DNA of 62,706 bases from an uncultured Gammaproteobacteria bacterium. GTDB taxonomy: Bacteria > Pseudomonadota > Gammaproteobacteria > Pseudomonadales > Litorivicinaceae. Shown here one piece after another: positions 1-62,706 of the stretch. The position numbers and the translations under genes are program-made. A model generated the notes under the pieces. The model was not told the origin of the DNA, searched no databases, and saw nothing but the letters and a program-made list of their open reading frames with translations. Every line of letters starts with the position of its first letter. Within the stretch, counting starts at the first letter, position 1. The stretch lies in contig CAJWIY010000006.1 in NCBI GenBank assembly GCA_913042205.1, positions 1-62,706 on the forward strand, given 5' to 3'.

Positions 1-332
<332 letters not shown>

Positions 333-471
333 AGAGTACCTGAGTAACCCAGGTGATATTTTTTGCTCAGACAGTCGCAAAACTGCTAAATAAATTTATA
401 CAGGTATGCTTGTCTGAAAATTTTGTCGACTTTCAGCTCAAGCACCCACACGCATTGCTTGATCAACTTTT

Positions 472-500
472 AAAAAACGCCTCAGAGGACCTCTCTGAGG
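472..500 (-). terminator. terminator-like hairpin in the rRNA leader
   Basis: Positions 480-500 form a perfect 8-bp stem (CCTCAGAG with CTCTGAGG) around a 5-nt loop. On the minus strand it is followed by GCG and then six T residues (472-477). This has the form of an intrinsic terminator, yet it lies between the rRNA promoter near 690 and the 16S start near 332, so rRNA transcription must read through it. A leader attenuator suppressed by the rRNA antitermination complex is one reading; an RNase processing stem is another. No convincing boxA was found in the leader by eye. Confidence 0.55.
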
Positions 501-675
501 TGGACGCGAATTCTATCGAACCCTGCGTCTTTTGCAACTACTTTTTCTAACGTTTGCAGCTACCTTTAGGCCAAAAGCCTGAGTTTGAGTCAGCATGATT
601 ACTCAGATTGACTCGAGCTACAAATTTCCAGAAATCCGTCGGGGGAGCGAGGATATTTGCCCTCGCCCCTGTGAG

Positions 676-711
676 GAGCGCGCATAGTACAGTGTTTAAT
701 TCGCCTTGCAA
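676..711 (-). promoter_or_regulatory. rRNA operon promoter (P1-like)
   Basis: On the minus strand a -35 box TTGCAA (706-711) and a -10 box TACTAT (684-689) are separated by 16 bp. The -10 is followed at once by a GC-rich discriminator (GCGCGCTCC), typical of stringently controlled rRNA promoters. The 25 bases upstream (712-745) are A/T-rich, like an UP element. Transcription would start near 676-678 and give a leader of about 345 nt before the mature 16S. Box positions are seen directly; promoter function and stringent or DksA control are inferred. Confidence 0.7.
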
Positions 712-810
712 GCAGTTTTCGTAATTATTTTTTGCTAAAACAGACTTTCAAAGATGCATTAAAAACACACACGGTAGTTTTACCACATTCGCTGTGCGCA
801 CAGATAACCG

Positions 811-2034
811 TTAGTCGGAGACAGTCACCCGAACAAAACGTTTCTTACCACATTGGAATACGTGCGTTTCCCCGGAATTAACCCTGTATTGAAGATCGGT
901 TTCGAGGTCACCATTAATCCGAACCGCGCCTTGTGAAATGAAGCTCCTTGCCTCAGAAGAACTTTTTGCCAATCCCGTCTCACGGAGTAATACCGCCAGT
1001 GGTATCCCACCCTCGGCATCTCCTTGTACCGACATTTCAGGCATTTGATCCGGAATATCGCCAGCTTTAAACTTATTACCCGCACTCTTCGAAGCCCGCT
1101 CAGCCGCCTCAGGATTGTGAAAGCGCGCTATCAATTCTTTCGCTAAATCAGCTTTCGCAACATTAGGGGCTACTAATCCATCAGCGACAGAAACCCGCAA
1201 AGTTGCGAGTTCCGCGTTACTTTTGAAGCTCAACAATTCGTAGTAACGCCACATCAGTTCGTCAGAAATCCCCATAAGCTTTCCGAACATGTCCCCTGGT
1301 TCATCGTTCAAACCAACATAATTGTCCAATGACTTCGACATCTTTTTCTCACCGTCCAAACCTTCAAGGATAGGCATCATCACAATGGTCTGAGGTTCCT
1401 GGCCAGCATCTCTCTGCAACTCTCGCCCCATCAGGAGGTTGAAACGTTGATCAGTTCCACCCAGTTCAACATCTGCCTCGAGTACGACAGAATCGTATCC
1501 TTGCATTAGAGGATAAAGAAACTCATGGATGGAAATTGGTTGCTCAGATTTGAACCGTTTATTGAAGTCGTCACGCTCAAGCATCCGAGCAACAGTAAGT
1601 TTTGCTGCTAACCGAATAAACTCCTGCGGCTTCAATTTCGCCATCCAACGACTATTGTATTCAACGCGCGTCTTCTTCTTATCCAAAATTTTGAAGACCT
1701 GAGATGCGTAAGTCTCGGCATTTCGCCTCAACTTTTCCTCAGTTAATGGTTGCCGTGTTTGATTCTTCCCGGTTGGATCTCCGATCAGTCCTGTAAAATC
1801 ACCAATCAGAAAAATAACTTCATGGCCAAGCTGCTGAAACTGCCGCAACTTGTTAATTAAAACTGTATGGCCCAAGTGCAAGTCTGGTGCAGTTGGATCA
1901 AAGCCAGCTTTTATAGTTAGCGGTCTGCCACTATTCAACCTCTGGCTTAATTCGTCTAGAGGAAGAATTTCTTCCGCGCCCCGCGAAATCAGATCTATCG
2001 CCTCCCTCAGACTACGTCCGTCCACTGTTGCCAT
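811..2034 (-). CDS. tyrS: tyrosyl-tRNA synthetase
   Basis: Class I aminoacyl-tRNA synthetase that charges tRNA-Tyr. From the start at 2034 the protein is 407 residues. It shows the HIGH-type motif HLGH in a Rossmann fold, the KMSKS signature (KKMSKSLDN) and a C-terminal S4-like RNA-binding domain ([26 protein letters not shown] region). An in-frame start exists 21 codons upstream at 2097, but the family normally begins just before the [11 protein letters not shown] helix, and GAGAGTGGGT precedes the ATG at 2034, so that start is preferred. The gene is divergent from the M23 peptidase gene and is followed by the rRNA promoter. This neighbourhood matches Pseudomonas. Confidence 0.96.
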
Positions 2035-2146
2035 ACCCACTCTCAGTTCAATATTTAAAACACCATAGTGTACATAACCTCTATTTTTTGTGTGCAATAC
2101 TCAATTGGATTGTGTACACTCCGTTAAACCGCTACGTAGGATACGA

Positions 2147-3478
2147 ATGCGCAACCTTATCAATCGCTTAGACGCGATATGTCATCCTTTTCCAGGAATA
2201 CATGTTCTTGTTCTAGTCGGGTCCCTCTTATTTATCAGCGCGTTGGTTGCATGGCCGGCGGTCGGAGGGACGGCCGACCGAACCGGTGGGTCAATGCCTA
2301 TCCCCGCGCTTTCAATGTGGACAGAGCGGACAAAAGATCATGTAGAACCGAAACCACGATTCGAAACTCGAACTGAACGTGTACAAGAGGGTGACTCATT
2401 GTCCCGACTTTTTTCTCGCCAGAATTTGGAGACGCAAGTGCTCCACTCGCTCACACAGGCGGAAAACAGTCAAGCTCAGATCTCACAGCTTAAGCCCGGC
2501 CAATCTGTGGAATTTCGATATAACAGTGATAACACTCTTAAGGAACTTGCTGTTGTCCACTCACCGTTTCATCAAACCATTGCAGCTCAAAGTGACGGCA
2601 GTTGGACAATTAGCCAACGATACCGAGAGGCTGAAATTTATATCGAGCACGCCCGAGCAACCATTGACAGCTCACTTTTTCTGGCAGGTGCACATGCCGG
2701 ACTCTCCGATAACCTGATTATGGAGTTGGCGGACATATATGGGCACGTAATCGATTTCGTCCACGAAATCCGAAAAGGTGACCAATTCGTAGTCACATTT
2801 GAGAAGCGATACCTTGACGGCGAATTCGTGGAATATGGGAACATTTTGGCCGCGGAGTTTATTAACTCTGGGGAGTCATTCATAGCGGTTCGTTACGAAG
2901 ACATTAAAGGCGATATAGGCTATTACGATCAAAATGGGGTTAGCTTGAGGAAAGCCTTTTTGCGAGCACCCCTCAATTTTCGCCGAATTAGTTCAAATTT
3001 TAGCCACTCCCGAAAGCATCCAGTTACAGGTGTTCGACGCCCCCATAGAGGAACTGATTACGCGGCACCGACAGGAACCCCGGTATATGCAGCCGGAGAC
3101 GGTAAGATCGTACACCGGGGAACCAAAGGAGGTTATGGAAAGACCATCGTTATGAAGCATGGCAGTAGCGTGACTACCCTCTATGCCCATCTGTCTCGAT
3201 ATGGAAAATTTAGGACTGGCCAAAAAGTTAAGCAACGGCAGGTAATAGGTTATGTTGGTTCAACAGGGTTATCGACTGGGCCACACTTACACTATGAGTT
3301 TATATTCAACGGTGTGCATCGAAATCCTCGGACGATCCTAAATAAACTTCCAAAAGCGAAGTCGTTACCAAAATCCGAAATCGCACGCTACAGGCGCATC
3401 GCAGGCACATTAATAGCGTCACTCGACGCGCAAAGAAGCCATGATGAACTGGCTTTCCAAAGCATTACCAACCCCTAA
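2147..3478 (+). CDS. M23 family peptidoglycan DD-endopeptidase (MepM-like)
   Basis: Predicted periplasmic, inner-membrane-anchored murein hydrolase that would cut peptidoglycan cross-links. The preferred start at 2147 has TAGGA six bases upstream and gives 443 residues. An N-terminal hydrophobic segment (HVLVLVGSLLFISALVAW) acts as signal anchor. A LysM/OapA-like domain follows (RVQEGDSLSRLF region, about residues 85-150). The C-terminal LytM domain carries the zinc-binding HRGTD and the HLHYE motif. An upstream in-frame start at 2090 would place charged residues and cysteines before the anchor and is less likely. It is divergent from tyrS, and its 3' end overlaps anmK by 38 nt, suggesting translational coupling of murein hydrolysis and recycling. 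Confidence 0.92.
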   Translation: MRNLINRLDAICHPFPGIHVLVLVGSLLFISALVAWPAVGGTADRTGGSMPIPALSMWTERTKDHVEPKPRFETRTERVQEGDSLSRLFSRQNLETQVLHSLTQAENSQAQISQLKPGQSVEFRYNSDNTLKELAVVHSPFHQTIAAQSDGSWTISQRYREAEIYIEHARATIDSSLFLAGAHAGLSDNLIMELADIYGHVIDFVHEIRKGDQFVVTFEKRYLDGEFVEYGNILAAEFINSGESFIAVRYEDIKGDIGYYDQNGVSLRKAFLRAPLNFRRISSNFSHSRKHPVTGVRRPHRGTDYAAPTGTPVYAAGDGKIVHRGTKGGYGKTIVMKHGSSVTTLYAHLSRYGKFRTGQKVKQRQVIGYVGSTGLSTGPHLHYEFIFNGVHRNPRTILNKLPKAKSLPKSEIARYRRIAGTLIASLDAQRSHDELAFQSITNP

Positions 3479-4568
3479 AACGTCCCGATCTGCGATTGGG
3501 CTGATGAGCGGCACGAGCCTTGATGGGCTGGACGCCTGCATCGTCAAAGAGAATAAAAAGAATCACCGCATAGAGGTCGTCAATACCCATCGATCTGAAC
3601 TACCAATTCAGGCTCGTGATGGTCTTCAAAAAATCATCGAATCCGGTGAGGTGAACCTCGATACCCTGTTGCATATCGAGCACCAATATACAGAAGCCGT
3701 GATCGAACAATGCAAAATGCTTATAGGGTCCAGTGATGACACAATTTCAGTCATAGGCTTTCATGGTCAAACACTGTGGCATGCCCCACATCTGGGCTCT
3801 ACGTTACAAATCGGTTTTGCTGAACGTCTCGCCGAGGCCACGCTCACTCCAGTCGCACACCAATTTCGACGCGGCGATATGGCACGAGGCGGTCAAGGGG
3901 CGCCACTTGCACCATTGTTCCATGCATCCCAATTCAGTCGTGATACTGAAAATGTGGCCGTCCTCAACCTCGGCGGAATTGCAAATCTCTCTCTATTAGT
4001 TTCAGGAAAGCCAATCAAAGGATGGGATTTGGGACCCGCCAATACTCTGTCAGACATATGGCACCAGATGCATCAGGATAAGCCTTTTGATTATGAGGGG
4101 AAGTACGCCGCATCCGGTTGCGTGGATGACGATCTTTTGACGGCCCTCCTCAACGACCCATACTTTAAACAATCACCACCAAAAAGCACTGGACGGGAAT
4201 ATTTTTCGTCGGCCTGGCTCTTAGCAATTGTGGATCAATTTCCATTTATCGAGCCAGCTGACGTACAGGCAACGCTAAATCGCCTCACAGCGGTCCTTGC
4301 AGACAGAGCACTGTCCAGTGACATCGACATCTTAGTTGTTTGCGGGGGCGGTATACACAACGCCCACCTAATGGACCAGATCGACAATACGGTGCAGCCA
4401 CTCGTGGTGACTTCTGAGGCATTTTCTGTCGACCCAGACTTTGTTGAGGCTGCTTGCTTTGGTTGGCTCGGGCTTAAGTGCTTAGATCAACAGATCATGG
4501 AAACTAGCTCGATCACTGGGTCGAGAGTCGCTGGTGTCCTTGGCTCTTTGGTGTTTCCAACGTTATAG
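3441..4568 (+). CDS. anmK: anhydro-N-acetylmuramic acid kinase
   Basis: Cytoplasmic murein-recycling enzyme that hydrolyses and phosphorylates 1,6-anhydroMurNAc to MurNAc-6-phosphate. The 375-residue protein opens with the ATP-binding signature [13 protein letters not shown]. It also has the family motifs [31 protein letters not shown] and the late VCGGGIHN. Length is normal. Two adjacent ATG codons (3441 and 3444) are possible starts. It overlaps the upstream peptidase gene, and its stop overlaps the convergent erpA by 6 nt. The pairing tyrS/M23 peptidase/anmK/erpA is conserved in Pseudomonas and supports the assignment. Confidence 0.96.
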
Positions 4569-4910
4569 ACTGAAACTCGCGCCGCAACCACATGTACTAG
4601 TGGCATTCGGATTCTCGACAACAAACTGCGATCCAGTCAGTGACTCGGAATAGTCCACCGTCGAACCAACTAGGTACTGATATGACATACCGTCCACGAC
4701 CACTTTAACTCCATCTTTCACAATTTCAGTGTCGTCTTCTTGAAGCTCATCATCAAAACTGAAACCGTACTGGAATCCAGAGCACCCTCCACCGGTCACG
4801 AAAACACGCAGATGAAGACTAGGATTACCCTCACCATCAATCAGTTCTTTCGCCTTTGAAACAGCTCTATCAGTCAAATTGATCGGAGTCGGAATAAATA
4901 CTTCAGCCAT
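4563..4910 (-). CDS. erpA: iron-sulfur cluster insertion protein ErpA
   Basis: A-type Fe-S carrier of 115 residues that delivers clusters to apoproteins. The three conserved cysteines are visible: one in [10 protein letters not shown] (about residue 43) and two in the C-terminal [10 protein letters not shown]. The segment ATSTCGCG is typical of ErpA rather than IscA. The ORF begins with ATG at 4910. It lies 5 nt downstream of argC on the same strand, so both probably share a transcript, and it overlaps the end of convergent anmK. Confidence 0.94.
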
Positions 4911-4915
4911 GTGTC

Positions 4916-5962
4916 TTACGGACTCAATGCATCCATCGGAATTGCGTCAAATTCATTGAATCCAAGCATCAAGTTCATGTTTTGGATTGCCTGACCTGCC
5001 GCACCTTTTACTAAGTTATCTATGACACTCGAAATGATCAACTGTCCGGGCCGCTGCTGATAAAGTCCAATAACACAACGATTGGATCCCCGAACCCATC
5101 GTGTCTCAGGATACTCGCCAGTATCGGCCAAGGAAACTAGGGGCTCTTCACTATAGCGTTCTTGGAAAAGTTGCCTTGCGTCATCACCGCTGAGTAACGT
5201 GGAGACATATACCGTGACTTCAATCCCCCTAATCATCGGCAGCAGATGGGGAACGAACGTTACGCTTACGTCCTGCCCCATTTTTGAGATTTGATGAGCC
5301 ATTTCTGGCTCATGGCGATGACCCTCGGCAGCGTAAGCATGGAAATTATCAGATGCCTCAGCAACAATAAGATCTGCACGGGCTGAGCGTCCTGCACCCG
5401 ACGCCCCACTCTTACCGTCGACGATGACGTTTGATTCTCTCAGAGCCTTTGCCTCAACAAGCGGCATCAGTGCCAACGCAGTCGCTGTCGGATAACACCC
5501 TGGATTTCCGACAATTCGGGCCCTCGCAATCTGATCACGATACTTTTCAGGGAGACCGTAGACAGCCTCATGAAGTAAGTCAGGCGCGCCGTGTTGACCC
5601 CCATACGTAGCCTCCCAGAGCGACACATCGCCAAACCTAAAATCTGCAGCAAGATCGATCACGCGGACACCGCGGTCAAGAAGAGCCCGTGTCTCCGTCA
5701 TCGCAATCTTATTCGGGGTCGCATAGAACACGAGATCACACGACGACAGTGCGTCAAGTGAAGGCTCTTCAAAACTAAGGTCAGCTGCATGCGACAGCCA
5801 AGGATATAAAGAGGCGACTGTTTTACCCGCTTCTGACCTAGATGTGAGATAACTGATCTCAACCCCTTGATGTGAAACTAACATACGAAGGAGTTCTACA
5901 CCCGTGTAACCCGTTCCGCCAACAATTCCGATTTGTTTCAAACGTGATTTCCATCCATTCAC
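4916..5962 (-). CDS. argC: N-acetyl-gamma-glutamyl-phosphate reductase
   Basis: NADPH-dependent reduction of N-acetylglutamyl-phosphate in arginine biosynthesis, cytoplasmic. The protein (348 residues from the GTG at 5962) has the Rossmann motif [15 protein letters not shown] and the catalytic cysteine in GNPGCYPTA. Histidine-containing stretches near [13 protein letters not shown] match the family. The start is uncertain: GTG at 5962 has no good ribosome-binding site, and a TTG eight codons in lies directly before the usual family N-terminus ([10 protein letters not shown]) with GGATGG upstream. It is divergent from the ClC gene. Confidence 0.94.
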
Positions 5963-6019
5963 AAATTGAGCGCATAATACGTTAATCCGCGGCTAAAACG
6001 TACAAAAACGGGGAAGTCT

Positions 6020-7720
6020 ATGCAGAGTCAAGTCAAGGACACTGGCGCAGAACTGATTGTAGATTTTGTCATAGGCGGCCTCGTCGGGGTCATAGTAGCA
6101 ACCGCGTCAAAGGCGTTTGTGTCGGGGGTGAACTTCTTCACTGCCCTCCGAGAAAATCAGACACTTATGGAAGTCGTCATTTTTGGGAGACAAATAGAAC
6201 TTACAAGTTTAGTTTTTCTCTGGTCTGCGGCTGGACTGCTAATTTTGATGCGCCGAGTATTTAAGATAACTCGATGGCACGGTCCCGCAGACTCAATCTA
6301 CCATGCACACCAGTCAAAAGAGCCGCTTGATGAAAAACATGGGCTGGTCTCAACTCTAGCCGCCTTTACAAGTGCCGCAGGCGGTGGATCGGTGGGGCAA
6401 TATGGACCGTTAGTGCATTTCGGTGCCACGATCGGTATCATTTTCAAACGATTCTTTAAGTCACGACTTTCAAACGAAATATATCTCGGGTGTGGAGTCG
6501 CGGCAGCCATTTCCGCAGGTTTTGGTGCCCCAATCGCGGGTATCGTGTTTGCTCACGAGGCAGTTCTGAGACATCTTTCAGTCCGAGCAATGGCACCGAT
6601 ATCTATCGCCTCCGTAACCGCAGCTGCGTTTAGTCAGGCTTTCTTTAAAAATACAACTCCGTACGCAATTTCAGCGCACTCTCCAGATCTAGCAACGCTG
6701 ATCCCAATTTTGATTATTGCGGGCCCTGTTGTTGCTGCGACGGCAATCACCTTTATGCAAGGACTTAGGTATTCCGCGAAGTTTGCTCGGGAGTCAGGTT
6801 GGTCAGCCGAGCAATTAATTGTCATCGCTGCGACTATTTGTGGAACCGTGGGTATCTGGGTGCCCGAAATTCTGGGAGTGGGCCTCGGTACCGTTAATGC
6901 GATGCTCGACGGACAGTACCAGATCCCTATGCTTCTCGTCTTGCTCGTTCTGAAGATATCTATGACAGCGGTCTGCATCGGTTTTGGTTTATTCGGAGGA
7001 GTATTCTCACCGGCACTTTTTATCGGTGTTGCGGTTGGCGGACTGGTGGCACAGATATCAATCGCTGCGGGCGTTCAGGGTTTGACGGAGGCCATCAGTA
7101 TCGCCGCGATGGCCTCCGTTGCCGCAACTGTGATAGGGGCCCCAATTACAGCAGTTCTAATTGTGCTCGAACTCACGCAATCCTATGCATATGCTGTGGC
7201 CGCCCTCATGGCCGTGATGACCTCGATGCTATTAACGCATCGATTATTTGGCCATTCCTTTTTTGATCGCCAATTGATCGACCGAGGTATCGATCTATCA
7301 CTCGGCAGGGAAGGAATAGCCCTGAATCAACATACGTTAGAGGCTCATATAGGTGATGATTGCGTTAACCTCGGTGAGAACAGTACCGGACAAGAGGCTC
7401 TTCACGAGATGCGTGCCAAGGAACAAACCGAGGCCTACATAATATCTGCCTCAGGCAACCTATTAGGAAAACTATCTGTACATCAGGCCGTTACGGCTGG
7501 CGATAAATTGGTAAAACAATTTTGCGACAAAAATCCTCTCATCCTCAAAAAAGACGATTCGTTGCAACATGCTATGTATGTTGTAAGTGATTTTGTTGGT
7601 GAATCGATACCGATCGTTGATGGAGACGATCGAGTCTTTTTAGGCGCGGTTACGGAGGGAGACTTATTCACAGCGGTAATTGAGGTACAAAATAAGGTTC
7701 GAAATCAGGAACGAGGATAG
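6020..7720 (+). CDS. ClC-family chloride channel/transporter with C-terminal CBS pair
   Basis: Integral inner-membrane anion channel or exchanger of 566 residues. About 400 residues contain many hydrophobic helices, with the GxFxP selectivity segment FGLFGGVFSPALFIG near residue 325. Two CBS repeats follow in the last 130 residues, which in this family sense nucleotides. The segment that is GREGP in E. coli ClcA (Glu148 is the proton/gate residue) reads GQYGP at 126-130, so the gating glutamate is replaced by Tyr128. The usual GSGIP motif reads HGPADS (87-92). It therefore belongs to a divergent subgroup and may behave as a channel rather than a proton-coupled exchanger; that is inference. 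GGGGAAG precedes the ATG. Confidence 0.88.
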   Translation: MQSQVKDTGAELIVDFVIGGLVGVIVATASKAFVSGVNFFTALRENQTLMEVVIFGRQIELTSLVFLWSAAGLLILMRRVFKITRWHGPADSIYHAHQSKEPLDEKHGLVSTLAAFTSAAGGGSVGQYGPLVHFGATIGIIFKRFFKSRLSNEIYLGCGVAAAISAGFGAPIAGIVFAHEAVLRHLSVRAMAPISIASVTAAAFSQAFFKNTTPYAISAHSPDLATLIPILIIAGPVVAATAITFMQGLRYSAKFARESGWSAEQLIVIAATICGTVGIWVPEILGVGLGTVNAMLDGQYQIPMLLVLLVLKISMTAVCIGFGLFGGVFSPALFIGVAVGGLVAQISIAAGVQGLTEAISIAAMASVAATVIGAPITAVLIVLELTQSYAYAVAALMAVMTSMLLTHRLFGHSFFDRQLIDRGIDLSLGREGIALNQHTLEAHIGDDCVNLGENSTGQEALHEMRAKEQTEAYIISASGNLLGKLSVHQAVTAGDKLVKQFCDKNPLILKKDDSLQHAMYVVSDFVGESIPIVDGDDRVFLGAVTEGDLFTAVIEVQNKVRNQERG

Positions 7721-7775
7721 CCTTGTCTTTCAATTGGATACTTGGTGTACTCCTATGTGCAGGAAAGGAGAGATC

Positions 7776-8204
7776 ATGTTTCTTTGGATTAAAGCATTTC
7801 ATTTAATCGCAGTCGTGACCTGGTTCGCGGCATTGTTTTATCTTCCCAGATTATTCGTATATCACGCAATGACTGACACAAGCGATATCACCGGGACAGA
7901 GCGTTTCAAAGTCATGGAAAGAAAACTCTTGAACGGGATAATGACCCCTTCAATGATCGTTGCCATCGCTCTCGGTATCTGGATGATCGTGCTGGTACCC
8001 GACTATATGACTCAAGGGTGGATGCATGCCAAACTCACATTTGTGATCTTGTTGATTGGGTACCATCACTGGTGTATGAAAATCGTCAAAACATTCAAAA
8101 ACGATTCCAACACGAGGAGTCACACATGGTATCGCTGGTTCAACGAAGTACCGGTGATCGGCCTTGTCGCAATTTCTATCTTGGTGATCGTTAAACCATT
8201 CTGA
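7776..8204 (+). CDS. hemJ: HemJ-type protoporphyrinogen IX oxidase
   Basis: Small polytopic membrane enzyme of 142 residues that oxidises protoporphyrinogen IX to protoporphyrin IX late in haem synthesis. The conserved N-terminal histidine helix (KAFHLIAVVTWFAALFYLPRLFVYHA) and four predicted membrane helices are present. A longer in-frame extension from 7680 is rejected because AAGGAG lies six bases before the ATG at 7776 and the family starts there. Its TGA overlaps the ATG of thiE by one base (TGATG), so the two are probably cotranscribed. With hemL downstream it forms a small tetrapyrrole/cofactor cluster. Confidence 0.9.
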   Translation: MFLWIKAFHLIAVVTWFAALFYLPRLFVYHAMTDTSDITGTERFKVMERKLLNGIMTPSMIVAIALGIWMIVLVPDYMTQGWMHAKLTFVILLIGYHHWCMKIVKTFKNDSNTRSHTWYRWFNEVPVIGLVAISILVIVKPF

Positions 8205-8812
8205 TGCAAGGTTTGTATGTCATCACCGATGCTTCGGTAACTCATCCTGAGCAACTCTACAGGCAGATACAAGAAACAATTGAGGGTGGCGCCGCTTACA
8301 TTCAGATGCGCCACAAAGGCGATGATCTGGGCCTCCTCGAAGCACTGGCTGAAGCCGCTATCGATATCTGTCGCACAAAGCGGACACCATGCATCATTAA
8401 CGATCATGTAATGGTTTGTCGAGACCTTGGAGCGGAGGGGGTACATCTTGGTCAAAACGACGAATCGCTAGCCAGTACACGTGAGGCTCTAGGTCCCAGC
8501 GCCATTATCGGTCGTACGTGTCATGACTCGACCAAACTTATGGAACGTGCTGTTCGAGAGGGCGCCACCTATTGCGCATTCGGTCGATTATTTAAGTCAG
8601 AGACCAAACCAACCGCGAGTGAACTGTCCCTCGCCAAACTGAGTCAACTCGTAGTCGCATGCCCAGTCCCAGTAGTCGCAATCGGTGGCATCAACGCAGA
8701 TAACGCAACCCGAGTTTTAGATACAGGAGTCTCGATGCTTGCAGTCTCTGGGGCCGTGTTCAAATCTAAAGATATCGGGGAGGCGGCACGCCGTCTTTCT
8801 GAATTATTTTAA
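8204..8812 (+). CDS. thiE: thiamine-phosphate synthase
   Basis: TIM-barrel enzyme that joins the pyrimidine pyrophosphate and thiazole phosphate to make thiamine phosphate. The 202-residue protein carries QMRHK (pyrophosphate/pyrimidine site), INDH, GVHLGQND, and the C-terminal phosphate-binding AIGGIN with VSGAV. Length is normal. It starts in a TGATG overlap with hemJ and ends 9 nt before hemL. The thiE-hemL pair is also found in Pseudomonas. Confidence 0.95.
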   Translation: MQGLYVITDASVTHPEQLYRQIQETIEGGAAYIQMRHKGDDLGLLEALAEAAIDICRTKRTPCIINDHVMVCRDLGAEGVHLGQNDESLASTREALGPSAIIGRTCHDSTKLMERAVREGATYCAFGRLFKSETKPTASELSLAKLSQLVVACPVPVVAIGGINADNATRVLDTGVSMLAVSGAVFKSKDIGEAARRLSELF

Positions 8813-8821
8813 GGAAAAAGA

Positions 8822-10099
8822 ATGTTTAAATCTGAACAACTCTACCAAAGAGCTAGCCAATCCATAGCTGGCGGCGTTAACTCGCCCGTTCGAGCGTTTC
8901 GTGCCGTAGGCGGGACACCTATTTTCTTTAGTAAAGCTAAAGGACCCTACCTCTATGATGCTGATGGCAAGCGGTATATCGACTATATTGGCAGTTGGGG
9001 GCCAATGATAGCGGGACATGCTAATCCCACGATATTAAAAGCCGTGGGAGACGCGATCACAAACGGACTATCTTTTGGAGCGCCGACAGCTATCGAGACA
9101 GAGATGGCTGAACTCGTGAAATCTTTTTTCCCATCAATGGCAAAGCTCAGGTTCTGCTCAAGCGGGACCGAGGCAACCATGAGCGCGATTCGACTCGCAA
9201 GGGGTTTCACTGGTCGCGACACCATCGTTAAATTTGAAGGATGCTATCACGGACACTCCGACAGCTTGTTGGTTAAGGCTGGATCAGGCGCTCTCACATT
9301 CGGCATCCCCAGTTCGCCTGGTGTGCCGCTAGAACTGGCCAAACAAACGCTAAACCTTCCATTTAATGACTTAGAGGCGGCTACCGAGTTGCTCCGTCAA
9401 CGAGGTGACTCGATCGCATGTATTATCATCGAACCAATCACCGGTAATATGAACATGATTGTTCCGAAATCTGGCTATCTCGAAGGTTTGCGGGAGTTAT
9501 GTGATCAATATGGTGTGATTTTAATCTTCGATGAGGTGATGACAGGGTTTCGTGTCGCCGAAGACGGTGCTCAAGGGTTATTAAACATCATCCCAGATCT
9601 GACCTGCCTCGGAAAAATTATTGGGGGCGGTATGCCGGTAGGTGCTTTTGGCGGTCGCCAAGATGTCATGGATATGCTGGCCCCGGATGGTCCTGTCTAT
9701 CAGGCAGGCACTTTATCCGGAAACCCGGTCGCCATGGCGGCGGGCATTGCCACACTTTCAGAATTATCGACCCCCGGTTTCTTTGAGCAACTAAACGCGA
9801 CCACTGAACGCTTTATCTCTGGCGTATTACGAGCCGCTGAGGAGGCTGGGGTAGCAATGCAGGGCGTCAGTCGTGGCGGAATGTTTGGCTTATTTTTCGC
9901 CGAACAACCAGTGACCACTTTCGATGAGGTTACCGCCTGTAATGAAAACTTGTTTAAGCGCTTCTTTCATTTGATGCTGGACCGTGGTGTATATCTAGCC
10001 CCATCTATGTACGAGGCAGGGTTTGTCTCATCAACACACAGCGACCAAGTGATCAATGACACAGTCGCAGCGGCAAGAGAGTCCCTAAAGGCGCTTTAA
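8822..10099 (+). CDS. hemL: glutamate-1-semialdehyde 2,1-aminomutase
   Basis: PLP enzyme converting glutamate-1-semialdehyde to 5-aminolevulinate in the C5 haem pathway. The 425-residue sequence shows the family N-terminus [13 protein letters not shown], the PLP-phosphate contact SSGTEA, the FDEVMTGFR segment and the Schiff-base lysine in [16 protein letters not shown] (about residue 265). AAGGA lies upstream of the ATG. Its last 4 nt overlap the convergent TPR lipoprotein gene, so the two 3' ends share sequence and no separate terminator fits between them. Confidence 0.97.
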
Positions 10100-10671
10100 G
10101 AGCCAGACGCGCGTGCCAAACGTCGCGCTTCGCTTGCGCCAGATGCGTCACCAAGAGCATCCTTCGCTCGGGCAATGACCGTATACAGGTCACGCTTCAT
10201 AGCTTGATCAGCACCCGACAGGTCGACGCCCTGAACCGCTATGTTTACAGCATCTTCGAGACTGCCTTGTTCAAGTCTCAAGCTGGATAGCTGGAAATAT
10301 ACTTCTGGTTCTGTTGGAGCGATCCTCTGTGCGCGCTCCAATCGCGCAGATGCCCCTTCAAAATCTCCCGCAGTTCGAAGCTGATCTGCCTCTTCCAATA
10401 AGGAAAGGACAGGAGGAGCAATCTCGCGTACTTCTTTTGGTTGATCAACCGGTTCAATTTTAGCAATGGATTCAATCGGAGTTGCCTTGTTGCTCTCGTC
10501 GTTTTGGGTTTTACCACCGAGAGATACTTTCGGAACAACGCGCTTCGAGGAGACTACACGATCGTCCTCATTGGCGCGCCATGACGCGTCAACTACTGGG
10601 GGACGCGACACGGGCGCCTGAACACAACCCACCAAAAGTGCCACACACGTTAAACTCAATCCAAGTCGCAT
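10096..10671 (-). CDS. TPR-containing lipoprotein
   Basis: A lipobox (LLVGC, cysteine at about residue 16) follows a short hydrophobic signal from the ATG at 10671, so the 191-residue product should be lipid-anchored in the periplasm or outer membrane. The middle is a low-complexity linker rich in Lys, Pro and Glu. The last 90 residues look like two TPR repeats ([25 protein letters not shown] and [20 protein letters not shown], cited in part). Similar tetratricopeptide proteins lie beside PBP1b genes in Pseudomonas relatives, so a role in assisting peptidoglycan synthesis is plausible but inferred. The mrcB stop overlaps the longer form of this ORF. Confidence 0.75.
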
Positions 10672-10673
10672 TG

Positions 10674-12935
10674 TTATCCTCCAAACCAATCTTTAAGCCA
10701 ATGACCATCCACCGACCTTGCGGGATTTGATCCACAATCGTCCGACTTCGCATTCACATATTCTATCGGTAATGGTCGTTTTTCAGCACCTTGACACCTT
10801 TGATCCACCACTTGCCCCGATTTATTTAACCAGGCGTGCTCTAATCCCTCAGGTAAGTTATTTGACCGGTGGGTTCTCCGGACATATTGAAACGCATCAG
10901 AAATTATGGGGAGCGCTGCCACCGAACCGATTAACCCCGCCTTACGATTATCGTCAAACCCAACCCACACGGTGCCTAGACGGCGACCATCCGCGCCCAC
11001 AAACCAAGCATCGCGACCATCATCAGTGGTCCCAGTCTTCGAAGCCATAACCTCCGTATAACGCTGACCGAACGCACGTCCGGTCCCCACTCTCGCGCCG
11101 ACTCGCATCATATGATCAACTTGAACCGCAGCGCGTGCTGTCATCAACCGAGTGGATTGAAAAGGTCTTCGCGTCAATACTGAACCCGCATTATCCACAA
11201 CAGTCCTAACTGCTTTAAGCGGTGCTTGATGGCCTTGGTTAAGCAAGACCTGATAACGCTGAGCCACTCGATATGGGGACATTTCAGAAACCCCAAGTAA
11301 TGTAGCAGGCGGTCTAGTTGGCCCTACCGGGATACCAAGATCATCCAACCGATCTAAAATTCGGTTGAGGCCGAGTCCTAAAGCGAGATGCACAGTCGCC
11401 TGATTAATACTATTCGCTATCACACTCTCCAATCGAACAATACCAAGCTCTTTCTCATCGTAATTTTTAGGAGTCCACACATTACCCCTTTCGTCCTCGA
11501 TAGAAATAGTCTCGTCACGGACCAGAGTCCCAGCATGTAATCTCGGATCTTGCTCGATAGCGGCTGCAACCACAAAAGGTTTGACTAAGGATCCAATCTG
11601 TCGTCTTGCATCAAGTACTCGATGAAAACCCAACCGTTGATCACGACCTGCGAGAACAGCTTGGATCTCACCCGTCGGTATATCAACCATGATCGCCCCT
11701 AACTGGACCTCACCCTGCGAATCAAGGCCGGTGGCTTTTAATCGGGTGAGTGCATTTTTTCGACCCTGATCTAAGCCCCGGTGTATTTGGGGATCGAATG
11801 CCGTGTAGACGCTTAAACCATCGGCCGTCAGTTGTTCACTGGTATAATCTTGCGCTAACTCTCTCCGCACAATCGCAACATAACCCGGGAAACGACCAAT
11901 ACGATCAGCTGGTTGCTTTGGAACAGACAACGCGGCACTCGAGGCCATGACTTTTTGCTGCTCAGAAATAACACCCAACGACGCTGACAACTGTAAAACA
12001 AGATTTCGACGCTCCAGGGCCCGTTCGGGGAAGCGTCTTGGATCGAATACACTTGGCCCCTTGATCAACCCGATCAACAGTGCTTGTTGGCTGTTAGATA
12101 ACTCGCTTATCGGTTTGCCAAAGTAAAATTGTGCTGCCGTTCCGAATCCATGAATAGCACGATTACCCCACTGTCCGAGAAATACTTCATTGACGTAGGC
12201 TGCAAGGATACGGTCTTTGGAAAACCGCGCATCGAGTAAAATTGCGTAGACCGCTTCGATTGCTTTTCGCGTCAGTGTGCGCTCCCGCGTTAAATACAGA
12301 TTCTTAACTAACTGCTGCGTTAATGTACTGCCACCCTGTGAGAAACGACCAGCCACAATATTGTTAATAATGGCTCGCGAAATACCTGTGATCGATATCC
12401 CCGCATGATCGAAAAAATTCCGATCTTCAACTGCGACCAGCATCTGAATAAATTCTTTCGGAAAGTCACTCAAACGAACAATATCTCGGTCTGCATGTTT
12501 ACCCGATAGTTGTGCCAACACCAAGGGCTCAAAACGGATTATCTCAAGGGGCTTCGCGTCAACATTTCTGACCGCCTCAACTAGATCTTTAGAAAAATTA
12601 ATCTGAACCACGCGGTCTGGTTCCTCGCCATCCGGATAATTGTGGCCACGCATACCGACCCAAAGTGAGTTACCGTCGATAAGATATTGGCCCTGAACCG
12701 GCGATCCTTGGACCAGTTGATACTTTAAAAGGTCAAGCTCGAATCGTACCTGTTCCTGCGTAAACATCGCGCCCTGATAAAGCTCAAGAGGTCGTGCAAA
12801 AATTTTCGCTCCGACCGCCCAAGACAGCGATTCAAACTGTCGTATTAGATTCGCATTGAGATAGACTAAACCCATCCCCACTGCTACGAGTAGGGTTAGG
12901 AAAATTTTAAGTAACAAATGCCACTGTCGATCCAT
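10674..12935 (-). CDS. mrcB: penicillin-binding protein 1B (bifunctional transglycosylase/transpeptidase)
   Basis: Class A PBP of 753 residues that polymerises and cross-links peptidoglycan at the inner membrane. Order of parts: cytoplasmic N-terminus with a membrane anchor (residues 7-27), a UB2H-like region, a GT51 glycosyltransferase with EDRNFFDH and the QGGSTLTQQLVKNLYL segment, then the transpeptidase. That domain has the nucleophile motif SLVK near residue 448, SIN, and KTGT near residue 633. Length and order fit PBP1b rather than PBP1a. It shares a strand with the TPR lipoprotein gene, 2 nt apart. It is divergent from the kinase-like gene at 12961. Confidence 0.95.
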   Translation of the reverse strand: MDRQWHLLLKIFLTLLVAVGMGLVYLNANLIRQFESLSWAVGAKIFARPLELYQGAMFTQEQVRFELDLLKYQLVQGSPVQGQYLIDGNSLWVGMRGHNYPDGEEPDRVVQINFSKDLVEAVRNVDAKPLEIIRFEPLVLAQLSGKHADRDIVRLSDFPKEFIQMLVAVEDRNFFDHAGISITGISRAIINNIVAGRFSQGGSTLTQQLVKNLYLTRERTLTRKAIEAVYAILLDARFSKDRILAAYVNEVFLGQWGNRAIHGFGTAAQFYFGKPISELSNSQQALLIGLIKGPSVFDPRRFPERALERRNLVLQLSASLGVISEQQKVMASSAALSVPKQPADRIGRFPGYVAIVRRELAQDYTSEQLTADGLSVYTAFDPQIHRGLDQGRKNALTRLKATGLDSQGEVQLGAIMVDIPTGEIQAVLAGRDQRLGFHRVLDARRQIGSLVKPFVVAAAIEQDPRLHAGTLVRDETISIEDERGNVWTPKNYDEKELGIVRLESVIANSINQATVHLALGLGLNRILDRLDDLGIPVGPTRPPATLLGVSEMSPYRVAQRYQVLLNQGHQAPLKAVRTVVDNAGSVLTRRPFQSTRLMTARAAVQVDHMMRVGARVGTGRAFGQRYTEVMASKTGTTDDGRDAWFVGADGRRLGTVWVGFDDNRKAGLIGSVAALPIISDAFQYVRRTHRSNNLPEGLEHAWLNKSGQVVDQRCQGAEKRPLPIEYVNAKSDDCGSNPARSVDGHWLKDWFGG

Positions 12936-12960
12936 AGCGACAGTATACAGGGAGGACCAG

Positions 12961-14415
12961 TTGAGCGAGAGGGTGATTGATGCATTGCGCCACGCATCAT
13001 GTTTTCGTCACGAAGTCGAAACGATTGAAGTGATCGAGTCTGATCTCGCATGGGTCGTCCTCACTGGGCCGTATGCTTATAAAATCAAAAAACCACTTGA
13101 TTTATACTTCCTTGACGCGAGCACGCTAGAGTTACGTGAACAACTCTGCCAGAGCGAATTCACTCTTAACCAACGAAGTTTTGCCGATCTTTACCTAGGT
13201 GTGGTAGGTATCTATGACGATAATCAAGAGATTAAGGTAGAGGATGGTGCCGGGAGGCTGATTGAATATGCAGTTAAAATGCGACAGTTTGATCCCACTA
13301 AAACGTTGGACCGGATACACGACCGAGAGGGACTGAACCACTCCCGACTTGAGCAGCTTTGTCAGGAAGTGTTTGAACTGCATGCCAAAGCGCCCGTTTC
13401 TGGAATCGAAACGCCATTCGGAGAACCAAACTCCCTCTATGTTCCCGCCCAACTTAATTTCGACCAAGTCAGACCCCATCTCACAGAGGCCAAAGATCTA
13501 GCGCAGTTATTGCAACTCGAGGCGTGGGCGCATGAATATTTAAAGCGTCTGTGGCCGCGGTTCGCCGAGCGCAAAGACCTAGGAATGATTCGTGAGTGTC
13601 ATGGGGACCTGCACTTAGGAAACGTCTTGGAAACGGAGTCTGGCGATATCCGTCTTTTTGATTGTATCGAGTACCGATCCGAATTCCGATGGATTGACGT
13701 GATCAGTGAGATCGCTTTCTTGACGGTTGACTTAGAGGCGCGACATGACTTCGCATCCGCATGGCACCTCTTAAATCGGTACCTCGAATTAAGTGGTGAT
13801 TATCATGCACTCTGGGTTTTGCAGGGATACCAAGCATACCGAGCGATGGTTCGCGCAAAAGAGTGCTTGTTGGGCCTCAACGCACCCATACTTCCAACAG
13901 AGACTGACGCCTCGCCTCTGGCAAGATACCGAAGTTATGCTGTTATGGCCGAACATGCGACGATGATTCGACCCCGAGTTTTATTGATCACCCTTCGGCT
14001 AGATATTGCCACGAGGCAGTCGCTCACTCATCAGTTGATCGATGATTTCGGTATGATCAGACTACAGTCTGACCTTGAGCGGCAGAGGCTTTATGGGGAT
14101 CAAGAAAATACCATACCGAAAACCTATCGACACCTTATAGAGCTCGCCGAACTGACTCTCCGAGCGGGTTTCCCGGTTGTAGTATCGGGCGACTTTGAAA
14201 ATCCAGATGATAGAGAACGTTTCAGACGGTTAGCCGAATCGCATGGGCTTCTGTTTGGCATACTGACGGATGAAAGTAGCGCAGACCAAGCAAACCTCAA
14301 TCAGGAAGAATTAGCCTCGACACATGTGTTGAGGCTCGACGACGCTGAACGGATGGTACGGGAGGTAAGGGATCTAGGACAATCCTTTGGGATGCATTTA
14401 GGAGTCCACCGATGA
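12961..14415 (+). CDS. aminoglycoside phosphotransferase-like protein with degenerate AAA/P-loop half
   Basis: The 484-residue protein has the two-part architecture of the 'bifunctional aminoglycoside phosphotransferase/ATP-binding' family. The N-terminal kinase-like half is intact, with CHGDLHLGN (catalytic loop, about residues 218-226) and LFDCIEY (metal-binding). The C-terminal half, expected to open with a Walker A GxSGxGKS loop followed by an RSD.ER helix, reads PRVLLITLRLDIATRQS near residues 337-353. The glycines and the lysine are lost, while the following LQSDLERQRLYG is kept. The start is TTG at 12961 with AGGGAGGA five bases upstream. The natural substrate of this family is unknown. 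ATGA overlap with coq7 suggests cotranscription. Confidence 0.75.
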   Translation: MSERVIDALRHASCFRHEVETIEVIESDLAWVVLTGPYAYKIKKPLDLYFLDASTLELREQLCQSEFTLNQRSFADLYLGVVGIYDDNQEIKVEDGAGRLIEYAVKMRQFDPTKTLDRIHDREGLNHSRLEQLCQEVFELHAKAPVSGIETPFGEPNSLYVPAQLNFDQVRPHLTEAKDLAQLLQLEAWAHEYLKRLWPRFAERKDLGMIRECHGDLHLGNVLETESGDIRLFDCIEYRSEFRWIDVISEIAFLTVDLEARHDFASAWHLLNRYLELSGDYHALWVLQGYQAYRAMVRAKECLLGLNAPILPTETDASPLARYRSYAVMAEHATMIRPRVLLITLRLDIATRQSLTHQLIDDFGMIRLQSDLERQRLYGDQENTIPKTYRHLIELAELTLRAGFPVVVSGDFENPDDRERFRRLAESHGLLFGILTDESSADQANLNQEELASTHVLRLDDAERMVREVRDLGQSFGMHLGVHR

Positions 14416-15041
14416 ATACAGTCGATCAGTTAATTCATGGTTTCGACGGCTTGCTGCGAACAGTGGCTCGGGTTAAACCACAAGCGCAAAACCGGTCCCC
14501 CGCAGAGGGAGCATTGGATGAACCGCTGACTACCGATGAAAGAAAACTCTCGGGAAACCTAATGCGTGTCAACCACACCGGCGAGATATGCGCCCAAGGT
14601 TTATATAACGGGCAGGCAGTATTTGCTTCAAATCAGGCTACCTATCAAGCGCTTATCAAGTCAGCAGCGGAAGAACTGGATCACCTATCTTGGTGTAGAG
14701 ACCGCCTCAATGATCTGGGAACGAACCCAAGTATTTTGGATCCTTTATGGTATGTAGCATCTTTCAGTCTCGGGGCAGGGACGGCCCTAATTTCAGATAA
14801 CGTATCACTGGGATTTGTCCACGCAACGGAAGAAAACGTTGGACATCACCTACGGGAGCATCTGGACCGACTACCCACAAAAGACCACGCTTCGCGGCGG
14901 ATTCTTGAAAAAATGCTCGATGAGGAGATTCAACATGGCCAAACGGCACTCGAACAGGGCGGCAAAAAACTCCCCCGAGCAATTCGTAGGATTATGTGGG
15001 AGAGTGCTAAGCTCATGACTAAAACAGCAGAGCGATTTTGA
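14412..15041 (+). CDS. coq7: ubiquinone hydroxylase Coq7 (demethoxyubiquinol hydroxylase)
   Basis: Di-iron monooxygenase for the penultimate step of ubiquinone synthesis, membrane-associated. The 209-residue sequence shows the ferritin-like ligand motifs NHTGEICAQGLYNGQ, EELDHLSWC, HATEENVGHH and the late EIQHG. Length and motifs match bacterial Coq7 rather than UbiF-type flavoproteins, indicating an oxygen-dependent quinone pathway. It starts inside the end of the preceding gene (ATGA). It is convergent with the OsmC gene, separated by about 100 nt with no strong terminator. Confidence 0.95.
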   Translation: MNTVDQLIHGFDGLLRTVARVKPQAQNRSPAEGALDEPLTTDERKLSGNLMRVNHTGEICAQGLYNGQAVFASNQATYQALIKSAAEELDHLSWCRDRLNDLGTNPSILDPLWYVASFSLGAGTALISDNVSLGFVHATEENVGHHLREHLDRLPTKDHASRRILEKMLDEEIQHGQTALEQGGKKLPRAIRRIMWESAKLMTKTAERF

Positions 15042-15139
15042 TAATAGTGCATTAGTTGTCTAACATTCTTAGGTTCTGCGACTTCGCAAACACACTACTA
15101 AGCAGGTTTCCCTCCATTTAGCAGATTAACCGGCGGCAT

Positions 15140-15553
15140 TTAAACAAAAGAAACCCGATGACTGAGCGCAACGCCGGCTTCTTCGAGCATCTTAGACACC
15201 GAACAATATTTTTCAGCAGAGAGAGCAACAGCTCGCTCAACTTTATTTTCATCCAAATTATTACCTGAAATCTGAAAATTTATCGTTATTTTGGTAAAGA
15301 CAGATGGAACAGAATCGGCACGCTCAGCCTCAAGGGTACATTCACAGAAAGCAACTTCTTGTCGTTGCTTTTTCAAGATTGCGATTACGTCGAAACTCGC
15401 ACAACTCCCGAGCCCCATCAGTATAAGCTCCATCGGCCGCGGCCCAATATTACGCCCACCATGCTCGGGCGCACCATCAACAACCATCGCATGCCCTGAA
15501 CCACTCTCAGCTAGAAAACTCACGTCCCGATGCCAACAAATACTTGCTTTCAT
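15140..15553 (-). CDS. OsmC family protein
   Basis: Probable thiol-dependent peroxide/organic hydroperoxide protein of the OsmC/YhfA type, 137 residues. Two conserved cysteines are present, in GLGSCASFDV (about residue 51) and EKYCSVSKML (about residue 117). The glycine-proline segment GPRPMELILMGLGSC is diagnostic. Its ATG overlaps the stop of the DUF2489 gene (ATGA), so it is the last gene of the trp transcript. The coq7/OsmC proximity also occurs in Pseudomonas. Substrate is not known. Confidence 0.88.
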   Translation of the reverse strand: MKASICWHRDVSFLAESGSGHAMVVDGAPEHGGRNIGPRPMELILMGLGSCASFDVIAILKKQRQEVAFCECTLEAERADSVPSVFTKITINFQISGNNLDENKVERAVALSAEKYCSVSKMLEEAGVALSHRVSFV

Positions 15554-15972
15554 TTATCCAACCACTCCTTTAACAGCTCGAGCTCCGATTTGAGTTCAGC
15601 TTCATGGATTTGTAACAACTGTCGCCTTACCGCATCGTGCTCACGACGTGTCGAAAAATCCATCTGCTGACGCGCTTCGCCAAAAGGCATCGATAAGATC
15701 ACATCGCTAATTTCGTCAAATCTAACAAGCTTTGGTCTGGATGACCTCTCAATATAATGAGCATCAAGTAGCACACGAATGCGCAACAGACACTCAGATC
15801 GGTCTACTTGCTCATCCAAATAGGAATCAACGAGGATCTGAACCCCTAGAAGCGCATCTCGTTTTGATTGTTCGCGCTTCCTCTCTATTGTCTTCAGCTT
15901 CCTGATTAAAGACAAGGCATACCAACCTAACGTCACCAGAACAATAAGAGCAACGCTTATAAGCCAAAACAT
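15550..15972 (-). CDS. DUF2489 domain membrane protein
   Basis: A 140-residue protein of unknown function. One N-terminal transmembrane helix (FWLISVALIVLVTLGWYAL) is followed by a charged, largely helical cytoplasmic part with LVDSYLDEQVDRSECLLRIR and an IERSSRPKL segment, which match my memory of the DUF2489 family in gammaproteobacteria. The ATG at 15972 overlaps the trpC stop (TGATG); a TTG one codon upstream is the only alternative. Its place between trpC and the OsmC gene indicates cotranscription with the tryptophan genes, but no functional link is evident. Confidence 0.72.
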   Translation of the reverse strand: MFWLISVALIVLVTLGWYALSLIRKLKTIERKREQSKRDALLGVQILVDSYLDEQVDRSECLLRIRVLLDAHYIERSSRPKLVRFDEISDVILSMPFGEARQQMDFSTRREHDAVRRQLLQIHEAELKSELELLKEWLDK

Positions 15973-16778
15973 CAAGAAAGATCCTGAAATAGTCCCGCTA
16001 ATGCTACCCCAGGATCCGGTTGACGCATGAAAGCCTCACCAACCAAGAATCCATAAACCCCATGTTCGTGCATAAGTTCAACGTCTTTGGTCTGCAAAAT
16101 ACCGGACTCAGTAATCAAGAGTCGATCGTCAGGAATCTGATCTAATAAATCGAGCGTTACCTCAAGCTTCGTCTCAAATGTATGCAGGTTGCGGTTATTA
16201 ATCCCGATTAATCGGCTGTCAAGATCAAGTGCACGATGAAGTTCTCTTTCGTTATGGACTTCGATCAATACATCAAGTGCAACCGAGCGCGCAGTTTCGT
16301 AAAGTTCTTCCAATGTGTCCTCATTCAAAGCCGATACAATCAATAGAATGCAATCAGCACCCAATGCTCGTGATTCAATAATTTGATAAGGATCAATCAT
16401 AAAATCCTTTCGGATCACAGGCAGCGTACACGCTTCACGAGCAGCTTTTAGATCTGTATCAGATCCTTGAAAAAAATCTTGGTCGGTGAGTACCGATAAG
16501 CATGTCGCGCCAGCCATTTCATACTGACTCGCATGCAAGCCTGGTTGAAAATCAGACCGAAGCAATCCTTTCGAAGGCGACGCCCTCTTTATTTCAGCAA
16601 TGACTGCAGATTTCTTAGATTCTATCTGGGAAACCAAACTATTAGAGAATCCTCGAGGCAGGTCCTGCTCGGCGACTAATGCCTCTAAAACTTCAACTGG
16701 ATAGTCAGCTTTTCGGTCGGCCACCTCTGCGCGCTTTCGTTCAATAATCCGATCTAGAATTGTTGCTGAGCAACCCAT
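15972..16778 (-). CDS. trpC: indole-3-glycerol-phosphate synthase
   Basis: TIM-barrel enzyme of tryptophan synthesis that closes the indole ring on carboxyphenylamino-deoxyribulose phosphate. The 268-residue monofunctional form carries the catalytic lysine in [10 protein letters not shown], the VIRKDFMID segment, the IGINNRNL motif and SGI near the C-terminus. No fused PRAI (TrpF) domain is present, as in Pseudomonas. It lies 3 nt downstream of trpD and overlaps the DUF2489 gene by one base. Confidence 0.96.
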
Positions 16779-16781
16779 TAA

Positions 16782-17807
16782 TCATGTGCCCTTGAGTGTT
16801 TGTGTAAGCTCAGCCAGAGCTTCCAATTTATGCATCGCCTCACCAGATTCCATCACGTCCCAAGCGGCCTCAACACCATCTTGAATCGAGTGAGCGCAAC
16901 CTGCAGCGTAAATGGCAGCCCCCGCATTCAGCGCTACAATATCAGACGCAGGATGATCGCCCGCCGTTAGTGCTATCTTTACCATTTCGAGAGATTCTTC
17001 CGAATTCTCAACGATCAAATCATCACGATCGCTAAGATCTAACTTAAAATCTTGTGGCTTGATACGGTACTCACGAATTCGACCATCTTTCAGTTCAGCC
17101 ACTCGACTAGCAGCCGACACACTAAGTTCATCTAAACCATCTTCAGAGCAAACAACAAGCACGTGGTTTGAACCCAAGCGACGCAAAACTTCAGCCAGCG
17201 GTGTCAAAAGTGTTTCATCAAAAACACCTAACACCTGATTAGGAGCACTTGCAGGATTAGTCAGTGGTCCAAGTACATTGAAGATAGTCCGCATCCCTAA
17301 CTCTTTTCTTGGTCCTATTGCGTAGCGCATCGCCGAGTGATGCGCTGGTGCAAACATAAACCCAACACCCAGAGTCTCTATACAATTTGCCACTTGACTC
17401 ACATCCAAATCTAAACAGACGCCCGAGGCCTCCAAAACATCTGCGGAGCCTGACTTCGATGAGACAGACCGATTACCATGCTTTGCAACCCGACCACCAG
17501 CTGCGGCAACCACGAAGGCAGACGCAGTTGAAACATTAAAGATGTTGGCGCCATCACCCCCCGTCCCACAGGTATCAACCAAAAAATCTTTGGGAACATC
17601 CACTTTCTGGGAGAGTTCTCGCATAACACTCGCCGCGCCAACGATCTCATCAATGGTCTCTCCTTTCATGCGCAGCCCCATCAAAAATGCACCTATCTGA
17701 GCATCTGTTGCCTCACCAGTCATTATAGTACGCATGACAGAAATCATTTCGTTGGCATACAGATCTTGCCTCGAACACACAGCTGCAATCGCTTCTTGGA
17801 TATTCAT
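16782..17807 (-). CDS. trpD: anthranilate phosphoribosyltransferase
   Basis: Transfers phosphoribose from PRPP to anthranilate. The 341-residue protein has the PRPP-binding [15 protein letters not shown], the [19 protein letters not shown] stretch and [10 protein letters not shown]. The ATG at 17807 overlaps the trpG stop (ATGA), and AGGAGG lies upstream. A GTG two codons earlier is also possible but less usual. It stands separate from trpG, unlike the fused enzyme of enteric bacteria, matching the Pseudomonas-type trpGDC arrangement. Confidence 0.96.
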
Positions 17808-18400
17808 GACCACTTACCTCCTCTAAGGGCCACAAAGTTTCGCAACAACTCATGGCCTTGTTGACTAGCAATCGATTCAGGATGAAACTGAACACCCTCT
17901 ACCGTCAAAGTTTTGTGCCGAATACCCATGATCGCCTCAGATTCTCCAAGATCATCTCGACTCCATGCTGTGACTTCTAGACACGCAGGCACGGCGTTAG
18001 CATCGATTACAAGCGAGTGATATCGCGTTTGCACTAAAGGCTGATCAAGACCCAGATACAGCCTCTGTCCATCGTGGTGAATCTCACTGGTTTTACCATG
18101 CATTACTTTCTGAGCACGTATGATTTTTCCACCGAATGCCTGACCAATTGCTTGATGCCCGAGACACACTCCCAATAGCGGTACTTTTCCAGCGAAGTAT
18201 TCGATGGCCTTTAAACTTATTCCAGCCTGGTCGGGATCACATGGACCGGGACTTATGACCACATGATCGGGTTTCAATTCAATCAAGTCATCAAGTGTCG
18301 TCTGATCATTGCGAATCGTTGTAACATCTTTACCTAATTCGCCAAAATACTGCACAAGGTTATAGGTAAAGCTGTCGTAGTTATCGATCATCAGTAACAT
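17804..18400 (-). CDS. trpG: anthranilate synthase glutamine amidotransferase subunit
   Basis: Class I glutamine amidotransferase of 198 residues supplying ammonia to TrpE; it may also serve PabB. The family N-terminus [19 protein letters not shown], the nucleophile cysteine in [10 protein letters not shown] (near residue 79) and the His-Glu pair in VQFHPES are all visible. It lies 5 nt after trpE and overlaps trpD by 4 nt, so the synthase subunits and trpD should be translated together. Confidence 0.96.
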
Positions 18401-18405
18401 TTTTT

Positions 18406-19929
18406 TTAATCTCGTATCAACGGACCCGTGATATCTTTAAAACCGACCAAAGCCGCATTTGCAGCTCGAATAACAGCATGTCCCTTATTCAACGTTTCGA
18501 TCCATTCCGATTGCGGAATAGAATCGGCAACAATCCCAGCACCTGCCTGAATGTGCATCATGCCGTCCTTGATGATGGCGGTTCGGATTGCTATAGCAGT
18601 ATCCATATTGCCTGACCAACCAAGATAACCGACAGCTCCGCCGTATATCCCTCGTCGAATAGGTTCAAACTGACTAATTAACTCCATCGCGCGAACTTTT
18701 GGCGCGCCGGAGAGGGTCCCAGCGGGCAAACATGCCCTCAATACGTCTAGTGCGCTTATTTCTTGCCGAACATTACCCTCAACGTGACTAACGATATGCA
18801 TCACATGAGAGTATCGCTCAACGAGCATATTTTCGGTTAGGTCAACCGAACCAATTTCAGCAACTCGACCAACATCGTTCCGTCCCAAGTCAATCAGCAT
18901 CAAATGTTCTGATATCTCTTTCGGATCAGCCAATAAATCCTCTTCAAGAGCAATATCTTCATCATGTGTCCTTCCGCGTGGACGTGTGCCAGCTATTGGC
19001 CTAACCGAAACCTTTCCATCTTCGAGTCGGGCGAGAATCTCAGGCGATGACCCAACGATGTGCGTATCATCTAGGTTCAAGAAATACATATAAGGCGACG
19101 GGTTTAAAACCCGAAGTGCGCGATACAATGACAGAGGACTCTCCGCGAAAGGAACTGTGATCCGCTGACTTAATACCGCCTGCATCACATCGCCGGCCTG
19201 AATATATTCCTTAACCTCTCCAACTGCTTGTTCAAATGCCGCCTTCTCGAGACTGTACCGATAATCAGCTCCTGTTATTAATTTGTGCCCCGATGGACAA
19301 AATGCAGACGGATCCATGGCTAAAGCCAAATCGTCAAGCATGTCATCCAGTCGCTCGTATGCCGCCTCGAACGCACCAGCCTCTTGAGGATTAGCATGCG
19401 TTATTAGAGTCAGCATCCCTGATAAATTATCGAATACGACCACATCATCAGAACGCATCAATAAAATATCAGAAGATCCAATGGGGTCATTTTCAGGAAG
19501 CGTTTTTGCAATACGTGGCTCCACGTACTGAATCGTATCGTATCCGAAGTACCCGACGAGACCACCGGTGAACTTTGGCAGATCCAATTCTTGAATGACC
19601 CATGACGGGGTTTCACCCATCCGTAGCTGGTAATTAGAGATCCACGAAAGTGGGTCGTTGGACTCAATAATTTCAACGACTTCGTCGCGCTCAAAGCGAG
19701 TAATCCTTGCACCGATTACTTCGATTCGCTCACAAGAAGGCAAACCAATACAAGAATAGCGACCCCAAGTTTCACCGCCGGTAACAGATTCCAATAAATA
19801 CGACCACGGCCGATTAGCGAGTTTTAGATAGCATGATAAAGGGGTTTCCATATCCGCAAGTCGCTTTACAGCTATTGGAACACGGGTCAAATCCATTTCC
19901 TGATATCGTTGGAATTGTTCAGGCGTCAT
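18406..19929 (-). CDS. trpE: anthranilate synthase component I
   Basis: Chorismate-using large subunit of anthranilate synthase, 507 residues. The C-terminal chorismate-binding domain shows FMQAVLSQR-like [39 protein letters not shown] and [11 protein letters not shown]. The N-terminal half includes the [14 protein letters not shown] segment associated with tryptophan feedback binding. Its start overlaps the end of gph by 11 nt. No leader-peptide attenuator was recognised upstream, and gph directly precedes it, so transcription probably begins ahead of gph. Confidence 0.96.
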
Positions 19930-20584
19930 TACTTACTAGTTCCATTAAATGATTTATCACACGATCTGCTCCGCAATCGTGTACTTTGAGATCCCCCGCG
20001 TATCCAAAACTCACTAGGATCGACTTGACGCCTGCAGCCTTAGCTGCACCCAAATCAGCTTTACTGTCACCAATAAGACACGCTGACGCCGGGGTAGTGC
20101 CCATATCTGCCAACGCTTTGTATACCATATCAGGCGCCGGCTTTTTCGTTAGCAGATCGTCACCAGCAACTATGCTGTCAAAAACATTATGGAGATTAAG
20201 TGCTGGCAACATTAGATTAACAAATCGTCTGGGTTTATTAGTGACCAATCCGACCTGCTTACCCTGATCTTTCAACGTCGTAATGACGTCGATCGCGCCC
20301 GGATATAGTTTTGACGTTTCCGCGCATACGATTTCATATTCCTCGAGGAAGACCGACAAAAGCAGGCGGCAAAATGGGTCTTCCATCGTCATAGTGATAT
20401 CCTGCGTAACATGGCATAAAGCATACTCAACCAGTTTCCCAGCGCCCTGGCCGACCATTTTTGTACCAAGCTCAAGACCCACACCCGGAAGGCCAGCACG
20501 TGCCAATGCAGAATCTAACGCGCGGACTAAATCAGGCGCGCTATCCACCAAAGTACCATCAAAATCAAAAAGGAATGCCTCCAT
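19919..20584 (-). CDS. gph: phosphoglycolate phosphatase (HAD family)
   Basis: HAD hydrolase that dephosphorylates 2-phosphoglycolate. From the ATG at 20584 the protein has 221 residues. Motif I is FLFDFDGTLVDS, motif II VGLVTNKP, the motif III lysine lies in LLTKKPAPD, and motif IV is LIGDSKADL. An upstream in-frame extension (to 20644) is not conserved in the family. The order gph-trpE-trpG-trpD-trpC is a known Pseudomonas-type layout. No rpe gene precedes it here; the next gene upstream is the divergent lptD. Confidence 0.93.
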   Translation of the reverse strand: MEAFLFDFDGTLVDSAPDLVRALDSALARAGLPGVGLELGTKMVGQGAGKLVEYALCHVTQDITMTMEDPFCRLLLSVFLEEYEIVCAETSKLYPGAIDVITTLKDQGKQVGLVTNKPRRFVNLMLPALNLHNVFDSIVAGDDLLTKKPAPDMVYKALADMGTTPASACLIGDSKADLGAAKAAGVKSILVSFGYAGDLKVHDCGADRVINHLMELVSNDA

Positions 20585-20709
20585 ACCTGCAGTTCCAACC
20601 TGTGAAAAGTGCGAAAACATAGCATTGTTTATTCCGGCAAGCACCCTTAGCCCTAGGCAACAAGTGGCTGACTCCTCTATGATCTGGTTTGAGTAATGAA
20701 AGTGAATCT

Positions 20710-22959
20710 ATGAATCAGCTAACAATTCTGCGGTCTGTCATCCTTAGTCTAATGATGTTAAGCATAAGTCTCGGACACGCAACCGAACAAACCGCAGCAT
20801 CTATTGACTGGGTTGTCGACACGTCGGACAGATATCTATGCCAAGGTTATTACAGCCCCCCATTGATAGAAAAGTCATCGGAAAACGATCTCAATGCAAC
20901 AGCTGATAACACGGAATATGACGGTAACGATCGGATCATTTTAACTGGCAACACTTTGATAACAGGTAACAATTTTCAGCTTCAAGCCGACCGTTTGTCT
21001 TTTCTAAACTCAACAGGAGATGGTAACGCCAACCGTAACGTTAGAATCCGCCGACCCAACTCACTATTCACTGGTGATGCAGCATCAGTAAATCTGCGAA
21101 CCAACGCATTCGACTTGAAAAATTCATCCTTCGTCACCTACAAAAATAAGCTCCGTGGTGAATCAGAACAACTGATTGGCGCCCCGAATGGCGATATTCG
21201 TATAATCAATGGAGTCATTACTTTCTGCTCACCCGATGTGAACACCTGGGATCTTCAAGCTGATCACGTCTACCTGAATCGGTCGTCAGGTCGTGGTTGG
21301 GCGGATGATGTAACCATTCGTATACAGAAAATTCCAGTATTGTACACACCATTAATCGGGTTTCCTCTGGATAACAGACGACTCACCGGCTTTTTAATTC
21401 CAAATATCTCGGTAGGTTCGACTTCGGGTACAACTATCGTCACGCCTTTTTACTGGAGCCCAGCGGACAATTATGATCTTTTACTGCGGCCACGGTTTAC
21501 AACAGCGCGCGGCACTGCGCTTGGACTGCACGGGCGGTACTTGTTTAAAGATTTCAGTCTTCTCGAACTGAAGACCGAACAACTTCCTGGAGATAAGATA
21601 ACCGGAGCAGATCGACATATCTCTAAACTGACCTTCTCAAGCGACACCTCCAAGGCCCTCACTTGGGATATGACGTATGAGGATGCCTCTGACGGAACCT
21701 ATCAGGATGATCTCGATAACTTCGCCGATCTTTCCGATAAAAAACAACTGACAACCTCGATCGGTGCGACCCTTCGCAACCATAGCTGGAGCGCTGGCTG
21801 GATCTTTGATCGTGTTGATGTTATCGATCCAACTGTAGATGGATCTTCTGTGAAATTTGCTCGCCAGCCACAGTTGGTTGCCTCATGGACGCATTACGGC
21901 GACGACTGGGATATATTTGCCGAGGGTGATGCGACTGAATTCACCCGAAATACAACAGGTTTGTTAGAGTCGGAGCCATCAAGAGGGCGTCGATTATCGT
22001 CTGATTTGAAAGCGGAATACCCGACATCTGTTGATTTCGGATCACTCACTCCGGCAGCCCTTGGTTTTGTAAGGTGGTCTGATGCGACCACAGGATTGAC
22101 GACTCAAGATAACTCTTATCTCACTTACGGAGCGTCCCTGGAGGGTAGTTTGTATTTCGATAAATCAAGCGACAACGGATTTGTCCATGAAATCATTCCA
22201 AGGGCAAAGATGATGATCCGTGAGCCAGATAAAGAACCCACATTGATAAAATTCGATACCCCCGATATCGCGAACGATACAGTTACCGTTAGTCAAATCT
22301 TTTTAGATAATCCCATTTCAGGTGGAGATTTCGTTGGCGATACGCGTGAACTTGCGCTTGCTTTAACGTCACGCGGTGTCAACCTCGAGGGAGTCCAAGC
22401 CTATCGGATAGCCGCGGGTAGAACTTTTTTCTTTCAGGACCGGGGAGTCACATTATCCGGCACACCAGAGACCACAGATCAGGGACCATTTATCTTCGAA
22501 TCGACAGTGAGTCCTACAAAATCCTTCGAGTGGAATATTCGGTTTTCGTCCGTAGCTGATGGCGAAACTATGGACAGGGCGACGAACGAAATAAAGTATA
22601 AGCCCTCTGATTTCAATTATCTCACACAGCGAACTGTCTGGAATAATGAAGACTTGAGTCGTACAGATTTTTATTTATCTAGGCAGATCAATAGAAAATG
22701 GCGACTTCTTACGGGGGTTCAGTGGGAGCCAAGTACAGAAGAACGGATCAACCAAGTTGTCGGGGCAGAGTATGCGAGCTGCTGCTGGCGTGCGGCGATG
22801 ATTCATGCTTACGAGCGTGATCGAGTGACCTCCACCGAGGGAGGTCACTATGTCAAATTACAATTTGAACTAAAGGGACTTGGTGTTCTCGGGCGCAGAG
22901 TTTCTTCAATTATGGATAGTTTATTGGAAGGTTATGACTTCTCTGAAGCCCGCTTTTAA
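20710..22959 (+). CDS. lptD: LPS-assembly protein LptD
   Basis: Outer-membrane beta-barrel that inserts lipopolysaccharide into the outer leaflet, in complex with LptE (also encoded here at 59726). The ATG at 20710 gives 749 residues with a signal peptide ending near GHA. An OstA/LptA-like jellyroll follows (NTEYDGNDRIILTGNTLI region), then a long barrel domain. The four cysteines expected for the paired disulfides are seen: one in RYLCQGYY, one in ITFCSPD and two adjacent in ASCCWR. It is divergent from gph and overlaps surA. Confidence 0.95.
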   Translation: MNQLTILRSVILSLMMLSISLGHATEQTAASIDWVVDTSDRYLCQGYYSPPLIEKSSENDLNATADNTEYDGNDRIILTGNTLITGNNFQLQADRLSFLNSTGDGNANRNVRIRRPNSLFTGDAASVNLRTNAFDLKNSSFVTYKNKLRGESEQLIGAPNGDIRIINGVITFCSPDVNTWDLQADHVYLNRSSGRGWADDVTIRIQKIPVLYTPLIGFPLDNRRLTGFLIPNISVGSTSGTTIVTPFYWSPADNYDLLLRPRFTTARGTALGLHGRYLFKDFSLLELKTEQLPGDKITGADRHISKLTFSSDTSKALTWDMTYEDASDGTYQDDLDNFADLSDKKQLTTSIGATLRNHSWSAGWIFDRVDVIDPTVDGSSVKFARQPQLVASWTHYGDDWDIFAEGDATEFTRNTTGLLESEPSRGRRLSSDLKAEYPTSVDFGSLTPAALGFVRWSDATTGLTTQDNSYLTYGASLEGSLYFDKSSDNGFVHEIIPRAKMMIREPDKEPTLIKFDTPDIANDTVTVSQIFLDNPISGGDFVGDTRELALALTSRGVNLEGVQAYRIAAGRTFFFQDRGVTLSGTPETTDQGPFIFESTVSPTKSFEWNIRFSSVADGETMDRATNEIKYKPSDFNYLTQRTVWNNEDLSRTDFYLSRQINRKWRLLTGVQWEPSTEERINQVVGAEYASCCWRAAMIHAYERDRVTSTEGGHYVKLQFELKGLGVLGRRVSSIMDSLLEGYDFSEARF

Positions 22960-24223
22960 ATTTGTGCTATTTGCTCTGATTTTCAGTGGCCTAATTGAGA
23001 TTATTGACGCGCGAGTAATCGATAAAATAATTGCGGTCGTTGATTCAGGAGTGGTACTCGCGAGTGATGTCGAGACCCGTTTACAGGATCTCAAAACTCG
23101 CGCAGAGGCCCAAGGCAATACGATTGAGATTAACGCTGATTTACGCAAACAGGTTCTTGAACGACTTATCCTCGAACAAGCACAAATTGAAATAGCTAAA
23201 CGCCAAGGACTTGAAATTGATGATGCGCGATTAAACGAATCACTGCTTAAAGCCGCGAAAGGTCGCGAAACCGACTTACTCGGATTAAAAAATGTCGTCG
23301 AATCAGAGGGAAAAAGTTTCGAAGTTTTTCGTGAACAGATTCGCAGAGAATTACTAATCGACGCTGTCCGCGACCGTGAAGTGCGGAGGCGCATCCGAAT
23401 AAGTGAATCAGAGCTAGAACGTTTTTTAGAGACCACGGGTGGTCAAATCAGCACCGCACCTGAGCTCCTTTTAAGTCAAATTGTTATTGGATTACCTGAT
23501 ATTCCCAGCTCAGAAGCAATTAAAAAAGCCGAAAAAAAAGCCGTCCAAATTCGCGATGCATTACTGAAGGGTGCGCCCTTCGCTCAAATGGCTGTTCGCT
23601 ACTCTGATGCTCCAGAGGCAAGTCAAGGTGGCGCTCTCGGCTGGAGAAGTGTCTTGGAATTAAATTCTATCTTTGCAAAACCACTCGCAACGGCGAAAAA
23701 GAACACATTGATTGGACCAATTCGCTCCCCTGGGGGCTTTCACTTGATCGCTGTTCGTGATCGTCGAGGTGATCAGTCTGTGGTTATAACAGAGTATAAA
23801 GTCCGTCATATTTTGATAAAGCCTGATACCATCCGTTCAGTAGCAAAAGCGAGGGAAATTGCTGGCAATGTCCGGCGAGAGATAGAGAATGGTTCTGATT
23901 TTGCTGCATTAGCAAGGCGTTTCTCTGATGATCCGTTAAGTGCCGCTAAAGGCGGTGATTTAGGGTGGGTTAGAGCCGATCAACTGGTATCAGGGTTTGC
24001 AGACGTGATGACAAATCTTCCATTTAATACGGTAAGTGATGTCAGCCGTAGCAAATTTGGTTTTCACTTAATTGAAGTACTAGATACTCGAGAATTGGAT
24101 ATTTCCAAAGAACAAATAAAAAACCGTGCACGGCGAATTCTTATTGAACGTAAGTTTTTGCGAGAGCTTGAATCTTGGTTACGTCAGGTTCGCGCAGATG
24201 CGTTTGTAGAACTAAAGCCATGA
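22934..24223 (+). CDS. surA: periplasmic chaperone/peptidyl-prolyl isomerase SurA
   Basis: Outer-membrane protein chaperone of 429 residues. A signal peptide ends near IIDA, and the N-terminal chaperone segment begins IDKIIAVVDSGVVLASDV. Two parvulin domains follow: AQMAVRYSDAPEASQGGALGW and FAALARRFSDDPLSAAKGGDLGW mark the two repeats (quoted in part). The ATG at 22934 follows GGAAGG and lies inside the end of lptD (26-nt overlap). A longer ORF to 22880 lacks a signal peptide and is rejected. The lptD-surA-pdxA-rsmA order is widely conserved and couples outer-membrane biogenesis to housekeeping genes. Confidence 0.95.
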   Translation: MTSLKPAFKFVLFALIFSGLIEIIDARVIDKIIAVVDSGVVLASDVETRLQDLKTRAEAQGNTIEINADLRKQVLERLILEQAQIEIAKRQGLEIDDARLNESLLKAAKGRETDLLGLKNVVESEGKSFEVFREQIRRELLIDAVRDREVRRRIRISESELERFLETTGGQISTAPELLLSQIVIGLPDIPSSEAIKKAEKKAVQIRDALLKGAPFAQMAVRYSDAPEASQGGALGWRSVLELNSIFAKPLATAKKNTLIGPIRSPGGFHLIAVRDRRGDQSVVITEYKVRHILIKPDTIRSVAKAREIAGNVRREIENGSDFAALARRFSDDPLSAAKGGDLGWVRADQLVSGFADVMTNLPFNTVSDVSRSKFGFHLIEVLDTRELDISKEQIKNRARRILIERKFLRELESWLRQVRADAFVELKP

Positions 24224-25203
24224 CTACGCTTGCAATTACACCGGGTGATCCTGGCGGTATCGGCCCAGATCTTTGCATACAGGCCGCGATTGAAGGAGAC
24301 CTAGATGGAATCGTGATCGCGGATCCCGAAATCATTAAGCGACGAGCGGATATTCTAGGTCTTCCAGTCAGCATCATGCATGCCGATGATTTTGATCCGG
24401 ATCGCACGCGGGGAGTAGTCTATGTTGATCCGGTGGCGTCTTCCAACCCGACTAACCCTCCGGGAATTTCAGATCCGGTCAATGCTGGCTATTGTTTACA
24501 ATCCATCGAATATGCTCTGCACGGTATCGAAGCCCGGCGGTTCCGTGCACTCGTAACCGGACCCGTTAACAAAGCTACAATTCGAGACGGGGGCTTCGGA
24601 TCATTTACGGGGCACACTGAATTTTTACGAGACTTTTTTGGTATGCCTGAAGTCGTGATGATGCTGGCATCTGCTGATTGTCGAGTCGCCCTCGCTACTA
24701 CTCACCTCCCGCTATCGGAGATACCAAAAGCAATTACCCCTGAGCGTATTGAGACCATTACCACAATTGTCATCGACGCCTTCCAGCAAGATTTTCAAAT
24801 TCCTCATCCACGCATTCATGTTCTCGGGCTCAATCCTCACGCTGGCGAAGGTGGACATCTCGGTCGCGAGGAAATAGAAATTATACTACCCACCCTCGAG
24901 GTGTTACGTAAACGCCACCCCGATATTCATCTAGAAGGCCCACTTCCGGCTGATACAGCGTTCACTCCCGCGATACGAAGCCAGGCAGATTGTAATATTG
25001 CAATGTACCATGATCAGGGACTTCCAGTGGTGAAATACCACGGATTTGGGGACTCGATAAACATCACCCTTGGATTGCCAATTGTCAGGACAAGCGTTGA
25101 TCACGGAACTGCACTAAATCTAGCAGGAAAAGGACTTGCAAGTACCGGTGGACTAGTAGCGGCGATCCGGGAAGCCAAACGACTCACCACACAAATTGCG
25201 TAA
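24220..25203 (+). CDS. pdxA: 4-hydroxythreonine-4-phosphate dehydrogenase
   Basis: NAD-dependent enzyme of the DXP-dependent pyridoxal-5'-phosphate pathway. From the ATG at 24220, overlapping the surA stop by 4 nt, the product is 327 residues. The N-terminus TTLAITPGDPGGIGPDL, the GPVNKA and FTGHTEFL segments, the metal-binding histidines in LNPHAGEGG and MYHDQGLPVVK, and the C-terminal DHGTALNLAGKG all match PdxA. A longer upstream ORF is a read-through into surA. Confidence 0.96.
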   Translation: MTTLAITPGDPGGIGPDLCIQAAIEGDLDGIVIADPEIIKRRADILGLPVSIMHADDFDPDRTRGVVYVDPVASSNPTNPPGISDPVNAGYCLQSIEYALHGIEARRFRALVTGPVNKATIRDGGFGSFTGHTEFLRDFFGMPEVVMMLASADCRVALATTHLPLSEIPKAITPERIETITTIVIDAFQQDFQIPHPRIHVLGLNPHAGEGGHLGREEIEIILPTLEVLRKRHPDIHLEGPLPADTAFTPAIRSQADCNIAMYHDQGLPVVKYHGFGDSINITLGLPIVRTSVDHGTALNLAGKGLASTGGLVAAIREAKRLTTQIA

Positions 25204-25248
25204 AGCCTCACTGGGTCAGGTACAATCGGGTTTTGATTGGAATACGCC

Positions 25249-26052
25249 GTGTCGAGACAACTCGCACAATCAGCTCGTAAACGCTTTGGTCAAAATTTTT
25301 TAGTCGATGGTCGCGTGATTGACGCCATAGTAGCGTCAATCAATTCATCACCGAATGATTCTGTTGTCGAGATCGGGCCCGGACATGGTGCAATCACAAG
25401 TGGATTGTATTCTTCAGGCTGTGATTTGACACTGATCGAACTCGACCGAGATCTCGTTCCAAATCTATTGGCTAGTTTTGTGAGCAAAAGTCCCAACCGT
25501 TGTCGATTAATCAATCAGGATGCTTTGACAGTTGACTTTGGTAGGCTCGGGACCCAACTCAGGATCGTCGGAAATCTGCCATACAATATTGGGACACCTC
25601 TACTGTTTAGGCTGTTGGAAAATGTTGGGCAAATCAAGGACATCCACGTTATGTTGCAGAAGGAAGTTGTAAATCGAATCGCGGCTGCTCCCGGAAACTC
25701 AGCCTATGGACGATTAAGCGTTATGATTCAGGCAACTTCGTCAGTCAAACCTCTTTTTGACGTATCTCCGGAGAGCTTTACACCAGCCCCAAAAGTGGAA
25801 TCGTGTGTAATCCGGATTATTCCGAATATGAGCAAACGTATCAGAATCCAATGTATGGATACCCTGACAGACTTGGTTAGGCAGTCCTTTGGCCAACGTC
25901 GCAAAACATTACGCAATAACCTAAAAGGCATTATCAGTCTTGAGGAATTTGATTATCTAGAAATTAACCCACAGGGTCGACCGGAACAACTGTCTGTGGA
26001 TACTTATATTGAACTTGGTAACTATATAGCGCGGCAAAGAGGTACAGTCTGA
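25249..26052 (+). CDS. rsmA: 16S rRNA (adenine1518-N6/adenine1519-N6)-dimethyltransferase
   Basis: KsgA, which dimethylates two adenines in helix 45 of 16S rRNA. The sequence shows RKRFGQNFLVD, the SAM motif VEIGPGHGAIT, and the adenine-binding NLPYNI, with RQSFGQRRKTLRNNLKG near the C-terminus. The GTG at 25249 is preferred (267 residues), with GGAA six bases upstream and the family N-terminus following; a TTG four codons upstream is possible. It overlaps apaG by one base. Confidence 0.95.
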   Translation: MSRQLAQSARKRFGQNFLVDGRVIDAIVASINSSPNDSVVEIGPGHGAITSGLYSSGCDLTLIELDRDLVPNLLASFVSKSPNRCRLINQDALTVDFGRLGTQLRIVGNLPYNIGTPLLFRLLENVGQIKDIHVMLQKEVVNRIAAAPGNSAYGRLSVMIQATSSVKPLFDVSPESFTPAPKVESCVIRIIPNMSKRIRIQCMDTLTDLVRQSFGQRRKTLRNNLKGIISLEEFDYLEINPQGRPEQLSVDTYIELGNYIARQRGTV

Positions 26053-26432
26053 TGCAGGATTTGAGATACCAAGTAAAGGTCGATGCTGAGGCAAATTTTA
26101 TAGAAGGCCAGTCAAATCCCGCCGAGGGCCGATTTGTCTTTACATACACAGTCAAAATCGCCAACAACGGAACATTGCCAGCACAATTACTACATCGTTA
26201 CTGGAAAATTACGGACGGCGGAGGAGCAATACGCGAGGTACATGGCGATGGAGTTGTAGGAGAGCAGCCCACCATCGTTCCTGGCGACGAATTCACCTAC
26301 ACGTCTGGCGCTATACTGGAAACAGCGGTAGGCACCATGGAAGGTTACTTCGAAATGATCGCGGCAGATGGTGAAATCTTTAAAGCCAAAATTCCTATGT
26401 TTACTCTCTCCAACCCCGGAGCACTGCACTGA
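26052..26432 (+). CDS. apaG: ApaG domain protein
   Basis: Small beta-sandwich protein (FnIII-like), 126 residues, of uncertain molecular role; found next to apaH in many proteobacteria and linked in E. coli to Co2+ resistance and Mg2+ efflux. Family features are YTVKIANNGTLPAQLLHRYWKITD, the GEQPTIVPGDEF turn, and ETAVGTMEGYFEM (each cited in part). The ATG overlaps the rsmA TGA and its own stop overlaps the apaH ATG by one base, so rsmA-apaG-apaH is one translational unit. Confidence 0.94.
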   Translation: MQDLRYQVKVDAEANFIEGQSNPAEGRFVFTYTVKIANNGTLPAQLLHRYWKITDGGGAIREVHGDGVVGEQPTIVPGDEFTYTSGAILETAVGTMEGYFEMIAADGEIFKAKIPMFTLSNPGALH

Positions 26433-27247
26433 TGGCCACTTACGTGGTGGGCGACGTTCAGGGTTGTTATCAAACCTTCAAGAAGCTGATCACGAAATTC
26501 CAATTTGATCCTCAAAATGATCATCTAGTCTTTGCTGGAGATTTAATTGCGCGCGGTCCGGATTCACTAGCGGTCACTCAGTGGGTGCTCGAGCATAGAG
26601 ATTCTTGCTCGGCAGTCCTCGGAAATCACGACCTCAACTTCCTTGCAGTAACTTGTGGTCTGAGAGAACCAAAAACAGAGGACCGAATACAACCGCTTCT
26701 TGAATCATCGATTAGTGGGGCTCTAGTTGATTGGTATCGCCAATGCCCACTCGCTATTGATCTCGCAAAATATGGGGTGCTAGTAGTGCATGCCGGAGTT
26801 TGGCCTGGTTTTGATCGCGAAACCTTGATGTCAGAGCTCGATTTGGTGCATCAAGTACTGCTCTCAAGCACATGGGTTAACTCACTTGCTTCAATGTATG
26901 GGAATACTCCAGCACACTATAATGAGGCGGTAATCAATGATGATCGGGTACGTTTCTTGATCAACGCCTGTACCCGAATGCGATTTATCGATACCTCCTC
27001 ACTGGCCCTCGATTTTGATTGCAAGGAGTCTCCTGATATGGCGCCGCCTCATCTCACCGCATGGATGGACATAGCCCAACGTGTCGCCATCGACCGCACC
27101 ATCGTTTTCGGGCACTGGGCGAAGCTAAACGGTTCCAGACACAATGAACAATGTATCGCACTGGATACAGGTTGCGTATGGGGTGGTCACTTAACAGCGC
27201 TTCGTCTCGAGGATCGCCGCCGGATTCAAGTGCCAGCCAGTGGCTAA
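26432..27247 (+). CDS. apaH: diadenosine tetraphosphatase (symmetrical)
   Basis: Metallophosphatase that splits Ap4A into two ADP, and can also decap NpnN-capped RNA in E. coli. The 271-residue protein has the metallophosphoesterase signature: GDVQGC, GDLIARGPDS, GNHDLNFLAV, VVHAGVWP and the late FGHWA. It follows apaG in a one-base overlap, and its last 8 nt overlap the GTG of cca. Confidence 0.95.
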   Translation: MATYVVGDVQGCYQTFKKLITKFQFDPQNDHLVFAGDLIARGPDSLAVTQWVLEHRDSCSAVLGNHDLNFLAVTCGLREPKTEDRIQPLLESSISGALVDWYRQCPLAIDLAKYGVLVVHAGVWPGFDRETLMSELDLVHQVLLSSTWVNSLASMYGNTPAHYNEAVINDDRVRFLINACTRMRFIDTSSLALDFDCKESPDMAPPHLTAWMDIAQRVAIDRTIVFGHWAKLNGSRHNEQCIALDTGCVWGGHLTALRLEDRRRIQVPASG

Positions 27248-28379
27248 TTTGAATCATTTATTTACTCCGTTAGAGGGCGTCGATCTCGCAAATATTCAGG
27301 TCTACGCGGTCGGTGGCGCGGTCCGCGATGCATTGCTCGGGCTCTCACCGCAAGATGTCGATTTTGTAGCAGTTGGAACAACCCCAAAAATCCTTTTGGA
27401 CTTAGGTTTTCGCCTAGTTGGTAAAGATTTCCCTGTATTTTTGCATCCCAAAAGTCATGCCGAGGTGGCGCTTGCACGTACAGAGCGAAAGATCAAGAAA
27501 GGACATACCGGGTTCGTTGTACACGCCGATCCCTCAGTAACTCTCGAGACCGACCTTCGACGAAGAGACTTCACTATCAATGCGATGGCTCTGTCGCGTG
27601 ATGGTCTTCTAATTGACCCTTACGGGGGGCAAGATGATCTCAATGAAAGGGTGCTTCGCCACGTCTCCCCAGCATTTTCAGAAGATCCCCTCCGCGTTCT
27701 GCGCTGTGTTCGTTTTTTGGCACAGCTGAGCGCCTACAAATTCAAAATCTCAGCGGAGACTGTTGATCTCATAACCTCGATGTCGGCCTCACTGCGTGAA
27801 CTCTCAGTCGAACGGATCATTGTCGAACTCGACAAAACGCTTAGCTCTGCTAACCCAGCCGCTGGGTTAGCAAATCTTCCTTTTCTTAAAATTACAGAAA
27901 CCTTGATTCCTGACCTTAAAGTTGTGCCTGATCGATTCACGTGTCAATCGGTTGATGCACGTCTCGGAGAATGGATCCTTTGGAATCAGCCAACACCCGC
28001 CTGCATTGAACACTATGGTAAGCAGTTCCGTCTAACAAACAAGCGTGTGGATTTTCTGACCGCGTTGATCAAATTAAAGAACACAAATATCAACGATGTA
28101 GCGTCATGTTTAGAACTCATGAATCAACTGGGTTGGTTGAGAGGAAATGCCCCTGACCCGAGGCTTGATCAATTACTCGTCGAATTCGACCAAACCCAAT
28201 TCATAGAGTTACCCATCACCCGTTTATTCGAAATGCGCGATAAGGTTCGTGAGATCACCGCTGCCCAATTCACCAAAAAAGGTATCTCCGGAAAAGCACT
28301 TGGAGAGGCTATTCATGCCGAGCGCCTTAGAGTTCTCTCAACAGAAATTTCCGCTCCCGGCACAGCCCCTGGCTTATAG
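27240..28379 (+). CDS. cca: CCA-adding tRNA nucleotidyltransferase (no HD domain seen)
   Basis: Adds or repairs the 3' CCA end of tRNAs. Class II nucleotidyltransferase motifs are clear: YAVGGAVRDALLG, the catalytic DVDFVAVG, RTERK and RRRDFTINAMAL, then the DPLRVLRCVRF segment. The 379-residue length and the absence of an HD signature in the C-terminal part suggest a form without the phosphohydrolase domain of E. coli Cca (412 residues). The start is GTG at 27240 inside the end of apaH. Its 3' end runs 67 nt into the convergent folB gene. Confidence 0.92.
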   Translation: MANLNHLFTPLEGVDLANIQVYAVGGAVRDALLGLSPQDVDFVAVGTTPKILLDLGFRLVGKDFPVFLHPKSHAEVALARTERKIKKGHTGFVVHADPSVTLETDLRRRDFTINAMALSRDGLLIDPYGGQDDLNERVLRHVSPAFSEDPLRVLRCVRFLAQLSAYKFKISAETVDLITSMSASLRELSVERIIVELDKTLSSANPAAGLANLPFLKITETLIPDLKVVPDRFTCQSVDARLGEWILWNQPTPACIEHYGKQFRLTNKRVDFLTALIKLKNTNINDVASCLELMNQLGWLRGNAPDPRLDQLLVEFDQTQFIELPITRLFEMRDKVREITAAQFTKKGISGKALGEAIHAERLRVLSTEISAPGTAPGL

Positions 28380-28666
28380 AGACGACCTGTTACTTCATAT
28401 ACTCGAGGGTCCCAAAAAACAATCTCCAGCAGATCGTTTAATCGTCTTTCAATTAAATTACAATGATCTGCCGCGGCAGCGGTCTGAAGATTGTGACATA
28501 AAGTGGAGTAGTCAAGCGTATCGCCAAGATCATCTGACTCGGCAGCTTGTTTGAGAGAGATCTTGATCTCTAAATCCAAATACAACGGCTGAGGATTTTC
28601 TTTTTCGTTTAAATACACCCCCACCAATGAGAGCAGTGGAAGTCTCGAAACATAAATCGAATCCAT
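28313..28666 (-). CDS. folB: dihydroneopterin aldolase
   Basis: Folate pathway enzyme that cleaves dihydroneopterin to 6-hydroxymethyl-dihydropterin. The 117-residue protein fits FolB: the GVYLNEKENPQ segment with its conserved glutamate, the LDYSTLCHNL stretch, the NLIERRLNDL helix and the active-site lysine in LYKPGAV. It is more divergent than its neighbours. The ATG overlaps the tsaD stop (TAATG), so it is translated from the tsaD transcript. Its C-terminal 22 codons are antisense to the end of cca. In Pseudomonas plsY lies between tsaD and folB; it is absent here. Confidence 0.82.
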   Translation of the reverse strand: MDSIYVSRLPLLSLVGVYLNEKENPQPLYLDLEIKISLKQAAESDDLGDTLDYSTLCHNLQTAAAADHCNLIERRLNDLLEIVFWDPRVYEVTGRLYKPGAVPGAEISVERTLRRSA

Positions 28667-29694
28667 TACGAAACCCTCGGCAACTCACTCAATGGCCAAC
28701 GTGGGCGGATCGTGATTGCAAGCGACGCATCTTTTTGTCCATGACTCAGTCGCGTCAATCCAGCAAAGGCAATCATCGCTCCGTTATCGGTACAAAATTC
28801 AGGAGCAGGATACGCAACCTGCACACCATCCAATTCCAATGATTTCACCGAGGCTCTCAATAATTGATTTGAACTAACACCTCCTGATATCACAAGAGCC
28901 TTTGCGTCTGTGCGTTCGAGAGCGCGTTGGCACTTCAACACCAAAGTATCTACAACCGCTTGCTGGAAGCTTGCAGCCAAGTCCGCCTTTCCTTGTTCGT
29001 CCAAGTTTCCACTTTTAAATAAGTGGCGAGCCTCCATCAACACCTGTGTCTTCAATCCCGAAAAGCTGAAATCACACCCCGGACGATCGGTCATAGGGCG
29101 AGCAAATGCAAACCGTTTTGGGTCACCAAGATCAGCAAGTGCGGCAATTCTGGGACCGCCAGGGTATCCGAGTTCCAATAACTTAGCAGTTTTATCGAAC
29201 GCCTCCCCCGCCGCATCATCCAGCGTGGTGCCTAACAACACATAGTCTCCAATTGCACGAACTAAAACCAGTTGGGAATGCCCACCACTGACCAGTAGCG
29301 CAACAAATGGCAACGGTAAATCCGGGTTCTCCATCAATGGAGCAAGTAAGTGGCCCTCCATATGATGCACACCCAGCGCCGGACAGTTAATCGAAAATGC
29401 GAGTGTTTTCGCAAATGTCGAACCGACCAATAATGCGCCCAGAAGACCTGGCCCCGTTGTGTAAGCCACAGCATCAAGCTCTGCTAACGACACACCGGAG
29501 GCTTCAATCGTCTCGTCAACTAGAGGACGCAGATATCTTACATGATCTCTCGATGCAAGCTCGGGAACGACGCCACCATAGATGGCATGCACATCAATCT
29601 GGCTGTGAACCCGGTGAGCAAGAAGCCCTTCCTCGCTCGAATAAACTGCGATCCCAGTCTCATCGCACGAGGTTTCGATGCCTAAGACACGCAT
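28666..29694 (-). CDS. tsaD: tRNA N6-threonylcarbamoyladenosine transferase subunit TsaD
   Basis: Transfers the threonylcarbamoyl group to A37 of ANN-decoding tRNAs, with TsaB and TsaE. From the ATG at 29694 the product is 342 residues. Diagnostic motifs are [12 protein letters not shown], the metal histidines in [22 protein letters not shown], and the late [11 protein letters not shown] and [16 protein letters not shown] lies upstream. The gene is divergent from rpsU, as in most gammaproteobacteria, and folB follows directly. Confidence 0.96.
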
Positions 29695-29722
29695 GCGGTT
29701 CCCTTTTCCATTAGACGCTGAT

Positions 29723-29751
29723 ATTATCTCCCGCCCTAGCAGAAATACCAA
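29723..29751 (-). promoter_or_regulatory. promoter for tsaD-folB
   Basis: On the minus strand a -35 box TTGGTA (29746-29751) and a -10 box GATAAT (29723-29728) are separated by exactly 17 bp, about 30 bp upstream of the tsaD ATG. This is close to a sigma-70 consensus and leaves a short leader. The same 94-bp gap must also hold the rpsU promoter on the plus strand, for which no clear pair of boxes was found. Confidence 0.5.
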
Positions 29752-29788
29752 ACGCGTATCGAATTAAATTTAAAATAGGTGCAGTTTA

Positions 29789-30004
29789 ATGCCTGCAGTA
29801 AAAATCAAAGACAACGAGCCATTTGACGTTGCACTTCGTAGATTCAAGCGCGCCTGCGAGAAAGCTGGCGTTTTATCAGAAGTCCGCCGTCGCGAATGTT
29901 ACGAAAAGCCAACAACTCTGCGCAAGCGTGCAGCCGCTGCGGCCGTGAAGCGGCACCTAAAAAAGGTGTCTCGCGAAACTAAAAAGTTTGAGCGCCTCTA
30001 CTGA
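29789..30004 (+). CDS. rpsU: 30S ribosomal protein S21
   Basis: Basic 71-residue ribosomal protein that helps translation initiation on the 30S platform. The sequence [20 protein letters not shown] with [19 protein letters not shown] (parts quoted) is typical bS21. ATAGGTG precedes the ATG. It heads the rpsU-yqeY-dnaG-rpoD run, the classic macromolecular synthesis operon with a yqeY insertion as in Pseudomonas. Confidence 0.98.
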
Positions 30005-30020
30005 GCGCTGACCCATTCGC

Positions 30021-30473
30021 GTGAATACGCTCAAGGACACACTTACCGAAGCCATGAAAGACGCCATGCGAGCGAAAGAGAAATTTCGTTTGGGCGTCAT
30101 TCGCATGGCACTTGCTGAAATAAAACGTGTTGAAGTAGATGAACGAATTGATGTTGATGACGCACGATGCCTCGCGATTATCGACAAAATGTCCAAGCAG
30201 CGACGTGACGCCGCCAAACAATTCACCGACGGCGGACGACAAGATTTAGCGGATATAGAACTCGCCGAACTGGAGCTGTTGAAAGAATTTCTTCCTGCAC
30301 AATTGTCAGAAATTGACATAATAACACTGGTTGACCAAGTGATTGCTGCAACAGCCGCTTCGGGGCCGCAGGGTATGGGGGTAGTCATGGGGCAATTGAA
30401 ACCCCAAGTGCAAGGTCGAGCTGACATGCAGGTTGTCAGCAATCTCGTCAGAAGTCGTCTAGTCAAATCCTAA
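30021..30473 (+). CDS. yqeY: GatB/YqeY domain protein
   Basis: A 150-residue, mostly helical protein related to the tail domain of GatB; its exact role is unknown, with tRNA-amidotransferase-like tRNA binding suggested for the fold. Features are LKDTLTEAMKDAMRAKEKF at the start, LEFL-type LLKEFLPAQLSE, and the GPQGMGVVMGQLKP segment. The start is GTG at 30021, 16 nt after rpsU. The rpsU-yqeY-dnaG context is the usual one. Confidence 0.92.
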   Translation: MNTLKDTLTEAMKDAMRAKEKFRLGVIRMALAEIKRVEVDERIDVDDARCLAIIDKMSKQRRDAAKQFTDGGRQDLADIELAELELLKEFLPAQLSEIDIITLVDQVIAATAASGPQGMGVVMGQLKPQVQGRADMQVVSNLVRSRLVKS

Positions 30474-30522
30474 GTCAAATTTTCAGATACACTCTGAAAA
30501 CAAACCCCTTTTTGGATTAAAT

Positions 30523-32409
30523 GTGGCAGGACGAATTCCGGATTCTTTTATCGAGACCTTAAATGACCGCGTCAATATTGTTGATGTGATCAGCGCCCGA
30601 GTACCCCTAAAAAAATCAGGACGCGAGTACCATGGAAAGTGTCCTTTTCACGACGATTCATCGCCCTCATTTTCTGTTAACCCTGACAAACAGGTCTATC
30701 ACTGCTTTGGCTGTGGCGCTTCCGGCGGTCTCATTACGTTCGTAATGGAATTTGATAAAATTGATTTCGTCAGTGCGATAGAAAGTTTAGCGTCTCTCGC
30801 AGGCCTCGAGGTACCAACAGAAAGGATGGATCAAGAGGCCGGTCATCGCCAAGCTCTGTATGCACTGATCAAAGACGCCGATCTTGCATTTCGAAAAGCT
30901 CTGAAATCTCACCCAGGTCGTGAAAAAGCAGTAAATTATCTAAAAGCACGCGGGCTTACTGGCACCATCGCACACCGCTTTGGGCTCGGCTATGCGCCCA
31001 GGGGTTGGAGTTTTTTAATCGATCACTTGGGGGGCAATACAACAGCCAAAAAGCAATTGCTCGAATGTGGCCTAACAGCGTCTAACCAACAAGGTCGAGA
31101 ATATGATCGATTTCGCGAACGTGTCATGTTTCCGATCCGGGACATCAGGGGCCGTACGATAGCCTTTGGCGGGCGTGTTTTAGACGACAGTAAGCCCAAA
31201 TACCTAAACAGCCCTGAAACCAAACTATTCCATAAAAGTGAAACGCTATACGGTCTCTATGAGGCTCGACAGGCATGTCGCTCTCTCGATCGCGTACTAG
31301 TCGTTGAGGGTTATATGGATGTTGTCGCCTTGGCCCAATATGGCATTGATTTCGCGGTCGCTACACTTGGCACTGCGCTTACCGGACGACACCTGGATCG
31401 ACTTAGCAGGCAGACAGGGCAGGTCATTGTGTGCTTTGATGGCGATCAAGCCGGGCGGACAGCTGCCAAAAGAGCCATCGATACGATGCTTCCTTTTTTG
31501 AGTGATGATTTCAGTATCCGCTTCTTATTTCTGCCTGATGGCCATGACCCTGATTCCTTAGTCCGAAACGAGGGAACTGACGCCTTCCTCACTCGATTAA
31601 CAGATGCCCTTCCAGCGTCTGAGGCTCTGATTGGATTATTGTCTGATGACGTTGATCTCACAAAGCTTGATGGGCGTGCACGCCTTACCGCACTTACCCT
31701 TCCTAAAATTTTAAAAATCCCAACCAGTATTTACAGGTCGCTTATGCTGGATACGTTGAGCAAATTATCGGGAACAAGACGATCCGACCTTGATGCGCGG
31801 TTGCACGATCTGCTTCTGCAACAGCCCTCAGACACGCAAATACCTGAAAACATCATAGATGTAAACAGATCAGATGAATCAAAATTGGCCAAGTTTAAAT
31901 CCTTAGGTTCCGATACAAAACCGGATGATCAGGAATTTAGAGACCACGTAAATGCCCCGATCAATTTTGAAGAGCCACAGCCTGATAGTGCGTCTGTAGA
32001 GTTTCCTGACCCAAGTAAACCCGAACCTCTTAGTAACCGGCTACTGTGGCTACTTTTACAAAAGCCAGATTTGTACTCTGAAACTATCGAAATTCCTGAA
32101 CGAAGCCAATTAAAAAATATCCAAGCCTTGGCACAAGTTATTAATTGGATAAGTGATAAAAATTGTCCGACTACTGCTAGTTTGATGGGTCACTTCACTG
32201 GAACCGACATTGGTCGATTACTATCCACGTTATTGAGTCGTTCGGCACTATTCAGCGAGAGTTCTTATAACTCGGAATTTGCAGACGGTGTCACTCAACT
32301 AAAGAAACAACTGATCACCGAATCCATGCAGCTTTTAGCCGAAGATGCCAAACAAGGAAAAATTTCTGCCAGCGATCTGCACGAGGCTCTCTCAGCACAC
32401 AAAAAATAG
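30523..32409 (+). CDS. dnaG: DNA primase
   Basis: Synthesises RNA primers for replication. The 628-residue protein has an N-terminal CHC2-type zinc finger (CPFHDD...HCFGCGASG), the TOPRIM region with VVEGYMDVVAL and CFDGDQAGRTA, and a C-terminal helicase-binding region. The start is GTG at 30523. It is longer than E. coli DnaG (581), mainly through an acidic, Pro/Asp-rich linker at about residues 430-500 (the NVIDVNR-type IIDVNRSDES region to PDPSKPEPL). That linker lies between the primase core and the DnaB-interaction domain and is probably disordered. Confidence 0.96.
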   Translation: MAGRIPDSFIETLNDRVNIVDVISARVPLKKSGREYHGKCPFHDDSSPSFSVNPDKQVYHCFGCGASGGLITFVMEFDKIDFVSAIESLASLAGLEVPTERMDQEAGHRQALYALIKDADLAFRKALKSHPGREKAVNYLKARGLTGTIAHRFGLGYAPRGWSFLIDHLGGNTTAKKQLLECGLTASNQQGREYDRFRERVMFPIRDIRGRTIAFGGRVLDDSKPKYLNSPETKLFHKSETLYGLYEARQACRSLDRVLVVEGYMDVVALAQYGIDFAVATLGTALTGRHLDRLSRQTGQVIVCFDGDQAGRTAAKRAIDTMLPFLSDDFSIRFLFLPDGHDPDSLVRNEGTDAFLTRLTDALPASEALIGLLSDDVDLTKLDGRARLTALTLPKILKIPTSIYRSLMLDTLSKLSGTRRSDLDARLHDLLLQQPSDTQIPENIIDVNRSDESKLAKFKSLGSDTKPDDQEFRDHVNAPINFEEPQPDSASVEFPDPSKPEPLSNRLLWLLLQKPDLYSETIEIPERSQLKNIQALAQVINWISDKNCPTTASLMGHFTGTDIGRLLSTLLSRSALFSESSYNSEFADGVTQLKKQLITESMQLLAEDAKQGKISASDLHEALSAHKK

Positions 32410-32476
32410 TGAAAGGTAAGATCAAATACGTGTATACTCCACCACCTTTTTCACATTACATTCCTTAGGTCATTTG

Positions 32477-34348
32477 ATGGCAGAAAAATCGTTAGATCAA
32501 GAACTTACACAAATCGAACAGCGTCAATCACGGCTGAAAGATCTAATAGCCAAAGGTAAAGAACAGGGTTATCTGACCTACGCTGAAGTCAACGACCACC
32601 TCCCAGAAGAAATTGCGGATCCCGATCAGGTTGAAGACATTATCCGCATGATCGGCGATATGGGAATCTCCGTCGGTGAGGAAGCACCTGATGATGATCA
32701 ACTTCTCCTTGGCGAAAATTCAAATCCCACGGACGACTCAGCTGCAGAAGAGGCAGCGGCCGCGCTTGCGTCTGTCGAAAACGATGTTGGAAGGACAACT
32801 GACCCTGTTCGGATGTATATGCGGGAAATGGGTACTGTCGAATTACTGACGCGCGAAGGCGAAATAATTATTGCTAAGCGGATCGAAGAAGGTATCCGCG
32901 AAGTCATGCAAGCCATGGCCTACTATCCCGGAATTGTCGAATCGGTTCTCGCCACCTACGACCGTATCGAGGCAGAGGAAGGTCGAATATCTGACCTATT
33001 GGCAGGATTCTTGGACCCCGATCCAGAAGATGAAACAACAGATACAGCAGGCTCAACGGAGGAATTGAGTGATAGGGACTTTGAGGATTCTAACGCTGAA
33101 GCCGGCGAAGATGATTCAGACGATGAAGAGGAAGGAGACACAGGCCCAGATCCTGAAGAAGTGAAAGCGCGATTCGAAACTCTTCGTGTTTACCTCGCTA
33201 AAGCTGAAAAGGTGATCACCAAAAAGGGACGTGACTCGAGAGAAGGCAAAGACGCGCTGTCGGCAATTGGTGACGTTTTTTCTTCATTAAAACTTACACC
33301 AAGGTTATTTGATGAACTCTGTATTGAGTTCCGCACTGTACTCGATTCTATTCGAAATCAAGAGCGCGAAATTCTGCGGCTGTGTACCAAACAAGGGAAG
33401 CTCGATCGGAAAATCTTTATTAAAGAATGGCATGGTAACGAGACTAATTTTGAATGGATTCCCGGGCTCGCGAGTAAAAAGAAATCCGAAAGATTAGAAG
33501 CAGTCATCCCAGAAGTACAACGTTGCCAAGCAAGGCTCCAGTCGGTTGCTGAAGGCGTTGGCATAACAATATCCGAGCTACGCGACATCAATCGTCGTCT
33601 TTCTATGGGCGAAGCAAAGGCACGCCGTGCTAAGAAAGATATGGTTGAGGCGAACTTACGACTAGTAATATCGATTGCAAAAAAATACACAAATCGAGGC
33701 TTGCAGTTCTTGGATCTCATTCAGGAAGGAAATATTGGGTTAATGAAAGCAGTCGACAAATTTGAATATCGTCGTGGTTACAAGTTTTCGACCTACGCGA
33801 CCTGGTGGATTCGTCAGGCGATAACCCGGTCTATTGCCGATCAAGCTCGCACGATTCGTATCCCGGTTCATATGATTGAGACGATCAATAAGCTGAACCG
33901 TATCAGCCGTCAAATGCTTCAGGAAATGGGGCGAGAACCGACTCCTGAAGAGCTTGGTGAACGTATGGAAATGCCCGAGGATAAAGTCCGCAAAGTGCTT
34001 AAAATTGCGAAAGAGCCAATCTCAATGGAAACCCCAATCGGTGATGATGAGGATAGCTCGCTAGGTGACTTTATTGAAGACATGACAATCTCATCACCTG
34101 TCGACTCTGCCACGGTTGAGGGGTTAACGGAGTCAACACGTCAAGTTTTGGCAAGTCTGACCGCTAGGGAAGCAAAAGTATTGAGAATGCGTTTTGGTAT
34201 TGATATGAATACCGACCACACCCTTGAGGAGGTAGGCAAACAATTTGACGTCACCCGAGAGCGGATCCGTCAGATTGAGGCCAAAGCACTTCGCAAACTC
34301 AGACACCCAAGTCGTTCCGATCACTTGCGATCATTCCTCGACGAATAA
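32477..34348 (+). CDS. rpoD: RNA polymerase primary sigma factor (sigma-70)
   Basis: Housekeeping sigma factor of 623 residues from the ATG at 32477 (a TTG one codon earlier is unlikely). Order of parts: region 1.1, region 1.2 ([11 protein letters not shown]), a long acidic non-conserved region at about 165-225 ([10 protein letters not shown]), region 2 ([26 protein letters not shown], cited in part, and [15 protein letters not shown]), region 3, and region 4 with [20 protein letters not shown] -10-like TATACT at 32433-32438 in the 67-bp gap after dnaG may be an extra rpoD promoter, but its -35 is weak. Confidence 0.97.
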
Positions 34349-34353
34349 TTTGT

Positions 34354-34429
34354 GTCCAAACCTTTGGATTTCTGCCTCATGCAAATCTGCTATTTGCTAG
34401 GTAGAAATTCGAGGTTGAATGTCCTCGAA
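34354..34429 (+). other. three successive small hairpins downstream of rpoD
   Basis: Three perfect inverted repeats follow the rpoD stop in a row. They are TCCAAA/TTTGGA with a 2-nt loop (34354-34367), GCAAAT/ATTTGC with a 5-nt loop (34381-34397), and TTCGAGG/CCTCGAA with an 8-nt loop (34408-34429). None is followed by a strong T-run, so they are not clear intrinsic terminators. They could stabilise the rpoD mRNA 3' end or belong to a small structured RNA. The match to a tRNA cloverleaf was tried and failed. Confidence 0.4.
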
Positions 34430-34477
34430 AACCATAGCTTTATCTCACCGGTTTACAGGTGAAAAGGGACCAGGAAC

Positions 34478-34918
34478 ATGCAAAAATTTCTAGCAAGCGA
34501 TGTCTTAGAACTGGCGTTTCTCGGTGCAGGATCTACTTTTGCGGATACCTCATGCGCAAAACAAAAGGTCGTATACCACGTCAACTACTGTGATGTTAAA
34601 AAAATCTATTGGCGCAATGCGTAACGCTCAAAATCATATAAATGCACTGGGTGAAGAAATCACGAGAATCGTTTCGTGCTTCACGGTAATGAAGTTGAGT
34701 TACTGGGAAAAGTTACTCAAGAGAGCCCGGATGCGGCAGACCATATTGATTTCTTGAGGAGCCAGCGCGTGAAATTCAATACCCGCGCAAATACCCTAAA
34801 GGGACGGAAGATTGCTTTTGACGATCTCCATTTTGCTGAAGAGGGTGATATTGTTCCCTCCGGTGTTGTGGAAATTGGCAAACTTCAGCAATACGGGTGT
34901 GTCTATCTCAGACCCTAA
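34478..34918 (+). pseudogene. DsrE-family protein, disrupted by two compensating frameshifts
   Basis: Pieces of one protein lie in two frames. Frame A from the ATG at 34478 gives a short N-terminus ending KQKVVYHVNYCDVKK, then runs into a stop. The next frame gives SIGAMRNAQNHINALGEEITRIV (to about 34668). Frame A resumes with VLHGNEVELLG...NTLKGRKIAFDD...EEGDIVPSGVVEIGKLQQYGCVYLRP, ending at 34918 (quoted in parts). Joined, the order matches exported or small DsrE/DsrF-like proteins of proteobacteria. The first shift coincides with a run of seven A near 34591-34597, the second lies near 34670. Either this is a pseudogene or the shifts are sequence errors or slippage. GGGACC and CAGGAAC precede the ATG. 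Confidence 0.75.
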
Positions 34919-34953
34919 AACTAAAAATGGTCAGATACCTGAGTAACGGGTGC

Positions 34954-36465
34954 TTACACAAAACTGTCAGCATATTCGTCCCGTAACAAATTTTTCTGGA
35001 CCTTACCCATGGTGTTTCTTGGCAGGGCTTCCAGCTGAACCCACCGGCGAGGGACCTTAAAGCCTGCTAGCTTCTTTCGACATCTAATCTCAAGGGCACC
35101 CATATCAAGTGTGCCCTCACCCACCAATACAGCAACAATACCTTCACCAAAATCGGAGTGTGGAACGCCTACCACAGCGCTCTCCACCACACCCGTCTGA
35201 TCGTTCAATACATCCTCAATTTCTTTTGGGTAAATATTTAAACCACCTGAGATAATGAGGTCTTTGCCTCGCCCGACGATCGACACGTAGCCGTCTTCAG
35301 ACAGCGTGGCCATGTCGCCCGTAATGAACCATTCGTCATTGAATTCGGCCGCAGTTTTTTCGGGCAATTTCCAGTAGCCTTTGAAAACATGATCCCCTTT
35401 CACCTCCAAAGAGCCAATTGCACCTCGCGATAACTCGGACCCATCCTCGTCTACAATTCTTACTTCAACCCCTGGTAGCGGTGGTCCAACAGAGCCGGGC
35501 CTGCGTTCGCCGCGCAAAGGATTAGAGCAACTCATCCCGGTCTCAGTCATCCCGTAGCGCTCAAGGATCCGCTGCCCTGTGCGGTCGAAGAACTCATCTG
35601 ATGTTTCAACCAACAAAGGCGCAGAACCGGAAATGAATAAGCGCATGTGACCGCAGATCTCTTGATCAAAACGTCGATCGGCTAGTAACCGAGTGTAGTA
35701 GGTAGGAACACCCATCATGACAGTTACGTCGGGCAGCACTGAAAGAACAGCGTCCAAATCAAATTTTGGCAACAATACGACAGAGCCGCCATGTATTAGA
35801 GCCAGATTCAGTGCCACAAAAAGACCATGCACATGGAATAATGGTAATGCATGCAACAGCACATCGTCGGCGCTGTAAGCCCAAGCTGCAGAAAGCATCG
35901 CTGCGTTTGAGATCAAGTTGTTATGAGTAATCATTGCACCTTTAGGCTTGCCAGTCGTTCCCGATGTATAGATTATCGAAGCGAGATCATCCGACCCACG
36001 AGGTACAATCGCCTCAACGGTCTTGCCTTCCGAGCTCGCTGCTAAAAATAAATCGAATAAGGAACCGCTTTTATCATCTAAAGTGAGAATTTCAAGCCCA
36101 GTCAAACTATGCTTTAAATTCTTCGCATGTCTCGCTCGGTCTCTCGAACATACATGTAACTTTGGCTCAGCATCAGTTAGGAAGTATTCGATCTCCGTAT
36201 CTGTGTAAGCAGAGTTCAGCGGCAAATACACCGCACCACAGCGCAGTACTGCGAGATAAAGGAGTACATTCATCCAGCCTTTGTCGATCTGCACAGAGAC
36301 GCGATCGCTCGGCTCGATACCCAAATCAAGCAGTACTGCGGCCAGAATTGCAGACTGGCTATCAAGATCAATTCCACTCAACTTTGCCCCGAAGGGAATA
36401 GTCAAAACAATCTGTTCAGCTTGTCGCCTCAAATTAGATTGAATGGAAGCGAACACGTTATGCAT
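34954..36465 (-). CDS. matB: malonyl-CoA synthetase (MatB-type AMP-forming ligase)
   Basis: ANL-superfamily acyl-CoA ligase of 503 residues. The AMP-binding motif IIYTSGTTGKPKGAMITHNN, GYWKLPEKTAAEF, the TGDMATLSEDGYVSIVGRGKD hinge region and the late catalytic lysine in PRNTMGKVQK are visible (cited in parts). The gene directly follows malonyl-CoA decarboxylase (8-nt overlap), which identifies malonate as the likely substrate; from sequence alone a related medium-chain or methylmalonate ligase is possible. It would make malonyl-CoA from imported malonate, ATP and CoA. It is the last gene of the TRAP/mat operon. Confidence 0.8.
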   Translation of the reverse strand: MHNVFASIQSNLRRQAEQIVLTIPFGAKLSGIDLDSQSAILAAVLLDLGIEPSDRVSVQIDKGWMNVLLYLAVLRCGAVYLPLNSAYTDTEIEYFLTDAEPKLHVCSRDRARHAKNLKHSLTGLEILTLDDKSGSLFDLFLAASSEGKTVEAIVPRGSDDLASIIYTSGTTGKPKGAMITHNNLISNAAMLSAAWAYSADDVLLHALPLFHVHGLFVALNLALIHGGSVVLLPKFDLDAVLSVLPDVTVMMGVPTYYTRLLADRRFDQEICGHMRLFISGSAPLLVETSDEFFDRTGQRILERYGMTETGMSCSNPLRGERRPGSVGPPLPGVEVRIVDEDGSELSRGAIGSLEVKGDHVFKGYWKLPEKTAAEFNDEWFITGDMATLSEDGYVSIVGRGKDLIISGGLNIYPKEIEDVLNDQTGVVESAVVGVPHSDFGEGIVAVLVGEGTLDMGALEIRCRKKLAGFKVPRRWVQLEALPRNTMGKVQKNLLRDEYADSFV

Positions 36466-37738
36466 CAGAAAGTTCCTTCAAAGGGGATCTAGTTATTTTT
36501 TTTAATAATTGTTGGATCTCTTTAGAGGTCGCAATTTGCCCGGATTCCATGAGCTTTTCATGATTACTGACAATGAGATCCAGCTCATAACGATAGTTGG
36601 CCATAAAGCCGAAACTTTGCTCGAGACCGCGAGCACTCAGATCCGCCTCCACATTGATCCGCTCGAGTGTTGCACCATTTCCCAAATGAAACTGGGCCAC
36701 CGGATCTCTCAATTTTGGGCCATCACCGTCGGTAAGATACTGCGCGACAATCGCCTTCAATTCCTGCTTATCGGCAGCCTCCTCGAATTGGCTCAAGAAC
36801 ATTTGACCATCAGACTCAAGCCAACGGCGAAGACCAGGGATAGGGGATAGCGTGACAAAATTCTTCAAGTTTGGATGTTGAGCCTGCAGAACGGATACAA
36901 CCTGCTTTATGAGAAGATTACCGAAGCTCACGCCGGCGAGGCCCGGCTGGCAGTTGTTAATCGAATAAAATACTGCGGTATCTGCGTCAACTGGTGAAAC
37001 GGGTAGCGTCTCAAGAAGGGGCGCAATCGCATCAGCCATTCCCTGCACAAGTGCGACTTCGACAAAAATCAGAGGCTCATCAGGAATAACAGGATGAAAA
37101 TACGCAAAACACAACCTATCTTCGGCGAGTCTTCGCCGTAAATCATCCCAGCCCTGTATCTCATGCACCGATTCGTACTGGATTAGTTTCTCCAACACCG
37201 TCGCAGACGTTTGCCAGTTAATCCGTTCCAACTCTAGAAAGCCTTTGTTAAACCAGGACGTAAAAAGATGAATGAAGTCTTGATCAATCGGCCCCAGCTC
37301 TGGATGGTCACGTGACAACTTACGTAGTTCTTCTCGCATCAGAATCAGTGTTTGTAGTCCGTTCGGCGCAGAATTTATGCGCCGAAATAGTTCCTGTCGT
37401 TTTGGCTCAGCAGCCTGATGCAAGGTCATTATTGCCGGTTCATTCAGAGAGGCCTGATAATCAATAATGGCGCGCTCAAGACGGTCCCGATCGGGACCAA
37501 ATTCATCAATCAATCGCCTAAAAAATTTCAAGTGATCAGCCCTGTCCAACGCCTGCCACGACGACACCACAGAGCCGGCAAGGGCAAGACCTGTCGCCTC
37601 ACCTCGCCTCGAAAGTACCGCATGGCAATGAGCTATCAAATCATCGAGCAGAATCCCCTCGGACTTTAAATCTAAAAGATCAAGCGCCTTTTCGGTCACT
37701 TGCTGAATCCACTTCTTGATTCCGCCACTCATTACCAT
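36458..37738 (-). CDS. matA: malonyl-CoA decarboxylase
   Basis: MLYCD/MatA family enzyme that converts malonyl-CoA to acetyl-CoA and CO2. Family stretches include the N-terminal helical domain with LIDEFGPDRDRL, FLELERINWQTSA, HPVIPDEPLIFVEVALVQGMADAI, VFYSINNCQPGLAGVSFGN and FVTLSPIPGLRRWL (parts quoted); the catalytic Ser/His region of the GNAT-like domain lies here. The best starts are ATG codons at 37738 or 37732; the ORF is open a few codons upstream into the maleate isomerase-like gene. Together with matB it completes conversion of malonate to acetyl-CoA. Confidence 0.9.
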   Translation of the reverse strand: MVMSGGIKKWIQQVTEKALDLLDLKSEGILLDDLIAHCHAVLSRRGEATGLALAGSVVSSWQALDRADHLKFFRRLIDEFGPDRDRLERAIIDYQASLNEPAIMTLHQAAEPKRQELFRRINSAPNGLQTLILMREELRKLSRDHPELGPIDQDFIHLFTSWFNKGFLELERINWQTSATVLEKLIQYESVHEIQGWDDLRRRLAEDRLCFAYFHPVIPDEPLIFVEVALVQGMADAIAPLLETLPVSPVDADTAVFYSINNCQPGLAGVSFGNLLIKQVVSVLQAQHPNLKNFVTLSPIPGLRRWLESDGQMFLSQFEEAADKQELKAIVAQYLTDGDGPKLRDPVAQFHLGNGATLERINVEADLSARGLEQSFGFMANYRYELDLIVSNHEKLMESGQIATSKEIQQLLKKITRSPLKELSDA

Positions 37739-37742
37739 TTTC

Positions 37743-38486
37743 TTATTCAAAGAGTGCGCCAAATCCAGACATATGCGTACCTAAGTCGAGCGCCTCCAGC
37801 ATTTGATGACCTGTCGCAACAGACGCGGAGAGGGTTGGTATGCCGGTTTTAGCTTGTAGCGCCGAAACTGCAGGTAGAGAGGGCATTTGTACGCAAGCTG
37901 ATGCGACCAGCGTATCGACGTTAGCCAAATTTAACCTGTCAACTAAGTCAACTGGCGCCATAGGATCTTGCCGTGCAACCTCAAGGTTGTCAGGAATTTC
38001 CAGACTAATCGCATCCAAAACCTCAAAACCTTCAGACTCAATATACTGACAGACCAAATCAGTGAGGGGTTTTCGATAAGGGGCTATCACAGCAATCCGC
38101 TTCGCATTCAGTGTCGATAGACCCTCAACCAATCCACCGGCAGAGCTAACCACCGGGCAGGGATGACCGTTATCGACTGTTACCTGGCGTAACCGCGCCT
38201 GACTATCTCTGTGATACCCGAGGCCCACTGACATTATAGCGACCAGACAGGCGTAGCCCATGACGTCCATAGACGCATCCGATAATTCAAGTACGCATCT
38301 GTCACTATCACGGTCCATTGAGGCCAATTCTTCCCTAGTCACCTGCTTCATCCGCATCCGACTAGAGTGGAAGGTGAACCGATCATCATAATGCTTTTCC
38401 CTGGCTCGAAATATCTCAGGAATTTCTGTCTCCATCGTCACGTTCGAACTGGGGACGATCTGACCTACTCTGTAGGGTCTGGTCAT
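37743..38486 (-). CDS. maleate cis-trans isomerase-like protein (Asp/Glu racemase superfamily)
   Basis: A 247-residue member of the Asp/Glu racemase fold. Key residues line up with characterised maleate isomerase: Asn15 in VPSSNVTMETE, Cys80 in MGYAC, Tyr137 in IAPYRKP and Cys198 in ASACVQMPSLP. The expected reaction is maleate to fumarate; arylmalonate decarboxylase is a relative with only one of the two cysteines, so two cysteines favour isomerase or racemase chemistry. It overlaps the TRAP large subunit by 4 nt (ATGA) and sits just upstream of malonyl-CoA decarboxylase, an unusual position in a malonate operon. True substrate unknown. Confidence 0.75.
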   Translation of the reverse strand: MTRPYRVGQIVPSSNVTMETEIPEIFRAREKHYDDRFTFHSSRMRMKQVTREELASMDRDSDRCVLELSDASMDVMGYACLVAIMSVGLGYHRDSQARLRQVTVDNGHPCPVVSSAGGLVEGLSTLNAKRIAVIAPYRKPLTDLVCQYIESEGFEVLDAISLEIPDNLEVARQDPMAPVDLVDRLNLANVDTLVASACVQMPSLPAVSALQAKTGIPTLSASVATGHQMLEALDLGTHMSGFGALFE

Positions 38487-39802
38487 GTAACCGCGGCCCC
38501 CATGAGCGCGTCAGGTAACCAGGTGGCAATTCCGGGGAATAAACAAAGGATCAATATGGCTATTATCATGCACGCTACGTAGGGCAATGAGCCTGTGAGA
38601 ATCGTCTTTAGAGGTATCTCAGGGGCGATCCCGTTGATAACGTAGAGATTTAAACCAACTGGCGGAGAGATTAATCCGATTTCCATGTTGATGGTGAGCA
38701 CCACGGCAAACCAATAAGGGTCGAAACCAGCCCCCAAAATAATCGGCATTAGTATGGGCGCCGCCATCAAAATGACGGCAACTGGCGGTAGAAAAAACCC
38801 GGCTACTAACAAAAAGATATTGATGTAGAACATCAAAACCCAACGATTTACCTCAAGCGTTCCGATCCAAGCTGCAATTGATTGAGTGATAAAAAGACTA
38901 GACAGCATGTAAGAAAATACGCCGGCAGCCGCAATGATAAATAAAATCATTACCGATTCTTTAGTGGAGTCTCTGAGCATGAACCATATAGTCCCTAAAT
39001 CGGTCATGCGGTAGATCACGATTGCCAAACCTAGACACAAGAGTGCTCCGACAGCGGCTGTCTCTGACGGGGTAGCTACGCCGCCATAGAGCGCGTAAAG
39101 AACGCCTAATATAACGAGAAGAAAAGGTACGACCCGAGGTAAGACCTCAAACTTTTCTTTCCAGCTGAAGGTCCTGCCGGCTAGGGCATCTATTCCACCC
39201 TGTCTCCACGTGGCAAAGATCGACCAAGCCATGAAAAGGCTAACAAGCAGAAGTCCTGGCAAAACACCCGCGATAAAAAGACGTCCGATTGAGGTCTCTG
39301 TGGCAATTCCATAAACGATCATTGTTATCGATGGCGGTATTAAGATCCCAAGCGTCCCTCCTGCCGCAATAGAACCGGCTGCGACTCCATCTGGAAAGTT
39401 TCGTTTACGCATTTCAGGGATGCCCATCTTCCCAATAGCCGCACAAGTCGCTGGGGAAGATCCAGACATGGCTGCAAATAAAGCACAAGCGCCAAGGTTT
39501 GAAACTACCAAACCCCCTGGGACTCTGGTTAACCATCGATCTAGCGCCTCATACAAATCGGCTCCCGCTCGGGTAGACGCGATCGCGGCACCCATCAAGA
39601 TAAACATCGGGATCGATAGAAGCGCAAAATTATCAAGCTTCCCAAACAATACCTCGGGAATTAACTCCAATGACCGGAAACCATCGAAGGTTAGCAAAAA
39701 GATCGCCGAGACCACCAAAAGCCCGTTCGCTACGGAGATTCCTGAAAACAAAATCAATATCGTGACGGTCGCAACTAACAGTCCTAGCACCAAAGGATCC
39801 AT
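38483..39802 (-). CDS. TRAP transporter large permease subunit (DctM family)
   Basis: Twelve-helix cation-coupled permease of 439 residues that carries a dicarboxylate delivered by the periplasmic binding protein. Family features include SIPMFILMG, SGSSPATCAAIGKMGIPEM, AAGGTLGILIPPSI and GLISPPVGLNLYV. Given the downstream malonate genes, it is comparable to the MatM component described for Sinorhizobium malonate TRAP transport. It overlaps the DctQ-type subunit by one base and the isomerase-like gene by 4 nt. Confidence 0.93.
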   Translation of the reverse strand: MDPLVLGLLVATVTILILFSGISVANGLLVVSAIFLLTFDGFRSLELIPEVLFGKLDNFALLSIPMFILMGAAIASTRAGADLYEALDRWLTRVPGGLVVSNLGACALFAAMSGSSPATCAAIGKMGIPEMRKRNFPDGVAAGSIAAGGTLGILIPPSITMIVYGIATETSIGRLFIAGVLPGLLLVSLFMAWSIFATWRQGGIDALAGRTFSWKEKFEVLPRVVPFLLVILGVLYALYGGVATPSETAAVGALLCLGLAIVIYRMTDLGTIWFMLRDSTKESVMILFIIAAAGVFSYMLSSLFITQSIAAWIGTLEVNRWVLMFYINIFLLVAGFFLPPVAVILMAAPILMPIILGAGFDPYWFAVVLTINMEIGLISPPVGLNLYVINGIAPEIPLKTILTGSLPYVACMIIAILILCLFPGIATWLPDALMGAAVT

Positions 39803-40317
39803 CAGTGCGTACTCCCTTCTATGACTATTTTCTCCGCGGGGGTGAGCAAGACTTCAAATAGATCTGAAGTCAGCTGCAAGGCAAATAAACCAAACCCGAT
39901 CGGCATGGTCAGGTATGGAATCCATAGCGGTGGACCCCATACCGTCTCAGAGGTCCATCCCTTAGTAAATGAAACATAGACTAAATCTGCTGAGTAATAC
40001 GTCATTATGGCTAGAACCAATATGGCCACCAAGAAACTAATAACCATAAGAAGCTTTCGTGCAGGTGGGGATAGTAACATCGGGACTAACTCAACATTTA
40101 CATGACCTTTTAACTTTTGAACGTAAGGAAGTCCCAACAGTGTCGCGGCTAATATCAGATACACGACGGCCTCCGTGTGCCAATATGTAGACCCATTCAA
40201 GAAATATCTAATGAATATCATCTGACACGTGATAATGACGGCTACTAGCACCATCATTGCGGCGAGCACACCTACCGCGGTAGAAATTCTATTCACGGAG
40301 GAAATGAAACCCCTCAT
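39802..40317 (-). CDS. TRAP transporter small permease subunit (DctQ family)
   Basis: Four-helix membrane protein of 171 residues that pairs with the large subunit. The ATG at 40317 has AAAAGG eight bases upstream; a TTG at 40335 is less likely. Predicted helices include VGVLAAMMVLVAVIITCQMIF and LLMVISFLVAILVLAIMTYY (quoted in part), with the typical YWHTEAVVYL segment and an amphipathic PPLWIPYLTMPIGFGLFALQ turn. It is separated from the binding-protein gene by a strong hairpin (40337-40362). Confidence 0.9.
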   Translation of the reverse strand: MRGFISSVNRISTAVGVLAAMMVLVAVIITCQMIFIRYFLNGSTYWHTEAVVYLILAATLLGLPYVQKLKGHVNVELVPMLLSPPARKLLMVISFLVAILVLAIMTYYSADLVYVSFTKGWTSETVWGPPLWIPYLTMPIGFGLFALQLTSDLFEVLLTPAEKIVIEGSTH

Positions 40318-40336
40318 ATTTCGAACCTTTTGCAAG

Positions 40337-40362
40337 AGCTCGGTCCTACTGCGGACCGAGCT
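40337..40362 (-). other. strong hairpin between TRAP binding-protein and permease genes
   Basis: A perfect 10-bp stem (AGCTCGGTCC with GGACCGAGCT) surrounds a 6-nt loop in the 52-nt gap after the binding-protein stop. No T-run follows on the minus strand, so it is not a standard terminator. The position suggests a 3' stabilising structure that raises the level of binding-protein mRNA relative to the permease, as known for binding-protein transport operons with intercistronic hairpins; this is inference. Confidence 0.6.
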
Positions 40363-40369
40363 TGTCGGA

Positions 40370-41353
40370 CTAGTCGACTGCTAACGCGAGGTCAAGAAAA
40401 CGCTGGCCTTCGGGATAGTCAGCTACAAACTGTTTGTACGAAGTCTTTTTAGCCAAATCTTGCCATGCTTTGAATTCTGAGGACGACATCTCTTTGATTT
40501 GCACGCCTGCTTCTTTATAAACTTTGACAGAGTTAGCGTCTTGCTTCTTAGCTTCAGCTAGGTAGTACTCTTCGGCCTTCTTTGAGCCTGCGCGGAGTGC
40601 TTTCTTTTGAGCCGCCGTGAGACCGTCAAAGGTTGATTTATTCATCAACAGTGGCTGATACATAAACCAAAGTGCCTGTGCACCTGCTGGGGTGTAACAT
40701 TTCACCTGCTCGTAGATCCGGTACGAGACGAATGATGATGATGATGTATTTGCCCCATCGAGCACACCTGTCTGCATAGCGTTATATATCTCGGAGGAAG
40801 CCATCGACGCGATCGATGCGCCTGCTCCTGCGAGCAACTGATTAAAAGACTTACCAGCCGCCCTCATCTGAAGACCTTTGACATCGTCAGGATGAGACAC
40901 ACATTTTTCTTTGCCCACGAAGCCACCGGCCAAATACCCATGAACCAGAACCATGACATCGTCTTCTGCCATCTTTTCCTGAATTGCATCCATGAACGGT
41001 GAATAATTCAGACGCGCAGCGTGGTCGTGGTTCTTCACGAGGCCAGGCATCAGAGTCAAGTTATACGAGGGCTGCTGACCACCGGCGTAAGACAATGGGA
41101 GCACGACCATGTCCAACTGGCCCCGCGATAGTGGTTTGTACTGCTCTTTAGGTTTGAAAAGAGACTTGGACGGAAATATCTTTATTTCCAGACCCACGTT
41201 AGCGTCTTTTACATGATTGGCGACTATCTCAGCCACTTTATGGCGGACATCTTTCGTTGACCACTGATGCGAGAGACGAAGCTCTGCAGCGTTTGCGAGC
41301 GAACTAACAAAAATCGTTGAGACCGCCGCAGTTAAAAGGGTTTTTATTTTCAT
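40370..41353 (-). CDS. TRAP transporter substrate-binding protein (DctP family)
   Basis: Periplasmic solute receptor of 327 residues. A Sec signal peptide (LLTAAVSTIFVSSLANA) precedes AELRLSHQWS. The DctP pattern is clear, including RGQLDMVVLPLSYAGG, the conserved ligand arginine in LQMRAAGKSFNQLL, and the YNAMQTGVLDGANTSSSSF motif. GCAGGAG lies upstream of the ATG. Expected ligand is malonate or another small dicarboxylate, judged from the operon. It is the first gene of the operon and divergent from the GntR regulator. Confidence 0.92.
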   Translation of the reverse strand: MKIKTLLTAAVSTIFVSSLANAAELRLSHQWSTKDVRHKVAEIVANHVKDANVGLEIKIFPSKSLFKPKEQYKPLSRGQLDMVVLPLSYAGGQQPSYNLTLMPGLVKNHDHAARLNYSPFMDAIQEKMAEDDVMVLVHGYLAGGFVGKEKCVSHPDDVKGLQMRAAGKSFNQLLAGAGASIASMASSEIYNAMQTGVLDGANTSSSSFVSYRIYEQVKCYTPAGAQALWFMYQPLLMNKSTFDGLTAAQKKALRAGSKKAEEYYLAEAKKQDANSVKVYKEAGVQIKEMSSSEFKAWQDLAKKTSYKQFVADYPEGQRFLDLALAVD

Positions 41354-41414
41354 TACTAGCTCCTGCCGGATGTGGCAAGTTGTTTGAACTTGCGCATTTA
41401 TGACTTATAACGGC

Positions 41415-41468
41415 TTGCATATTTCTGTATGCTAGATTGAAATTATCGTATACAAAAATAATATGCAA
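41415..41468 (+). promoter_or_regulatory. gntR promoter and candidate operator dyads
   Basis: In the 128-bp gap between the divergent binding-protein and gntR genes, a plus-strand promoter is visible: TTGAAA (41437-41442), a 16-bp spacer and TAATAT (41459-41464). Three symmetric elements surround it. A GCATA/TATGC dyad with a 6-nt loop lies at 41417-41432. A GTATAC palindrome lies in the spacer (41448-41453). A distant 9-bp inverted pair, TTGCATATT (41415-41423) with AATATGCAA (41460-41468), flanks the whole promoter. GntR/FCD regulators often bind such TATAC-type dyads, so autoregulation and control of the TRAP operon are inferred. Confidence 0.5.
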
Positions 41469-41481
41469 CACGTTTTCCAGT

Positions 41482-42135
41482 ATGAGTAATCGAGCCGCTA
41501 CCAAAGTCTTTCAAGGGGTCGAAGAACAAATCGCGACTGGCCAATTAAAAGATGGAACAAAATTAGATGAGGCTACGCTAGCTGAAAAATTTCAGGTATC
41601 CCGGACCCCTGTGCGAGAAGCGTTACTCCAACTCGTTGGGTCAGGCCTCGCTACCCAAATTCCAAAGCGTGGATGCTTTGTAAACGCACCCTCGTTTAGA
41701 GAAGTAATCGAAATGTTTGAAGTTATGAGCGAGCTTGAGGGGATGTGCGCGCGGCTTGCCGCTAGACGCATCAGTGACGAACAGCTCAATGATTTAAAGA
41801 CAGCGAATGCTGGTTGTGAGGATGCCATCCGATATACCGATAGCGATTTATACTACGACAGAAATGTGGATTTTCATGAGTGCATTTATGTTGCATGCGG
41901 GAATCGTTTTCTGGCAAACGAGACCCGCGTGTTACGTCGTCGCCTGCAATCATTTCGACGCCTTCAGCTGCGAGCTCGTGGTCGAATGCCTCAATCCCTG
42001 ACTGAGCATGTCGAAATCATCGAGGCCATCGAAACCGGAAATGCTGACAAAGCGAATGAGATTTCACGCCAGCACGTTATGATCCAAGGTGAAAGATTTA
42101 ACGACCTTCTTTCGCACATGGAATATGACCAGTAA
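41482..42135 (+). CDS. GntR family transcriptional regulator (FCD domain)
   Basis: A 217-residue regulator from the ATG at 41482. The N-terminal winged helix-turn-helix has LDEATLAEKFQVSRTPVREALLQLVGSG (quoted in part). The C-terminal FCD ligand domain contains the likely metal-binding Asp and His residues in DRNVDFHECIY and SLTEHVEIIEAIE with ISRQHV. FCD regulators usually sense small organic acids. Divergent placement next to the malonate TRAP operon mirrors the GntR-type regulator of Sinorhizobium malonate genes. A longer ORF from 41437 would start within the promoter and is rejected. Confidence 0.9.
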   Translation: MSNRAATKVFQGVEEQIATGQLKDGTKLDEATLAEKFQVSRTPVREALLQLVGSGLATQIPKRGCFVNAPSFREVIEMFEVMSELEGMCARLAARRISDEQLNDLKTANAGCEDAIRYTDSDLYYDRNVDFHECIYVACGNRFLANETRVLRRRLQSFRRLQLRARGRMPQSLTEHVEIIEAIETGNADKANEISRQHVMIQGERFNDLLSHMEYDQ

Positions 42136-42344
42136 CGGAAAGAATCCTACCTTTCAATCATTTCGCAATATCACTCATATAGGAATCCCGTCCAATAATT
42201 TGAGCTCAGTTGCGAAAAAAGGGTGTCATCCTGCAATCAAATTCCAAAAGAAGAAAGTGACACTCAAATGCCGATGTTAAGAGTTTTCTTTCCGGGACCT
42301 AATGCGTTGTTTCAGCTTTTTGTGTACCATTTCGCGACTAGCTT

Positions 42345-42421
<77 letters not shown>

Positions 42422-42571
42422 TTACAAACGCTTGTCATCTAGAGGTTTGAGTCACTCAGTCTCGAGAAGCCACGTTTGTCGTAAATAGCTTCGCTACGTA
42501 TTTGCTACGTTCTTTCAAGTAGAGCATATCCTTACGGAAATCATCAAAAGACCCCCTTTGTCCTAGGTTTC

Positions 42572-42814
42572 TTATAACCAACGAATTACTCCAATTATCC
42601 CCGCGGTGGCGTAAAAGAATTGCAACAGCAAAATACCGTAATGTCTGAATAGGTATGCCCAAAGCCCAATCGCGAACGCTGAGATTAAAAGTAGAGTAAA
42701 ACCTAGTACCTCATTACCAGTATTTGACGCTATCAACAAAGAGTACGATATCGCCGTAATGACACCCAACCACTCCAACATCTTTGTCTTTGCGTCAGCA
42801 TCTATGAACCTCAA
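42572..42814 (-). CDS. small three-helix membrane protein, unknown function
   Basis: An 80-residue protein with three predicted transmembrane helices: WLGVITAISYSLLIASN, VLGFTLLLISAFAIGLWAYL and LLLQFFYATAGIIGVIRWL. The GLLLQFFYATAGIIG-type ending resembles short uncharacterised membrane proteins common in marine bacteria. The start may be TTG at 42814, which has GAGG five bases upstream, or ATG at 42781 just before the first helix. It lies downstream of the cytochrome gene on the same strand with a 26-nt gap, so the two may be cotranscribed. No function is proposed. Confidence 0.6.
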   Translation of the reverse strand: MRFIDADAKTKMLEWLGVITAISYSLLIASNTGNEVLGFTLLLISAFAIGLWAYLFRHYGILLLQFFYATAGIIGVIRWL

Positions 42815-42840
42815 ACCAACCTCAATAACTTAGTTAAGTA

Positions 42841-43296
42841 TTAATTCCGAAAGTTCTCGTGGCAGGCTTTGCAACTCCTGGCCATCTTGAAAAAATTTCT
42901 CATTGCCGCGTCATAGTCACCCTGATCGAGTTCACTACGAACCATCAATGCAGTTTTTTGATAGTCAAGATTAAGCCGTTCGAACCGTTCGAAATTCTCC
43001 CAAATATCGCCACTTGCGTCAGACCCATTCGATATTGAGGCTTCACTTCCTTGCGGGAACATAGCCGGTAGTTTTCGCGACCAAACGATGTGAAAGTCTA
43101 CAGCATGCAACGCTTCATTCTTATCTTGGCTTTTGATCGAGTCGCGGAGCACTCGCATCCCCTTCTTGGACTCCTTAAATTTAGCCTGACGTTCCTCGAC
43201 CACACCTAAACTAGACGAAGATACTGGCCAAGAAAGGAAAGTCAGACACAAAATGAGCGTTATGACCCAAGATTTTAAGATTCGACTTTTCTTCAC
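42841..43296 (-). CDS. cytochrome c' / c-556-like periplasmic haem protein
   Basis: A 151-residue exported protein with a signal peptide (WVITLILCLTFLSWPVSSSS), a four-helix-type body and the haem-binding CKACH five residues from the C-terminus. This C-terminal CxxCH in a helical protein is the mark of the cytochrome c' family. Roles of relatives include nitric oxide binding and electron transfer; none can be assigned here. The start is GTG at 43296. Divergent from the serine protease gene at 43385. Confidence 0.82.
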   Translation of the reverse strand: MKKSRILKSWVITLILCLTFLSWPVSSSSLGVVEERQAKFKESKKGMRVLRDSIKSQDKNEALHAVDFHIVWSRKLPAMFPQGSEASISNGSDASGDIWENFERFERLNLDYQKTALMVRSELDQGDYDAAMRNFFKMARSCKACHENFRN

Positions 43297-43384
43297 ATAC
43301 CTAGACCATAACTGATGGAATGCTGACGACTAGTTTCTTTAACCATTTTGCGTATCGCACACGTGACACCAAATTCCGTGCAGA

Positions 43385-44701
43385 TTGCCACAATCAAATT
43401 TTTTAAATCAAGCACAGACTACTAAGACATCTTTAAATCGCGCCCATCAACACAACATCAAGGAGGAATTAGGTAGAAATAAACCGATGTGTGGCATGAA
43501 AGATCTGTTAAACAATTTACTCATCCATAGACGAAAAATTAAGGGTAATTATGGCCGCCGGCCCTTTAGTCTTTGGCTAAAAGTAACGGTGCTCCCCCTT
43601 CTGTTGGGCATTTCATCTGCGGTTTCTTATGGTCAGAGTATCCAAACAGAACCAAATTGCTTACACGATAAAATCATATGTTCGTGGACGGGTCGTGTCG
43701 TAGGCATCAAAACACCAACAATGACCGCTTCAGGTTTTATGCTGGACAAAAATACTCTGGTCACCAATAAACATGTTGTTGAAGACCATACGTCCGTACG
43801 TGTGAAATTTCAGTCAGGTTTTATTACGAAAGCCGAGCCAATCCCAAACGATCATCCAGCCGATTTAGTGATTTTGAATGTCTTTGACGCTGAAGCGAAA
43901 TTTGAAAACGAAATTAAACTCGCTTCAGAGCAAGATCAAGACCTTCGAGTAGTAGCTTATGATCAGGGTCGAAGAGGCGCTCGTATTTATGCCGAAGGCT
44001 CCTATGCCATTCATCCAGACTGGGAGAAAAATCCGCAAGCTCGGATACATTCGGATCTTTTCGCCCTCCCAGGCAACAGTGGTGGCGCTGTTTTGAATAA
44101 AGCCGGGGAACTTGTTGGTATTTTGGCGTCTGGTGATGGCAATGTAAATGAAGTTATCCCGGCTTCTCTAATCAAAAATATTAGAGATCGTTCGAGCGAA
44201 GAGCATCGAGATGTATTTTTTAAACGAGGCAGAGCAATTAGGCGCTGTGCCGACCTACTTTATGAGTCCGCCTCAATCAACAAAAATCCTCCACCCGATG
44301 TCTTAACACAGATAAAAGATTTTTGCCTTCAATCGAATAACAAACAGCTTCTGGACCAGGCCGGTCAACTACTGGGTAAGTGGTGGATGTTCAGCCCATC
44401 ACAGATGTTTCTGAAAGAGAGTCTCAAATTAGATCCTCAGAGCCCTAACACACTTATGTCGCTCGCAGTTGCGTATCATCTCGACAGAGATTACGTAAAT
44501 GAAAAGCCCTTGCTACAAAAATACCTAAAGTTAAATCCGAGTGACCCACAGGGGCTCAGACTTGCTGTGCAGGTCGCCGGCATGTTAAGAGATAAAAAAT
44601 TTGGTCAAGAGGCGCTTGATCTAATGCGCATCCACAACCCAAACGCTGTTGAACTTGCGGAAGAATTTCTAACCTCGAGCTTCGGAGATCAGAAACCATA
44701 A
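43385..44701 (+). CDS. exported trypsin-like serine protease with C-terminal TPRs
   Basis: A trypsin-like fold with a complete triad: His in TLVTNKHVVED, Asp in HPADLVIL and Ser in LPGNSGGAVL. It follows a hydrophobic signal segment (LWLKVTVLPLLLGISSAVSYG) near residues 63-83. The last 130 residues form TPR-like helices (QMFLKESLKLDPQSPNTLMS region). No PDZ domain is seen, unlike DegP. The start is unclear: the ORF is open from a TTG at 43385, ATG codons lie at 43487 and 43496, and a strong AAGGAGG near 43460 has no normal start codon at the right distance. It is convergent with the subtilase and their ends overlap by 13 nt. Confidence 0.8.
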   Translation: MPQSNFLNQAQTTKTSLNRAHQHNIKEELGRNKPMCGMKDLLNNLLIHRRKIKGNYGRRPFSLWLKVTVLPLLLGISSAVSYGQSIQTEPNCLHDKIICSWTGRVVGIKTPTMTASGFMLDKNTLVTNKHVVEDHTSVRVKFQSGFITKAEPIPNDHPADLVILNVFDAEAKFENEIKLASEQDQDLRVVAYDQGRRGARIYAEGSYAIHPDWEKNPQARIHSDLFALPGNSGGAVLNKAGELVGILASGDGNVNEVIPASLIKNIRDRSSEEHRDVFFKRGRAIRRCADLLYESASINKNPPPDVLTQIKDFCLQSNNKQLLDQAGQLLGKWWMFSPSQMFLKESLKLDPQSPNTLMSLAVAYHLDRDYVNEKPLLQKYLKLNPSDPQGLRLAVQVAGMLRDKKFGQEALDLMRIHNPNAVELAEEFLTSSFGDQKP

Positions 44702-45954
44702 TCATCACTTGGGTCGGGTATCCAGCCCCAATTGGTTACCTTTGGAACAGTCAGAACTGACCGGAATTTCAGAAAATCTTTGACCTGCTTTACGGTTGAA
44801 TCAGGATTCTTCTGCAGAAATCGGGAAATCAATGCAGCGACCCGCGGTACAGCGTAACTGCTTCCGCTAGCAGATACTTTGGTTCCTCTATGGTCTATGA
44901 CGGCAATCCGGGCTGCCGGTACCAAAACATCAACAGATTGCACACCGTAATTCGAGCCTACTCCTAATCGGCCGAACTTATCGCCGGACGTAACTGCTAT
45001 GATATTAGCTAGATCTAACGCTGCCGGATAAATGCCTGTTTGGTCAATATCAATGCCATCATTACCCGCAGAGACAACGAAAATAGTGTCAGTCATTTTT
45101 TTTGCTTTTTTTTCAAAGCAAAGCCAATCATTCTTATCTTTCGAGCCCATTGACATTGCGACCACTTGGGTGCCGTATCGCTCAATATGTTCAAGAACCT
45201 TCTCAAACTTACATAGGTCGTTGGCTGGAAATCTGTATATTGAAATGCCTGGGATTCGTAGTTCCCTAGCCAGCACGCTGAATACGGTAGAACCATGGTG
45301 AAGTGGATAAAAGGGGTTAGATCGTGGGTCTTTATCAAACGGCCTCGTATCATTATCCCAGAAGTCGTATCCAATGATTTCACCCTCGCTATCAAAGGCG
45401 ATGGATTTTTGAAATTCTGGCAGCAGATAGTTGACGCCTGTATCTATTAGCGCAACAAGCGCAGGAGACGATTTAATTGCATAACCGTTTGCCTCACTAA
45501 ACTCGAGCCGAGGATTCTGAGGTTCCGTTGACTTGATCGCCAATGAGACAGGGTCCAGATTTTCAATTTGGACTGGCCGCCCAAAGTTATTATACCGGAT
45601 TCGGCGGATAGCCCTAATCTCACAGTCTTGAGACATCCTCATTTGTGAATACGGCAATCCAGTTGAGTCGTGGGTTGTAACTGTCAAAAGTCGCCACTTT
45701 GCTCTTGTTGGTTTGTAGTCAAGTGAAATTGAGGCTGGCGACTGCCTATCATAAAGACGGATTGATTTTTCTCCTTCTTGGACTTCCCAAGTGGCTAGTG
45801 GTGTTTGCTTGAATTTTGAGGAATCGAAGAAATCACAAATCAAGTCTTTTTGATCCGAAATCAATTGAAGGATCGCAGGGGAAGCCTGAGTTGATTGAAA
45901 GTTTGTAAGTAGAGAAAAAATCAAAACACCGGTTGAAACAAGGATTCTAATCAT
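44689..45954 (-). CDS. exported S8 family serine peptidase (subtilase)
   Basis: A 421-residue subtilisin-like protease with a signal peptide (ILVSTGVLIFSLLTNFQSTQA) from the ATG at 45954. The catalytic triad is seen as Asp in ALIDTGVNYL, His in HHGSTVFSV and Ser in SGSSYAVPRVAAL; the oxyanion asparagine is in VSAGNDG. About 150 residues before the Asp motif form a propeptide-like region. The gene sits alone, tail to tail with the trypsin-like protease. No cognate substrate, toxin or secretion partner is visible, so its role is open. Confidence 0.85.
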   Translation of the reverse strand: MIRILVSTGVLIFSLLTNFQSTQASPAILQLISDQKDLICDFFDSSKFKQTPLATWEVQEGEKSIRLYDRQSPASISLDYKPTRAKWRLLTVTTHDSTGLPYSQMRMSQDCEIRAIRRIRYNNFGRPVQIENLDPVSLAIKSTEPQNPRLEFSEANGYAIKSSPALVALIDTGVNYLLPEFQKSIAFDSEGEIIGYDFWDNDTRPFDKDPRSNPFYPLHHGSTVFSVLARELRIPGISIYRFPANDLCKFEKVLEHIERYGTQVVAMSMGSKDKNDWLCFEKKAKKMTDTIFVVSAGNDGIDIDQTGIYPAALDLANIIAVTSGDKFGRLGVGSNYGVQSVDVLVPAARIAVIDHRGTKVSASGSSYAVPRVAALISRFLQKNPDSTVKQVKDFLKFRSVLTVPKVTNWGWIPDPSDDYGF

Positions 45955-46042
45955 TTTGTGTTTCTCGCCCCTCAAGCACATAAAGCAAACATGTGAGGAT
46001 CTCTTCGCATACCAGCTATATTTGCACTGATTCAGGATATCC

Positions 46043-46231
46043 TCAGGAGCGGTTAAAATAACAGTCTTTTTCGCGAATTATTCCTCGACCGAAGGCTGAT
46101 ACCCTAGTAACGAAGCAGACACTTACAAAATCCATCCCAGCTCGAAGCGCTGGGGCCAAACCAGACAGTGCGAAGGTGATAACAACGAGAATTTCAATAC
46201 TCTCTTGAACAGTGGGAAGGAATGTTGGTAC
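46043..46231 (-). pseudogene. remnant of a TRIC/UPF0126 membrane channel gene
   Basis: The 339-bp stretch between the subtilase and azlD has no intact gene, but one minus-strand frame reads VQESIEILVVITFALSGLAP, ALRAGMDFVSVCFVTRVSAF and GRGIIREKD. This aligns with the N-terminal repeat of UPF0126 proteins such as E. coli YicG (ILYLVGITAEAMTGALAAGR, then RRMDTFGV, then AIGGGSVRD). The frame is open from a stop at 46261 to a stop at 46043 and has no usual start codon. About two-thirds of the gene is missing. A hairpin at 46136-46154 lies inside it. The assignment rests on remembered similarity. Confidence 0.5.
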
Positions 46232-46293
46232 TACAGAATCAATAATGAGCCATGAGTCTCATTACAAACCAAATTTGTCGAAATCGGAGGGCA

Positions 46294-46623
46294 TCAGGCA
46301 ATCCCAAACCATTGAACTCCAAGTGTGTACATCCCGGTTCCAACCAGAATACTTAGCAATGGGTTACCAATACTTAATTGTAATGTCGTTACGGCAGTCA
46401 ATGCGATAAACGAGAGCCCCAACCGATCAAGTGACTCAATCTGAAGACTGGACAGTCCAAAACATACAAGAATAACCATAATCATTGGTGGCAATGAACG
46501 TCCCACACGTGCCAATAGCGGATGGCTTTGAGATCGGGTGAGGGCAACGAATGGAAGAAGACGTGTCATGAAGGTTGCAACTCCCATCACCAGAAAAATA
46601 CCAAGCAAGTATTGATTATCCAT
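46294..46623 (-). CDS. azlD: branched-chain amino acid exporter small subunit AzlD
   Basis: A 109-residue protein with four hydrophobic helices, matching AzlD (YgaH-like) by length, by the MGVATFMTRLLPF start and by the SLPPMIMVILVC segment. It starts within the end of azlC (8-nt overlap). AzlCD pairs export branched-chain amino acids and analogues. It is the last gene of the apeB-hemH-azlC-azlD run. Confidence 0.85.
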   Translation of the reverse strand: MDNQYLLGIFLVMGVATFMTRLLPFVALTRSQSHPLLARVGRSLPPMIMVILVCFGLSSLQIESLDRLGLSFIALTAVTTLQLSIGNPLLSILVGTGMYTLGVQWFGIA

Positions 46624-47305
46624 TCAGTAAATCTCGTTTTGGTCGCACTAGAAGGGCTACAAGACACAGACTTATTGCAACCAGTAAAAACTGCTCAGGT
46701 ACAAGGAAATGGGCGACGAAAACCGCGCATAGCGCTAATATCAGCAACCAACGATCGTTCATTATTTTGGCCTGTTCGATCAATAACACGACGAATAAGG
46801 CCACTAGCGCGAACTCAAAACCACGTGGATCAAATTCGAAAAATGACTGAAGACCGGCACCAATTGCGCAACCAGTGATCCAATATGACTGATTGAGCGC
46901 TGTGAGGTACAGGTAGTATGTATGACCACTATCTACCCTTGGAGCCTTTGCTGTTATGAGTGAATAGGTTTCATCTGTAAGCCCGAAGATCAAATACCAA
47001 CGACTAAGACCCCGCTTTGGGTATCGATCTAAAACCGATAATCCGTAAAAAATATGCCGTGAATTGAGCAGTAATGTTGCGATGAACGCCTCGGCATAGG
47101 GAACGCCCGAGGCCAATAGCCCAACTGCCATGAATTGAGCGGAACCTGCATAGATTATAAGACCTGCCAGAGGCGCAAACAGCCAATGATAGCCCAGACT
47201 CTGAAAGAAAAGACCAAAGGCCATTCCAAGCGGGACATACCCAAGCATGACCGGCGCTGAGTCTCGTAACGCCTCTAATAACTCAGAGGACACTCTTTGA
47301 CTCAA
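46616..47305 (-). CDS. azlC: branched-chain amino acid exporter large subunit AzlC
   Basis: A 229-residue inner-membrane protein with five or more helices. The N-terminal PVMLGYVPLGMAFGLFFQSLG, the AGSAQFMAVGLL segment and LLLNSRHIFYGLSVL (cited in parts) are typical of AzlC/YgaZ. Its start overlaps hemH by 4 nt. The pair probably exports valine, leucine or isoleucine; substrate is inferred from the family. Confidence 0.9.
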   Translation of the reverse strand: MSQRVSSELLEALRDSAPVMLGYVPLGMAFGLFFQSLGYHWLFAPLAGLIIYAGSAQFMAVGLLASGVPYAEAFIATLLLNSRHIFYGLSVLDRYPKRGLSRWYLIFGLTDETYSLITAKAPRVDSGHTYYLYLTALNQSYWITGCAIGAGLQSFFEFDPRGFEFALVALFVVLLIEQAKIMNDRWLLILALCAVFVAHFLVPEQFLLVAISLCLVALLVRPKRDLLNG

Positions 47306-48318
47306 TCAAGCCATCCTCTGAGCTCACGTCTCGCAATATATTCTAGAATTACCATGCCCTCTTCCGACGCGTTCAAGCAATCAAGGGCAACCAATTGATC
47401 TCCACCAGCCTGTATGAATGTCTCATTCAAGCCGATCGCTATTTCTTCAAGAGTCTCGACACAATCTGAAAAAAAAGCAGGGCTGACAACAGCAACTCGC
47501 TTTACTCCCTCGTGACCCAGCTCCGCAATTAATTCATCAGCATAAGGCTTCAACCATTCTTTCGGTCCAAACCGCGACTGAAACGCGACCCTAAACTGCT
47601 CCTCAGGCCATCCAAGCGCCTCCCGCAAAAGCCGTCCGGTCTTTTGACACTGACAGTGATAGGGATCTCCTTTCATCAAATATTCTTTCGGCACCCCGTG
47701 AAAACTAGCCACTAACACATCAGGCTCCTCATCGAGCCGCTCAATTTGTTGCTTAACCGATTTCGCCAAGATCTGAATATACTCGGGATCGTCATAGAAA
47801 GGCGGAGATACACGAATCGTTGGTTGCCAGCGCATGGCCTTTAATGTGTCACCGATCTTATCGACCACTGAGCCCGTCGTACTTGACGCATACTGCGGGT
47901 AGAGAGGAATACACACAATCTTCCAACAACCATCGTCAAACATTTGATTAATGACTGAGGGGATTGACGGGTTACCATAGCGCATCGCAAATTCGACTCG
48001 TACGGAATCTCCAAAACGCTTTTGCAGGCTCTCTGTCTGTTCACGAGTAATTGTTCGTAGCGGAGACTCATCGAGTTTATTGTTCCAAATCTGCCGATAG
48101 GCAGCCGCCGACTTCTTTGGCCGAAAAGTCAAAATAGGTCCTTGAAGAATAAGCTGCCACAAAATTTTGGGTAACTCTACAACCCGCTTATCACTCAGAA
48201 ACTCACCTAGATACCTGCGCATTGACCAGTAATCAAGCGCGTCAGGTGTTCCAAGGTTGATGAGAAGTAAGCCAAGCTTAGGTTTCGGCACTGTAGGATG
48301 GTCAGGTGGCGTCGGCAT
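47302..48318 (-). CDS. hemH: ferrochelatase
   Basis: Inserts Fe2+ into protoporphyrin IX, the final haem step, acting after HemJ encoded at 7776. The 338-residue sequence has LLINLGTPDA at the start, the active-site histidine in VASFHGVPKEYL, the FQSRFGPKEWL stretch, and the late glutamate in SDCVETLEEIAIG. One base overlaps apeB at its start and 4 nt overlap azlC at its end, so they form one transcript. Confidence 0.96.
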   Translation of the reverse strand: MPTPPDHPTVPKPKLGLLLINLGTPDALDYWSMRRYLGEFLSDKRVVELPKILWQLILQGPILTFRPKKSAAAYRQIWNNKLDESPLRTITREQTESLQKRFGDSVRVEFAMRYGNPSIPSVINQMFDDGCWKIVCIPLYPQYASSTTGSVVDKIGDTLKAMRWQPTIRVSPPFYDDPEYIQILAKSVKQQIERLDEEPDVLVASFHGVPKEYLMKGDPYHCQCQKTGRLLREALGWPEEQFRVAFQSRFGPKEWLKPYADELIAELGHEGVKRVAVVSPAFFSDCVETLEEIAIGLNETFIQAGGDQLVALDCLNASEEGMVILEYIARRELRGWLD

Positions 48319-49592
48319 TAAACAAGGTCTCTCCTAGTTAATTGAGTCACAAGTTTGAGCATTAGTTCAGGATCCTTGATTCCGCAGGTCTCCCGCGCTG
48401 AATGCATCGCAAATTGAGCACACCCTAGATCAACCGTGTCAATACCCAGACGCCCGGCTGTTAACGGGCCAATCGTGCTACCACACCCAAGATCAGCCCT
48501 GCCTGAAAAATATTGTAACGGAACATCAGCTCGCTCGGCCGCCTGCTCTATCAATCCTTGGGTGATCGCTGTCGTCGCGTACCGATGGTTTGCGTTTACC
48601 TTGACGACCGGACCCTCATTCAAAAGCGGACGATGGGATTCGTCATGTTTCGAAGCGTAGTTAGGATGCACTCCATGTGCGTTGTCGATTGAAATCATTA
48701 GGCTATTGGCTCGAACACGCTCAAAATCAATACCCGTGCTCGCACGACGTAAAATAGACTCCAAAAAAGGCCCATCAGCACCGCCGGTCGAGACACTCCC
48801 AATTTCCTCATGATCATTTAAAACGATCATAGTTCCTTCACCCGTGTCATTCTGAACCAAAGCCTCAGAAACAATGAAGCAACTCAATAAATTATCGAGT
48901 CGTGCGCTGGCTAAGAATTCTCCCTCCAGACCAATAACTTGTGATGCGTCAACCGGATAAGCACAAATATCAAACGCAGAAATTTCAGCTACTGGGCGGC
49001 CTAACTCACGCGCTAGTATTTCAGAAAAATCCATGCCAGCATCCGTTTCTGCACGAGACAGTATCAGAGGCAACTCGTCCTGTGGGTTGATTTTCCGGCC
49101 TTTATTTGCATCTCGATCAAGGTGTATCGCCAGATTAGGGATTATCCCGACCGGCCGCTCGAAGTCGACCAACTCAGAAAGTACAGCTCCCTCATTTGCG
49201 ATCGCGACCCTCCCCGCTAATGAAAGATCACGATCGAACCAAGTTGAAAGAAGTACACCACCATAGACCTCCAACCCAAGTTGAAAATATCCATGCTTCT
49301 TCACAATGGGATCAGGACGGACTCGCAAGTTTGGGCTATCAGTATGCGCACCAAAAATCGTCCAGCCAACGACGTCTACCGGTTGTCGCCACGCGATCAA
49401 GGCCCCACCAGACCGCACCGCAAAGTAGGACGCGCCGGCCTCCAGACACCAAGCCATCCGCTCATCCAATCGAATAAATCCGCTATGTTCGAGATACTCG
49501 GAGATATTAGCGATCGTATGCCATGGCGTCGGTGATCGATCGAGAAAGTTTATTAAGCGGTCAACAAAGGGTGACCCATAATTTAAATCCAA
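48318..49592 (-). CDS. apeB: M18 family aminopeptidase
   Basis: Zinc aminopeptidase of 424 residues, probably tetrahedral dodecamer, cutting N-terminal residues (often acidic or neutral) from peptides. Metal ligands are in IFGAHTDSPNLRV, SARLDNL, LNDHEEIGS and the late GCAQFAMHSARETCG; ADLGCGSTIGP is also typical. The start is at 49592 with GGAGGGAC upstream. It is divergent from prc, so peptide- and protein-degrading enzymes share this control region. Confidence 0.94.
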   Translation of the reverse strand: MDLNYGSPFVDRLINFLDRSPTPWHTIANISEYLEHSGFIRLDERMAWCLEAGASYFAVRSGGALIAWRQPVDVVGWTIFGAHTDSPNLRVRPDPIVKKHGYFQLGLEVYGGVLLSTWFDRDLSLAGRVAIANEGAVLSELVDFERPVGIIPNLAIHLDRDANKGRKINPQDELPLILSRAETDAGMDFSEILARELGRPVAEISAFDICAYPVDASQVIGLEGEFLASARLDNLLSCFIVSEALVQNDTGEGTMIVLNDHEEIGSVSTGGADGPFLESILRRASTGIDFERVRANSLMISIDNAHGVHPNYASKHDESHRPLLNEGPVVKVNANHRYATTAITQGLIEQAAERADVPLQYFSGRADLGCGSTIGPLTAGRLGIDTVDLGCAQFAMHSARETCGIKDPELMLKLVTQLTRRDLV

Positions 49593-49649
49593 GTTGTCCC
49601 TCCGGGGTTGCGTTCTAAGGCATAAGGAAGCATAACAGGTTAATTAAGT

Positions 49650-51707
49650 TTGAATGGGACCAGACGTAAGGTGTTAAAGCAAAGTTGGTTATGTAATATC
49701 CCGCTCACAGCATTGGTACTTTCAGGAACAGTCGCTTGGACGTGCTCGACGCAAGCGCTAACGATTAAGCCAACGCACGAGGATAGCATGCTCGCACAAA
49801 TAATTAGTCGCGAGCTTGAACGACGCCATTTGGCCTCAGATATCGTACTTTCAGAGCGCAAGCCGATGGTTGGTCAGCTGATCCTCAAAGCAATTGATCC
49901 CGCTCGCTCACTATTAACACAACAGGACATTAAAAATATTCCTGTCAAATCTTTACCTAATCAAATCGAAAGTGGAAATTTGGAAACCATATATAGGCTG
50001 TATGGTCTCTCCCTGACGCGATCAGAGGAACGTCTCGATTTCTGGCTCTCGACCTTGTCAAAAGGTGCGGGCGCTATCGATTTATCTGATATCGAAGAAT
50101 TACAGGTGCGTGACCAAGGAACACCTTGGGTTAGCGATCTGCCGGCGCTAAAAGATCTGTGGCGAAAACAGCTGGAAAATCAAGCCATAAATCTGTTGCT
50201 CGCGGATCGATCCGAGACAGAAATGGTCAAAGCCCTCGTCAGACGCTACAAAAGTCAAAAAAATCGAATCGAGCAAACGCGTCCAGATGACATTTTTTCT
50301 GGTGTAATAAATGCCTATGCGAGTGCTTATGACCCACATACCTCCTATTTACCGCCTGCCGATAGCGAGACCTTTAACATCAACATGTCACTGTCACTAC
50401 AAGGTATTGGTGCTGTCCTCCAATCGGAAGATGAATTCACTAAGATCGTTAACCTAATTCCAGGTGGACCAGCGGACATGGACGGGCGACTAAAACCCGC
50501 CGACCGCATCTTGGGCGTAGCGCAGGGTTTGAAGCCCTTTGAAGATGTTGTTGGCTGGAGACTCGACGAAGTAGTCCAACTCATAAGAGGACCTAAGGGG
50601 TCGCAGGTACGATTGGAGGTACAGGCAGGTGATGATGCTCCTCATCGTGAGATTGTACTAATCCGTGATCGAGTGCAGCTCGAAGAGCAGTCAGCTAAAA
50701 GCTATACGGTCGAAGTTGGTGAAAATAGAAAAAAAATCGGCGTCATAATTATTCCAACATTCTACTCTGACTTTACTGCTAAACAAGCCGGTGATCCGAA
50801 CTACAGAAGCACAACCCGAGATGTTAAAAAGTTATTAGAAGAACTCCAGCAGCAGAATGTAGACGGTGTCATTGTCGATCTCCGAAACAATGGCGGCGGT
50901 TCTCTGCAAGAGGCTTACGAGTTATTTGGATTATTCATCCCCCGAGGACCCGTGGTCCAAATTCAGAGCGCTGGTGGCCGCACTGATGTTCGAGGTGACC
51001 GTGATCCGGGCGTTTTCTGGGAGGGCCCTATGGCTGTATTGGTAAACCGCCTGAGCGCATCAGCGAGTGAGATATTCGCTGGGGCTGTCCAGGACTACGG
51101 ACGAGGCCTGGTCATTGGTTCTCAAACCTTTGGTAAGGGTACCGTCCAAGCGTTACTTCCCGTCAATAAGGGCCAACTGAAACTCACCATCGCTAAATTT
51201 TATAGAATCTCAGGGCAATCAACCCAGCACCAAGGCGTGATTCCAGATATTCAGTTTCCATCGGCATTCGATCCCAACGAAATCGGCGAAAGCGCATTGG
51301 ACACAGCCTTGCCCTGGGATCAGATTCGTTCGCTCCGTTATCGCCCAATAGATAGCCCACAGACTAGAACTTCGCAGCTAATCGATCGCCATCAAGCACG
51401 TATCGCAGCAGACCCAAATTTTAAGGCTTTAATAAAGCGAACAGAACAAGCACTGGAATTAAGAGGAGAAAAGGGCACTTCCCTCAACCTTGAAATACGT
51501 ATCAAGGAGCGCGAAACCAACAAGCAAACACTTCTTGATATCGAAAATACGCGTCGATTGGATCTTGGTTTACCGGCTATAGAAGGCATGAGTGAATTAG
51601 AGACTGAGGGAAAGGATTTTGATCCGACCGACGATGCAAGCTTGATGGAATCGGCTCGCATTCTACTTGACGAGATTCAGATCAATCCGCGTCTCGCGGG
51701 ACTCTAG
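49650..51707 (+). CDS. prc: tail-specific periplasmic protease Prc
   Basis: Serine protease of about 685 residues, acting on the periplasmic side on C-terminally tagged or misfolded proteins and murein hydrolases. A signal segment (LCNIPLTALVLSGTVAW) is followed by the N-terminal Prc domain, a PDZ domain (SLQGIGAVLQ and NLIPGGPADMDGRL), and the catalytic Ser/Lys region SASASEIFAGAVQDYGRG with TFGKGTVQ, then a DUF3340-like tail. The start is TTG at 49650 or GTG at 49671; neither has a strong ribosome-binding site. Its 3' end overlaps the convergent DUF1820 gene by 26 nt. Confidence 0.94.
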   Translation: MNGTRRKVLKQSWLCNIPLTALVLSGTVAWTCSTQALTIKPTHEDSMLAQIISRELERRHLASDIVLSERKPMVGQLILKAIDPARSLLTQQDIKNIPVKSLPNQIESGNLETIYRLYGLSLTRSEERLDFWLSTLSKGAGAIDLSDIEELQVRDQGTPWVSDLPALKDLWRKQLENQAINLLLADRSETEMVKALVRRYKSQKNRIEQTRPDDIFSGVINAYASAYDPHTSYLPPADSETFNINMSLSLQGIGAVLQSEDEFTKIVNLIPGGPADMDGRLKPADRILGVAQGLKPFEDVVGWRLDEVVQLIRGPKGSQVRLEVQAGDDAPHREIVLIRDRVQLEEQSAKSYTVEVGENRKKIGVIIIPTFYSDFTAKQAGDPNYRSTTRDVKKLLEELQQQNVDGVIVDLRNNGGGSLQEAYELFGLFIPRGPVVQIQSAGGRTDVRGDRDPGVFWEGPMAVLVNRLSASASEIFAGAVQDYGRGLVIGSQTFGKGTVQALLPVNKGQLKLTIAKFYRISGQSTQHQGVIPDIQFPSAFDPNEIGESALDTALPWDQIRSLRYRPIDSPQTRTSQLIDRHQARIAADPNFKALIKRTEQALELRGEKGTSLNLEIRIKERETNKQTLLDIENTRRLDLGLPAIEGMSELETEGKDFDPTDDASLMESARILLDEIQINPRLAGL

Positions 51708-52020
51708 GTGGAGGAACCATTGAAAGTGAGGCAACCGAACCTTTGCTATCACGAATTCGAGCAGGCCCTAAAACCTCGACTTCGTCGATACGAATAACCG
51801 CATGCATTGGTATATAACTGCGTTTTACGCCCTGAAACTCGGTTTTGAGCTTCTCTTCACTCGGATCCACCAGAAGACCGCTCCGTTCACCAAACACAAA
51901 TTCTTCCACCTCAATAAATCCGTAGAGGTCGCTAGAATAAATTCGTTTAGCAAACACCTCGAACACCTTGTCTTGACTGACAAACTGTACACGGAAAGTT
52001 GGTTCAATAGTTTTAGCCAT
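51682..52020 (-). CDS. DUF1820 family protein
   Basis: A small soluble protein of unknown function, 112 residues from the ATG at 52020 (GAGG seven bases upstream; an adjacent ATG at 52023 is too close to the ribosome-binding site). The stretches IYSSDLYGFIEVEEFVFGER, VDPSEEKLKTEF and GVKRSYIPMHAVIRIDEVE (parts) are strongly conserved in gammaproteobacteria. It is divergent from miaB, a neighbour it also has in Pseudomonas relatives. No function assigned. Confidence 0.85.
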   Translation of the reverse strand: MAKTIEPTFRVQFVSQDKVFEVFAKRIYSSDLYGFIEVEEFVFGERSGLLVDPSEEKLKTEFQGVKRSYIPMHAVIRIDEVEVLGPARIRDSKGSVASLSMVPPPRVPRDAD

Positions 52021-52082
52021 CATGATCCTCAGGTTTGGGGCGCGTAGTCTGTAGGTCTTTGCGGGCCCCGTCAAGAACAGTC

Positions 52083-52111
52083 GTGCAATTTCAAGCGCTT
52101 CAGACTATACT
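52083..52111 (+). promoter_or_regulatory. promoter for miaB operon
   Basis: A -10 box TATACT (52106-52111) is followed by a GC-rich discriminator (CGCGCGCCC). A weak -35 GTGCAA (52083-52088) lies 17 bp upstream. AAAGGAG (52126-52132) then precedes the miaB ATG at 52138. The GC-rich discriminator would fit growth-rate or stringent control of this translation-related operon, which is inference. Confidence 0.45.
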
Positions 52112-52137
52112 CGCGCGCCCACTCTAAAGGAGATTAA

Positions 52138-53478
52138 ATGACAGCAAAACTCTTCATCAAGACCCACGGTTGTCAGATGAATGAATATGATTCGGACCGA
52201 ATTGCCGATTTGCTCAGTGCCAGTCATGAACTGACGGTAACCGATAAACCAGACGACGCAGAAGTTATTCTAATAAACACATGTTCCATTCGAGAGAAAG
52301 CGCAAGAAAAAGTATTCTCGGAATTGGGGCGCTATAAAGTTTTCAAAGAAATCAATCCGAATTTAATTGTTGGTGTTGGCGGTTGCGTTGCATCGCAAGA
52401 GGGTGAGGCAATCCGCCAAAGGGCTCCTTTCGTCGACCTAGTGTTCGGGCCTCAGACCCTGCATCGTTTGCCCGAAATGCTGGAGGCACGGCGCAGAAGC
52501 GGCAAAGCACAAGTCGATATTAGTTTTCCAGAGGTCGAAAAGTTTGATCGCTTACCAGAGCCAAGGCTCGAAGGACCAAGTGCATTCATAAGCATCATGG
52601 AGGGCTGCAGTAAATATTGTACCTTTTGTGTTGTCCCATATACGCGGGGCGAGGAAGTAAGCCGTCCACTTGAGAGCATACTTCAGGAAGTTCTTGCTAA
52701 TGTTGATCAGGGTGCGCGGGAAATTCATTTCTTAGGTCAGAATGTAAATGCCTACCGTGTTGACACAGATGACGGTGAAACCGTGGATCTATCAGATCTG
52801 ATTCGCATCACAGCAGAAGTTCCGGAAATAGAGCGCATCCGTTTCACGACAAGCCACCCTATTGAGTTCTCTGACGCCTTAATCGAATGCTTCAAAGATG
52901 TTCCAAAACTTGTTAGTCACCTTCATCTCCCGGTACAGTCTGGCTCTGACAGGATCCTTGCTGCCATGAAACGTGGTCATACAGCACTTGAATACAAAGC
53001 CAAAATCCGGAAGATTAGAGAGGCACGTCCGGGGATCAGTTTATCGTCAGATTTTATTGTTGGTTTCCCCGGCGAGACGGTTACAGATTTTGAGAAAACG
53101 ATGGAGTTAATTGAGTCAGTGGGATTCGATGTGAGCTTTAGTTTTATCTATTCGGCCCGTCCAGGCACTCCTGCATCTGAACTCGATGACCAAACCCACC
53201 AAGGCACAAAAAAAATTCGTTTAGCGGCGCTACAAGCCAGAATTTCTCAAAATGCTCAGAAAATTAGTAGGAATATGGTCGGCACTTTGCAGTCAATATT
53301 AGTTACCGGCCCTTCGAAACGAGATCCTGGCGAGTTATCGGGTCGTACCGAAAATAATCGCGTTGTGAATTTCCGTTCAGACAAGACCAACCTCATTGGT
53401 AAATTCGTAGAATGCGAAATTGTGGAATCTTTTCCTAATTCTTTGCGAGGCCGAGTGACCTCTAGAGATCCTTGGTAA
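52138..53478 (+). CDS. miaB: tRNA-2-methylthio-N6-isopentenyladenosine synthase
   Basis: Radical-SAM methylthiotransferase acting on i6A37 of tRNAs. The 446-residue protein has the N-terminal UPF0004 domain with three cluster cysteines (THGCQMN, INTCSIR, GGCVAS), the radical-SAM CSKYCTFC near residue 157-164, and a C-terminal TRAM domain. AAAGGAG lies upstream. The stop overlaps the next ATG (TAATG), beginning a tightly coupled miaB-ybeZ-ybeY-corC-lnt series. Confidence 0.97.
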
Positions 53479-54422
53479 TGGACGTCCACCAATTTGTTAT
53501 CGAACCCAATGATGTCCGCCGCTTGGCATCGCTGTGTGGTCGCCAAGATGCCCACCTGAGGCTTATCGAATCGCGGTTACCCGTGATAATCCGTAACCGC
53601 GGAAACGAATTTGAAATTGAGGGTGAAGAGGTCGCGACGAAAACTTGTGCTCGTTTACTTGATCAGTTGTATCGAGAAACCCGGGATTCCGAACTCTCAG
53701 ATGACGCGGTTCACCTACAACTGCAAGCGGTATCAATTTCTCAGGAGGATACTCACGCAGCAATAGTGATCGATACGCCGAAACTCAAAATCAAACCTCG
53801 TGGAGGAAATCAGCTTAGTTACATCGATGCGATAAGATCACATGACGTTAACTTTGGCATTGGCCCAGCGGGCACAGGAAAAACGTGGTTGGGAGTCGCC
53901 TGCGCTGTCGAGGCGCTTCGGCTTGACCAAGTTGAACGTATTATCCTTGTCAGGCCAGCAGTTGAAGCTGGAGAACGACTTGGTTTTCTGCCCGGAGATC
54001 TAGCTCAAAAGATAGACCCTTATTTAAGACCTCTCTACGACGCGCTATATGAAATGCTCGGATTCGATAAAGTCACCAAGCTTCTCGAGCGCCAAGTCAT
54101 TGAAATAGCGCCGCTTGCTTACATGCGTGGCCGTACGCTCAATCACAGTTTCATTATCTTGGATGAGAGCCAAAATACCACACGCGAGCAGATGAAAATG
54201 TTCCTCACACGACTCGGCTTTGGTTCCACGGCAGTGATCACTGGTGATCCAAGTCAGATTGATTTACCAAGAAAGGCAGACTCGGGACTCATGCATGCGT
54301 GCCGCGTACTAGAATCTATCCAAGGAATTTCGATAACGCGTTTTGGCTACAGAGATGTTGTAAGGCATCCATTAGTGGGTCGCATCGTTGATGCTTACGA
54401 CAAGGCGTCAGATGATCATTGA
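53478..54422 (+). CDS. ybeZ: PhoH-like ATPase (YbeZ)
   Basis: P-loop NTPase of 314 residues that works with YbeY in RNA metabolism. The Walker A FGIGPAGTGKTWLGVACA (in part), the RPAVEAGERLGFLPGD stretch, the Walker B FIILDESQNTT and the TGDPSQIDLP sensor are clear. The ATG at 53478 overlaps the miaB stop; a TTG two codons earlier is rejected. It overlaps ybeY by 11 nt. Confidence 0.95.
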   Translation: MDVHQFVIEPNDVRRLASLCGRQDAHLRLIESRLPVIIRNRGNEFEIEGEEVATKTCARLLDQLYRETRDSELSDDAVHLQLQAVSISQEDTHAAIVIDTPKLKIKPRGGNQLSYIDAIRSHDVNFGIGPAGTGKTWLGVACAVEALRLDQVERIILVRPAVEAGERLGFLPGDLAQKIDPYLRPLYDALYEMLGFDKVTKLLERQVIEIAPLAYMRGRTLNHSFIILDESQNTTREQMKMFLTRLGFGSTAVITGDPSQIDLPRKADSGLMHACRVLESIQGISITRFGYRDVVRHPLVGRIVDAYDKASDDH

Positions 54423-54876
54423 GTTTGAAGATTCAACTGCAAGTTGTCCTATCGCTTCAGACCAAGTAGTACATTGGGCCAACGTAACGTTATCGTCCGA
54501 AACTGACAAGATATGCGAACTAGCGATTCGCGTGGTTGACGCGACTGAAGGCCTACAACTTAATGAAACATTTGTTGGAAAAAGATATCCAACCAACGTG
54601 TTATCTTTTCGTGCAGATATTCAATTACCTGAGGGTCCGACAATACTTGGTGACATCGCTGTCTGCTTACCTGTGGTGGAGGAAGAGGCCCATGCGCAGT
54701 CGATACCTTTTGAACATCATCTTGCACATATGGTCGTTCATGGGTGTCTGCATTTGATGGGTTATGATCACGTTAATGGCAATGACGCCAATGAGATGGA
54801 AGCTAAAGAAATCAGTATTCTTTCAGATCTCGGCTATCCTAATCCGTATCTGGGCAAGGAACAGAAAGATACATGA
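54412..54876 (+). CDS. ybeY: endoribonuclease YbeY
   Basis: Metal-dependent single-strand RNase acting in 16S 3'-end maturation and ribosome quality control. From the ATG at 54412 it has 154 residues. The zinc triad motif HMVVHGCLHLMGYDH (H-x3-H-x5-H) and NVLSFRAD are diagnostic. It is nested between ybeZ and corC with overlaps on both sides. Confidence 0.95.
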   Translation: MIIEFEDSTASCPIASDQVVHWANVTLSSETDKICELAIRVVDATEGLQLNETFVGKRYPTNVLSFRADIQLPEGPTILGDIAVCLPVVEEEAHAQSIPFEHHLAHMVVHGCLHLMGYDHVNGNDANEMEAKEISILSDLGYPNPYLGKEQKDT

Positions 54877-55730
54877 ACGACGGACAACGTCCCGAGAACT
54901 TGGATTCCCGCTCCTGGTTCGACCGTTTGGCAAGCGTTATCTCTGGTGAGGCTGAAAATAAACCCGAGTTAATCAACGAACTGCGTGACGCTAACGAGCG
55001 GGGTTTATTTAATCAAGAAACCCTTGCGATTCTGGAAGGAGCGCTTGCTGTCAGTGACATGCAAGTTAGAGAAGTCATGATTCCGCGAACTCAAATGATC
55101 GCTATCCGGGCAGACGAACGACCTGAAGAATTCTTGCCGCGAATTATTGACTCTGCGCACTCTCGCTTTCCAGTCCTAAACGAGCAACCTAGCGAGGTTG
55201 TTGGGATCCTTCTCGCCAAAGACCTACTACCCTTTTTAATTAGTCAGGATCTAGAACAGTTTGAGATTAAAGAAGTTGCCCGCCCGGTGAGGCGCGTACC
55301 AGAGAGTAAACGTCTCGATCAGCTTCTAAAAGACTTCCGTGATAACCGAGCTCATATGGCGGTAGTGATTGATGAATATGGTGACGTTGCTGGATTGGTG
55401 ACCATTGAAGACGTGCTAGAGCAGATCGTCGGTGAAATTGAAGATGAGCACGATCATGAGGAGGACCTCAATATTCGTCACCAGGCCGATGGCACGAGTC
55501 TAGTCAAAGCAATGACGGAGATTGAGGACTTTAACGAAGAATTTGGAACGAACTTCTCGGGTGATGAGTTTGATACGATTGGTGGTCTAGTTACACACAC
55601 TTTCGGTCATCTGCCCACGCGTGGCGAAAAGGCAACTCTTGGTCACCTAAATTTCGTTATTTTAAACGCAGATAGTAGACGGATCCGTCTTCTTGAAGTT
55701 CGTCCGCATGGATCTGACGAATCCGTTTAA
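54873..55730 (+). CDS. corC: CorC/YbeX family CBS-domain protein
   Basis: A 285-residue cytoplasmic protein with two CBS domains (VREVMIPRTQM and VVIDEYGDVAGLVTIEDVLEQIVGEIEDEHD in part) and a C-terminal CorC/HlyC transporter-associated domain. Proposed roles are magnesium/cobalt efflux and ribosome-linked functions. No transmembrane part is present. The start overlaps ybeY (ATGA), and the end overlaps lnt by 23 nt. Confidence 0.93.
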   Translation: MNDGQRPENLDSRSWFDRLASVISGEAENKPELINELRDANERGLFNQETLAILEGALAVSDMQVREVMIPRTQMIAIRADERPEEFLPRIIDSAHSRFPVLNEQPSEVVGILLAKDLLPFLISQDLEQFEIKEVARPVRRVPESKRLDQLLKDFRDNRAHMAVVIDEYGDVAGLVTIEDVLEQIVGEIEDEHDHEEDLNIRHQADGTSLVKAMTEIEDFNEEFGTNFSGDEFDTIGGLVTHTFGHLPTRGEKATLGHLNFVILNADSRRIRLLEVRPHGSDESV

Positions 55731-57174
55731 ATATATTTTAGCGCTAGTTGCCGGCGCCCTAGGCACCCTTGCTTTTGCTCCCTTTAATTTTTGGTGGTGC
55801 GCAAGTATTAGCATCGCGATCTGGATGTGGCTCTCTATCAAATACTCCGGGTTTTATGTCGGATTCATTTATGGGCTTGGTCTTTTTGGATCTGGAGTCT
55901 CTTGGATTTCGATTAGTATGACAGAACATGGAGGCGCATCAATATTACTCGCACTCACCATGACAGCAGTCTTTGTGGCAGGCCTGGCTGTCTTCCCCGG
56001 AATTGCTTCGTTGGGTTACACCAAGTGGCATAAACGTTGGTCAACAACGCTGGGCCGAGTTTGCTTACTCACCTCATGTTGGGTAACTATGGAAGCGCTT
56101 CGGAGTTGGTTTTTGACCGGTTTTCCATGGCTGCTACTTGGCTACAGCGCGATCGAAACGCCGTTTGAGGGGTATCTATCATGGGTGGGCGTTTTCGGCA
56201 CAACCGCACTCATCTGTCTTACCAGTGGTTTTCTTTTAGCGAGTCTGATGGATCGAAAGATCAAGCCAATGTTGTTGACGATTATCATATTGGCCGGAGG
56301 CTTGGAACTAAATAAACAATTTATTCCTGAAGAAAATCCTGAGAACAGCGCGCATGTCGCACTTTGGCAACCAGTCACTCCGCAAGCCCTAAAATGGAGA
56401 CCCGAATTTAAAGACCAGATTGTAAGGAATCACATCTCTCGAGGACTTCCGCCTGATGTTGACATAATCATATGGCCAGAGACGGGGCTGCCGATGACTG
56501 AATCACGTCTGTATTCGACCCTTCCCAATCTTGAATCACAACTTCGATTAAATGAGCAAACACTGATTACTGGTATCCTCGGTCAACATCGCGGCAGATA
56601 TACAAACCGTCTCATTACTGTCGGCGTAGGAACCGGAACCTACGACAAAACCAGGTTAGTGCCCTTTGGGGAGTACGTACCACTTGAGTCGATTTTTAGA
56701 GGACTCATCACTTTTTTTGACCTACCGATGTCCACAATTGTTCCAGGAAATCGGCAACAGATGATCTCTCACGGATATCTAAAATTTGCACCGCTTATTT
56801 GCTATGAGATCGCCTACACAGGCCAAGCGCGTAATATGGCAAGATCAGCCAATGTCATTCTAACTGTATCAAATGACACTTGGTTTGGTGACTCGATTGG
56901 ACCCGATCAACATCTTCAAATTGCCCAAATTCGGGCACGCGAACTTGGAAAACCAGTGGTTAGAGCCACCAATGACGGACTAACAGCGTTTATCAATGCA
57001 CGTGGCCGGATTGAACAAGAACTCCCGCGATTCAAGAAGGCTATACTGAGACACTCTATCATTCCAGCAACGACTGTCACTCCATATGCGCAAGTTGGCG
57101 AAGCTCCCACCGTAATTTTACTGCTGATTATTTTGACGCTGACGCGGAAAAACGAAACATCCATACTCTACTAG
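55708..57174 (+). CDS. lnt: apolipoprotein N-acyltransferase
   Basis: Inner-membrane enzyme adding the third acyl chain to lipoproteins. The 488-residue product has about six N-terminal membrane helices and a nitrilase-like periplasmic domain. The triad is visible: Glu in IIWPETGLP, Lys in YDKTRLVPFGEYVPLE and Cys in LICYEIAYT. The ATG at 55708 is preferred over a TTG five codons earlier. The lipoproteins encoded here (LptE, TPR lipoprotein) would be among its substrates. Confidence 0.95.
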   Translation: MDLTNPFKYILALVAGALGTLAFAPFNFWWCASISIAIWMWLSIKYSGFYVGFIYGLGLFGSGVSWISISMTEHGGASILLALTMTAVFVAGLAVFPGIASLGYTKWHKRWSTTLGRVCLLTSCWVTMEALRSWFLTGFPWLLLGYSAIETPFEGYLSWVGVFGTTALICLTSGFLLASLMDRKIKPMLLTIIILAGGLELNKQFIPEENPENSAHVALWQPVTPQALKWRPEFKDQIVRNHISRGLPPDVDIIIWPETGLPMTESRLYSTLPNLESQLRLNEQTLITGILGQHRGRYTNRLITVGVGTGTYDKTRLVPFGEYVPLESIFRGLITFFDLPMSTIVPGNRQQMISHGYLKFAPLICYEIAYTGQARNMARSANVILTVSNDTWFGDSIGPDQHLQIAQIRARELGKPVVRATNDGLTAFINARGRIEQELPRFKKAILRHSIIPATTVTPYAQVGEAPTVILLLIILTLTRKNETSILY

Positions 57175-57257
57175 GACGGTTTTTTTGTTAAACGCCTTAC
57201 AGTTGAGAGATCGAAGCGCTATTCTTCAAGCTTTACACTTAGGATGATTTAGAGCTG

Positions 57258-59729
57258 ATGGAGCGCGATTACCAACCTCAAATTATTGAACCGGAAATCC
57301 AAAAGTCCTGGGAATCAGAAAAGACCTTTAAAACCACTGAAGATCATAACAAGCCAAAGTTCTACTGTCTTTGCATGTTCCCATATCCATCAGGAAAGCT
57401 GCACATGGGCCATGTCCGAAATTATACAATCGGGGACGTGATCAGCCGCTTCATGACGATGAAAGGGTATAACGTGCTTCAGCCAATGGGCTGGGATGCT
57501 TTTGGTATGCCGGCCGAAAACGCAGCAATCAAAAATCAACTACCCCCTGCTACGTGGACCTACGAAAATATCGATCATATGCGTAGACAGCTGAAACGTC
57601 TCGGCTTCGGGTACGATTGGGATCGTGAACTAGCCACCTGTACCCCCGATTATTATCGTTGGGAGCAATGGCTATTTACGCGCATGGTTGACAAAGGTCT
57701 GGCGTATCGCAAAAAAGCACGCGTTAATTGGGACCCAGTAGATCGGACGGTTCTGGCGAATGAACAAGTTGTCGATGGTCGTGGTTGGCGATCTGGGGCA
57801 CTTGTTGAAAAGCGTGAAATTGATCAGTGGTTCATTCGTATCACCGATTACGCTGACGAATTGTTGGATGATTTAAATTCGGTTGATTGGCCAGAACAAG
57901 TTAAGACTATGCAGCGGAACTGGATTGGCCGAAGTCAAGGAGTTGAATTCAGTTTTGAGCGTCAAGGAACTCAAGAGCGACTCGAGGTCTACACGACACG
58001 CCCAGACACCATCATGGGTATCACCTATGTAGCGGTTGCTGCTCAGCATCCGATCGCAACAAAAGCCGCCGAAACAAACCCAGATATAGCTGCATTTATT
58101 AGGGACTGCGCACAAATGTCAGTGATTGAGGCAGATCTCGCGAAAGCACCAAAGAAAGGCATAGCAACCGGTGAATACGTTATCCATCCATTCTCCGGTG
58201 AAGAAATTCCGATTTGGATCGCTAATTTCGTACTAATGGATTATGGATCAGGGGCGGTTATGGCAGTTCCCGGTCATGACCAGCGGGACTGGGAATTTGC
58301 AACACAATACGGCCTACCAATCAAACCCGTCATCAAATCTTACGACGATGATCCAGACTACGACATTAGTAAACAAGCATGGTGCGAGAAAACGGGAGTC
58401 ACAATCAATTCTGGACAGTTTGACAATCTTACTTTTGAGCAAGCTTTCGAAGCAGTCGCCAACGCTATCGAAGATCAGCGTATCGGACGAGTAACAACTA
58501 ACTACCGTCTGAGGGACTGGGGCGTCGGCCGTCAACGCTATTGGGGATGTCCGATTCCCATAATTCATACTGATGAAGGCTTAAAGATCGTCCGTGACGA
58601 GGACCTCCCTGTCACTTTACCTGAAGATGTAGTAGTCGATGGGTCAGAGAGCCCATTGATTGGTCGCAGTGATTTTGTTGACACTGTGGATCCTGAAACA
58701 GGCCGTCAAGCAAAACGTGAAACCGATACATTTGATACCTTTATGGAATCAAGCTGGTACTACGCCAGATTTGCGAGCGCATTTTCAAATGATGCGATGC
58801 TGGATCAAAATGCGAACTACTGGCTGCCAGTAGATCTTTACATCGGTGGTATTGAACACGCAATTCTTCACCTCCTCTACGCGCGTTTCTTCCATAAAGT
58901 CCTGCGCGACTTAGATTTGGTTGTCACTAACGAGCCATTTAAGAAGCTACTAACCCAAGGGATGGTGCTAAAAGATGGATCAAAAATGTCGAAGTCAAAA
59001 GGTAACACCGTTGATCCGCAGGAACTAATCGATCGATATGGTGCAGATACTGTTCGATTATTCATGATGTTCGCAGCACCACCCGAACTATCACTTGAGT
59101 GGTCCGATGACGGTGTTGCAGGCGCACATCGATTCCTGAAACGATTACATACGTTAGTGACGGAACATGTTGGTCAGGGTAATCACTTAACTTCTGATAC
59201 GCTTGAGCTCGATGCACTCTCTGATTCTGCCCGCGACCTGTATCGAAAACTCCATGAAACAGTTGCTAAGGTCTCTGATGATATTGGCCGCAGATACCAC
59301 TTCAACACAGCCATTGCCGCGGTGATGGAGTTAACAAATAGCGCGATCAAATTCAATGCGACAACCGAGTCGGATTGGCAAGTGCTCTCAGAAGTTATCG
59401 AGACGCTCGTCATTTTGTTGTCACCAATCACGCCACATATTGCGCAGCACCTGTGGTCACAACTCGGTAACGACGGATCTCTGATCGATACGCATTGGCC
59501 GACCGTTCGTGAAGATGCATTAATTCGAGACACAGTTACTTTGATAGTTCAAGTAAACGGGAAGCTCCGCGGGAGGATTCAGGTAGCCACGGACGCAGAC
59601 GACGAAACGGTCATGAGGATGGCTCGAGAGGAGCCAAGTGTCGCGAAATTCCTTGGTGGCATGATCGAGAAGAAAGCCATTGTTATCCCGCAAAAAATTA
59701 TAAACTTGGTAGTGGCGCCAAAACGATGA
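57258..59729 (+). CDS. leuS: leucyl-tRNA synthetase
   Basis: Class I synthetase of 823 residues. HIGH-type motif HMGH in [16 protein letters not shown], the editing (CP1) domain with [16 protein letters not shown], and KMSKS in [14 protein letters not shown] are visible. The tryptophan-rich [16 protein letters not shown] is typical. An 83-bp gap after lnt separates it from the upstream run. Its stop overlaps the lptE ATG (ATGA). Confidence 0.97.
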
Positions 59730-60247
59730 ATAAACGAGTTTTTATAGCGCTCTCTGGGCTAGCGGTTTTAGCGGGGTGTGGTTTTCAGTTGCGCGGCACA
59801 GAGGATCCACTAGGTCAACTTCCGAAGTCTTTACGCATTGAAGCGACAGATCCTTACTCCTCCATAGTTCGAAAAATCACTCGAGAACTAACTCAGCATG
59901 GGGCACAGATTGTCTCAACAACCTCGGCCCCTGCCTTAAATTTGACGCTTCCAAAAGTCGCTCGACGGGTGCTGGGACCGGTTTCTGGTGGAGGAGATCA
60001 GACAGAGCTAGCACTTGAAATGACGTATAGTTTGAGTGATCAGATTCGAATTAGCGTAGTGCCTGAGACTGAAGTCCGTGTAACTCTCATATACATAGAT
60101 AGTAACGCTGCCACATCAGCTGAACACCAGAGTGTCGCCCAGCTGAGAAGAAGTCTTGAAGATAGCTTGGTTCAGCAGGTCGTGACTTCACTTCGTGTGC
60201 GTTACGAACAGGCAGTTGAACAAACTAAAAAATCGAAGACCAACTGA
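59726..60247 (+). CDS. lptE: LPS-assembly lipoprotein LptE
   Basis: Outer-membrane lipoprotein that plugs the LptD barrel. The 173-residue protein has a signal with lipobox LAGC (cysteine near residue 18), the CGFQLRG start of the mature form, and the [14 protein letters not shown] segment. The leuS-lptE-holA order is highly conserved. Its partner lptD lies at 20710. Confidence 0.93.
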
Positions 60248-60250
60248 CAG

Positions 60251-61282
60251 ATGTCTGTAAAAGCATCTCAGTTTGATCAAAGCCAGTGGAGTACTTTGAT
60301 CCCGCCCATTGCTGCCCTTCTTGGTAACGAAGCGTTCTTCATCACTCGCATTGGAGACCTTTGGAGGAAGTCCGGTAAAGATCAGGGTTTCTCCGAGCGC
60401 GTGGTTCTCGATCAATCACAAACTGATATTGCCAATCGCGTTCTCAGTGAACTCGAAACATTATCTCTCTTTGCCGATCGGACACTGGTTGAATTGCGAT
60501 TAAGTAAGACCACACTTGATCAGTCTTTAAGAGCTGTGCTCGAGCAATGGATTAAAAACTCACCAAATGACAAGCGTCTATTAATTAGTGGCCCAAAGCT
60601 TACAAAAAGCGAATCCTCAGCAACTTGGTATAAACTACTAGAAACATCAAACACTCTTATTGATGCGAACCATATACCATCGTACCAGTTTGCTAAATGG
60701 CTCGATTCTGAGCTGACCAAACACCAAATTAAGTTAGATTCAGCTGCTAAAATGGCTGTGCAGGAGCATACGCAAGGTAATTTGGTAGCGGCTGGGCAAA
60801 TGATAGAGCGACTTAAGTTGATCGAATCCGATCTGATTGACGGCCCGTCACTACCTCTGACAAAAGTGCTCGAGGCGGTCACGCAAAGTGCAAAATATAC
60901 TGTTTACGATCTCATAGACCTTGCACTGAAGAGGGATCTGGCTGGTCTCAACCGCACCACAGATCTACTTAAAGCGGAGGGCGTTGAGTCAATGACCGCG
61001 CTCTCAGCAATATCTAGAGAACTCGATATCCTCTTGCAGATTAGATACCGCATGGATCAGGGAGAACCCGCAAATCAAGCGATCAGTTCACTTCGAGTAT
61101 GGCGTTCACGAGAGGGTTTAGTTCGTGGCGCAGTCAATCGCCTCAGCCTCACCCAACTACGACAATTTTTGACCCTCTGCCATGACATCGATAGAAATAT
61201 TAAAGGCGCAACAAAAGAACCCGCATGGTCAATGATTAAGGACGTTTTATTTGGTCTTGCCGGTCATCCGATGACTCGCTAA
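60251..61282 (+). CDS. holA: DNA polymerase III delta subunit
   Basis: Clamp-loader subunit that opens the beta clamp. The 343-residue protein shows GNEAFFITRIGDLWR (the usual LxxQLxxxDPLL-like N-terminus is diverged), LFADRTLVELRLSKTTLDQ, and the AAA+ lid and collar domains, with ISRELDILLQIRY in the last third. It lies 3 nt after lptE. The final 36 nt overlap the convergent lipB gene. Confidence 0.92.
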   Translation: MSVKASQFDQSQWSTLIPPIAALLGNEAFFITRIGDLWRKSGKDQGFSERVVLDQSQTDIANRVLSELETLSLFADRTLVELRLSKTTLDQSLRAVLEQWIKNSPNDKRLLISGPKLTKSESSATWYKLLETSNTLIDANHIPSYQFAKWLDSELTKHQIKLDSAAKMAVQEHTQGNLVAAGQMIERLKLIESDLIDGPSLPLTKVLEAVTQSAKYTVYDLIDLALKRDLAGLNRTTDLLKAEGVESMTALSAISRELDILLQIRYRMDQGEPANQAISSLRVWRSREGLVRGAVNRLSLTQLRQFLTLCHDIDRNIKGATKEPAWSMIKDVLFGLAGHPMTR

Positions 61283-61891
61283 AGCCAGTAGTTCCTGTTT
61301 TAGATGTCCGCTCAAACCCTTTGCTACGTGCTCCAGCCGCATATCGCCGATTAGATCTGCAATCTGTACTACCTCCAAACCCGGGTTCCCGCAAGGATTG
61401 ATTCTAGAGAACGGCTCTAAATCCATGTTGACGTTAACAGCAATACCGTGAAATGAAACTCCGTGACGGATCCGAAGTCCTAAACTCGCAATCTTCTTAT
61501 TATCAACATAGACACCCGGCGATTCTGAGCAAGCTTTGGCTTCAATTCCGTAGTCAGCCAATTGTGCTATCACCGTATTTTCAAGCAACCTGACAAGATC
61601 ACGGACGCTCAATCCGAAGTTTTTAAGCGGTATCAGAGTATAAAGAACGATCTGCCCTGGCCCATGATAGGTCACTTGCCCACCGCGGTCAGACTGCACT
61701 AGTGGGATATCGCCGAGGTCTAGTAAGTGCTCTTTTTTACCCGCCTGACCCTGAGTAAAGATACCATGATGTTGCACACACCATAACTCGGCCCGCTCGC
61801 CGCCTTTCAGAAGTTCTATCCGGTCCTTCATCGCCAAGTGCGTTTGTTCGTAAGCCTCAAGCCCTCGGTCAATAATAATGACTTCGGTCAT
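61247..61891 (-). CDS. lipB: octanoyl-[acyl-carrier-protein]:protein N-octanoyltransferase
   Basis: Transfers octanoyl groups from ACP to lipoyl domains. The 214-residue protein has RGGQVTYHGPGQ, the lysine in VDNKKIASLGLRIR with VSFHG, and the active-site cysteine in NPCGNPGLE. Its ATG overlaps the ybeD stop (TGATG). lipA, which usually follows lipB, is not here; instead the gene runs tail-to-tail into holA. Confidence 0.95.
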   Translation of the reverse strand: MTEVIIIDRGLEAYEQTHLAMKDRIELLKGGERAELWCVQHHGIFTQGQAGKKEHLLDLGDIPLVQSDRGGQVTYHGPGQIVLYTLIPLKNFGLSVRDLVRLLENTVIAQLADYGIEAKACSESPGVYVDNKKIASLGLRIRHGVSFHGIAVNVNMDLEPFSRINPCGNPGLEVVQIADLIGDMRLEHVAKGLSGHLKQELLALASHRMTGKTK

Positions 61892-62172
61892 CAGAGAACC
61901 ATGTGCACCCGACCAGTGGACTTCAAATCTTCGTGCAATTGCTTTAACTGGATTTCGCTCTCGGCCTTAATTGAAAAACGAAAACTTTGATACTTCCCAT
62001 TCTTACTCGCCGTAACCCGCAATCCTTCTGTGTCGTAACCCTCACAATGGCGTTTCACGATCTCTTCAAGGATTGATACAAACCCATCACAGGTATCCGC
62101 AATAACGGACATATGATAAGCATCACATGGAAATTGGATTGTTGGCCTATCAGCCTGGAACTCATCAGTCAT
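61891..62172 (-). CDS. ybeD: DUF493 family protein (YbeD-like)
   Basis: A 93-residue ACT-like regulatory-fold protein found beside lipB in most gammaproteobacteria. Features are IQFPCDAYHMSVIADT, the FVSILEEIVKRHCEG helix and a late SFRFSIKAES strand. Start at 62172 (an upstream in-frame start at 62193 falls within the preceding gene). It overlaps the aminotransferase gene by 8 nt and lipB by one base. Function unknown; a link to lipoate metabolism is inferred only from position. Confidence 0.88.
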   Translation of the reverse strand: MTDEFQADRPTIQFPCDAYHMSVIADTCDGFVSILEEIVKRHCEGYDTEGLRVTASKNGKYQSFRFSIKAESEIQLKQLHEDLKSTGRVHMVL

Positions 62173-62706
62173 CGCATCGCAATCTCTCATCATAGGCGTC
62201 CCGTAAAGCCAAAAATGTCGAGGTTAACTCACCATTTCCCACACGACCACCCGGATCAAGCTCAACTATAGGCATCAATCCTCTCGTTGAACTCGACAAA
62301 AAAATGCCATCTGCTTCTGGGAGAGAATCTACCCGGATACTATCCTCGACCACTGATATGCCAAGCCTCTGGGCAATTTCAATCAGGAGATGCCTCGTAA
62401 TTCCCGGCAAAATCAAATCGCTTAGCGGTGGGGTTACAACCTTTTCTCCTCGAATCACGAATAAGTTTGATGTAGAAGCCTCGGTCACGTATTCGTCACG
62501 GTATAAAATCGCTTCCTGTGCGTCAGAATCTCGAGCCTCTTGCATTAGTAAGACGTTGCCAAGCAGCGCGACCGACTTAATGTGGTTCTTTCGCCAGCGG
62601 ATATCAGATCTTACAATTGCTTTAGAACCCGTTTGAAAGACAGCCTCAAATTCGCTAAATGTAATGAAGATTGTAGGCGAGACAGTTGAAGGAAACGCGT
62701 GATCTC
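62165..62706 (-). CDS. dat: D-amino-acid aminotransferase (class IV), partial
   Basis: PLP fold-type IV aminotransferase truncated by the right edge; about 180 C-terminal residues are present. The frame is open through 62706, and the sequence upstream of the internal ATG at 62545 reads RSDIRWRKNHIKSVALLGNV, a family signature. The PLP glutamate lies in VTEASTSNLFVI, and PPLSDLILPGITR follows. This matches D-alanine aminotransferase rather than IlvE by the RW.R..IKS pattern. The order dat-ybeD-lipB is common in gammaproteobacteria. Confidence 0.9.
   Translation of the reverse strand, partial: DHAFPSTVSPTIFITFSEFEAVFQTGSKAIVRSDIRWRKNHIKSVALLGNVLLMQEARDSDAQEAILYRDEYVTEASTSNLFVIRGEKVVTPPLSDLILPGITRHLLIEIAQRLGISVVEDSIRVDSLPEADGIFLSSSTRGLMPIVELDPGGRVGNGELTSTFLALRDAYDERLRCDD

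Follow-up and report, generated by a model that had tools for sequence, protein, structure and literature searches.

A malonate-type TRAP operon carrying a maleate isomerase-like gene in the Litorivicinaceae: a candidate route for both malonate and maleate

The window is the whole stretch of DNA that was analyzed, 62,706 nucleotides of contig CAJWIY010000006.1 from an uncultured marine gammaproteobacterium of the Litorivicinaceae, of Litoricola/OM252 type. In it, the ORF list and profile searches place a GntR/FCD regulator divergent from dctP-dctQ-dctM, which are followed by a maleate isomerase gene (MI), matA and matB. All seven genes proposed by the initial annotation were recovered with the right assignments, and every frame is uninterrupted at the claimed place. 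The genes and smaller features are:

34954..36465, minus strand: matB, malonyl-CoA synthetase (NCBIfam NF005702, malonyl-CoA synthase, 694 bits, cut-off 558; ERYGMTE motif)
36458..37738, minus strand: matA, malonyl-CoA decarboxylase (Pfam MCD 291 bits, MCD_N 94 bits)
37743..38486, minus strand: maleate isomerase, MI (4fq7 match, E 5e-87; Pfam Amdase 54.8 bits)
38483..39802, minus strand: dctM/matM, TRAP large permease (Pfam DctM 303 bits; TIGR00786 348 bits)
39802..40335, minus strand: dctQ/matQ, TRAP small permease (Pfam DctQ 101 bits)
40337..40362, minus strand: stem-loop in the dctP/dctQ gap (10-bp stem, 6-nt loop)
40370..41353, minus strand: dctP/matP, TRAP solute-binding protein (Pfam DctP 146 bits; nearest PDB entry 4mco, E 1.4e-61)
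41446..41455, no strand assigned: putative operator-like element TCGTATACAA / TTGTATACGA in the divergent promoter region, upstream of dctP
41482..42135, plus strand: GntR/FCD regulator (Pfam FCD 105 bits, GntR 59 bits)

The description of these genes as all translationally coupled is slightly overstated. It agrees with the overlaps of DctQ/DctM (1 nt), DctM/MI (4 nt) and MatA/MatB (8 nt), but the likely matA start lies 4 nt past the MI stop and the stem-loop separates dctP and dctQ. The 66-nt stretch containing this stem-loop folds at -25.6 kcal/mol (z -3.51). The start of matA is probably ATG 37738, and the TTG at 37762 in the ORF list is probably wrong. For the regulator, ATG 41482 is more likely than the TTG 41437 of the ORF list because the operator-like element occupies 41446-41455. 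A frame between rpoD and matB, DsrE-like by eye, was set aside; its 80-residue second part has no Pfam match.

The operator-like element was searched for within 260 nt upstream of dctP. The TTGTATACGA form is found there in 13 of 15 Litoricola-type sequences, the window counted in, and the other two carry the element with two mismatches, while TTGTATACAA is exactly present in all ten relatives lacking MI that were examined. Of 5200 simple shuffles, which preserved base composition alone, 57 contained the element at one mismatch or fewer.

MI is 59% identical to the maleate isomerase Iso of P. putida S16. The model of MI, for which 45 of 73 sequences were used, superimposes on maleate-bound 4fq5 with a Z of 41.0 and an rmsd of 0.9 Angstrom over 244 residues (59% identity), and on 2xec at 1.2 Angstrom (44% identity). 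For the tree and alignment, 140 hits were reduced to 74 different sequences and joined by two PDB sequences, giving 76 rows; hits whose alignment spanned less than 216 residues were excluded, including the partial L018 and L057, in which MI is broken. Asn15, Cys80, Tyr137 and Cys198, which we take to be the active-site residues of maleate isomerase, are invariant in 76/76 rows (4fq7 and 2xec included), so the full residue set named earlier stands, and 52 further positions are equally invariant. Several positions that are otherwise steady are changed in Litoricola MI, including 26, 138, 218, 230 and 246; at position 138, beside Tyr137, Met is replaced by Arg, Gln or Ala. Judging from a dN/dS of 0.10-0.11, similar to that of matA and matB (two comparisons; dS was saturated in the other six), MI is under purifying selection. 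By analogy with its relatives, the enzyme probably converts maleate to fumarate.

Without MI, the remaining genes are an ordinary malonate operon of the matPQMAB type. The nearest solved binding protein to DctP, both by sequence and by model, is 4mco/4mev (Z 39.5 and rmsd 2.7 over 305 residues against 4mev, 35% identity), and excerpts of PMC4086125 describe the 4MCO protein as malonate-bound, which suggests by analogy that the window transporter would carry malonate. The DctP set held 66 different sequences, of which 55 were aligned and 48 used in the model; a further 20 matches were weaker (31-36% identity), and the loci of four of these were fetched. Around the related TRAP transporters, matA is present at 34 of 47 fetched loci and MI at none. 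Compared with 16 close relatives lacking MI, F319 is the single residue of DctP that sets the Litoricola clade apart. A search for MI-linked residues found none by the criteria used, including any common to Litoricola and the unrelated genome G502 alone. DctP thus bears no mark of gained maleate binding.

Within the window's family, the proposed association of MI with matAB was confirmed. MI is found in 18 of 25 genomes, always adjoining and preceding matA, and its position is kept in two genera. The same 18 genomes carry matA, as does G010, whose contig ends inside matA, while six genomes have neither gene, including G011 (99% complete) and G023 (97%). Outside the family, the association could not be found. 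The locus sequence examined at 60 MI loci of other lineages, where L030/L136 is seemingly a single record counted twice, shows no matA, and none of the 47 related TRAP loci has MI. Contig ends truncate several of the loci examined. The genome samples were subsets of the class (369), phylum (398) and order (194). Small genes filling gaps in other mat operons (L222, L229, L231), considered as isomerase candidates, look by eye like one HAD-like and two TauE/SafE-like proteins. A MI-like frame beside a TauE-like gene in G287 (71% identity over 69 residues) was too short for use; it came from a search in which at most three candidates were scored per genome.

In the samples searched, G502 is the sole case outside the family of MI beside this type of TRAP transporter. 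Its locus reads FCD-dctPQM-MI with no matAB in 19 kb of sequence, and its DctP is 74% identical to that of the window. The candidate-limited search just mentioned, with 3 of 15 candidates scored in G502, gave one matA match on another contig, and the 18 kb examined there contain nothing matching matB. As MI is here tied to the transporter with no matAB beside it, the pairing favors import of maleate by the transporter over processing of a substituted malonate before MatB, the two options offered by the initial annotation. In the MI tree, G502 groups with Polaromonas-type sequences (83/96). Nevertheless, a single clade of G502 and Litoricola was not rejected for MI (p-AU 0.237), and for DctP the joined clade was equally good (p-AU 0.545). 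An independent double origin of the pairing was therefore not upheld, and G502 may not be an independent case.

The reading we favor, which we hold to be just on the probable side, is that a malonate operon under a divergent FCD regulator gained MI, so that one TRAP transporter would import both malonate and maleate and feed acetyl-CoA and fumarate by two short routes. Imported malonate would be converted by MatB to malonyl-CoA, which MatA would decarboxylate to acetyl-CoA, as expected from relatives of these enzymes. Maleate is a cis diacid whose carboxylates lie near each other as in malonate, and might enter via the same binding protein; addition of Cys80, bond rotation and elimination with Cys198 would then yield fumarate for the TCA cycle. 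Maleate carriage by the window transporter is proposed only as part of this dual route. We count in its favor that neither maleate nor malonate changes the FRET signal of R. capsulatus DctP, in excerpts of PMC3454389, and that malonic, maleic and fumaric acids are present in marine aerosol (excerpts of PMC5561035), which also contains methylmaleic acid. Maleic acid is far scarcer there than malonic acid, with a mean of 0.43 ng per cubic metre where malonic acid has 11.5, and this counts against the dual route. So do the unmarked DctP, the Litoricola-specific departures in MI, above all at Met138, the rule of operons lacking MI, including G561 with a DctP as near as that of G502 (74% identical), and G502 itself, where three mismatches leave no good copy of the operator-like element.

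The main rival, in our view unlikely, is that malonate is the sole nutrient and MI a guard enzyme. Maleate leaking in through the malonate transporter, which might be trapped as maleyl-CoA via MatB or react with thiols, would be cleared as harmless fumarate, and the benefit would lie in sparing CoA and MatB, not in nutrition. Such a role is consistent with the broad substrate range of MatB in R. leguminosarum and S. coelicolor (excerpts of PMC7232532), with the placement of MI before matA in all 18 MI-bearing family genomes and with the low aerosol maleate. However, G502 counts against it, as the transporter and MI occur there with no adjoining matAB. The same locus speaks against a role of MI on a different small diacid, for instance methylmaleate (citraconate), or in preparing a substituted malonate for MatB/MatA, which we regard as quite improbable. 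The residue changes in Litoricola, the superfamily common to MI and arylmalonate decarboxylase (AMDase) and the aerosol methylmaleic acid would suit it, but the four catalytic and 52 further positions do not vary, and an identity as AMDase was rejected at 65 bits on NF052327 against a cut-off of 225.

MI might also serve internal maleate from nicotinate or gentisate breakdown, its operon place merely giving co-expression. Five annotated plasmid MI loci do resemble, by product names, nicotine/nicotinate-type or gentisate-type clusters, and several family genomes have matches to the isochorismatase family, to which maleamate hydrolase belongs (best 38% in G006). Yet these matches are partial (32-43%), no operon gene encodes a maleate-producing enzyme, and across the 25 family genomes a NicX-like query gave no match at E 1e-6 and a gentisate-dioxygenase-like query just partial cupin matches of 27-28%. 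No obvious internal source of maleate emerges, which also counts for the dual route; we consider the internal-source reading very unlikely. Chance insertion or hitch-hiking unlinked to operon function is, to us, barely credible. G502 being the single outside pairing would agree with it, but MI keeps its position in two genera, overlaps dctM in the window, is under purifying selection like matA, and is present and missing together with matA.

If the dual route is correct, it would provide a specific uptake route for maleate; no maleate transporter is named among the matches listed or in their excerpts. It would also connect, in a testable way, diacids of atmospheric or photochemical origin with a marine clade termed cosmopolitan in the title of PMC8269220, whose main text lacks the words malonate, maleate, TRAP, dicarboxylate and malonyl. 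A substrate hint for the wide group of malonate-type TRAP transporters would follow as well. A broader and more doubtful idea is that malonate-type binding proteins recognize cisoid dicarboxylates (malonate, maleate) as a class and exclude extended succinate and fumarate, the Litoricola operon being a scavenger of photochemical diacids to which MI adds a C4 step. Other bacteria with such a transporter would then also import maleate.

Among known systems, P. putida S16 Iso (4fq5, 4fq7) shares its fold and catalytic residues with the window MI and differs at position 138, and it belongs to nicotine degradation, whereas the window MI lies in a malonate operon. Chen et al. (2010) is reportedly the source cited for the S. 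meliloti matPQMAB malonate TRAP operon. This operon is described in excerpts of PMC7232532 and PMC5237526, the former reporting that malonate induces it and that growth on malonate is lost in a matB null mutant. The proposed likeness to the Sinorhizobium system holds, as the unannotated pSymA record has a divergent FCD-type regulator, dctP-dctQ-dctM and matches to matA and matB, with a DctP 48% identical to the window's and TTGTATACAA upstream as in the relatives lacking MI; unlike the window, it has no isomerase match. Plasmid mat operons of marine Rhodobacteraceae (Ruegeria sp. SCSIO 43209, SC52, Tritonibacter, Tateyamaria) have the same order and DctP 71-76% identical, but dctM is followed by matA with no MI between them. 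AMDase, some genes for which lie near TRAP genes (excerpts of PMC4996985), shares the superfamily at about 20% identity, and the window MI falls far under its cut-off. No description of a maleate isomerase gene inside a malonate operon was recognized in the literature among the matches listed, where subscription journals mostly lie outside scope; excerpts of PMC8307300 name maleate isomerase and malonyl-CoA decarboxylase as separate reactions, and those of PMC12632250 and PMC5658364 have no bearing on the operon. The malonate mat operon is of a known kind, from which the operon of the window differs by carrying MI.

The seven-gene operon of the initial annotation was confirmed, with dctP to matB on the minus strand and a divergent GntR/FCD regulator:

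41353 to 34954, minus strand: dctP, dctQ and dctM (TRAP binding protein, small and large permease), the maleate isomerase gene (MI), matA (malonyl-CoA decarboxylase) and matB (malonyl-CoA synthetase), in that order
Start probably at ATG 41482, opposite strand to dctP-matB: GntR/FCD regulator
41446-41455, divergent region: operator-like element TCGTATACAA, which is TTGTATACGA when read towards dctP

Overlaps are 1 nt for dctQ/dctM, 4 nt for dctM/MI and 8 nt for matA/matB, and matA probably starts at ATG 37738, 4 nt past the end of MI, which encodes 247 aa. Between dctP and dctQ, a 10-bp stem without mismatches closes a 6-nt loop (40337-40362, minus strand; z -3.51 for the 66-nt stretch that holds it); it may give more DctP than permease. 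The source genome is a 2.0-Mb draft, 98% complete, and its closest MI proteins come from gammaproteobacterial MAGs (96, 87 and 86%), followed by Litoricola sp. (85%) and HIMB30 (81%). HIMB30, Litoricola and OM252 are dealt with jointly in PMC8269220.

The protein gives much stronger matches to the Pseudomonas putida S16 maleate isomerase (E 5e-87) and to the Nocardia farcinica enzyme (E 1.3e-57) than to arylmalonate decarboxylase (E 2e-6). Its structure model (mean pLDDT 92.3) superposes on 4fq5, the maleate complex, with Z 41.0 and 0.9 Å over 244 residues at 59% identity, against Z 29.6 and 20% identity for the best arylmalonate decarboxylase entry. Asn15, Cys80, Tyr137 and Cys198, which we take to be the catalytic residues of maleate isomerase, are the same in all 76 aligned rows, of which 17 are from the Litoricola family, 57 are other genome sequences and two are PDB entries. 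The title of PDB entry 2xed describes a route via a succinyl-cysteine intermediate. A handful of positions that are otherwise steady differ in the family enzymes. The most striking is 138, the neighbour of Tyr137: it is Met in 58 of 59 rows from outside the family, and within the family Arg (14), Gln (2) or Ala (1).

Within the family, MI and matA go together. MI occurs in 18 of 25 genomes and matA in 19, namely the same 18 and G010, whose contig stops inside matA, short of where MI could be visible. Neither gene was found in the six family genomes G011 (99% complete), G023 (97%), G009, G007, G022 and G012 (89 to 68%). This co-occurrence gives a one-sided Fisher value of 4e-5, for 25 genomes that are related and hence not independent. 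MatA adjoins MI in 18/18 genomes, and dctM lies on its other flank in 17, the remaining locus being cut. The dN/dS values are similar for MI (0.11 and 0.10, from the two comparisons with unsaturated dS), matA (0.09, 0.11) and matB (0.11, 0.10), while dctP (0.02) and dctM (0.01-0.02) are under tighter constraint. The operon is a variant malonate operon that is well conserved and was observed in one family.

Of 21 loci (some are the same genome twice), 17 have the gene rpoD next to the operon; in the other four, the sequence ends within or shortly after matB or matA. Other genes come after rpoD in G011 and G009, which lack the operon, and the stretch from rpoD to tRNA-Met may be a variable site. 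By eye, both loci (L287 and L288) have an ornithine decarboxylase-like gene there. In the window, a frame between rpoD and matB (34479-34918, plus strand) resembles, by eye, a decayed DsrE-like gene; it is broken by frame changes, and its 80-aa second part has no Pfam match.

In wider samples, MI was found in 15/194 order genomes and 18/398 phylum genomes, family members counted. The MI half of a fused MI+MatA query matched in 4/369 class genomes: the source genome, G095 (matA about 290 kb from MI), G502 (whose matA match is on a different contig) and G287 (a fragment). At 60 MI loci of other lineages (sets of 33 and 27, some cut short and one probably double), matA was found at none within the DNA covered. 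The association of the isomerase with matAB, which the initial annotation proposed to look for in other genomes, held within the family and not at these outside loci. Judged from product names, five annotated plasmid loci look like nicotine/nicotinate-type or gentisate-type clusters, in which maleate is produced inside the cell. In the Polaromonas sp. P2-4 locus (L057), the MI match at 8.9-10.2 kb is spread over two frames, so this gene may be broken.

G502, a genome of another family, has the regulator, dctPQM and MI in the Litoricola order, with a DctP 74% identical. Neither matA nor matB lies within the 19 kb covered around this set, and no matB match was seen in 18 kb covered on the contig with its one matA match. 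No MI was found in three other genomes of its family, and trees neither showed nor rejected a common origin of the two TRAP-MI pairs. Two lineages pair MI with this transporter, one of them with no matAB alongside.

The simplest account is that one transporter would serve malonate and maleate: maleate would enter through the malonate TRAP transporter and become fumarate, and imported malonate would become acetyl-CoA. Among the 25 family genomes, a NicX-like query gave no match, a gentisate-dioxygenase-like query gave partial cupin matches (27-28%) and a maleamate-hydrolase-like query partial isochorismatase-family matches (32-43%), these labels being our reading of the source clusters. The carboxylates lie close together in both malonate and maleate, which makes shared import chemically reasonable. 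Also in keeping with this, the FRET of the Rhodobacter capsulatus C4 binding protein was unchanged by either acid (PMC3454389). As for ecology, measurements on marine aerosol include malonic, fumaric and maleic acids; the mean for maleic acid is about 1/27 of that for malonic acid (PMC5561035).

Against shared import, an MI-linked change in DctP was sought and none was found, and the DctP of G561 is as similar as that of G502, yet comes without MI. The residues specific to Litoricola MI also count against it. Alternatively, MI may have a guard role, removing maleate that MatB or thiols would otherwise trap; this fits the Litoricola data nearly as well as shared import does but accounts less well for G502. 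The interpretation given in the initial annotation is partly supported. We consider the operon of moderate interest because it offers a sharp and cheap test of transporter specificity.

The malonate operon itself is ordinary and the isomerase is the addition, since among 47 loci fetched around DctP relatives (40 from genomes, seven from plasmids) matA is found in 34, matB in 36 and MI in none. Such relatives (E 1e-45) occur in 17/369 class genomes and 43/398 phylum genomes, own genome counted. By eye, a TauE/SafE permease-like gene sits between dctM and matB in one mat operon (L229, 9713-10525) and between matA and matB in another (L231, 3497-4285). In five relatives (L236, L238, L251, L254 and L255) matA is unmatched within the DNA covered; in L236 matB still follows. 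Within 260 nt upstream of dctP, 13 of the 15 Litoricola-type sequences (window counted) have the element TTGTATACGA, and the other two show two mismatches to TTGTATACAA, which is exact in 10/10 MI-less relatives examined, Sinorhizobium meliloti pSymA among them. At most one mismatch arose in 57 of 5200 base-composition shuffles. The presence of the element in both groups points to shared control of mat operons whether or not they contain MI, except in G502, whose best copy has three mismatches.

MatB scores 694 bits against the malonyl-CoA synthase model (cut-off 558) and carries ERYGMTE, a conserved motif of such enzymes (PMC7232532). By sequence, the structures nearest to DctP are 4mco/4mev (E 1.4e-61); its model leads to the same pair (Z 39.5 and 39.3), ahead of the next entry at 34.4. 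Of these, 4MCO contains malonate (PMC4086125). In S. meliloti, malonate induces matPQMAB (PMC7232532; see also PMC5237526) and malonate as sole carbon source does not support growth of a matB null mutant (PMC7232532); the DctP of its pSymA is 48% identical to that of the window.
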